This document shows, in pieces, positions 1-35,080 of a stretch of DNA of 35,080 nucleotides (positions are counted from its first letter, which is position 1; every line of letters starts with the position of its first letter). The DNA is from Candidatus Oceanisphaera merdipullorum (GTDB lineage Bacteria; Pseudomonadota; Gammaproteobacteria; Enterobacterales; Aeromonadaceae). A model generated the notes under the pieces. It saw nothing but the letters and a program-made list of their open reading frames with translations, had not been told where the DNA came from and did no database searches. A program made the translations under genes and the position numbers. The DNA lies in the NCBI GenBank assembly GCA_018883865.1, contig JAHLFI010000020.1, forward strand, positions 1 through 35,080, written 5' to 3'.

Positions 1-989
1 TTCCAGCCAAGATTCGCTAAGGCTTTCACGTAAGGCAAAGTGGTGTTAATCAAGGCAAAGGTGGAGGTATAGGCCACGGCACCCGGCATATTAGCCACAC
101 AATAATGCACTACGCCGTCTACTTCATAAGTGGGATCTTCATGGGTGGTGACGCGGCTCGTTTCAAAACAACCGCCTTGGTCGATGGCCACATCAACCAA
201 CACTGCGCCTTTGGGCATCAGCGCCAATTGTGCTTTGGTGATTAACTTGGGCGCTGCCGCGCCTGCAATCAAGACAGCACCAATCACCAACTCACTGCGC
301 ACTAATTCTCGCTCTATGTTATCCACTGTCGAATACAAGGTTTTAAGGCCTGGGCCATAGAGCGCGTCTAACTCTTTTAAACGTGTTAAGGAGGTATCCA
401 CTAAGGTCACATCCGCCCCTAAGCCAATGGCCATGCGCGCCGCGTTCACGCCCACCACACCACCACCCAGCACCAAAACTCGTGCTGGCGATACTCCTGG
501 TACCCCACCCAACAAGACACCCCGCCCGCCTTGGGCTTTTTCTAAACAATGGGCACCTGCTTGAATGGCCATACGCCCCGCCACTTCGCTCATGGGCGCC
601 AGCAAGGGCAAACCGCCTTTATGATCGGTCACCGTTTCATAGGCAATGGCTGTGCACCCGGAGGCCAACAAGCCTTGGGTTTGTGCAAGATCCGGCGCCA
701 AGTGCAAATAAGTAAAGATAACTTGGCCGGTCTTTAGTTGGGCACATTCATGAGCTTGGGGCTCTTTCACCTTGATGATTAATTCGCAGCGCGCATAAAT
801 GTCTCGAGCGTCCGCCACCAACTCAGCACCCGCCGCCGCATAATCGGCATCCGCCAAACCAATGCCGGCACCGGCCCCGCACTCCACTAATACTTGATGG
901 CCATCGAGCACCAATTCTTTTACGCCACCGGGCGTTAACCCCACCCGATATTCGTGATTTTTAATTTCTCGTGGAACCCCGATGAACAT
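1..989 (-). CDS. ald: Alanine dehydrogenase, N-terminal part (runs off the window)
   Basis: NAD-dependent L-alanine dehydrogenase interconverts alanine and pyruvate plus ammonia in the cytoplasm. The reading frame is open from the ATG at 989 to the window edge, about 329 of the usual ~370 residues, so the C-terminus is missing. It opens with [20 protein letters not shown], the family N-terminus. K75 (KVKEP) and H96 (YLHLAPD) match the catalytic Lys/His of the family. A glycine-rich [12 protein letters not shown] Rossmann motif follows, and [10 protein letters not shown] carries the conserved Asp. GAGG lies about 6 bases before this ATG. An in-frame ATG 18 bases upstream would add MLTEAK and is less like the family. 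The upstream region has a perfect -10 box, a poor -35 and two direct repeats, suggesting activator control. Confidence 0.95.
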
Positions 990-1021
990 CTTTGCCTCTG
1001 TGAGCATACCTGAAAGCAGCC

Positions 1022-1050
1022 ATTATAGCGCAGCGCGCGCACAAAGCAGC
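1022..1050 (-). promoter_or_regulatory. Probable ald promoter
   Basis: On the minus strand a perfect TATAAT lies at 1027-1022, about 33 bases before the ald start. At a 17-base spacing the -35 position reads GCTGCT, a poor match. A strong -10 with a weak -35 suggests activator dependence, consistent with the direct repeats 60-95 bp upstream. Confidence 0.45.
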
Positions 1051-1081
1051 CGCCTTAACAGGATATGGCTCATTTAAGGCT

Positions 1082-1117
1082 ATTGTTACCTGTCTAATAA
1101 ATTGTTGACCTGTCTAA
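1082..1117. repeat. Two direct repeats with a 20-bp period upstream of ald
   Basis: ACCTGTCTAA occurs at 1088-1097 and again at 1108-1117, exactly 20 bp apart, each preceded by ATTGTT. Read towards ald, the repeat is TTAGACAGGT followed by (C)AACAAT. Two copies on the same DNA face about 77 and 97 bp upstream of the predicted ald start site resemble tandem activator sites. Lrp/AsnC-family regulators commonly control ald genes, but the regulator here is inference. The rest of 1011-1336 holds the ald promoter region and no recognisable gene. Confidence 0.4.
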
Positions 1118-1336
1118 AAATATAATTTGCTCAGATCCTGTGCCATGCACGGTCATATTCAGCCATGGCGAAGGCTTAGCTGCCATCCATAACACCTAGC
1201 CTGCGTGATACTGTTCAAAAACGCGAAGCTTGAGTCTTGCTGGTGCGATTAAAATGTGCTCAATTAAATCTAGACTTGTTAATTTATGCATGCTTTAACT
1301 TACTGCTTGGAGTAATGACGGCGCGGAGGGAACGAG

Positions 1337-1597
1337 ATGGAACAGCTGGAATTTTTCGACGTAACCAGCCCCTGCATTGGCGTGTGTCAGGTGAATAATA
1401 GGGGTTATTGTAAGGGGTGTTTTCGCAGCCGAGAAGAACGCTTTGACTGGCTAAAATTCAGCAGTGGTCAAAAGCGTGAAGTGATCCGCCTTTGCCAAGA
1501 TCGCAAGCGCCGGGTTTTGGCTGCGGTACGTAAAAAACAACTTGAATTGTCCTTGGAGGAGCAGCCCACCCCCCCGCAAGACTCACTGCCGTTTTAG
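1337..1597 (+). CDS. DUF1289 family protein (YdhL-like)
   Basis: A small soluble protein of 86 residues in the DUF1289 family, resembling E. coli YdhL. The cysteines sit in PCIGVCQVNNRGYCKGCFR, giving a C-x3-C-x7-C-x2-C arrangement that could bind metal. A basic helix follows (QKREVIRLCQDRKRR). The C-terminus DSLPF resembles the YdhL tail. The start is fixed by GGAGGG seven bases upstream. The molecular function of the family is not known to me. It stands alone between divergent ald and the convergent hydrolase gene. Confidence 0.85.
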   Translation: MEQLEFFDVTSPCIGVCQVNNRGYCKGCFRSREERFDWLKFSSGQKREVIRLCQDRKRRVLAAVRKKQLELSLEEQPTPPQDSLPF

Positions 1598-1624
1598 CGC
1601 TATTTCTTCCTGCAGATTTAACAA

Positions 1625-2536
1625 TTAACTCTTCACCCTTGCCGTTAACCGCGCGTTTATCCAGCTGCTAATTAACCGAGCAGGCTTATCTTCTAAATGC
1701 AGATGATGGCTGCCCACTAAGGTATACAAGGTTAAGTCAGGCACTTCATCTAGCAAAGGTTCAAGAAGCGCCAATTCTTCCCCCCCCTCGACCATCACTA
1801 ATAACACGGGCATGCGCAATTGCTGCACGACGGCCACCAATTGCGCTTCACATAGACGCACTACAGACGGTTGCGTGAGCGCCATATCTGAACGCCATAC
1901 CCAACCTTGTTCAGTCTGCTGCAAACCGCGGTTTAATAACGCGATGGCCGCACTCTCACTTACCGGCCAACGGCTGTTCATCCGTGCCGCTACCGCTTGT
2001 TCAAAGCTGGCGTATGGTTTGAGGCTAGGGTTACTCAAGCGAGCACTTAAGCGAACACTACGGCGCACCGCTTTGGCCATCAATTGCGGTAATTCTGCTA
2101 CCGGATACGTTAACGGCACTAAGCCATCAATTAAAAATAACTGGCTGATACGTTCAGGAAAAGCAGCCGCTAATAAGGTCGCCACGCCCGCCCCTAGTGA
2201 GTGACCGAGCAGTGCCACTTTCTTGAGTTTAAGCTCCGCTAGCAAGGCGTAAACATCCGCTACGTGATCCCAACTGTAGTAACTCTGGCCGCCGCCCAAG
2301 TGATCGGAAAGGCCATGACCGGCAAAGTCTAAGGCGATAATACGCAGCTCTGGCTTCAATGCGGCCAACAGCTGAGCCAACAAGCTAAAGCTGGCGGCAT
2401 TATCCAACCAACCGTGAAGCGCGATGATGGGCTCGCCATCAGCTGGCCCCCATTCCATCACTGCTAATTGGCGGCCGTGGCGTGCAAACTGCCACTCTTT
2501 AGCAGCAGCCATGCCCGTATTCATGACAGTACTCAT
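1625..2536 (-). CDS. Alpha/beta hydrolase
   Basis: A 303-residue alpha/beta-fold serine hydrolase of unknown substrate. The oxyanion-hole segment is ALHGWLDNAASF (near residue 40). The nucleophile elbow is GHSLGAG with the serine near residue 113. A C-terminal SHHLHLED near residue 276 supplies the catalytic histidine. There is no signal peptide. I chose the ATG at 2536 because it overlaps the metQ stop codon in an ATGA arrangement; a TTG five codons upstream would also be in frame. This coupling places the gene last in the moa-metQ transcription unit. The sequence resembles SERHL/MEST-type hydrolases, but the reaction cannot be read from sequence. Confidence 0.85.
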   Translation of the reverse strand: MSTVMNTGMAAAKEWQFARHGRQLAVMEWGPADGEPIIALHGWLDNAASFSLLAQLLAALKPELRIIALDFAGHGLSDHLGGGQSYYSWDHVADVYALLAELKLKKVALLGHSLGAGVATLLAAAFPERISQLFLIDGLVPLTYPVAELPQLMAKAVRRSVRLSARLSNPSLKPYASFEQAVAARMNSRWPVSESAAIALLNRGLQQTEQGWVWRSDMALTQPSVVRLCEAQLVAVVQQLRMPVLLVMVEGGEELALLEPLLDEVPDLTLYTLVGSHHLHLEDKPARLISSWINARLTARVKS

Positions 2537-3345
2537 GGTGTTAGCTGCCAAGATGCGGGGTATTTATAGCCCTCGAAACGCTTAAGCGCGTAGTCTTTAA
2601 AGGCATCCGAGTTATAGGCGGCCATCACATCTTGCACGAAAGGCGCGTCTTTATCGGCGCTGCGCACCACCACCCAGTTAATAAAGTCATAACTGCGCTC
2701 TAAAAACAGGCCTTCGGTAAAGGCAATGCCGCTGGAGACCGCATAGTTACCATTGATCACCACAAAATCCACGTCTTGTCGTGCGCGGGGCAATTGTGCC
2801 GCCTCCAGCAGGATTAACTTAATGCCTTGGTTATTGTCGACAATGTCCATTTCACTGGCTTTTAAGGGGTCGATATCGGCCTTTAAGGTGATCCAGCCCA
2901 AGTCCGCCAGCATCAGCAAGGCACGAGCCTGATTACTAGGATCGTTAGGAATGGCCACCTTACTGCCAGATTTCACCTGTTCGAGCGCTGGCAGTTTACC
3001 TGAATAAATCCCCATAGGACCCGTTGGCACTTGCGTGATAGGGCTTAATTCCAGCTGGCGGTCTTTGATAAAACTCTCAAGATAAGGCTGATGCTGAAAA
3101 CAGTTCACGTCTATCGCACCTTCGGCCAAGGCAATATTGGGGATCACATAGTCGGTAAATTCCACCAACTTAACGCTGTAACCTTGCTGTTCTAAATAAG
3201 GCTTAACCGATTCAGTCACCATGTCGGCAAAGTCGCCCACGGTAGTGCCAATCACGATTTCTTTTTTATTGGCATCTATGGCGAGTACAGAACCAGACAA
3301 TACAGCGAAAGCCAGCAGGGGCAATTTAAGCAAAGTGCGACGCAT
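2533..3345 (-). CDS. metQ: MetQ/NlpA-family substrate-binding protein, without a lipobox
   Basis: A 270-residue periplasmic binding protein of the NlpA/MetQ family, which feeds methionine to the MetNI ABC transporter. Family motifs are visible: EIVIGTTVGDFADMV after the signal peptide, DVNCFQHQPYLESF near residue 80 and the IPNDPSNQARALLML segment. Most MetQ proteins are lipoproteins. Here the signal peptide (residues 1-22, ending SVLA) has no cysteine at the processing site, so it should be cleaved by signal peptidase I. An AAGGAAT ribosome site precedes the ATG. No metN or metI is adjacent; the gene lies 64 bp behind moaE and is translationally coupled to the downstream hydrolase. The exact ligand is uncertain. 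Confidence 0.85.
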   Translation of the reverse strand: MRRTLLKLPLLAFAVLSGSVLAIDANKKEIVIGTTVGDFADMVTESVKPYLEQQGYSVKLVEFTDYVIPNIALAEGAIDVNCFQHQPYLESFIKDRQLELSPITQVPTGPMGIYSGKLPALEQVKSGSKVAIPNDPSNQARALLMLADLGWITLKADIDPLKASEMDIVDNNQGIKLILLEAAQLPRARQDVDFVVINGNYAVSSGIAFTEGLFLERSYDFINWVVVRSADKDAPFVQDVMAAYNSDAFKDYALKRFEGYKYPASWQLTP

Positions 3346-3409
3346 GATTATTCCTTTAAATAAGACCTTTCGAGCAGCGATAAGCTTTAAGCCGTAAGCC
3401 GTAAGCTAT

Positions 3410-3865
3410 TTAATCCCAACTTCCAGCGGCTTGAGTGTCACTGTCTTTGGCTTCAACCCAAACGGCACCATTAACCGTTTGCTCTTTTTTCCAAAACGGT
3501 GCCTGAGTTTTTAAGTAATCCATGATGAATTGGCATGCGGCGAAGGCCGCGTCTCTGTGCAGGCTTGCCACACCCACCAACACGATTTGGTCACCTAATG
3601 CCAACGCACCCACGCGGTGGATCACCTTGCAGCTTAATAACGGCCATCGCGCTTGGGCTTGTTCTACTATGCCCTGCAGCGCTTTTTCGGTCATGCTCGG
3701 ATAATGCTCAAGCGTTAAGCCGGTCACCTGATTGCCATCATTGATCTCGCGCACCTTGCCGACAAAGGTGACTACCGCACCGGTTTGATAGGAGGCACTT
3801 AAAGACGCATATTCTGCGGCCATATCAAAGTCTGCGGTTTGTATCTGAACGTGAACCTGGCTCAT
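3410..3865 (-). CDS. moaE: Molybdopterin synthase, large subunit MoaE
   Basis: MoaE (151 residues) is the catalytic subunit of molybdopterin synthase. Together with MoaD it turns cyclic pyranopterin monophosphate into molybdopterin. Visible family features are GAVVTFVGKVRE near residue 30, HRVGALALGDQIVLVGVAS in the middle and PFWKKE near residue 122, which holds the catalytic lysines. It starts one base after the moaD stop codon, so expression is coupled. Length is normal for the family. Confidence 0.95.
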   Translation of the reverse strand: MSQVHVQIQTADFDMAAEYASLSASYQTGAVVTFVGKVREINDGNQVTGLTLEHYPSMTEKALQGIVEQAQARWPLLSCKVIHRVGALALGDQIVLVGVASLHRDAAFAACQFIMDYLKTQAPFWKKEQTVNGAVWVEAKDSDTQAAGSWD

Positions 3866-3866
3866 G

Positions 3867-4115
3867 TTAGCCCCCAGTCACGGGCGGGAAGAAGGCGACT
3901 TCGTCTCCGGCTTTAATGGCGGTGGTGAGCGGCACTATGGTGTGATTAACGCCCACCAACAGCTTATCCACCGCCAAGGCGCTGCACCATGGCTCGCCTT
4001 GAGCTGTTAAATGCAGACGCAGCGCCTCCACAGTCGTAAAGTTTTCCGCAACGGTGAGCTGCGCTTGGCCTACTTGCTCGCGAATTTTTGCAAAAAACAG
4101 CACTTGAATACTCAT
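3867..4115 (-). CDS. moaD: Molybdopterin synthase sulfur carrier MoaD
   Basis: A ubiquitin-fold sulfur carrier of 82 residues. It ends in VTGG, the C-terminal Gly-Gly that is adenylated by MoeB and converted to thiocarboxylate before sulfur transfer inside MoaE. Starts [17 protein letters not shown], typical of the family. The ATG overlaps the moaC stop in an ATGA junction. Confidence 0.95.
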
Positions 4116-4597
4116 GCGTTAAAATCTCCTGACTTACCGCCGCGCTTTTCTAGCAAACGCACGCCGTCAATCACCATGTCTTTTTGCACCGCCTTACACA
4201 TGTCGTAGATGGTTAAGGCGGCAATGGAAGCTGCGGTAAGCGCTTCCATCTCCACACCGGTTTGACCGGCTAATTTACAATAACTTTGAATGTGCACGCC
4301 GCCGCGCTCTGCATTGGGGGTGAGTTGTACCTCTACCTTAGACAGCGCCAGCGGATGACATAACGGGATCAGCTCGGCAGTTTTTTTGGCGGCCATAATA
4401 CCGGCAATGCGTGCGGTGGCAAACACATCCCCTTTATGGTGCTGACCATTAACGATCAGCGCCAATGTTTCCTTTGCCATCAATACCCAAGCTTCGGCGC
4501 GCGCTTCACGCACCGTCACCGCCTTGTCACTCACGTCCACCATATTGGCCTCACCTGAGGCATTAATGTGTGTTAAGTGAGTGGTGTTTTCGCTCAT
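4112..4597 (-). CDS. moaC: Cyclic pyranopterin monophosphate synthase MoaC
   Basis: MoaC converts the MoaA product 3',8-cyclo-GTP into cyclic pyranopterin monophosphate. Motifs seen are [18 protein letters not shown] near the start, [36 protein letters not shown] and the C-terminal [11 protein letters not shown] loop with the catalytic lysine. From the ATG at 4597 the protein is 161 residues, the E. coli length. A GTG at 4612 overlapping the moaB stop would add five residues and could be used for coupling. Confidence 0.93.
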
Positions 4598-4608
4598 AGT
4601 TGACTCGC

Positions 4609-5118
4609 TCACACTAAATGCTGCACAAAATTGCAGGGTTTATGGCGGGCATCCAACTGCTCGGCCAAGATACCCATCCAGCCGGTCCGGCACGCGCCAG
4701 TAGAGCCAGGTAAACAGAAAATCGCCGTGTGATTGGCAAGCCCGCCCAAGGCGCGGCTTTGCACGGTGGAGGTGCCGAGCTCTTGATAGGTGAGGTGGCG
4801 AAACAATTCACCAAAGCCATCTATGTGGCTATCGAATAACGGCGCTATCGCTTCAGGCGTAGTGTCGCGACCGGTAAAGCCGGTGCCACCGGTAATCAGC
4901 ACTACTTGCACCTCTTTACTGGCTATCCAACGGGAAACTAAGGCGCGCAGCTGATATTTATCGTCTTTAAGAATGGCTTTATCGGCCAACTGATGACCGG
5001 CGTCAGTAATGGCCTTTACTAAATACTGACCCGAAGTGTCGGTACTTTCATCTCGGGTATCCGACACCGTTAACACGGCAATCTTCAATGGCACAAACGC
5101 CAAGGCGGCATGACTCAT
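4609..5118 (-). CDS. moaB: Molybdenum cofactor biosynthesis protein MoaB
   Basis: A 169-residue MogA/MoaB-family protein that binds molybdopterin. Family motifs are [15 protein letters not shown] near residue 16, [17 protein letters not shown] near residue 73 and [13 protein letters not shown] near residue 135. GAGGATG lies just upstream of the ATG. It follows moaA by 100 bp. That gap contains a GC-rich hairpin followed by a T-rich run at 5136-5163, which could attenuate transcription between moaA and moaB. Confidence 0.93.
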
Positions 5119-5135
5119 TACATCCTCACTTATTT

Positions 5136-5163
5136 TATAAAAATAGCGCCGCGCTTAAGGCGC
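5136..5163 (-). terminator. Possible attenuator hairpin between moaA and moaB
   Basis: Read on the minus strand, a GC-rich stem (GGCGC/GCGCC family, arms at 5163-5159 and 5150-5146) is followed by TATTTTTAT. The stem is only about 5 bp, so partial termination or none is possible. It lies inside the moa operon. Confidence 0.3.
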
Positions 5164-5218
5164 CAAGGGCATTTAATCTATCCGGCAACACAAATCGACT
5201 AGCGGAAGCGGTAAACGA

Positions 5219-6199
5219 TTACCCGCCAATCGACGCCAAATTCGGCGTCATACCGCTGTGGCCATCATGTAAAAAGTGGGTCGCTTTTTTATCGACTAAT
5301 GCCTCACGTAGGCGCTGTTGCAGGCCTGAAATTTGTTGGTCGTCAGCCAATAAATCACGCAAGTCCACGCCATAGTCGCCAAATAAGCACAAATGCAACT
5401 TACCCAGCGAAGATACGCGCAAGCGATTACAACTGGCACAAAAGTCTTTGGCATACGGCATAATCAGGCCGATTTCCCCTTGATAATCGGGGTGATAAAA
5501 CACCTCGGCGGGGCCATCGTTAAGCGCGCGAATTTTTTGCTGCCAACCCAAGCGAAGCAGCTGCGTTTTAATCAGCGCACCGCGCACATGATGGCGATCA
5601 AACAGCTCGTCCATTTCCCCCGTTTTCATTAATTCAATAAAGCGCAGTTGAATAGAGTTGTGTTTGATCCAGCCTAAGAATTGCCCTAAATCACCGTCAT
5701 TAAGACCGCGCATCAGCACGGCGTTTACTTTTACCTGTGAAAAACCCGCCGTTAAGGCCGCATCTATGCCCGCCATCACCTCATGAAATCGGTTTTGCCC
5801 AGTGATTTGGTGAAACATGCGCGGATCTAGGCTGTCCACACTGACGTTAATAGCGGTTAAGCCCGCTTGGCGCCACTCATTAGCTAACTTGGCCATGCGA
5901 TAGCCGTTAGTGGTCATGGCGACCTTGGCAATGCCACGGGTGTTGGCCACGGTTTCGATGATGTGAGTAAAATCTTTGCGCAGTGAGGGCTCGCCGCCGG
6001 TAAGGCGCACCTTGCTGGTGCCCATGCTGGCGAATGCTCGGGTCAAGCGGGCGATTTCCGCCACGGTAAGAAAGGACTTTCGGCCCTCGGGTTGATAACC
6101 GTCAGGCAGGCAATATTGACACTTAAAGTTACAGACATCTGTTATCGATAATCGCAGATACTGAAACTTACGCGCGAACGCGTCTTCTAATTCCAACAT
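5219..6199 (-). CDS. moaA: GTP 3',8-cyclase MoaA (radical SAM)
   Basis: MoaA starts molybdenum cofactor synthesis by rearranging GTP with radical S-adenosylmethionine chemistry. The N-terminal cluster motif CNFKCQYC gives C23, C27 and C30. The second cluster is formed by C254, C257 (CASC) and C271 (HLCLFG). [12 protein letters not shown], the SAM-contact region, and the C-terminal Gly-Gly (ASIGG) needed for activity are present. The ATG at 6199 is preceded by GGAAAGGTG and gives 326 residues starting [21 protein letters not shown], as in E. coli. An in-frame ATG at 6232 would fall inside the riboswitch and is rejected. First gene of the moa operon. Confidence 0.96.
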
Positions 6200-6202
6200 A
6201 AA

Positions 6203-6335
6203 ACACCTTTCCAATATGGGAGGCCGGGGCATTTCTCCCCCTACCCTTACAGCACTTGGCTGAGCGGTCTGGCCACCTTATTGCCCTGTTTATTTAACGA
6301 GGGCAACGTAGGCGGTTCAGACTCGGAGTTTTGAT
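6203..6335 (-). promoter_or_regulatory. Moco riboswitch-type leader upstream of moaA
   Basis: The moaA leader folds into several nested stems. TTGCCC (6306-6301) pairs with GGGCAA (6286-6281). CCGCC (6315-6311) pairs with GGTGG (6277-6273) outside it. A GGGG/CCCC hairpin with AGAAATG in the loop lies at 6240-6226. CCTCCC, then TGGAAAGGTG and the start codon, follow. From memory, the last part closely matches the E. coli moaA leader, where the molybdenum cofactor RNA motif controls the operon and covers the ribosome site. The match to the Rfam model has not been computed. Expected role: lower moa translation when Moco is abundant. Confidence 0.82.
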
Positions 6336-6514
6336 ACTGCTTATTTAAGCAAGGTTACATGCTCACCTTAAAGACAAAGTTAGCTTTAGATCAAGATAAA
6401 TATAAATGCCTTCATCATTATGAGGGCCTGCTCATTTGCTGAGCATTAAAATACACAAAGCAATCAGCTACCAATCAACCACCAAAGTAAATTGCCTCTT
6501 AAAACGCGGTTATT

Positions 6515-6537
6515 TTGCATTACGCAACGACGTTGCA
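6515..6537 (+). promoter_or_regulatory. LuxO-box-like dyads
   Basis: TTGCATTACGCAA at 6515-6527 differs at one base from the TTGCA-W3-TGCAA site reported for LuxO at Vibrio qrr genes (recalled, not looked up). It overlaps a second dyad, GCAAC-GAC-GTTGC, at 6524-6536. The pair lies about 57-69 bp upstream of a -24/-12 type promoter, a usual distance for a sigma-54 enhancer. Confidence 0.5.
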
Positions 6538-6582
6538 CTATCAAAAAAGCGTCATACTCAATAAACACGGGCCTTGGCAAGT

Positions 6583-6598
6583 TGGCATGAATATTTCA
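6583..6598 (+). promoter_or_regulatory. Candidate sigma-54 promoter
   Basis: TGGCATGAATATTTCA fits TGGCAyg-N4-TTGCA with the right GG-to-GC spacing and one mismatch in the -12 element (TC in place of GC). Predicted start near 6609. No sigma-70 promoter with a normal 16-18 bp spacer is obvious here. No plus-strand protein gene follows before the terminator at 6652-6681. Confidence 0.45.
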
Positions 6599-6608
6599 TA
6601 TATAAACC

Positions 6609-6681
6609 AGTTGTTTTTATCCCGTGCTCTCTTCAGCTTATGCTGAAGTTCGGCCAACCTGCTTGGGTTGGCCATTTTTTT
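6609..6681 (+). ncRNA. Candidate LuxO-regulated small RNA
   Basis: Predicted RNA of about 73 nt. It has a single-stranded 5' part rich in U, a hairpin CTTCAGC-TTAT-GCTGAAG at 6631-6648, then a strong terminator hairpin ending in seven T. It lies in the gap between luxU and moaA, antisense to both. An upstream sigma-54-like promoter and a LuxO-box-like dyad are present. The architecture recalls Vibrio Qrr RNAs, but the conserved Qrr core sequence is not recognisable, so it is either highly divergent or an unrelated sRNA. Expression is unproven. Confidence 0.5.
6652..6681 (+). terminator. Orphan rho-independent terminator
   Basis: GGCCAACC (6652-6659), loop TGCTTG, GGTTGGCC (6666-6673), then A and seven T. 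It works only on the plus strand; the minus strand has no T run after the stem. No plus-strand protein gene lies upstream, which is the main reason to suspect a small RNA here. Confidence 0.85.
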
Positions 6682-6692
6682 GCGTACAATTA

Positions 6693-7073
6693 CTAACGCG
6701 TCTCATTTAAATAACTAGCAACCCACAATAAGGTTTCATCCAGCGCCGCCTGCCACGCCGTATATTGCACGGCTATCAATGCCGCATCACCCTGCTTGCA
6801 AGTCTGTTCGAGCTTTTCACTTAAATACTGGCAGCGCAATGCACCATAACTGCCGCACGCCGAGGTCAGGCTGTGGCACAAGCGTGCCATCTGCTGAGCA
6901 TTTTGCTCGATAAACGCCTGACTTAAAGCCTCACCTTGGGTTTGGCCATCTTCTAAAAACAACGCCAACAAACGCGCCATCACGGGTTTGGTCAGCTCTT
7001 GTGTCATGCGGCTTATCTGCTCGTCATCCATAAGCGGTAATTGGTATTGTAAACTTTGCCAATTAAGCATCAT
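6693..7073 (-). CDS. luxU: Histidine phosphotransfer protein LuxU
   Basis: A 126-residue HPt-domain protein. The phospho-accepting histidine is H67 in LCHSLTSACGSYGA, the expected HPt helix motif. In vibrios LuxU passes phosphate from hybrid quorum-sensing kinases to LuxO. The start codon overlaps the end of luxO by 11 bp (ATGATGCTTAA junction), so the two proteins are made together. Unlike in Vibrio texts that stress quorum sensing, no autoinducer kinase or synthase is in this window, so the input signal is unknown. Confidence 0.85.
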   Translation of the reverse strand: MMLNWQSLQYQLPLMDDEQISRMTQELTKPVMARLLALFLEDGQTQGEALSQAFIEQNAQQMARLCHSLTSACGSYGALRCQYLSEKLEQTCKQGDAALIAVQYTAWQAALDETLLWVASYLNETR

Positions 7074-8445
7074 GCTCGTCCCAACTTTGTAATTTGCGAT
7101 AGATAGTCGAAGGGCTAACTTCTAACAGCGCCGCCGCTCGCGACACGTTACCTTGACAGTGGCTAATCGCTCTTTCTATCGCCTTGCGTTCTAATACCGC
7201 CAGCGGCACTATGGGTGCTGGCAGCGTATCTTGTGCTAACCATTCGCCAGACATAGCCTGCGCCATGGGTCTGTCTAGTGGCGCCGGTAACATGTCCAGC
7301 TCTATCCATTCTCCTTGATGCAATACCACCGCATTGCGGATCACGTTTTGCAATTGGCGCACGTTGCCCGGCCAGTGATAGCCCTGCAGTCGGTCTTTGG
7401 TGGCTTCCGATAACCCCACAAACGACTTGCCCTCTTCGCGGGCCGCTTGGCGCACTAAGGCGGTAGCTATGCTGAGCACATCGCCGCCGCGCTCACGCAG
7501 TGGCGGCAAATTAATGGGAATCACGTGTAAGCGATAATACAAGTCCTCACGAAAGCGGCCTTGCTCCACTTCCACTAGCGGATCACGGTTGGTGGCACAT
7601 ATAATACGCACATCCACCTGAATTTGTTCCGAGCTGCCCACCGGCTGAATTTGACCCGATTGCAAGAAGCGCAATAACTTACTTTGCAGCTCCAAGTCCA
7701 TTTCGCAAATTTCATCCATGAACAAGGTGCCACCATTGGCACGGATCACGGCACCATCGCGGTCTTGCAGTGCACCGGTAAAGGCACCTTTGATATGACC
7801 AAACAGCTCGCTTTCCATCAAGTCTTTCGGAATAGCCGCGCAATTTAGCGCAATAAAAGGTCCGTCTTGTCGGCCACTACGCTGGTGCAGCGCTTCGGCA
7901 CACACTTCTTTACCGGTACCACTTTCACCGGTAATAAATACGGTGGCGCTGCTGGGGGCGGCATTCTCAATCAAACGATAGACTTTTTGCATCGGCAAGC
8001 TGGCACCAATGAAGCCTTGAAAAGGTGCGCCTTCAATGTCATGACGATAGCTGTCGAGCAGCTGATTGAGTTGGCGAAACTTCATGGTGTTATGCAAGGT
8101 GACTTTAAGCCGTTCAATTTCTATCGGTTTATTAATAAAGTCATGGGCGCCAAAACGCATCGCTTCTACCGCGACATCCACTGAGCCGTGGGCGGTGATC
8201 ACTATGGTAGTGATGTTTAATTTTTCGCGATGCAGCCACTGTAATATGTCCATGCCCGGCATATCCGGCAGGATCAAATCCAACAATAAAATATCGGGTG
8301 CATGTTGCTGTATATGCTCAATGGCCGCTTGGCCATTATTTACCACCGTCAACGACAGAGGTTCATCTTGCAAATAGGCTTGGTAAAGCGCAGCCAAGGA
8401 CGCCGTATCCTCTACCAGTAAAACATTTAGCCTTTCATCACCCAT
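7063..8445 (-). CDS. luxO: Sigma-54-dependent response regulator LuxO
   Basis: An NtrC-family activator of 460 residues. A receiver domain covers about 6-120, with the phosphorylation site D56 in DILLLDLILPD. The AAA+ domain covers about 145-380. It has Walker A GESGTGKE (173-180), the sigma-54 contact loop GAFTGA (220-225), Walker B LFMDEI (241-246) and an arginine-finger region FREDLYYRL. A Fis-type helix-turn-helix is at about 430-452 (GNVSRAAALLEVSPSTIYRKL). Being paired with an HPt gene directly downstream identifies it as LuxO rather than another NtrC relative. An AGGTGAG ribosome site precedes the ATG. In Vibrio, phospho-LuxO turns on qrr small RNAs with sigma-54; two orphan plus-strand terminators flank this gene pair. 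Confidence 0.9.
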   Translation of the reverse strand: MGDERLNVLLVEDTASLAALYQAYLQDEPLSLTVVNNGQAAIEHIQQHAPDILLLDLILPDMPGMDILQWLHREKLNITTIVITAHGSVDVAVEAMRFGAHDFINKPIEIERLKVTLHNTMKFRQLNQLLDSYRHDIEGAPFQGFIGASLPMQKVYRLIENAAPSSATVFITGESGTGKEVCAEALHQRSGRQDGPFIALNCAAIPKDLMESELFGHIKGAFTGALQDRDGAVIRANGGTLFMDEICEMDLELQSKLLRFLQSGQIQPVGSSEQIQVDVRIICATNRDPLVEVEQGRFREDLYYRLHVIPINLPPLRERGGDVLSIATALVRQAAREEGKSFVGLSEATKDRLQGYHWPGNVRQLQNVIRNAVVLHQGEWIELDMLPAPLDRPMAQAMSGEWLAQDTLPAPIVPLAVLERKAIERAISHCQGNVSRAAALLEVSPSTIYRKLQSWDEHDA

Positions 8446-8545
8446 CTTAGTTTCTCACCTTTAACTATTCGATTGCTACTTTTAAACAGATACGAAAAAA
8501 AACACTTGCAGTAAGTTAACTCGGTGTTAACATTAGTTCAACACG

Positions 8546-8558
8546 ATGAGTGACTCAT
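8546..8558. promoter_or_regulatory. Perfect 13-bp palindrome upstream of luxO
   Basis: ATGAGT-G-ACTCAT is a perfect dyad about 100 bp upstream of the luxO start. A looser dyad, GTGTT-N11-AACAC, lies next to it at 8524-8544. It may be an operator for luxO or for a divergent transcript. The binding protein is unknown. Confidence 0.3.
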
Positions 8559-8633
8559 TTGTTACCTATGTAATAATCTGCACTGCCGATCTGCAATATT
8601 AAGCTTTGCGCTGGGATATGTCTTTTTTTGATG

Positions 8634-8665
8634 TAGATTTTTCCTGCTGGTTTAGATTTTTCCTG
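8634..8665 (+). repeat. 13-bp direct repeat pair
   Basis: TAGATTTTTCCTG occurs at 8634-8646 and 8653-8665, 19 bp apart, just upstream of the orphan terminator at 8714-8742. It may be tandem protein-binding sites. TTGATG at 8628 and TTTAGA at 8651, with a 17-bp spacer, form only a weak promoter candidate overlapping them. Confidence 0.35.
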
Positions 8666-8713
8666 TAAGTGTGTTAGTAACGACAACTGTTTAGCCTTGT
8701 GGCTGCTGCGAAG

Positions 8714-8742
8714 CCAGAGTACGTGTGACTCTGGTTTTTTTT
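8714..8742 (+). terminator. Orphan terminator divergent to luxO
   Basis: CCAGAGT (8714-8720), a 7-base loop, ACTCTGG (8728-8734), then eight T. It works on the plus strand, while luxO and the nif3-like gene on either side are both on the minus strand. It therefore ends some plus-strand transcript arising in 8446-8713. That 332-bp gap holds the palindrome and direct repeats listed separately, a small AGCC/GGCT hairpin at 8693-8704, and no reading frame I can support. Confidence 0.8.
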
Positions 8743-8777
8743 ATTTTTCCTACTAGGCACTCAGGCTGCAGACGCAA

Positions 8778-9536
8778 TTATGCTGGGCTGTCGATATCAA
8801 TAAACTCTACCGCTAAACCATGGGTGCTTGCCAGCCAGTCTCCCAACGCCTTCACGCCATAGCGCTCGGTGGCATGATGCCCAGCGGCAAAAAAATGCAG
8901 CCCATATTCCCTAGCCACATGCACGGTTTGTTCAGAGATCTCGCCACTAATAAAAGCATCCATGCCCTGCTGCGCCGCTAACTCTATATAACCTTGGCCG
9001 CCACCGCTACACAGCCCCACTCGGCGGATCAACTCAGGGCCTGTGTCGCTGACTTGCACTATTGTGCTACCTAATCGTTCGCTTAAGTGCGCCCTCATCT
9101 GCTGGCCCGTCAGCGGCTCGTCTAACTCGCCCCACATGGGGATCGACTGCACATTACCCACTTCCAGTGGTTGCAGCTGATTAATGCCCAACAGCGCCGC
9201 CAACTGGGCGTTGTTACCCAACACAGGCGCAACATCGAGCGGCAAGTGATAGGCATACAAATTAATATCATGGCTGAGCAAGGCTTTGAGACGTCGGCGT
9301 TTCATGCCACGCACCTGCTCATTCTCACCTTTCCAAAAATAACCATGGTGCACCAGTATGGCGTCGGCGTGAGTGGCAATCGCACGATCAATCAAGGCTT
9401 GGCTGGCGGTAACACCCGTGACTAGGCTGTGGATCTCGGCTTTGCCTTCCACTTGCAGGCCATTAGGGCAATAATCCTTGATAGCCTGTACGTTCAGCAA
9501 AGCATTCAGGTGTTGCTCAAGTTCTAAATTATTCAT
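8778..9536 (-). CDS. Nif3/YbgI-like dinuclear metal-binding protein
   Basis: A 252-residue Nif3-family protein, often labelled GTP cyclohydrolase 1 type 2, like E. coli YbgI. Metal ligands of the family are visible: H63-H64 in AILVHHGYFWKG, D101 after the YAYHLPLD strand, and a late HHATERYG segment with H220 and E224. CSGGGQGYIELA near residue 176 is a family motif. GGAGGG before the ATG is a strong ribosome site. The physiological reaction of bacterial Nif3 proteins is not firmly known to me. It is divergent from the DUF1853 gene, with an 11-bp inverted repeat between them. Confidence 0.9.
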   Translation of the reverse strand: MNNLELEQHLNALLNVQAIKDYCPNGLQVEGKAEIHSLVTGVTASQALIDRAIATHADAILVHHGYFWKGENEQVRGMKRRRLKALLSHDINLYAYHLPLDVAPVLGNNAQLAALLGINQLQPLEVGNVQSIPMWGELDEPLTGQQMRAHLSERLGSTIVQVSDTGPELIRRVGLCSGGGQGYIELAAQQGMDAFISGEISEQTVHVAREYGLHFFAAGHHATERYGVKALGDWLASTHGLAVEFIDIDSPA

Positions 9537-9563
9537 ATTGCCCTCCAGTGTGCATAATTATTA

Positions 9564-9603
9564 GCTGTGCTTTGTTATTCGCGCATGTTCGCCAAAGCAC
9601 AGC
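9564..9603. repeat. Perfect 11-bp inverted repeat in a divergent promoter region
   Basis: GCTGTGCTTTG (9564-9574) and CAAAGCACAGC (9593-9603) are exact reverse complements with an 18-base spacer. They lie in the 97-bp gap between the divergent nif3-like and DUF1853 genes. It could be a two-site operator for both genes or a stem in a 5' leader. No T run follows on either strand, so it is not a standard terminator. Confidence 0.6.
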
Positions 9604-9633
9604 AATACATTGTAAAACAAAAGGTTACCATAA

Positions 9634-10446
9634 ATGAGTACTGCTTTATCTTCGTTACTCGCCAAGCTCACAGACGCGACCGTTCGTGACTTGGCTTGGG
9701 CCTTGGCCAGCCCTAATCTATTGTCCGGCACTGTGTGTGATTCCACACTCGCCCCCAGCAATGCTTGGTATCAAGGGCTACTCAATGACTACCAGCCCCG
9801 CTTATTGGCACTCGACCAAGATCCCGAGGTGTTGCACTTACATTGTGCGCCCCAGCGGCGGCTCGGCTTATATTTTGAAGCCTTGTGGCATTTTTTCTTA
9901 CTCGACAGTCCACGCTTTCAAGTGTTGGCTCATAACTGGCAACAAGTCGTGGATGGTACCACAGTGGGCGCCTTCGATTTTTTAGTTTGGGATCAACAAA
10001 CCCAAGGCATAGAGCACTGGGAATTAGCCGTTAAATTCTATCTGATCAGCCAGCAAGAAGCGGCCTTTGACCATGCCTTTGGCATTAACCCGCGAGACAA
10101 ACTACGTCGTAAACATCAACACATGCTTAACTGCCAGTTAATGTTGGGCAATCATCCCCATGTAGCCCCCAAACTGACCGCACTCGGCTTATTGCCTCAG
10201 CGCAAACGTTTGATCCTAAAAGGCCGCCTCTATTATCCGCCCCACACTCAGCACTTTATCTCTAACAGTGGCGAGCGCGGCCAATGGGGCACGGCGCCAC
10301 CCAGTAGTGACTTTAGTCCTCAGCACAAACTGGGTTGGATGACCGGCAGCCGAGCAAGTCACGATCGCCGACAAAACTTTATCGACTCGCAGGGTAACTG
10401 GTACATACAAGTAGATGAAGACTGGCTCGCCAGTACTCAGGTATAA
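9634..10446 (+). CDS. DUF1853 family protein
   Basis: A 270-residue soluble protein of the DUF1853 family. The family signature RRLGLYFEALWHFFL is near residue 75. FDFLVWDQQTQGIEHWELAVKFYL near residue 115 has the acidic and lysine pattern (D..E.K) seen in PD-(D/E)XK nuclease-like folds. That resemblance is an inference from motif shape only. No signal peptide or membrane segment. An AAGG ribosome site lies 12 bases before the ATG. Function unknown. Confidence 0.75.
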   Translation: MSTALSSLLAKLTDATVRDLAWALASPNLLSGTVCDSTLAPSNAWYQGLLNDYQPRLLALDQDPEVLHLHCAPQRRLGLYFEALWHFFLLDSPRFQVLAHNWQQVVDGTTVGAFDFLVWDQQTQGIEHWELAVKFYLISQQEAAFDHAFGINPRDKLRRKHQHMLNCQLMLGNHPHVAPKLTALGLLPQRKRLILKGRLYYPPHTQHFISNSGERGQWGTAPPSSDFSPQHKLGWMTGSRASHDRRQNFIDSQGNWYIQVDEDWLASTQV

Positions 10447-10570
10447 CATTAAGTTTAATTTTTAGCCTGCGGCGCTGTGATGGTTACATGTTTCATGGCT
10501 TTAACAAGACTAGAAATAAATATTATTGATCTTAATTTACAATAACTTGCTTATTTTTAGCTCACTTTAA

Positions 10571-10589
10571 TTAGCCGTGGTACGGCTAA
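10571..10589. repeat. Hairpin upstream of aer
   Basis: TTAGCCG-TGGTA-CGGCTAA is a perfect 7-bp hairpin between the DUF1853 gene and the receptor gene. It has no T run on either strand, so it may be a weak end-of-transcript structure or an operator. Confidence 0.3.
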
Positions 10590-10633
10590 ACCCCAACCGG
10601 CAGCGCCGCCGCTTAGATAAAATCAAAACTTAT

Positions 10634-10660
10634 TCAAGTTTATTATATTAATGCCGATAT
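10634..10660 (+). promoter_or_regulatory. Sigma-28 (FliA) promoter for aer
   Basis: TCAAGTTT, an 11-base spacer, then GCCGATAT. The FliA consensus is TAAAGTTT-N11-GCCGATAA, so each half has one mismatch and the spacing is exact. Predicted start near 10667. This places the receptor in the late flagellar/chemotaxis regulon, as for aer in E. coli, and helps decide the start codon. Confidence 0.8.
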
Positions 10661-10702
10661 AATCGGTGGAAATTAATGAAAATAATGGCAGAGCGGCAAC
10701 TT

Positions 10703-12256
10703 ATGAACAAACGTAATCAGCATGTGGTAAACGAAGAAGTCACCTACAGTAGCCAAGAGCAACTGGTATCGACCACAGATTTACGTGGCGTGATCACCTA
10801 TACCAATGACATCTTTTGCCGAGTTGCCGGATATTTACCCGAAGAGTTACTGGGCAAGAATCATAATATTATTCGCCATCCCGACATGCCCAAAGCCGCG
10901 TTTCATGATTTATGGGTGCACGCCAAAGCCGGCCGCCCTTGGCGCGGTGCAGTAAAAAACCGTTGTAAAGACGGCCGCTATTATTGGGTAGATGCATATG
11001 TAACCCCCATTTATGAAGGCGGTAAAATTACCGGTTATCAATCGGTGCGCACCAAGCTGAATGACAAGACGCGCGACATTGCCAGCCAAGCCTATCGTCA
11101 ACTGCTTAAACAAGAACAACAAAAACGCAGCGCTTCGCCCTTGCTGGCTGCCGTTAAATCTGGCTTACCGCTGGTGGGATTGCTGGCCTTGTTGGCGGTG
11201 ATTGGCCTTATGGGCGACGTGAGCACCCTAGGCTGGAGCCTGTTGCCCATCGCTTGGCTCGCGGTTTGCTATCGCAAGTCTTTGTTAGGCACTCGTCAAT
11301 TTTTAAATGGCTTAACCAAAGAATACGACAGCATTTCACGCTTGGTCTATTCCGGTGATGCGCCCCATGCCATTGCCGATTATCACTTAAAGATGTGGCA
11401 GGCTCGCACCCGCACAATTTTGGGCCGCGTGGATGATGCCACCGGCTCACTCAAAGGGCTGGCCAGCTCTATGCTCGCGGCCATGACGGGAGCACGCCAA
11501 GATTTAAGCCAGCAAGACAGTGACACCCAGCAAATTGCCGCGGCTATTACTGAAATGTCCGCTACCGCCCATGAGATCACACGCAATAGCCAGCAGGCCG
11601 CCAACAATGCCGAAGAAGCCCAACATCAATGCCAGTTGACGCAAGAACAACTTGAGCAAACTCGAGTGCGTATCGTCGGTTTGGCTAATGAAGCGAAACA
11701 GGCCGCCGCGGCCACCATGGCATTAACCGAAGAGTCGAATCGTATTGGCACCTTAATGGGTGAGATACAGGGCATTGCCGATCAAACCAACCTGCTGGCC
11801 TTAAACGCCGCCATTGAAGCGGCGCGCGCCGGTGAGCATGGTCGGGGCTTTGCAGTGGTGGCCGAAGAAGTTCGCGCGCTGTCTACGCGTACCCATGGTG
11901 CCACCGAGCAAATTCAAACCAGTATCAATCACATTCAGCAAACGCTGGCCAAGTGGCATGTGATGATGGACACCAATATGGCGCACAGCCAAGAGTGCGT
12001 GGCGGCGGCCGAGGCCGGCAGTAACAGCTTAAGCTGCGTGTTGGGTGAAATAGATCAAATCGTGGCCATTACGGTAGAAATATCCTCCGCCGCCGAGCAG
12101 CAGCAACAAGTCGCGGAAGAAATCGGCGAAAACGTGCACCAAATTTCGACCACCTCTTCGGCTAACTTAAGCAAAATCACGCAGGTTGAAGACTCCAGTA
12201 AAGAGCTGCTCGACCGCTCCCAAGGGCTGAATGACTTAACCCGTACTTTCTCCTAA
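10703..12256 (+). CDS. aer: Aer-type PAS aerotaxis/energy-taxis receptor
   Basis: A membrane-anchored methyl-accepting protein of 517 residues. The N-terminal PAS domain (about 22-118) carries [14 protein letters not shown], the FAD-binding segment of Aer; R58, H59 and D61 correspond to E. coli R57, H58 and D60. There is no periplasmic domain. A hydrophobic hairpin at about 154-190 anchors the protein. The signalling tip is [20 protein letters not shown] near residues 359-378. No C-terminal NWETF-type tail. I chose the ATG at 10703 because the sigma-28 start site near 10667 leaves almost no leader for the ATG at 10676, and because the PAS domain then begins 22 residues in, as in E. coli. Expected role: steering by redox or energy state. 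Confidence 0.9.
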
Positions 12257-12266
12257 ACCAGAATTT

Positions 12267-12623
12267 ATGGCCGTCACTGCAAGCCAAGCTAAGATCCTTA
12301 AATTGTTGGCCCTAGTCCCAGTTGGCCGCGTGGTAACGTACGGCCAACTGGCGGATTTGGCCGGTTTGCCCGGCCGCGCTCGCTTAGTAGGCTATATGCT
12401 GCGCACGCTAGAGATGATTGAGCAGCCTTGGCACCGTGTGGTGGGTGCCAATGGCCGCATCAGTTTACCCAAAGGCAGCCCGGGTTGGCTTGAGCAAAGA
12501 CAGCGGCTGCTATCAGAAGGCATTACCTTTAAGGGCAATGCCATTAGTGGCCAATGCGTGGATATGCAGCAGTGTCAGTGGCGGCCCGATCTGGGTGAAA
12601 TGTTGATGCTGTTTGAGTTTTAA
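12267..12623 (+). CDS. Alkyltransferase-like protein (Atl)
   Basis: A 118-residue relative of O6-alkylguanine DNA methyltransferase. The active-site motif reads PWHRVVG (residues 54-60), where true transferases have PCHR. Cysteine is replaced by tryptophan, so it cannot accept alkyl groups. Atl proteins (E. coli YbaZ, yeast Atl1) instead bind O6-alkylguanine and flag it for nucleotide excision repair. The helix-turn-helix and arginine-finger segment TYGQLADLAGLPGRARLVG is intact. It begins 10 bases after the aer stop codon, with a weak ribosome site, and may be cotranscribed. Confidence 0.88.
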   Translation: MAVTASQAKILKLLALVPVGRVVTYGQLADLAGLPGRARLVGYMLRTLEMIEQPWHRVVGANGRISLPKGSPGWLEQRQRLLSEGITFKGNAISGQCVDMQQCQWRPDLGEMLMLFEF

Positions 12624-12714
12624 TTATGTAAGGAGTGAAGGGTGAGGTGTAGCGAGCGAGCCCGATGACTCGCGGTTTAGCTCTTTACCCATTACCCCTC
12701 ACTCTTTAGCAATC

Positions 12715-15174
12715 CTAAAACAACCCCAATTGTTGGCCGCTAATGGCATCAAAATTTAAACCAATAAAGGGCAAGATGGCCTCGGCCACGGGCTTAAGTT
12801 GCTTGTCCACGTAATGCTGATAATCCAACGGAGATTGCACATATTCTTCGGGCTCAGGGCCACTCACCGTCATCAGATAGCAAATTACGCCTTTATTTTG
12901 ATAGCGCAGCGGCAGACCGAGGCGTGCATTGTGCTCGTCGGCTTGGCGGGCGGCACGCACTTGTGGGGGTTGCGATTTCACGTATTGCGCCAGCGGCCGA
13001 CGCAGACGCTTGCGATACACTAAATCTGCATCAAACTCGCCGTTTAACGTTTTCTCCAATGTGAGGCGCACAAAATCGCTGGGATCCTCATCGTTAAACA
13101 CCAACCGATAGAGCTCAGTTTGAAAATACTTGGCCAGCTGTGTCCAGTCGGAGCGCACCGTTTCCAGCCCTTTAAATACCAGCTGGTGTTTTCCGTTATG
13201 GCAGCTTAATCCTGCGTAGCGCTTTTTCGAGCCTTGCTCTTGACCACGAATGGTGGGCATTAAAAAGCGCGCAAAGTAACACTCAAATTGCAGCTCTAAT
13301 TGGCTGTCTAATTGCAGCTCAGTGGCTAATTTTTCTTGCCATTGCTGCGTAATAAGCGCTGCTAACCGCTCCCCTTCTGCACTACCGCTGTGCTCATCTT
13401 GCTCACCTTTAAGCAACACAAATAAAGAGTCGGTGTCGCCGTAAATCACCTCGTGTCCCTGCTCGCCTATCCAACGGGCACTTTGCTGCATGATTTCATG
13501 CCCACGTAAGGTAATAGATGATGCCAGACGAGTATCGTAAAAACGACAACCTCCCGAGCCCAGCACCCCGTAAAAGGAGTTCATTAAGATCTTAATGGCT
13601 TGGGAGCGGGCTTGGTCATGGTCGCGTTTGGCTTGATCGCGCTCTTGCCATAAATGTTTGATAATGGATGGCAAAAAATGCTGACGGCGAGAAAACTTAG
13701 CCCCCCTAAAACCCGGAATGGCGTCCGTTTCTTGAAGCCCCAACACCAAACCCAGTGGGTCGATATGAAAGGTGCGAATAATGGCCGGATACAGACTTTT
13801 AAAATCCAACACCAAGACATGGCGATACAGTCCAGGCCGCGAGTCCATTACATAGCCGCCCGGACTGGCTAAGCCGCCACCGGCGGGTAGGTTGGGCGCT
13901 ACGTAACCGGCACGGTGCAGATGCGGTAAATACACCTGCGTAAACGCCGCCACAGAGCCCCCAATGCGATCCAGCTCCAGACCAGTGAGTTGACTGCGCA
14001 ACCGCAGAAAATCCAGCAAGCGGGTGTGGGTAAAAATATCCCACACCAAGCGACAATCTTCTAAGTTATAGGCGGCCAGTTTGGGCTTATTTTGCCAGAA
14101 GTCGCGAGTAATAGTGGCTAAGCGATTAGCCACGTCTTCGGTCTGCTTGCCGCGCCCTAATAGCTGTTGTGCCACGTTTTCCAAGCTGAAGCTGTCGAAC
14201 TGATAACAGGCGGTTTTTAATGCATCTATGCCATCTACCACCACGCGGCCAGCCAAGCTAATAAAGGTTTGCCCAGTAAAGCTCGACTCGCGCATAAAAG
14301 CGGGTTCACCACCGCGCCCCAAGCGCAACGTCAGCCCGTGCAAGGCGGCGCGGCGCATTAGTAATTTAAAATCAAAGCCCACCACGTTCCAACCAATAAT
14401 GATGTCCGGATCGTATTGGCTTAAGGTGTGCTCGAGCGCGGTGAGTAATGCCGCTTCATTGGCCAACCACTGAATGTCGGTCTCTGCAGGCTCGGGCTGC
14501 CCTATCATCAATACCCGCGCCAGCTTCTCTTCAGGTAAGCCGTCACCATCTAAGCCACCACTGGCTAGGCTTTCGCCAAACAGGCCAATCGAATACAGCT
14601 CACCTTGACCCGAGCATTCAATGTCTAAAGACAGCACCCGAAATTGCGGCTCATAGTCACTGGGTTTTAAACGCGCTTGCGTAAAGTGGCGAAAGCTCAG
14701 GGCTGAATTGGTTGGTCCGTGACGGGCATGTTTAGGGGAGATTTGTTTATGGCTGACTTGTGTAGGGTTGATCTGCTCATTACCCACAAAGGCTACGCCA
14801 CCGCGAATAAAGCGGCTCAGTAAGAAGCGCTCATGTAGGCGAATATCATCTTCAAACACACTCACGCCGGCAGCGCGCAAGGCTTCGGCCGCAGATTTAT
14901 GCTGGGCAATGCAGGTAAAATAGAGCACGGCCACAGGCGCTAATTCTAGGGTTTGTAACCCCGGCTCCGCCCATTGATAGGCTAATATAGCCTGAGTTAA
15001 GGTGTGCTCGGCTTGGGCACGCTGACTAATGGGCACCATCAATAACGGTCGCTCGCCAGACAATTGCAGGCGCACCGGTCCCTTAGCAGTGCTTAGCCAA
15101 TAGATAATCTCACTGCAGCCATGGCGGTCACGGCTGTGGCGGGTTAACAGGAAGCCCTGTTCTATGGTGGTCAT
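12715..15174 (-). CDS. polB: DNA polymerase II (family B)
   Basis: A damage-inducible family B polymerase with proofreading, 819 residues against 783 in E. coli. Exonuclease motifs are LSLDIE (D184, E186), NVVGFDFKLL (D268) and YNLEDCRL (D373). Polymerase motifs are DFKSLYPAII (457-466), KILMNSFYG (528-536) and YGDTDSLF (578-585). The C-terminus QLGLF is the beta-clamp binding motif. The extra length includes a polar insert at about 132-156 that looks like an internal tandem repeat. No LexA box was recognised upstream by eye. The region between its start and bamC contains the bamC terminator, so it has its own promoter. Confidence 0.95.
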   Translation of the reverse strand: MTTIEQGFLLTRHSRDRHGCSEIIYWLSTAKGPVRLQLSGERPLLMVPISQRAQAEHTLTQAILAYQWAEPGLQTLELAPVAVLYFTCIAQHKSAAEALRAAGVSVFEDDIRLHERFLLSRFIRGGVAFVGNEQINPTQVSHKQISPKHARHGPTNSALSFRHFTQARLKPSDYEPQFRVLSLDIECSGQGELYSIGLFGESLASGGLDGDGLPEEKLARVLMIGQPEPAETDIQWLANEAALLTALEHTLSQYDPDIIIGWNVVGFDFKLLMRRAALHGLTLRLGRGGEPAFMRESSFTGQTFISLAGRVVVDGIDALKTACYQFDSFSLENVAQQLLGRGKQTEDVANRLATITRDFWQNKPKLAAYNLEDCRLVWDIFTHTRLLDFLRLRSQLTGLELDRIGGSVAAFTQVYLPHLHRAGYVAPNLPAGGGLASPGGYVMDSRPGLYRHVLVLDFKSLYPAIIRTFHIDPLGLVLGLQETDAIPGFRGAKFSRRQHFLPSIIKHLWQERDQAKRDHDQARSQAIKILMNSFYGVLGSGGCRFYDTRLASSITLRGHEIMQQSARWIGEQGHEVIYGDTDSLFVLLKGEQDEHSGSAEGERLAALITQQWQEKLATELQLDSQLELQFECYFARFLMPTIRGQEQGSKKRYAGLSCHNGKHQLVFKGLETVRSDWTQLAKYFQTELYRLVFNDEDPSDFVRLTLEKTLNGEFDADLVYRKRLRRPLAQYVKSQPPQVRAARQADEHNARLGLPLRYQNKGVICYLMTVSGPEPEEYVQSPLDYQHYVDKQLKPVAEAILPFIGLNFDAISGQQLGLF

Positions 15175-15254
15175 AGCGGGAGTGTACCAAATTCAAGCCC
15201 CCACCGAGCCTTGGAAGGCAAGGTTGAAGAGTTAATTAATGTTTGCAGTTAAGA

Positions 15255-15290
15255 GCAAAAACAACACAGCCCCGATAAACGGGGCTGTGT
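15255..15290 (-). terminator. Terminator of bamC
   Basis: On the minus strand an 11-bp stem ACACAGCCCCG/CGGGGCTGTGT (15290-15280 with 15274-15264) has a 5-base loop and is followed by TGTTTTTG. It lies between the bamC stop codon and the polB start. Confidence 0.85.
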
Positions 15291-15316
15291 GAAGAGTGCT
15301 AAAAATTAAGCGCGCA

Positions 15317-16342
15317 TTAACGCAGTAAGTCGGTGCGCTCAAAGGCGGGCACTAAGGTATTGCTCAATTTACGTAATACCTCGTTCGATACCGGCACTTT
15401 ATTCTTATCACTAAAAGTAATGCTGCTTTGGCTGCCTAAGTCACCCAGTTGCACGCGGTAGGCTTGCTCGGGAATATCTAAAGCAGGCAACTTTAAGTCT
15501 TCCCACTTGCCCTGTCTCATGCCGTCAAACTCGACATCCACGTAACCTAAGGCTTGCTGGCGATTGGTGAGCTCAAAGCCCAATTTCGGCAATAAGGTCA
15601 CTAGGCGTTTCCAGCTACGATCATAGCCCTCATTTACTAATAAACGGCCTTGGGTAGACTCTAGCGTCAACTGGATTGGGCTTCTGTCTAGCAGTTCTTG
15701 CTGCTGCGTCAGCTCACGCTGATAGGCCAAAGAGAAAGCGTTGAGCATCATGGCTTCGTCTCTTTGCTTGGTTTGTGCAAGCACTGGCTCTTGCTTTGAT
15801 GAGGCATCAGACTCGACTAGGTTCACCTGCAGCGAGACAGCACGACGTCCCTCATCATTGTTCAACTGCCAGTTAAAACGTTGTTTAGGGCTACCAATGG
15901 GGTTGCCATTGCTGCTCCAACCCAAGGCCGTTTCGCTGGCATCGGCTTTTTTATCCTTAAAGAAGGTAGCCAACGCAGTGTTGAGCTCTTGCTGTAAGGG
16001 CTGGTCTAAGCGCTGTTGATAAAACCATAATCCGGTACCGCTTTCGAGTACTTGTGAGCCACGTACTAAGGGCAACACCTGCGTCGGTGGGCGCACGTCC
16101 ACGTTTATGCCCGTCACTTCCTGACTTTCGAGGGCGGTGGCTTTGGGGATCACATAGTCATTTTTGAACGTGGGGGCTTCTAGCCCTGCGGGTATCATAA
16201 GCGGCGCGGTTCTGAGGCTGGCATCTTCATATTCAAACCCCCGATTCGCCTGTGCACGCTTTTCGGGATTACTGCAGCCAGCCAACACACTTACGGCCAG
16301 CAGGCTGATGATCATCTTGTTTGTATTCAAAAGTTTATCCAC
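15317..16342 (-). CDS. bamC: Outer membrane assembly lipoprotein BamC
   Basis: A 341-residue lipoprotein of the BAM complex that inserts beta-barrel proteins into the outer membrane. The lipobox VLAGC places the acylated cysteine at residue 23. The long N-terminal segment after it (RGFEYEDASLRTAPLMIPAGL) is typical of the BamC lasso that binds BamD. Two mixed alpha/beta domains follow. The first codon is GTG, with GGAG 10 bases upstream; an ATG nine codons later would also keep the signal peptide. In E. coli bamC follows dapA; here no dapA lies upstream within the window. Confidence 0.88.
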   Translation of the reverse strand: MDKLLNTNKMIISLLAVSVLAGCSNPEKRAQANRGFEYEDASLRTAPLMIPAGLEAPTFKNDYVIPKATALESQEVTGINVDVRPPTQVLPLVRGSQVLESGTGLWFYQQRLDQPLQQELNTALATFFKDKKADASETALGWSSNGNPIGSPKQRFNWQLNNDEGRRAVSLQVNLVESDASSKQEPVLAQTKQRDEAMMLNAFSLAYQRELTQQQELLDRSPIQLTLESTQGRLLVNEGYDRSWKRLVTLLPKLGFELTNRQQALGYVDVEFDGMRQGKWEDLKLPALDIPEQAYRVQLGDLGSQSSITFSDKNKVPVSNEVLRKLSNTLVPAFERTDLLR

Positions 16343-16808
16343 GCCCTATTCACTCCGCTTTAATTAACGCTTACGTTGTCGGTTAGCGCCCTGCTTGTTA
16401 AGGGCCGACTTGCTCGAATCCATTTCTCGGTTAGACATTTCCTATTTAGGAAAATGGTAAACGCAGTTGTTCGTTATTCTTAACCTTGTTTAGCTCAGCG
16501 TGCTGATCCTGACGCACTGAGCCTGAAGATAAGTGGCCATGATAAACGCAAGCTTCATCCAGCGCCTAGCACTTTACCTTATCCAGAAAGCCCCATTCAG
16601 AAAAGCATGCTATCAACCGTGGCTACAGAGCCATGGTCATCAGGCCTAGCACTTTAAAGAGCAGAGCTCTGTGACCAACATAAACAGCAAGGGTAAAATG
16701 AGGGGTTATGGTAGTGGCGCCAAGGGGTGAATACAAGAGAGCCGCTGGAGACCAATACAATTTATGCTAGGATCAACGCCACCTCTGTTCATCATTTGGA
16801 TAAATATC
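16343..16808. other. Gene-free gap between bamC and bcp
   Basis: 466 bp between divergent bamC and bcp without a supportable reading frame. In E. coli this interval holds dapA and gcvR. A 13-bp direct repeat, GCCTAGCACTTTA, occurs at 16564-16576 and 16644-16656, 80 bp apart. The promoters of both genes must lie here, but none stands out. Confidence 0.5.
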
Positions 16809-17276
16809 ATGACTTATTTACCTGCTGGCAGCCCTGCCCCCGCCTTTACCCTACACGACCAAAATGATCGGGCCGTGAGCTTAAGTGACTTTAGTGGTCA
16901 AAAAGTCTTGGTATATTTTTACCCTAAGGCCATGACGCCAGGCTGTAAAGTGCAAGCCTGCGGTTTGCGTGATAGCCAAAGCGAGCTGGCCGACCACAAT
17001 ACTGTGGTGTTAGGAATTAGCCCTGATCCGGTGGCGCGCCTGAAAAAGTTTGAAGAAAAAGAGGATCTAAATTTTACGCTGCTCTCTGACGAAGACCACG
17101 CCGTGGCCGATGCCTTTGGTGTCTGGGGCTTAAAGAAGTTTATGGGCAAAGAATACGACGGTATTCATCGTATTAGTTTTTTGATTGATGAGTCAGGCAC
17201 CATAGCTCAGGTGTTCGATAAGTTTAAAACCAAAGACCACCATGAAGTGGTGATGGCGTATTTAACGGCACAATAA
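16809..17276 (+). CDS. bcp: Thiol peroxidase Bcp (atypical peroxiredoxin)
   Basis: A 155-residue PrxQ/Bcp-type peroxiredoxin reducing hydrogen peroxide and organic peroxides with thioredoxin. The peroxidatic and resolving cysteines are C46 and C51 in YPKAMTPGCKVQACGLRD, as in E. coli Bcp (156 residues). The ATG at 16809 matches the family N-terminus; an in-frame ATG at 16764 would add 15 unlike residues. Cytoplasmic, no signal peptide. Confidence 0.94.
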   Translation: MTYLPAGSPAPAFTLHDQNDRAVSLSDFSGQKVLVYFYPKAMTPGCKVQACGLRDSQSELADHNTVVLGISPDPVARLKKFEEKEDLNFTLLSDEDHAVADAFGVWGLKKFMGKEYDGIHRISFLIDESGTIAQVFDKFKTKDHHEVVMAYLTAQ

Positions 17277-17339
17277 GAAGCACCTAGCACAAGCACCTTG
17301 CACCCCACGCCGGCTAAAACGGCTAACTGAGACTTCTCT

Positions 17340-17446
17340 GCCACGCAATACACAACGGACGAAATACAAGCACTGAATAATCATGCCTACGGTAGAAGCA
17401 TTATCGGACTGGGTTCTTTTCTGTGTAAATCAGTGTATGGCGTGGC
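17340..17446. repeat. Palindromic intergenic element
   Basis: GCCACGCAATACAC (17340-17353) and GTGTATGGCGTGGC (17433-17446) are reverse complements at 13 of 14 positions, spanning 107 bp. A nested imperfect dyad around ATAAT/ATTAT lies inside. It sits between convergent bcp and the YeeE/YedE pair. It may be a small repetitive element; no coding sense. Confidence 0.45.
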
Positions 17447-17493
17447 AAAAATAGCGCTTATGTTTTTCTTAGCTTGGTATTTGGAGCTGAGAG

Positions 17494-17925
17494 CTATATC
17501 TTGAATTTCCCCACCAGCCAAAACCCGGCCAGCATGGCGAGCACAAACAGACCCACTTGCCATTGCAGACTGCCGAGCAAGCCGATGGCAGGCCCCGGGC
17601 AAATGCCCACTAATCCCCAGCCGATGCCAAAGATGGCCGCCCCTAGGATTAAGCGCTTATCAATGACGGGGGCCGGCACCTTAGGCAAGTCGCTACCTAA
17701 TGCGCATTGAACATGGCCAGTACGCGTCCACCACCAATAACCGGTTGCAAACACACACAGGGCACCGCCCATCACAAAGGCAAGGCTTGGGTCCCAGTTG
17801 CCTGTGATATCTAAAAATCCCTGCACCTTAGCCGGACTTATCATGCCGGACACGGCTATGCCTAGCCCAAATAAGGCGCCCGCCACTAAGGCTATCAATA
17901 ACAAAGCGCTGTTTTTCGTCTTCAT
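17494..17925 (-). CDS. YeeE/YedE half-transporter, second subunit (DUF6691 type)
   Basis: A 143-residue integral membrane protein with about four helices, forming the second half of a split YeeE/YedE transporter. The signature GIGWGLVGICPGPAIG near residue 104 carries the conserved cysteine of the family, which in the thiosulfate transporter TsuA/YeeE lies in the transport path. AGGGAAG before the ATG at 17925 fixes the start; an ATG at 17946 overlapping the upstream gene would add seven residues. Paired with the gene just upstream. Substrate is probably a small sulfur compound, but which one is not readable. Confidence 0.82.
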   Translation of the reverse strand: MKTKNSALLLIALVAGALFGLGIAVSGMISPAKVQGFLDITGNWDPSLAFVMGGALCVFATGYWWWTRTGHVQCALGSDLPKVPAPVIDKRLILGAAIFGIGWGLVGICPGPAIGLLGSLQWQVGLFVLAMLAGFWLVGKFKI

Positions 17926-17942
17926 ATTCACTTCCCTATTTC

Positions 17943-18377
17943 TCATGCCCCTAAGCCAAGCAAGGTCACTGTTAGCATGCCACTGACGATAAACACTAAG
18001 GTCGCCACGAACGAGCGCTTAGAGAAACGCCCCATGCCACAAATACCATGACCACTGGTGCAGCCATTGCCGAGGCGCGTACCTATGCCCACCAACAAGC
18101 CGGCTAATACCAACTTAATAACCGAAAACTCCGCCAAATTAGGCACGGCTATCTGTTGGCTAGCAAACAATACCGCCGGTACCAATACCAGCCCCAGCAA
18201 GAAAGCCAAGCGCCAGCTTTTGTCGGACAGCGGAGCACTGTTTTTACGACCTAAGCCCACAATAATGCCGCTGATTCCGGCAATTTTTCCGGCCCCAACT
18301 AACAGCAATAAGGCACCCAACCCAATGCAGACACCGCCCAACAAGGCAGACCAAGGCGTGAAATTGATGATAGTCAT
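17943..18377 (-). CDS. YeeE/YedE half-transporter, first subunit
   Basis: A 144-residue membrane protein, the first half of a split YeeE/YedE transporter. The family motif is NGCTSGHGICGMGRFSKRS near residue 107, with two cysteines. GAGGTG lies before the ATG. The gene ends within a few bases of the second-subunit ribosome site, so the two are made together. A perfect TATAAT and the inverted repeat ATTAG-N6-CTAAT lie directly upstream. This two-gene form is often found with sulfide or persulfide detoxification genes; none is next to it here. Confidence 0.85.
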   Translation of the reverse strand: MTIINFTPWSALLGGVCIGLGALLLLVGAGKIAGISGIIVGLGRKNSAPLSDKSWRLAFLLGLVLVPAVLFASQQIAVPNLAEFSVIKLVLAGLLVGIGTRLGNGCTSGHGICGMGRFSKRSFVATLVFIVSGMLTVTLLGLGA

Positions 18378-18392
18378 AAGGACACCTCATTA

Positions 18393-18435
18393 AATTAGAT
18401 AATGCTAATTATAATAGCCGCCAATACATTAGCAA
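18393..18435 (-). promoter_or_regulatory. Promoter and operator of the YeeE/YedE pair
   Basis: On the minus strand TTGCTA (18435-18430), a 16-base spacer and TATAAT (18413-18408) form a promoter. The inverted repeat AATTAG-N6-CTAATT (18393-18410) covers the start site and touches the -10. That is a classic place for a repressor. The core ATTAG-N6-CTAAT recurs upstream of yedE at 23216-23231. ArsR-family sulfide sensors (BigR/YgaV/SqrR type) are known to control such transporters; that link is inferred. Confidence 0.65.
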
Positions 18436-18475
18436 CAGCTTATCTACAGAACCAAGCTAACCTGTTGATTTAATA

Positions 18476-21400
18476 ATGAAGCTATATGTACTTATTACAT
18501 GCTCAGCATGGTCAACTTCAAACGTATTACTTACAATGGCGCAGCCTGTTCACTCATATCGCCGCATATCTCGCTCTCAGCTGTGCGAACTCACAAGGAA
18601 TCTCCATAATATGCAGTTACCTGCATTATATCGTCCGTTGCATCAGCTCTGCTTTTTCCGTTTAGACGCACAATTTTATCTGACGCCATTAACGGCCCTG
18701 CCCTTCGATCCAGTAAGCCTGCCAGATGCAACACAATCTCTGTTAAGTCAGTTATCTGAGGACGATAGACGCCAGCTTGAGCAAGTATGCGCAGCAGGGG
18801 CTGCAACCAGCTTAGCTCTCACCATTAAAGGTCGTCGCTGGATCTGCCATTTAGCCCCAGTTGAAAATAATTACTGGTTGCTCAGTGCCGATATGGCCGC
18901 CCATCAACAATGCGACCAACTGGGCGTGACCGAGTGGCAATTAGACCAGCAGTGGCAAGACGCACAGCGTCCACCGCTCAGCATGCCGGAGTTAGTAGAT
19001 AAGTTGCTTGGCGAGCAAAATGCGGATCGGGTGATCTTATGGCGCCACTACAGTGATGAAGAGGTGCTACGCCCGTTATACAGCCAAGGTTTGGCCTTTA
19101 ACTTACGGCCCGTGAAAGCAGAGCGGCGTTATTTGCGCACCTTGCAGCAAAGAGGCGCCTTGAGCTACAGCCACTGTGCCGAACAACCGCTGCTGAGTGC
19201 CTTCAATTACTTAGCAGCCGACGGCATAGTGCATCGCCTCGATGTGCCGCTGTTAGTAGAGAAAAAATTAATCGGCGTACTCAGTCTTGAATATACGCAC
19301 CCCCGCGCCAGCGTCACTCCCTCAGACATGCAGTTTGTGGCCACCCTAGCCGCTCAACTGGCCGTGCTCATCACCAAGCCCATAACGGCAGAGGCCTTGC
19401 AGGATCCCAACTTACCTTGGGCGGAGCTTACCCCCATCTTGTTACGCCATACCGGCCAAGACTTTTTTAATCAATTGATGTTGAAATTAGCGCAGCTATA
19501 TCAAGCAGATATTACCTTGGTGGGGCTAATCTCGCCCTCCAAAGAAAAAATTCGGATCGTGTCTTGTGCTATCGATGGCGAGCTGCAGCCGCCCTTTAAT
19601 TTTGCCCTGCACGATTCACCCTGCCAAGTAAGCATGAAGCAGGCGCAAAAAATTAATGTTTATCACCAAAATGTCGCGGCGCTGTTCCCCCACTCTAGCC
19701 TGCTACAGCAGCACAATATTCAAGCCTATGTTGGCCTGTTCCTTAAAGATCATGAACACAACACTGTGGGCAATGTCGCCTTATTGTTTAAACAACCCTT
19801 ACCCGCATCGAGTCAGTTGCAAACCATGCTTGAGCAATTGGAGCACAGAATTTGCGCCGAGTTATTACGTAGACGCGACCAAGAGGCAATCATGGTCGCG
19901 GCCGTGGCCTTCGATGCCCAGCAAGGCCAATTTATTACCGACAGCGAGCTGCATATTCAGCGCGCCAATCAAGCGTTCTTGCAATTAAGCGGCTATTTTT
20001 GTGAAGAATTGCTGGGGCGTTCGGTGCTTGATTTGCGCGAAGACACCCCCTATCACGCCAGTTTAGAGAGTATTAAGCACAAATTAGTGGTGCACCAAAA
20101 CTGGCAAGGCGAGCAACAACTAAAACGTGCCGACGGCCAAACGGTGGCCGTTAATCTGAGCATCTCTCAAGTACAAGATAAGCTTGGCGTCGTGCATTAC
20201 GTGTTCAGCCTAGAAGATTTAACCCAACAAAAAAACGCCCAGCAACGCATCGAGCAAATGGCGTATTTCGATAAGCTGACCGGTTTACATAACCGCCACT
20301 ACATGGTGGATCACATTAGCCACACCATAGCCCAGACCGAAGCAGATAACAGCCGCGGCGCCCTGCTACTGATCGACCTCGACAGCTTTAAAAGTATCAA
20401 TGATTCACTGGGCTATCGCATTGGCGACAGCATATTAATACAAGTGGCAGAGCGCTTACGCGTATTTAAAAAGCAGCTTGAAGATGCCAGTTTGGCGCGC
20501 ATCGGCAGTGATGAATTTGTGCTGCTGTGTCCTAATTTAGGTCACAGCTTCACTCAGGCAAAAACCCGCGCCGAGCAGTTGGCACACGGTTTACGCGAAC
20601 AGTTTTTACTGCCGTTTCAGATTGATAACTTACGGCTACATTTAAGCGCCAGCATTGGTATCAGTTTATTCCCCGTACCTGAGCTGGGTTTAGAAGAATA
20701 TTTACGCCAAGCCGACACCGCCAACCATATCGCCAAGCAAGTAGCTCCGGGTAGCCATGTGTTTTTTAGCCAAGAAATGGCCGATGAAATTCAAGAACGT
20801 TTGGCATTAGCTAATGCGTTACAGCGAGCGCTGCTCAACAACGAGCTGGAGCTCTATTTTCAGCCACAACAACGAGTGGCAAATAATCAGCTATCGGGTG
20901 TCGAAGTCTTATTGCGCTGGTTTCCTGAGGGCCGCGCGCCCATCCCGCCCAATATTTTTATCCCCATCGCCGAAGAAACCTCGCTTATTTGCGATATTGG
21001 TAGCTGGGTGCTGCAGCAAGCCTGCGTGCGCTTTGACGCCTGGCAAGCCTTGGCAAATCGCCCCGAACGCCTGTCGGTTAATATCAGTGCCCGACACTTT
21101 CATGGCCCCGACTTTATTTCTCAGCTGTCGTTACTGATGCATCAATATCCGAGCTGTCGCCACCGTTTAACCTTGGAAGTCACTGAAGGGGTGTTTTTAG
21201 AAAACCTGCCCGAAAGCCGCAGTCGCATGGCACACATTAAATCCTTGGGCGTGAATCTTTCCATTGATGACTTTGGCACCGGCTATTCCTCGTTCGCCTA
21301 TTTACGGGAATTACCGGTGGATGAGCTTAAATTAGACCGCGCTTTTATTCAGTACGTCGCAGAGCGCCCCCAAGACAGAGCCATTATCACTTGCCTACTG

Positions 21401-21568
21401 GAGTTGGCGCGCACCCTCAACATGGAAGTGGTCGCCGAAGGCGTAGAAACTCCAGCGCAACTGGCCACCTTGGCCGAGCTTAATTGCGATACCTATCAAG
21501 GTTACTTACGCGCTCGGCCCATGTGCGAAGACGACTTGATGACGTGGTTGAAAGACACGGCATTTTGA
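18476..21568 (+). CDS. GAF-GAF-PAS-GGDEF-EAL cyclic-di-GMP signalling protein
   Basis: A soluble protein of up to 1030 residues. Two GAF-like regions lie at about 165-300 and 320-465, a PAS domain at about 480-585, a GGDEF domain at about 595-765 and an EAL domain at about 775-1025. The GGDEF signature reads GSDEF (677-681), a degenerate form that often lacks cyclase activity. The EAL domain keeps E810 (EVLLRW), NISARHF, EVTEGVF, DDFGTGYSS (931-939), K952 and EGVET, so it should be an active phosphodiesterase. No membrane segment, so it senses inside the cell. The start is unsure: the ATG at 18476 has no ribosome site and the first 45 codons look atypical. The ATG at 18611, behind AAGGA, may be the real start. 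Divergent from the YeeE/YedE pair. Confidence 0.85.
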   Translation: MKLYVLITCSAWSTSNVLLTMAQPVHSYRRISRSQLCELTRNLHNMQLPALYRPLHQLCFFRLDAQFYLTPLTALPFDPVSLPDATQSLLSQLSEDDRRQLEQVCAAGAATSLALTIKGRRWICHLAPVENNYWLLSADMAAHQQCDQLGVTEWQLDQQWQDAQRPPLSMPELVDKLLGEQNADRVILWRHYSDEEVLRPLYSQGLAFNLRPVKAERRYLRTLQQRGALSYSHCAEQPLLSAFNYLAADGIVHRLDVPLLVEKKLIGVLSLEYTHPRASVTPSDMQFVATLAAQLAVLITKPITAEALQDPNLPWAELTPILLRHTGQDFFNQLMLKLAQLYQADITLVGLISPSKEKIRIVSCAIDGELQPPFNFALHDSPCQVSMKQAQKINVYHQNVAALFPHSSLLQQHNIQAYVGLFLKDHEHNTVGNVALLFKQPLPASSQLQTMLEQLEHRICAELLRRRDQEAIMVAAVAFDAQQGQFITDSELHIQRANQAFLQLSGYFCEELLGRSVLDLREDTPYHASLESIKHKLVVHQNWQGEQQLKRADGQTVAVNLSISQVQDKLGVVHYVFSLEDLTQQKNAQQRIEQMAYFDKLTGLHNRHYMVDHISHTIAQTEADNSRGALLLIDLDSFKSINDSLGYRIGDSILIQVAERLRVFKKQLEDASLARIGSDEFVLLCPNLGHSFTQAKTRAEQLAHGLREQFLLPFQIDNLRLHLSASIGISLFPVPELGLEEYLRQADTANHIAKQVAPGSHVFFSQEMADEIQERLALANALQRALLNNELELYFQPQQRVANNQLSGVEVLLRWFPEGRAPIPPNIFIPIAEETSLICDIGSWVLQQACVRFDAWQALANRPERLSVNISARHFHGPDFISQLSLLMHQYPSCRHRLTLEVTEGVFLENLPESRSRMAHIKSLGVNLSIDDFGTGYSSFAYLRELPVDELKLDRAFIQYVAERPQDRAIITCLLELARTLNMEVVAEGVETPAQLATLAELNCDTYQGYLRARPMCEDDLMTWLKDTAF

Positions 21569-21588
21569 GAAAGACGCCGCTAGGTAAT

Positions 21589-21624
21589 AAAAAAGCGAAC
21601 TAACAGGAGTATCTGCTAGTTCGC
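21589..21624 (-). terminator. Minus-strand terminator beyond yedF
   Basis: On the minus strand GCGAACTA...TAGTTCGC (21624-21617 and 21602-21595) with an inner CAG/CTG stem is followed by six T. It is the second of two terminators after the yedE-yedF operon and also faces the end of the GGDEF-EAL gene. Confidence 0.75.
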
Positions 21625-21654
21625 CCTAATGAATTTATCTCGTTATTTTTACTT

Positions 21655-21690
21655 AAAAAGCAGGCGCCCTCTCAAGGCACCTGCTTTTTT
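21655..21690. terminator. Bidirectional terminator between the GGDEF-EAL gene and yedF
   Basis: AGCAGG(C)GCC and GGC(A)CCTGCT form a stem with one mismatch and a CTCTCAA loop. Six T follow on the plus strand and a T run follows on the minus strand. It separates the convergent genes and overlaps the yedF stop codon. Confidence 0.8.
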
Positions 21691-21928
21691 AGGCATAAAT
21701 ATAAAACAGGTATTCTTGGCCGTTCTTCACCGGTTCTTGGGCGAAGGTGTAGCCATGAGCCAGCGCTTCTTCAGGCACATTACGAAACGAGCCTGGACAA
21801 TCGGTGATCACCTGTAACAGCTCGCCTTTGTTCATGTCAGCCAGTGCTTCTAAGGTATAGATAACGGGATAAGGACAAGACTCACCACGCAAATCCAGTG
21901 TGAAATCCGCTTCTTTATTAGTTTGCAT
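21689..21928 (-). CDS. yedF: TusA/YedF-family sulfur-carrier-like protein
   Basis: A 79-residue TusA-fold protein. DLRGESCPYPVIYTLEAL near the N-terminus has the CPxP motif with the active cysteine that can hold a persulfide. The start is the ATG at 21928, behind GAGG; the upstream TTG codon sits too close to it. It overlaps the end of yedE by 11 bp. In the E. coli YeeE-YeeD (TsuA-TsuB) pair such a protein works with the transporter in thiosulfate uptake, while YedE-YedF has been linked with selenium. The sequence here is closest to YedF by context. Confidence 0.85.
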   Translation of the reverse strand: MQTNKEADFTLDLRGESCPYPVIYTLEALADMNKGELLQVITDCPGSFRNVPEEALAHGYTFAQEPVKNGQEYLFYIYA

Positions 21929-23153
21929 ATTGTTCAACGCCTCTTTTCAGTTCCAAATTACGATGATAGCTGCGCTCTCTATACACGGTTAACGCATACA
22001 GTCCGCCTAACATGAATAGCGTGGCGAGAATGGCACCCACGGGACTTATAGTATTCATCAAGTTAATTTTTGCACCGCTACTCACCAACACATCATAAAC
22101 GCCGAGATGATCCCACGCATAAGCAAGAAAAGTCGCGCCAATAATATTGCCGATAAACACAGGTAAGAACAGCACCTGCCCTTCCATTAGTCGATACATC
22201 ATGCCGGTTTCGCAGCCAGATGCCATAACAATGCCAAAGCCAAACAAAGCTCCCCCAACCAGTGTGCTGAGTGCCGCTATTTGGGTGATGGGTGTTAAGC
22301 CATAAATTAAAATAACAATGAAAGTGAGCACAGAGCTTACGGCCATGCCCACAATAATCGCCTTGGCCATTAAGCTGCGTCCTACTAGAAACAGGTCCCG
22401 GAAGGCGGCAGTAAAGCAGATTTGGCCACGCTCAATGAGAATGCCAAAGGCCAGACCAAACAGGGCACCAAACCCAAGCAGTTTTTGCCCAGAAGCAAAG
22501 AAATAAACCATCAAACCGAGATAGGCAATGGCGATAGCCCCACCCACATAAGGCTGGATCACTCGCGTTTTGGCCCTAGAGGGCGCGCCTGTACCCCGCG
22601 TTAACGAAGGTCGACCTTTCCACCAGCGCGTTTTGGTAAGTTTGGCGCCAAAAAAAGTACCTATGCCGGTTGCGACAATAAAGATCCACGAGTGCAGTGA
22701 GAATTGCGGCACACCGGTGAAGAAGGCCGCTAAGTTGCAGCCCAAGGCTAAACGCGCACCAAAGCCGGCAATAATGCCGCCCACCAGCCCTTGCACATAA
22801 CGGCGTTTTTGCTGTGGTAGGCGAATTTTAAAACTATTACTCAGCAGCACCATGATCAGCGCGCCGATAAACATGCCCCACACAATCCAGCCATCAGGTC
22901 GGGTCCAAGTCGAGCCTTGCAACTTTACCATGTCGAAATATTGCCAATCGGAAACATCGACTCCGAGCAGCAGCAAAATATCTCCGCCCAGGCGCGTAAA
23001 TTCACCGGTCACGGCCCACACAGTGGACGTTAGGCCAAAGTACAAGGCGCTGAGCAAGCCAGCAATAAACAATACGACGTACGGATTCCAATGGCGCTGA
23101 AAAACAGCTTGGGTCATGGCTTTCATTAGTGGTTTTTTCTCATGGTAAGGCAC
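21918..23153 (-). CDS. yedE: YedE-type sulfur/selenium membrane transporter
   Basis: A 411-residue membrane protein with two YeeE/YedE repeats. Conserved segments are STVWAVTGEFTRLGGD near residue 42, GGIIAGFGARLALGCNLAAF near residue 125, FGILIERGQICFTAAFRDL near residue 235 and FGFGIVMASGCETGMMYR near residue 300, with the family cysteines. It is clearly close to E. coli YedE (401 residues, recalled). Starts at the ATG at 23153; ATGs at residues 10 and 13 are also possible because no strong ribosome site decides. Forms an operon with yedF. The operator-like ATTAG-N6-CTAAT lies 63 bp upstream. Confidence 0.9.
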   Translation of the reverse strand: MPYHEKKPLMKAMTQAVFQRHWNPYVVLFIAGLLSALYFGLTSTVWAVTGEFTRLGGDILLLLGVDVSDWQYFDMVKLQGSTWTRPDGWIVWGMFIGALIMVLLSNSFKIRLPQQKRRYVQGLVGGIIAGFGARLALGCNLAAFFTGVPQFSLHSWIFIVATGIGTFFGAKLTKTRWWKGRPSLTRGTGAPSRAKTRVIQPYVGGAIAIAYLGLMVYFFASGQKLLGFGALFGLAFGILIERGQICFTAAFRDLFLVGRSLMAKAIIVGMAVSSVLTFIVILIYGLTPITQIAALSTLVGGALFGFGIVMASGCETGMMYRLMEGQVLFLPVFIGNIIGATFLAYAWDHLGVYDVLVSSGAKINLMNTISPVGAILATLFMLGGLYALTVYRERSYHRNLELKRGVEQYAN

Positions 23154-23215
23154 TTAAGATAAAAAATACGGCGGCAATATTACCATTAAAAAGCCAAGAC
23201 TAAGAAGGCCTTATC

Positions 23216-23231
23216 ATTAGCAAGCGCTAAT
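23216..23231. promoter_or_regulatory. Operator-like inverted repeat upstream of yedE
   Basis: ATTAG-CAAGCG-CTAAT has the same arms and the same 6-base spacer as the site covering the promoter of the split YeeE/YedE pair at 18394-18409. It lies within a plausible yedE promoter region. The remainder of 23154-23474 shows no gene and no clear terminator. Confidence 0.6.
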
Positions 23232-23474
23232 AGCAGTTAAGCGGTCACAACTTACAGCAATAAAATCAAACGCTTATCAGCAATTGTATTAATACTGCGT
23301 GAAAAGGATAAAAAAGGCCCCCAAATAGAGCAGATAGAACAGCCCGCTTTTTAAGCCGCTATTATTGCCATTAATGCTGCCGCCCTTTTCTTTTTTCACT
23401 CTGTGCTGAAGTCACGAACTTAATCGCACTTTGCCAATAACTAGGGGGGCACACCGCCAATAGGTAGAAAAATA

Positions 23475-24374
23475 TTAACTTAGTTTTTCATTAAAAAACT
23501 CAATGGTACGTTGCCATGCAAGCTCTGCATTTACTTCATCATATCGAGCTGTCGAGTCATTATGAAAACCATGGTTGGTCCCTTTATACATGTACATTTT
23601 ATATTCTACATTATTCGCTTTTAAGTCCTGCTCGTACTCAGGCCACGAATCGTTAACACGCGTATCTAGTTCAGCGAGTTGGATCATGAGTGGTGCTTTA
23701 ATATTTTTACGTAAATTTTTGCTTGCAGGAGTCCCATAAAATGGCACACCCGCACTAAGCAGGTCGGGATCAACCGCAGCTAAATAATTGACAACATAAC
23801 CACCAAAACAAAAACCAACCGCGCCTAATTGACCCTTGCTATTAGGGTGTGACTTTAAAAAATGTGCGGCGGCTACAAAATCATTTTGTATTTTAGCTTT
23901 ATCCAGGGTTTCTTGCATGGCACGCCCTTCATCGTCATTACCTGGGTAGCCACCTAAAGGAAATAATGCATCGGGTGCAAAGGCGATAAAGCCCACTTTA
24001 GCGAGTCGTCTTGCCACATCTTCAATATAGGGGTTTAAGCCACGGTTTTCGTGTATGACCAGCACCACAGGAAGCTTAGTGTCTCGATTTTTAGGCACCA
24101 CTAGATAACCTCTGCCTGTACCGTGGCCATCAGGCGAGTCAAACTCTTCGTAGGTGGCTTTTATATCTTCATCATTAAAGGATACTTGCTCTGCTAGGGC
24201 ATAATTAGGTAATAAAGCTGCGGTTAAAACACTCATAGAAAAGCCTAGAGCCGCCAACCCACCGAGCTTATTAATAAAAGTACGTCTATCCATTAAACCA
24301 TGGGCATATTCATCGTACCAATCGAATGCTTCTTGAGGGATATGATCGGTATTATCTGATTGTGGCATAGTCAT
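23475..24374 (-). CDS. Dienelactone hydrolase family protein with Tat-like signal
   Basis: A 299-residue alpha/beta hydrolase of the dienelactone hydrolase family. The catalytic triad is C189 in GFCFGG, D237 in AELDTRV and H268 in GTNHGFHN; E109 in VIHENRG is the usual partner of the cysteine. An N-terminal DRRTFINKLGG (29-39) followed by a hydrophobic stretch and ALA looks like a twin-arginine export signal. GGAG precedes the ATG. Its codons are more AT-rich than those of the genes before it, marking the start of a compositionally different stretch. Substrate unknown. Confidence 0.88.
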   Translation of the reverse strand: MTMPQSDNTDHIPQEAFDWYDEYAHGLMDRRTFINKLGGLAALGFSMSVLTAALLPNYALAEQVSFNDEDIKATYEEFDSPDGHGTGRGYLVVPKNRDTKLPVVLVIHENRGLNPYIEDVARRLAKVGFIAFAPDALFPLGGYPGNDDEGRAMQETLDKAKIQNDFVAAAHFLKSHPNSKGQLGAVGFCFGGYVVNYLAAVDPDLLSAGVPFYGTPASKNLRKNIKAPLMIQLAELDTRVNDSWPEYEQDLKANNVEYKMYMYKGTNHGFHNDSTARYDEVNAELAWQRTIEFFNEKLS

Positions 24375-24873
24375 AGCTGCTCCTTAGCTTTTCAATAATT
24401 ACTGATTTTAAAGCATAACGTAAATCAGTAAAAACGAGCCGTTTTGCTCGCTTATTTACCCTGCTAAATTTTTCAGCTTCGCAGAATACCAGTCGTCCAA
24501 GGGCCGGCTTTTGCCTCGCTTAAGCGCAGCTAACGCCACCGTGCAGCGCAGACTAAGGTGCAACGACTTCGGTTGATATCTCTGAATTGCCTTGCCGATG
24601 TTCTCTGCAACCGCGCACTCGGGGACTTAGTGGTGCTTGGCTAGGTAGAGCGGGTCATTGTAGCCAAGCCAGACTTGTTGCGCATAACGTCAAGCTTGCT
24701 GCGTTCAATGCTTAAGCGCCTTGTGAGGCAACCTGCATTTGAATTGAGACTATGCCACCTAGCATTACTTCAGGTACGAGTATGTAAGGGCTTTGTTTAG
24801 TCCGCGCACGGAGAAATACTTTTGTATTATTTTTCTGCAAGACGAATATTTAATATCTCCGTTAGGCAAGTTA
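24375..24873. other. Gene-free region with a core-site-like heptamer and hairpins
   Basis: 499 bp with no supportable gene. At the LysE-proximal end, minus strand GCCTAAC (24867-24861) fits the RYYYAAC core of integron attC sites. It runs into an imperfect hairpin with arms 24862-24850 and 24820-24809, but the matching GTTRRRY on the far side is absent. A short CGAGC/GCTCG stem at 24435-24450 followed by five T on the minus strand is a weak terminator. Confidence 0.4.
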
Positions 24874-25500
24874 CTACCTATTCACGACTAAACGAACACC
24901 TAAGCCAATAAGTAAGGTACCAGTAATTTTATTTAAATATTCAAGATATTTTGGATTGTCACGCAACTTTTTGCTTATCGCCGCCGAAGAATATGCTAAT
25001 AAAAAACCCCATATTGTACTGGTTGCAACGAAAGTAAAGCCCAGAACAATAAAACCAAAAAAATTAGATTCTACATCTTTAGCGATAAATTGCGGTAAGA
25101 AAGCGAGAAAGAACAGTGCAACCTTTGGATTAAAAGCATTAGTAACCAAGCCTTGCCTAAAAGCCGCAGAAAAACTTGAGCCTGATAATGATGTTATATC
25201 GTCGATACTTTTCCGGCTATTCAAAAACATCTTGCCGCCTAAAAAGACCAGATACGCTGCACCAAGCAACTTTACCGTTAAAAATGCGGTGGGAGACGCC
25301 ACGATTAATGCGGACAGTCCAATTGCTGCGGCAAGCGTATGGAAAATAGCCCCGGCAGAAATGCCCAGAGCTGATGCGATACCCACGTTTCTCCCCTGCG
25401 CAAGACTACGGCCCAGAATGTAAAAATTGTCAGGACCAGGAAGAAGATTGAGCATAATACTGGCCACTATGAAGGCTTCAAAATTTTGAATTCCAAACAT
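24874..25500 (-). CDS. LysE/RhtB-family amino acid exporter
   Basis: A 208-residue inner-membrane exporter with about six helices. The family signature is LNLLPGPDNFYILGRSLAQG near residue 18, followed by ALGISAGAIFHTLAAAIGLS. LysE/RhtB proteins pump out amino acids or related metabolites; the substrate cannot be read from sequence. GAGGT lies 13 bases before the ATG. GTTAGGT lies 23 bases upstream of the start and GCCTAAC just after the stop. These are the two halves of an integron core-site consensus, which hints that the gene arrived as a cassette. Confidence 0.9.
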   Translation of the reverse strand: MFGIQNFEAFIVASIMLNLLPGPDNFYILGRSLAQGRNVGIASALGISAGAIFHTLAAAIGLSALIVASPTAFLTVKLLGAAYLVFLGGKMFLNSRKSIDDITSLSGSSFSAAFRQGLVTNAFNPKVALFFLAFLPQFIAKDVESNFFGFIVLGFTFVATSTIWGFLLAYSSAAISKKLRDNPKYLEYLNKITGTLLIGLGVRLVVNR

Positions 25501-25568
25501 ATTTGTTACTACCTCTTAAAAGACCTAACACCGCCAACACAGACGAGGAACCATCCCCAACCTAAAAC

Positions 25569-25760
25569 CTAATATGCCACCCATGTTAAAATATCGCCAA
25601 ACACTTTATGCAACTGCTTCACCACCTTCATATCTGACCACGCTTCTACCGTTTTTGCATCCACCTTCAACACCACATTTAGGTGATTAGACTGTACTGC
25701 ATAAGCAGCAATATCAGTGGAGAAGCCTGCGCTAATAACAGTAAGCGTTGCTCTATCCAA
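25569..25760 (-). CDS. Short uncharacterised reading frame, possibly a gene remnant
   Basis: 63 codons starting at TTG and preceded by an in-frame stop. The translation (for example VLKVDAKTVEAWSDMKVVKQL) looks protein-like, with an even amino acid mix, but has no motif I recognise and no ribosome site. It may be the 3' end of a decayed gene in the accessory stretch, or chance. Confidence 0.25.
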   Translation of the reverse strand: MDRATLTVISAGFSTDIAAYAVQSNHLNVVLKVDAKTVEAWSDMKVVKQLHKVFGDILTWVAY

Positions 25761-25885
25761 TCACGTCTGTGTTCAAAAACCAGCCAGAGTATGAGTCAGC
25801 GCGACACAAACACGCCCTTCTTACCGTGCGGCTAATGCCGTGGTAAAGGGAGTGTTTTCTAAGCAAAGCGGTATTGAGCGACAGC

Positions 25886-26196
25886 TCAGCACGGCTGAAA
25901 CTCTGTGAGTAGCTGCACCGAGCGCAGAATTTCCGGCGAATCCGGTTGACTGCTGAATAACTGCTTCCATTCTGTATTTTGGTTCTCAAATGCGGTACGT
26001 GCGCCATACGCCGCCATATCCTCATATTCAATAACGAGAATAAGCGAGTTCTCATCTGGCCCAGGAACGATGTTTTGAAAAAGACGCACTGATTGAGGCA
26101 TAACTTCGCTATTGAACTTGGCATCTGCTGTTTAGCCATGAAGTCATTTATTCTGCCCAGCTTTACCTCGTAAGTAAAAATAGCGAACACGGCCAT
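25886..26196 (-). pseudogene. Small antibiotic-monooxygenase-like protein, frameshifted
   Basis: Two overlapping frames make one protein of about 103 residues. The first frame gives MAVFAIFTYEVKLGRINDFM from the ATG at 26196. The continuation DAKFNSEVMPQSVRLFQNI to LTEFQPC is in another frame and ends at 25886. The frame changes near 26125, at a CAGCAG run, as if one base had been lost. Beta-strand and helix order and the FAIFTYEVKLG start resemble dimeric alpha-beta barrel (ABM/NIPSNAP-like) proteins. It could be a real pseudogene or a sequencing error. Confidence 0.6.
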
Positions 26197-26357
26197 GGGA
26201 AAAACCCTTTGCTTTGTTGAGCTTGTATTTTAGCAGTTGGTTGCCATGGCGCGCGTTAAAAATTCCTCTTTTTTAATCTTGCTTGAATTATTTTTAGGCA
26301 TTTTCAGCGTGCACACCATCGCATCATCCATTGGCTACATCCAAAAATATTAATTCC

Positions 26358-26615
26358 TTATCCGCCGATTATATTTTTAAATTGAGAATAAGCTTTTATT
26401 ATAAAGTATGCAGCGACACTAAAACTTGCCACGGTTAGTATCAAAGAAGCCCAAGCTCCCACTGACAGGAATTTATAGAAGATTGGATGGCGCTCTTTCA
26501 CAAGATTATCGAGACCTTGTAGCCCACCACGCAATGAGTCTCCGCAATGCGGGCAAGTTAGTGCCGTTGTAGCTACGACTCCACCACAAACTTTACATTT
26601 TTCTAGTTTCGCCAT
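26358..26615 (-). CDS. Zinc-ribbon protein with one membrane helix
   Basis: 85 residues. Two CxxC pairs (C7, C10 in KCKVC and C21, C24 in TCPHC) form an N-terminal zinc ribbon. One hydrophobic helix lies at about 53-73. GGAG lies about 14 bases before the ATG. Small zinc-ribbon membrane proteins like this are common in accessory DNA and their function is unknown. The start lies 40 bp after the attC-like site, where the next cassette gene would be expected. Confidence 0.75.
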   Translation of the reverse strand: MAKLEKCKVCGGVVATTALTCPHCGDSLRGGLQGLDNLVKERHPIFYKFLSVGAWASLILTVASFSVAAYFIIKAYSQFKNIIGG

Positions 26616-26653
26616 ATTAAATTTTATCTCCAGAAAAAATGGACTGCACTTTC

Positions 26654-26754
26654 GAATAACGCTTTGCTAATCGGCAATAAAATAGTTAGCTAAAATTAAC
26701 GAGGCACGAGCAAAAGCAAACTATTTTTTGTCCGTTTGAGCAACTTGTTAGCTA
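26654..26754 (-). mobile_element. attC-like integron recombination site
   Basis: On the minus strand TAAC-AAG-TTGCT-CAAA-CGG at the 5' end pairs with CCG-ATTA-GCAA-AGC-GTTA at the 3' end. The pairing gives an outer TAAC/GTTA box, a 3-base unpaired spacer, a TTGCT/AGCAA box with an extra base beside it, and CGG/CCG. The stem then continues inward with AAAATAGTTTGC against GCTAACTATTTT. This is the fold of an attC site (outer box, unpaired spacer, extrahelical base, long stem). The outer heptamers deviate from strict RYYYAAC/GTTRRRY. The stop codon of the upstream 279-residue gene lies inside the first box, as in gene cassettes. No integrase is present in the window. Confidence 0.65.
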
Positions 26755-27591
26755 GTTTAGACTATTTACCTCTTTATATAAATTATGAATCATCTCATCA
26801 TAAGTGCCTTCTTTAGGCGGCGTAGAGGAAGGTGTTACCATGTTATTCAGAATGAACTCTCTTAAATCATCTTTAACTTGAAAGGAGTAGCCTTCTTCCT
26901 CTTCGATAAAGCCTAAATTAAGTAGTAAAGAATATTGTGTAAATAATGCACCATGGAAAAATTTAGGAGATAATTCCATAGGTGTTTTTGAAAGAATACC
27001 CTCTAGATGTTTAGCCATATTTTTTAAACCCATACCATCTTGATTGTGTTCAATAATTAATAGCATCAAATAACAAGCCTCATCTAACGGACTTCTATTC
27101 TTTAGAATTTTTTGCACAGGCCAGTTAGGGCCAACAAATTCTATTTCTTTATTGTTAGAACTGCTACTTTTTAAACTAGTAAGAACACTAATATTATTCT
27201 TTATATATTGTAAATGATCTTCGGATGCCTCTTTATCTTTTCTATACCCACCAATAAAGCTCGATAACTCTTTTGCTATATCTTGTATTTTTTCAAGAGA
27301 CTTAGCTTCAAGCTCTACACTTTCAATTAATGAGCCAAGAGTGCTGATTTGAGATGCTAAACCATCGCCTTTATTCTTTTGAGAAACAGATTCTCCGTAT
27401 GTATATCCAATTGCTAAAACGGCAAGAATAATTGACACTAGAGTGCCTGCAAATGAGACATAACCTAGCGCGGAAGCACTTTGAGAGTTCTCAAAAACAG
27501 CGTACCAAAAAAATGCTTGAGCGATAGTTAAAGTAATAATTAATTGGATCCATTCTCGTTTTGTAAACGATTTTTTATCATTGCTTTTCAT
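26752..27591 (-). CDS. Unknown two-helix membrane protein (probable gene cassette)
   Basis: 279 residues, not recognised. Two hydrophobic helices lie at about 15-33 and 45-63, followed by a coiled-coil-like region at about 75-112 and a soluble C-terminal domain of about 130 residues. That domain includes LLNLGFIEEEEGYSFQVKDD, which resembles a winged-helix edge, though weakly. It is strongly AT-rich and rich in lysine, asparagine and serine, unlike the core genes here. The gene ends in the attC-like site. AGAGAT precedes the ATG. A role in stress, surface or phage response is possible for a cassette gene, but nothing in the sequence shows it. Confidence 0.7.
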   Translation of the reverse strand: MKSNDKKSFTKREWIQLIITLTIAQAFFWYAVFENSQSASALGYVSFAGTLVSIILAVLAIGYTYGESVSQKNKGDGLASQISTLGSLIESVELEAKSLEKIQDIAKELSSFIGGYRKDKEASEDHLQYIKNNISVLTSLKSSSSNNKEIEFVGPNWPVQKILKNRSPLDEACYLMLLIIEHNQDGMGLKNMAKHLEGILSKTPMELSPKFFHGALFTQYSLLLNLGFIEEEEGYSFQVKDDLREFILNNMVTPSSTPPKEGTYDEMIHNLYKEVNSLN

Positions 27592-28045
27592 GTTTATCTC
27601 TGTGAATAAAATTACACATTATCAAGGTAAATTAATTAGCTAACATTTTTAATACTGCACCTGCGCATATACACTCATAACCATATTTATTCTTGGTTAT
27701 GCGTTATATCAACGAACACAACGGTTACAACCGCTTGATTATTACATTATTTTAAAAATCACATGAGCACATGTAAGTATACTATTACATAAATATAGAC
27801 ACTCGGATCGAGTAATTAAATAGACAGTTTAAGCTTCAGGTGCTTCGTCTACGATTTTATCTATTCACTTGCATGTAATATGATTTCTCAAATGAGGCTA
27901 TTCTGGACGGAGTGAAGATTAAGTTCAATTAAAAGCTGTCCTTGTTAACGGCCAACTCCACGATCAACGGAGAGGCGGCAAGGATCGCCTTATCCGCCTT
28001 ACTTAGCTCTTTGTGGGATCACTACAGACAACTCGGTGATTAAGG
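27592..28045. other. AT-rich gene-free region upstream of the cassette gene
   Basis: No supportable gene. It contains a hairpin CATAACC/GGTTATG at about 27677-27703. Minus-strand GTTAGC (27644-27639) lies near the start of the 279-residue gene and may be a core-site remnant without a foldable partner. Towards 27900 the base composition becomes more GC-rich again. Confidence 0.4.
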
Positions 28046-28155
28046 AGAGGCAACAGAAATCGGCCTCCCACGACCGTGTAATGCCAGGGATGGCATTTCC
28101 CGAGCCCCCATGGATGGGTTTATGGCGTGTCGCGGGAGGTGACTCTGTTGCCTCT
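28046..28155. repeat. Long palindromic intergenic element
   Basis: AGAGGCAACAGA (28046-28057) is the exact reverse complement of 28144-28155. Inside, CCTCCC (28064-28069) pairs with GGGAGG (28134-28139), and CGAC (28071-28074) with GTCG (28129-28132). A small TGCCA-GGGA-TGGCA hairpin sits at 28082-28095. The 110-bp unit would form a long bulged stem. Likely a repetitive intergenic element. A reading frame across it is judged non-coding. Confidence 0.65.
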
Positions 28156-28172
28156 AAGCTGAATGCCACCAT

Positions 28173-28197
28173 CAAAAAATCCCGCTGAGACGGGACT
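28173..28197 (-). terminator. Minus-strand terminator-like hairpin
   Basis: On the minus strand TCCCG-TCTCAG-CGGGA is followed by six T. It lies between the palindromic element and the MITE-like element, beyond the tkt terminator, and no gene clearly needs it. It may be part of the repeated element. Confidence 0.55.
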
Positions 28198-28205
28198 GCC
28201 AACTA

Positions 28206-28331
28206 ATACCAATTTGGAAAACTAACTGATCGTATTATCCTGCTACGCAGGACTGCCGAACAAGTTGGCAGCTACAAGAGATCAAACCTGGTGCGGTTGC
28301 ATTTAGATCACTTTATTACTTAGATTGGTAT
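28206..28331. repeat. MITE-like element with short terminal inverted repeats
   Basis: ATACCAAT at 28206-28213 and ATTGGTAT at 28324-28331 bound a 126-bp stretch flanked by TA-rich ends. Inside are the hairpins CCTGC-TAC-GCAGG (28241-28253) and CTGCC/GGCAG just after it. It has no coding capacity. It looks like a small non-autonomous element, but this needs other genomic copies to prove. Confidence 0.4.
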
Positions 28332-28380
28332 AAAGCGGCAGAATATATAAAAATATAATTTACTCTGCCCTTCACCCATA

Positions 28381-28404
28381 AAAAAACCGGCCTAAAGGCC
28401 GGTT
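28381..28404 (-). terminator. Terminator of tkt
   Basis: On the minus strand ACCGGCC-TTTA-GGCCGGT is followed by a run of T. It lies 50 bp after the tkt stop codon. Confidence 0.9.
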
Positions 28405-28453
28405 CTTATTAATACGCTTAGCTTAGCTAATTTACTTACTTAGCCAGCTACTT

Positions 28454-30454
28454 TTATTTAGCTAACAGCGCATTCGCTTTTTCAACGACGTTGTCAACGG
28501 TAAAGCCGAACAGCTTGAACAGCTCGCCGGCAGGTGCAGACTCACCAAAGGTGTGCATGCCGATGATGTCGCCATTAAGGCCGACATACTTAAACCAGTA
28601 GTCGGCGATGCCCGCTTCTACGGCCAAACGCTTAGTCACGGCCGCTGGCAATACGCTTTCTTTGTATTCAGCAGACTGGGCATCAAACACATCAGTACAC
28701 GGCAGTGATACTACGCGCACTTTTTTGCCTTGGGCAGTCAGTTGCTCGAAACCCGCTACTGCCAGTTCAACTTCTGAACCGGTGGCGATGATGATGAGCT
28801 CAGGCTGGCCTGCGCAGTCTTTCAGCACGTAGCCGCCTTTGGCCACATCGGCCAATTGCTCAGCATTACGCTCAATTTGACCTAAGTTCTGACGCGAGAA
28901 AATCAAAGACGTAGGGCCGTCTTTGCGCTCGATGGCAGACTTCCACGCTACCGCAGATTCTACTTGGTCGCATGGGCGCCACGTGCTCATGTTCGGCGTT
29001 AAGCGCAACGAAGCAATTTGCTCAACCGGCTGGTGGGTTGGGCCGTCTTCACCCAAACCGATAGAGTCGTGGGTGTAAACGAAAATGGCGCGCTGCTTCA
29101 TGAGGGCAGCCATGCGCAGGGCATTACGCGCATATTCCACAAACATCAAGAAGGTGCCGCCGTAAGGCACAAAGCCGCCGTGCAAGGCGATGCCGTTCAT
29201 GATGGCGCTCATACCAAACTCACGCACACCGTAGTGCAGGTAGTTGCCGCTAAAGTCATCTGCGCTGATAGCTTTAGACGCTTTATGCATAGTCAGGTTA
29301 GACGGAGCTAAGTCGGCACTGCCGCCCAACAGCTCAGGCAAAATGGCACCAAAAGCGTCCAGCGCATTTTGTGAAGCTTTGCGGGTAGCAATGTTAGCCG
29401 GATTGGCTTGCAGCTGAGTGATGAAATCGGCACTGGCTTGTGCCCAATCTGCTGGCAGCTCACCGCTCACGCGGCGATTAAACTCGGCAGCCAATTCTGG
29501 ATATGCGGCCGCATAGGCGGCAAACGCTTTATTCCACTCACTTTCGGCGGCGGCGCCCTTTTCTTTGGCATCCCAAGCGCCATAAATGTCGGCAGGGATT
29601 TCAAACGGAGCGTGCTCCCAGCCTAACTGCGCGCGCGTAGCGGCAATTTCGGCATCACCCAGAGGTGAACCGTGGCAATCGGCAGTGCCGGCTTTATTTG
29701 GTGAGCCAAAACCGATGACGGTTTTGCAGCAAATCAAGGTTGGGCGCGTGGTGTCGGCGCGAGCAGCATCAATAGCGGCGGTTAAGGCCGCAGAATCATG
29801 GCCGTCAACACCGGCAATCACCTGCCAGCCGTAAGCTTCGAAACGCTTAGGGGTATCGTCGCTAAACCAGCCGTCTAATTCGCCGTCGATAGAGATGCCG
29901 TTGTCATCCCAAAAGGCGACAAGCTTGCCAAGACCTAAGGTACCGGCCAATGAACAGGCTTCGTGTGAGATGCCTTCCATTAAACAGCCATCACCTAAGA
30001 AGGTGTAGGTGTGGTGATCGACCACGTCGTGACCAGGGCGGTTAAACTGCGCGGCCAAAGATTTTTCGGCAATCGCCATGCCCACGGCATTGGTGATGCC
30101 TTGGCCTAATGGGCCGGTCGTGGTTTCTATGCCCGGCGCATAACCGTATTCCGGATGGCCTGGGGTTTTAGAATGCAGTTGGCGGAACTGTTTCAGATCT
30201 TCAATAGATAACTCATAGCCCGTCAGGTGCAGCAAGGAGTACAACAACATGGAGCCGTGACCGTTGGACAAGATAAAGCGGTCCCGATCGGCCCAGTCTG
30301 GGTTACTGGGGTTGTGCTTGAGGTAATGGCGCCACAACACCTCGGCAATATCCGCCATGCCCATAGGGGCACCGGGGTGGCCGGAATTGGCTTTTTGTAC
30401 CGCATCCATACTGAGTGCGCGCACGGCATTAGCCAGCACTTGACGAGAAGGCAT
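28454..30454 (-). CDS. tkt: Transketolase
   Basis: Thiamine-diphosphate enzyme of the pentose phosphate pathway moving two-carbon units between sugar phosphates; 666 residues. Motifs: [20 protein letters not shown] near residue 16, [15 protein letters not shown] with the ThDP motif ending at DDNGISIDG, the DLAPSNLT region, and [19 protein letters not shown] near residue 465. The ATG at 30454 is chosen because AGGAG lies six bases upstream. The ATG at 30460 directly abuts that ribosome site and is too close. Divergent from metK, as in many gammaproteobacteria. Confidence 0.96.
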
Positions 30455-30526
30455 CAACATCTCCTGAGACAGTTACGTAGTTTGAGGGTATAAAACTGCG
30501 GTATTGTCCCAAAGACTGCTAGGCGG

Positions 30527-30740
30527 CGCAAATTTAATCTCATGCACGCGGCATCTGCAGATCCCGGATGGCGAATTAACGCCTATTAAGTGAGCCACTT
30601 GGCCGGCGTCAATAATGCAGTGCGCGGCGACATTTTACTGGTAATCGACGGCTCGCCTCTTTAGAATGGCCGTCTAGATGTTAATACCGCCACACCAACA
30701 GCCATTCTTGCTGTGATTGGATTGAAGGAAAGCGTGTATA
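30527..30740 (+). pseudogene. Possible decayed coding fragment upstream of metK
   Basis: One frame reads sensibly across two stop codons: DPGWRINAY, stop, VSHLAGVNNAVRGDILLVID, GSPL, stop, NGRLDVNTATPTAILAVIGL. The last part resembles the helix-hairpin-helix or type II secretion GspK-type NTA motif. It would be a remnant of a gene now disrupted by stops, lying where the metK promoter must be. Evidence is only the protein-like translation, so confidence is low. Confidence 0.3.
30668..30683. promoter_or_regulatory. Possible MetJ-like double box upstream of metK
   Basis: GGCCGTCT followed directly by AGATGTTA is two adjacent 8-mers matching the MetJ consensus AGACGTCT at 6/8 and 5/8. metK is a classic MetJ target in enterics. 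A TATAAC at 30737-30742 could be the -10 but lacks a clear -35. Both are weak. Confidence 0.3.
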
Positions 30741-30776
30741 ACGCACTCAAATTTATTGTTAAGTTAGGAAGTCATC

Positions 30777-31937
30777 ATGGCCAAACTATTTACCTCCGAG
30801 TCCGTTTCCGAAGGTCATCCGGATAAAATTGCCGATCAGATCTCAGATGCGGTACTGGACGCCATTATCGAACAAGATCCAAAAGCCCGCGTGGCGTGCG
30901 AAAGTTTCGTTAAAACCGGCATGGTAGTGGTTGGCGGTGAAGTCACCACCAGTGCTTGGGTCGATATCGAAGACCTTGTACGCAAAACCGTGAGCGACAT
31001 TGGTTATACCAGCTCCGACATGGGGTTTGACGGCGCCAGCTGTGCCGTGCTCAATGCCATCGGTAAGCAGTCTCCCGATATCGCCATGGGCGTGGATCGT
31101 GAAGACGTAGACCCGTACGCACAAGGTGCCGGTGACCAAGGCTTGATGTTTGGTTATGCGTCTAACGAAACTGACGTGTTAATGCCTGCACCTATTACCT
31201 ACGCGCATAAATTGATGAAGCGCCAAGCAGAAGTGCGCAAGTCTAAAGAATTAGCCTGGTTACGCCCGGACGCAAAAGCGCAAATCACCTTTGTTTATGA
31301 TGATGCGGGCAAGCCTGCGGCGATTGATGCCGTCGTATTATCTACCCAACATTGCCCGGATGTGGATCAAGCGACCCTGCGCGAAGCCGTGATGGAAACC
31401 ATCATTAAGCCCGTATTACCGGCCCAGTGGTTGACCAAAAATACCAAGTATTTCATCAACCCCACTGGCCAGTTCATCATTGGCGGCCCTATGGGCGACT
31501 GTGGCTTAACCGGTCGTAAAATCATCGTTGATACCTACGGCGGCATGGCTCGCCACGGTGGCGGTGCTTTCTCTGGTAAAGATCCGTCTAAAGTTGACCG
31601 CTCTGCGGCCTACGCCGCCCGCTATGTAGCGAAAAACATAGTGGCAGCCGGCCTTGCGGATCGCTGTGAAATTCAAGTGTCTTACGCCATTGGTGTGGCT
31701 GAGCCTACGTCAATCAGCGTAGAAACCTTTGGCACCGGCAAAGTGGCAGAAGATTTGATTGATGCGCTAGTGCGTGAGTATTTTGATCTGCGCCCGTATG
31801 GCCTGATCCAAATGCTGGATTTGAATCGTCCAATTTACCAGTCTACAGCCGCTTACGGTCACTTTGGTCGCGAAGAGTTCTCGTGGGAAGCCACAGACAA
31901 AGCCGACTTACTGCGCGACGCTGCCGGCTTAAAATAA
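30777..31937 (+). CDS. metK: S-adenosylmethionine synthetase
   Basis: Makes S-adenosylmethionine from methionine and ATP; 386 residues, normal length. Signatures: [20 protein letters not shown] near residue 7, [12 protein letters not shown] (117-128) and [17 protein letters not shown] (261-277), the phosphate loop. AGGAAG lies before the ATG. Followed by its own strong terminator. Its product is the radical source for MoaA encoded elsewhere in the window. Confidence 0.97.
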
Positions 31938-31956
31938 GCCAGCCGAACGCCCAATC

Positions 31957-31985
31957 AAAAGGGAAGCTGCGGCTTCCCTTTTTTA
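31957..31985 (+). terminator. Terminator of metK
   Basis: AAAAGGGAAGC (31957-31967), loop TGCG, GCTTCCCTTTT (about 31972-31982) with a continuing T run. Strong on the plus strand. Confidence 0.9.
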
Positions 31986-32021
31986 ATGTGAAAAAATGTG
32001 GGGACTGCACGGTAACTGAAT

Positions 32022-32501
32022 ATGACCTCGGATTTACAACAACGCATCATAGCCCGAGTTAATGACTGCATGCAGTGGGCATCTCAAGAGCTAGCTCGCG
32101 AGTTTGCCGAGCCTTTAGTGCGCTTTAATCAAGGTGGGCGCATTGCTGGCTCAGCGTGGCTGGAGCGCTGGGAGCTGCGCTTTAATCCGGTGCTGTTGGC
32201 AGATAACGAGGCGGAATTTATGGCGGAAATTGTGCCTCACGAAGTGGCGCATCTTATCGCCTTTGCCTGCTATGGCAAAGTGAAACCCCATGGCCGCGAG
32301 TGGCAGCATATTATGCAGTCGGTATTTAAACTCACGCCGCGCACTCGCCATCGGTTAGACACCACTAAGGTCTCCCCTACTTTCGGTTATCAATGTGCGT
32401 GTCGTAGTCATCAATTGACGCTGCGCCGCCACAACAAGATAATGCGCGCCCAGCAGCGCTACCTGTGCCTGCACTGCAATGGGGTACTGCAGCCGCAATA
32501 G
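32022..32501 (+). CDS. sprT: SprT-family zinc metalloprotease-like protein
   Basis: A 159-residue SprT-like protein. The metal motif is HEVAH (73-77) with a third ligand H90 in KPHGREW, as in SprT/Spartan proteases. A C-terminal zinc ribbon uses C-x-C (YQCACR) and C-x2-C (CLHCNG). The gene keeps its E. coli position next to metK and before the nuclease, rsmE and gshB. No good ribosome site is visible. Role in bacteria is poorly defined. Confidence 0.9.
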   Translation: MTSDLQQRIIARVNDCMQWASQELAREFAEPLVRFNQGGRIAGSAWLERWELRFNPVLLADNEAEFMAEIVPHEVAHLIAFACYGKVKPHGREWQHIMQSVFKLTPRTRHRLDTTKVSPTFGYQCACRSHQLTLRRHNKIMRAQQRYLCLHCNGVLQPQ

Positions 32502-32634
32502 CGGTCAGTTTTAAGCCATGAGCGTTCAGCTAAAAACAACCGATAAAATAGATCCTGACCTGCGTCAACAAGGCTATCAACCTCTTAGGCTGGCTTTATT
32601 ACTCACCTTCATCTTCAGGAACCTAACGATTTAT

Positions 32635-33720
32635 ATGATTATTTTACGTACCCTGCGTCGCTATAGTACCGCGGCTATTTTTGCTGTCTGCGGCGTATTG
32701 CTCCCGGCCTTAAGTGTGTTTGCCAGTGATATTGTGGTGGGCTCTTGGAATATTCAGCGCCTCGGTCATGGCGACCATAAAAGCTTTGCGGCCTTGGCGA
32801 CCATTGCCAGTAAAGTCGATTTATTAGCGGTGCAAGAAGTAATGACTGAAGCCGGCATCGTCTCTTTGGAGCAGGCATTAGAAAAACAGACCGGCGAGCC
32901 TTGGCGCCATTTAGTGTCGCATGCGGTGGGCTCAAAAAGTTATAAAGAAATGTATGCCTTTATATGGCGAGAATCCAAGGTGAGCTACCAAGACGGCGCC
33001 GTGGTTTATTTAGATAAGCGAGATCGTTTTATTCGAGAGCCCTTCTCGGCCAAGTTTAAATCTAAAAAAGACAATAGCGAGCTGGCAATAGGAACCGTGC
33101 ATATTTTGTATGGCAAAAACGTGCAAGACCGCACACCTGAGATCCAAGCGCTGGCCGAGTATTGGTTATGGATGAAAGAGGTATATCCCAATACACCACT
33201 GGTATTAGTGGGTGATTTTAATCTTGATCAATCCCATAAAGCTTGGGCACCACTCAAGCAGTTTGCCCAACCGTTAATAACTAAAGGCGCCACTACGTTG
33301 TCAGAGAAGCCGGGTAAATACGCCAACCTCTACGACAACATCTGGATTGAGCGTGACACTGACTTACATGTTAAAGCCGCTGGCATCATTGATTTTCCGA
33401 GATTAATTGGCTGGGATCACAGTAAGAGCCGCAAGCATGTATCCGATCATGCGCCAATTTATATGGCCTTAGGTAATAGCCAATTTGATAACGCCACCGC
33501 CAGCCTTGCGCCCTTTTCGGCTAATACCAGCACGCCACAACCTGTTGCCAGCCGCCAAGTTCAGCCCAGCTCTCACATTCGCGGCAACCGTAATTCACAG
33601 ATTTTTCATCGCTCAGATTGCCCGAGTTACAACAGCATCAGCGAAAAAAACACCGTGAATTTTAATAATGCCCAAGCCGCCATTAAAGCCGGCTATCGCA
33701 TAGCAAAAAACTGCCCTTAG
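32635..33720 (+). CDS. Secreted endonuclease/exonuclease/phosphatase-family DNase
   Basis: A 361-residue exported protein of the DNase I-like (EEP) fold. A signal peptide (MIILRTLRRY, hydrophobic core, SVFA) is followed by the catalytic domain. Its motifs are GSWNIQ (N39), LLAVQEV (E68), TVHILYG (H156), GDFNLD (D194, N196) and SDHAPI (D271, H272). A serine/proline-rich linker leads to a C-terminal module, SQIFHRSDCPSYNSI to GYRIAKNC, with two cysteines, seen in other extracellular nucleases. The frame is open upstream to an ATG at 32518, but the signal peptide argues for 32635. In E. coli this position holds endA, an unrelated endonuclease I. Confidence 0.82.
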   Translation: MIILRTLRRYSTAAIFAVCGVLLPALSVFASDIVVGSWNIQRLGHGDHKSFAALATIASKVDLLAVQEVMTEAGIVSLEQALEKQTGEPWRHLVSHAVGSKSYKEMYAFIWRESKVSYQDGAVVYLDKRDRFIREPFSAKFKSKKDNSELAIGTVHILYGKNVQDRTPEIQALAEYWLWMKEVYPNTPLVLVGDFNLDQSHKAWAPLKQFAQPLITKGATTLSEKPGKYANLYDNIWIERDTDLHVKAAGIIDFPRLIGWDHSKSRKHVSDHAPIYMALGNSQFDNATASLAPFSANTSTPQPVASRQVQPSSHIRGNRNSQIFHRSDCPSYNSISEKNTVNFNNAQAAIKAGYRIAKNCP

Positions 33721-33737
33721 CATTAACGCCTAACGGC

Positions 33738-33767
33738 ATGACAGCCCCTAGCTTCTAGCGGTACAAT
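33738..33767 (+). promoter_or_regulatory. Promoter of rsmE-gshB
   Basis: ATGACA (33738-33743), an 18-base spacer and TACAAT (33762-33767): five of six matches in each box. Predicted start near 33774, leaving a leader of about 70 bases before rsmE. Confidence 0.55.
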
Positions 33768-33843
33768 ATCGCTTATTTTCGAATGCTGGCTATGCACTCA
33801 ATACCCAGCATGACCCTTATTTGTAAAAGAGTCGTGCCACATT

Positions 33844-34575
33844 ATGCGTATACCCCGAATTTATGAAGCAGTGGATCTGCGCCCTGGCTTAGCGCTGAAT
33901 TTGTCGGATGAAGCCGCCAATCATGTTGGCCGAGTGTTGCGCATGCAAGCTGGCCAAACACTGGTGCTGTTTAATGGTCAAGGCGGGCAATACACTGCCA
34001 ACATCACTCACGCCGATAAGAAAACAGTGCAGGTATTGGTGGGTGAATTTGACGACCAAGAGTGCGAGTCGCCCTTGGCTTTTCATTTGGGCCAAGTGAT
34101 CAGCCGCGGCGAGAAAATGGAGTTCACCATTCAAAAATCCGTGGAGCTGGGCGTCAATCAAATAACGCCGCTGTTTTCTCGGCGCGGTGGCGTTAAACTT
34201 GCCGGCGAGCGGCTAGAGAAAAAAATTCAACAATGGCAGAGCATCGCTATCGCTGCTTGTGAGCAATGTGGCCGTAATCGGGTGCCGGAAATTCGCCCCG
34301 CCATGCAATTAAGCGATTGGCTTGCCGAACAAACCTCTGATCTTAAACTGAATTTGCATCCTAAGGCTGAATTTAGCGTTAACACCCTGCCTGCACCCAA
34401 AGCCGGTATACGCTTGTTAATCGGCCCCGAAGGTGGGCTGTCTGATGAAGAAATCAGCCAAGCTAATGATCACGACTTTATTGATATTTTGCTTGGCCCT
34501 CGGGTACTGAGAACCGAAACCGCGGCGTTAACCGCCATTACCGCTTTGCAATGCCGATTTGGAGATCTCGCATGA
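33844..34575 (+). CDS. rsmE: 16S rRNA m3U1498 methyltransferase RsmE
   Basis: A SPOUT-class methyltransferase of 243 residues that methylates N3 of U1498 in 16S rRNA using SAM. Family segments: [19 protein letters not shown] near residue 94, [11 protein letters not shown] near residue 140, and the knot motifs [13 protein letters not shown] (191-203) and [11 protein letters not shown] (217-227). The N-terminal PUA-like domain includes [12 protein letters not shown]. Ends in an ATGA overlap with gshB. Confidence 0.95.
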
Positions 34576-35080
34576 CCGCCATTAAATTAGGGATAGTGAT
34601 GGACCCTATTCAGTCCATCAACATCAAAAAAGACACCAGCTTCGCCATGTTGCTAGAAGCACAACGCCGTGGCTACGAGCTTTGGTATATGGAAATGGGT
34701 GACCTTAGCCTGCGCGGTGGCGACGCTTTTGGCCGCATGGCCAAACTAACTGTAAAAAATGATGCCAACCAATGGTTCACTTTAGATGAGCCGCAGTTGC
34801 AGCCATTAAGTGATCTTGATGTGATCTTAATGCGCAAAGATCCCCCCTTTGACACCGAATACATTTACGCCACCTACTTGTTAGAGCGCGCCGAAGAAAA
34901 AGGCACGCTTGTGGTAAACAAGCCGCAAAGCTTGCGCGATGCCAATGAAAAACTGTTCACCGCTTGGTTTTCAGAATTCACGCCCACTACGCTCGTCACG
35001 CGCAGCAGTACTGACATTCGTGAATTTTACCAAGAGCATGGCGACATCATCTTAAAGCCCTTAGATGGCATGGGCGGCGC
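34572..35080 (+). CDS. gshB: Glutathione synthetase, N-terminal part (runs off the window)
   Basis: ATP-grasp enzyme joining gamma-glutamylcysteine and glycine. The first 169 residues are present of the usual ~315. Visible: [20 protein letters not shown] at the start, the [20 protein letters not shown] segment near residue 87, [16 protein letters not shown] near residue 115 and [13 protein letters not shown] at the edge, the ATP-grasp lysine strand and glycine loop. Start codon overlaps the rsmE stop (ATGA), so the two are coupled, as in E. coli. Confidence 0.96.

Follow-up and report, generated by a model that had tools for sequence, protein, structure and literature searches.

A conserved small RNA family of Aeromonadales predicted to work like Qrr under LuxO and sigma-54

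The output of LuxO is known so far through the Qrr RNAs of Vibrionaceae, and in Vibrio the qrr1 gene is encoded opposite luxO. LuxO sites have been published as TTGCAW3TGCAA, with those of V. fluvialis at -89 to -119 (available excerpt of PMC11443567), and ChIP in V. cholerae gave ttgcaaaatgcaa, ttgcaatttgcaa and ttgcattttgcaa as the LuxO sites of qrr1-4 (available excerpt of PMC10328515). The critical residues in the recognition helix of V. cholerae LuxO are Ser, Ile, Tyr, Arg, Lys and Leu, according to the excerpt of PMC11407668. In the same species, NosP inhibits VpsS, which feeds LuxU, and the output is Qrr1-4 (excerpt of PMC6769237). For Aeromonas, the link from LuxO to LitR has genetic support only in the excerpts of PMC7512022 and PMC5247445, and a word search for Qrr in these excerpts found none. 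No title on an RNA of the kind described below was among the literature matches listed, and its 16-letter core string occurred in no searched text.

The element described here lies in a contig of Candidatus Oceanisphaera merdipullorum; the whole stretch of DNA that was analysed, 35,080 nucleotides long, is called the window. An initial annotation had proposed a plus-strand small RNA (sRNA) gene under LuxO and sigma-54, with no Qrr sequence, between luxU and moaA. We found both genes on the minus strand on either side of the element, with luxO and its GAFTGA loop adjoining (Table 1). The activator dyad carries the single mismatch that the annotation had given it, and the hairpin, the terminator ending in seven T and the 73-nt RNA are all present as described. 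The sigma-54 element also stands where it had been placed, but it has two mismatches to the consensus and not one. The -12 C is at 6597 and the start was placed 12 bases after it, which gives the predicted start at about 6609; the centre of the dyad is 88 bp before this start. On the side away from luxU, the sRNA is flanked by moaA and its Moco riboswitch. We think it very likely, from sequence comparison, that 6515-6681 is a phospho-LuxO- and sigma-54-dependent gene for a 73-nt, Hfq-type, trans-acting sRNA with its own seed and targets. The RNA very probably represents a new sRNA family that works like Qrr under LuxO and sigma-54, a description that stops short of calling it a Qrr.

Table 1. 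Features of the sRNA locus and its neighbours, in positions of the window
Feature	Position	Strand	Basis and remarks
LuxO-type upstream activator dyad TTGCATTACGCAA	6515..6527	+	predicted; 1 mismatch to TTGCAN3TGCAA
sigma-54 -24/-12 promoter TTGGCATGAATATTTCA	6582..6598	+	predicted; 2 mismatches to TTGGCACGN4TTGCA
predicted sRNA, 73 nt	6609..6681	+	fold and conservation; start predicted 12 bases after the -12 C
unpaired core TTTATCCCGTGC, proposed pairing seed	6616..6627	+	identical in 29/29 aligned rows
hairpin 1, CTTCAGC-TTAT-GCTGAAG	6631..6648	+	fold and alignment stems
intrinsic terminator, 9-bp stem and T7	6652..6681	+ strand only	stem 6652-6673, T7 6675-6681
luxU, Hpt phosphotransfer protein	6693..7073	-	LuxU model 35.8 bits, below the cut-off of 140; convergent with the sRNA
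luxO, sigma-54 response regulator	7063..8445	-	GAFTGA loop; recognition helix SPSTIYRKL
Moco riboswitch of moaA, RF01055	6188..6340	-	73.6 bits; neighbour, outside the sRNA

Folding of 6607-6681 gave -27 kcal/mol (z -4.7), and none of 200 shuffles was equally good. The dyad was the sole match with at most one mismatch in the window, where 3.5 are expected by chance, and the sigma-54 pattern had two matches against 2.05 expected. The fold goes beyond chance. Within the 35 kb window alone, neither the dyad nor the promoter does; the significance of these two comes from their conservation across relatives.

A DNA search with 6500-6700 as the query found the element in 70 of the 75 genomes of the family Aeromonadaceae. 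By genus group, the counts were 22/23 in g1 (the window's own group, Oceanisphaera and Zobellella), 36/37 in g2 (Aeromonas), 0/1 in g3, 3/3 in g4 and 9/11 in g5. The five genomes without the element are G031 (80% complete), G072 (87%) and three that are at least 91% complete (G038, G056 and G071). Oceanimonas marisflavi (L008) has the element too, and the element of the Aeromonas genome G024 matches the Aeromonas caviae record NZ_AP026896.1 at 95.9%; the record is almost unannotated and carries no annotation at the match. PLSDB lists this 4.9-Mb record (L364, L365) as a plasmid, although it looks like a chromosome. BLAST matches were obtained in 69 of 140 loci, and exactly those 69 have the promoter element GGCA(T/C)...CAT, followed by TTTATCCCGTGC and then by a T-run; they comprise 59 distinct promoter-plus-RNA sequences and 54 distinct RNAs, and some genomes are represented twice. 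BLAST of the sRNA against 5,426 E. coli genomes and against phages gave no match. A search of 6480-6720 against Rfam 15, which may not hold a Qrr family, gave nothing at E up to 1.

In an alignment of 29 chosen rows, 98.6% of the 435 stem cells are paired, and at most 45% were paired when the stem partners were slid by 1 to 3 columns. Changes on both sides of a stem pair were found in 15 cells, compared with 5.2 in shuffles; most pairs are invariant, and the two-sided changes are confined to 3 of the 15 pairs. The stem changes are compensatory, and the consensus consists of two helices. The initial annotation had named three marks of such a gene, namely conservation in relatives, stems that covary and an unpaired 5' segment that is conserved. 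All three were found, the last of them as the invariant core. We regard it as virtually certain that the RNA gene is real.

Within 200 bases upstream, TTGCAN3TGCAA with at most one mismatch occurs in 40 of the 54 distinct loci, the window included, whereas shuffles gave a mean of 2.1 and a largest count of 6. Perfect dyads are present in 18 of the 54 loci, against 0.09 expected. Six loci have no dyad even at two mismatches, namely L002, L003, L084, L086, L123 (window's genus) and L011, the upstream stretch of L011 being interrupted by the locus end; L124, to judge from its length the same contig, has two perfect dyads upstream. Several dyads, in loci of the family and of the second family described below, equal the V. 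cholerae LuxO sites letter by letter, as given in the excerpt of PMC10328515. The best match of the window's LuxO is the Vibrio LuxO model, at 652 bits and below the cut-off of 800, and its recognition helix retains the residues that are critical in V. cholerae LuxO according to the excerpt of PMC11407668. On this sequence evidence, we are highly confident that LuxO or a LuxO-like activator, together with sigma-54, would be what drives the sRNA gene.

A model built from the 29 rows was searched over 394 genomes of the order with E up to 0.01. It matched in 55 genomes, of which 34 belong to family f1, 8 to family f3 and 13, with weak matches, to neither. Family f3 is probably Succinivibrionaceae, another family of Aeromonadales, and at least one f3 genome (G076) has no match to the model. 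The core was absent from the three of the 13 weakly matching genomes that were read, and also from a second weak match of G051. All eight f3 loci found by the model keep TTTATCCCGTG; their stems and terminator differ from those of f1, and hairpin 1 is replaced in L167-L169. A LuxO-type dyad with at most one mismatch is present in the 320 bases upstream of all eight, and seven have two or more, so that the total is 19 sites, compared with 0.06 in single-base shuffles. The promoter pattern TGGCA...TT(T/G)C is found in seven of the eight, the exception being L166. The f3 neighbours are a hybrid kinase gene and cysK in one locus, ZupT and minCD in another and cmoM in a third, and no luxO lies beside the sRNA in the stretches read. 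Conservation, the excess of LuxO-type dyads and the lack of an Rfam match support an sRNA of LuxO and sigma-54 without Qrr sequence. The guess of a LuxO circuit sRNA outside Vibrionaceae is likewise supported, with a range that appears wider than the initial annotation had supposed, taking in Aeromonadaceae and a second family of the order.

The gene order in g1 is luxO, luxU, the convergent sRNA and moaA, which is farther off in a few loci; where the locus extends that far, ybgI precedes luxO. In locus L011 of g4, luxO and luxU are followed by a FIST gene, a hybrid kinase gene and the sRNA. The Aeromonas genomes G024 and G009 have luxU, a cofD-like gene in the opposite orientation (L354, L355), the FIST gene, the hybrid kinase gene and the sRNA, and no luxO between luxU and the sRNA in the stretches read. 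A 36% identical sigma-54 response regulator is encoded directly before ybgI in G009, and a 58% identical LuxO-like protein is encoded elsewhere in the A. caviae record. In the g4 genome G062 (L356), luxU adjoins the sRNA and a HAMP histidine kinase gene is divergent, and the 12 kb of sequence read there showed no luxO. In g5, exonuclease I (xonA) adjoins the sRNA, and no luxO was found in 20 kb of two genomes. The core persists across these changes of neighbour, from luxU/moaA to FIST-kinase, xonA, minCD and cysK-kinase. NosP of V. cholerae is a FIST-type protein, and the FIST gene beside the hybrid kinase gene is NosP-like. Because NosP-VpsS feeds LuxU in V. cholerae, nitric oxide is, by analogy, a plausible input where the FIST and hybrid kinase genes adjoin luxU, that is, in Aeromonas and one sister lineage.

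A second conserved element, with a GGCTGCTGCGAAACCAGGGTA-type stem, lies at 8640-8750 (+) between luxO and ybgI and has a strong terminator at 8710-8738. It is present in 43 of the 75 family genomes, and in g1 the motifs upstream of it are TTAAC...GTTAACAT and TGACTCATTTGTCAC. The search of the window with at most one mismatch found no LuxO dyad at this element, and no sigma-54 element was seen by eye. It is possibly another sRNA, at the place of Vibrio qrr1.

In the mechanism that we propose for 6515-6681, kinases would signal through LuxU to LuxO, and the phosphorylated LuxO would bind upstream and switch on the sigma-54 promoter. The resulting 73-nt RNA would be of the Hfq type and act in trans; its U-rich 3' end is compatible with Hfq dependence. 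The unpaired 5' half, UUUAUCCCGUGCUCUC, would pair with the ribosome-binding sites of target mRNAs and presumably repress them. Its action would be Qrr-like, with another seed and other targets than Vibrio Qrr, and in Aeromonas and the sister lineage the NosP-like partner of the hybrid kinase may add nitric oxide to the signals received.

The shared promoter logic and LuxO motif, together with the linkage to luxO in the window's genus, would also suit a genuine Qrr, orthologous to Vibrio qrr1 but far diverged in sequence. We consider this rather improbable. The sRNA lies downstream of luxU and not opposite luxO, and it has one hairpin and a terminator where the V. fluvialis Qrr has four stem-loops. 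A Qrr core pattern, used without a positive control, was absent from 142 loci, and the Rfam search was negative at E up to 1. Candidate Vibrio control loci had no exact LuxO dyad, and seven had no Rfam match, so these loci are probably paralogues and provided no Qrr control. It was because the number of stem-loops differs and no Qrr core was recognised that the RNA was not filed as a Qrr. Its own core, moreover, is invariant, so that drift from Qrr would need to have stopped. The same dyad could also serve another sigma-54 regulator, SypG-like or NtrC-like, with LuxO a mere neighbour: SypG of V. fischeri uses the upstream sites of LuxO at qrr1, the Aeromonas, g5 and f3 stretches that were read have no luxO next to the sRNA, and G009 has its 36% identical regulator before ybgI. 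This is unlikely in our view, as the window's LuxO has the recognition-helix residues published in the excerpt cited above and A. caviae encodes its LuxO-like protein elsewhere.

A role in cis, with luxU or the kinase gene insulated or repressed by the convergent transcript or the terminator, would fit Aeromonas, where the RNA stops at the 3' end of the kinase gene. However, g5 (with exonuclease I) and the typed f3 loci have unrelated neighbours and the core is nevertheless invariant, and the T-run serves the plus strand only. The invariance of the 5' core speaks against a cis terminator, because a terminator needs no such core, and we give the cis role very little credence. An ATG in the hairpin loop of the window copy might suggest that the transcript encodes a small protein, but this ATG is not conserved, the loop varying between species, and conservation tracks the stems and not codons, which leaves a coding function scarcely credible.

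We rejected LitR as a common target of the sRNA. LitR was found in 37/37 genomes of g2 and 2/3 of g4, and in 0/23 of g1, 0/11 of g5 and 0/1 of g3, which rules it out as a target common to all; a pairing site predicted for one Aeromonas litR leader varies between species. The window's genome has 11 exact GCACGGGAT sites, one of which is the sRNA itself, and none lies within 120 bases before the start of an ORF of at least 80 residues. The pattern CACGGGATA-N2-20-ATG gave 26 matches in six genomes (4 in the sRNA gene itself and 22 otherwise), compared with 16 for a reversed control; core complements are hardly enriched before start codons in general. In the window's genome, the only leader with CACGGGATA is that of the type VI secretion gene tssA (L282, 1501-1530), where CACGGGATAATAATAATG places a core complement at the start codon; the other five of the six genomes showed none. 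We retain tssA as a weak candidate target, found in one genome only, because that genome is the window's own. A Qrr of V. fluvialis also targets type VI secretion mRNAs. Leader matches of AsmA and TauE/SafE were each present in one of the six genomes.

When the pattern was searched over the 75 genomes, galE leaders were recurrent in Aeromonas among the matches listed, which did not extend to g1, g4 and g5. A GalE search in nine Aeromonas genomes found a close orthologue in eight and only a 63% identical copy in G028. An ACGGG-type site lies at the ribosome-binding site in all eight galE leaders. The genomes are related, and three of them had already shown the pattern in the 75-genome search. 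Pairing of the sRNA with these eight leaders averaged -18.6 kcal/mol, compared with -10.1 kcal/mol for shuffled RNA, and 0 of 300 shuffles were as strong. Elsewhere galE was at chance, with 83/300 for six distant copies and 91/300 for ten genes of other genera; the window's own galE, G065 and two f3 leaders stood outside this test. Since galE was chosen by the pattern search before the test, it is a supported and not a proven candidate, and we propose it only tentatively as a target in Aeromonas. Three further candidates were set aside. The best duplex among 28 genes of the window was that of moaA, with a site in the riboswitch region and pairing that ranges from -11.6 to -23.1 kcal/mol between relatives. 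The recurrent CACGGGATAAAATG-type matches read at rimK (L305, L314, L318) are on the reverse strand of the rimK start, in the same sense as the sRNA, and the match assigned by eye to recF/gyrB is located within coding sequence.

The element is a candidate for the missing output of LuxO across Aeromonadaceae, and it makes the function of LuxO testable in Aeromonas and its relatives. We see an even chance for a broader reading, in which two families of Aeromonadales have a LuxO-dependent sRNA of their own with the universal seed UUUAUCCCGUG and need no master regulator of the LuxR/HapR type. LuxO circuits would then be an older signalling module whose sRNA output differs by lineage. In Aeromonadales this output would relay signals from kinases, nitric oxide possibly among them, and its targets would include galE in Aeromonas and, in the window's species, type VI secretion through tssA. 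The element itself suggests that RNAs unrelated to one another can serve as outputs of a single activator module.

GlmY and GlmZ are sigma-54-dependent sRNAs of enterobacteria whose activator sites differ from those here. The element resembles them as an sRNA under a sigma-54 activator and differs from them in having no Rfam match. In Aeromonas and L011, a FIST gene followed by a hybrid kinase gene in the luxU gene row recalls the NosP-VpsS-LuxU system of V. cholerae, in which the output is Qrr1-4 (excerpt of PMC6769237), whereas here an unrelated sRNA ends the gene row. With the Qrr RNAs of Vibrionaceae, the element shares the sigma-54 promoter, the upstream TTGCAW3TGCAA sites, the predicted input from LuxU and LuxO and a terminator-ended RNA. 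It differs from them in its core, in its place downstream of luxU or elsewhere, in its one hairpin and terminator within 73 nt, compared with SL1-SL4 in the V. fluvialis Qrr, and in its persistence in genera without a LitR/HapR match (g1 and g5).
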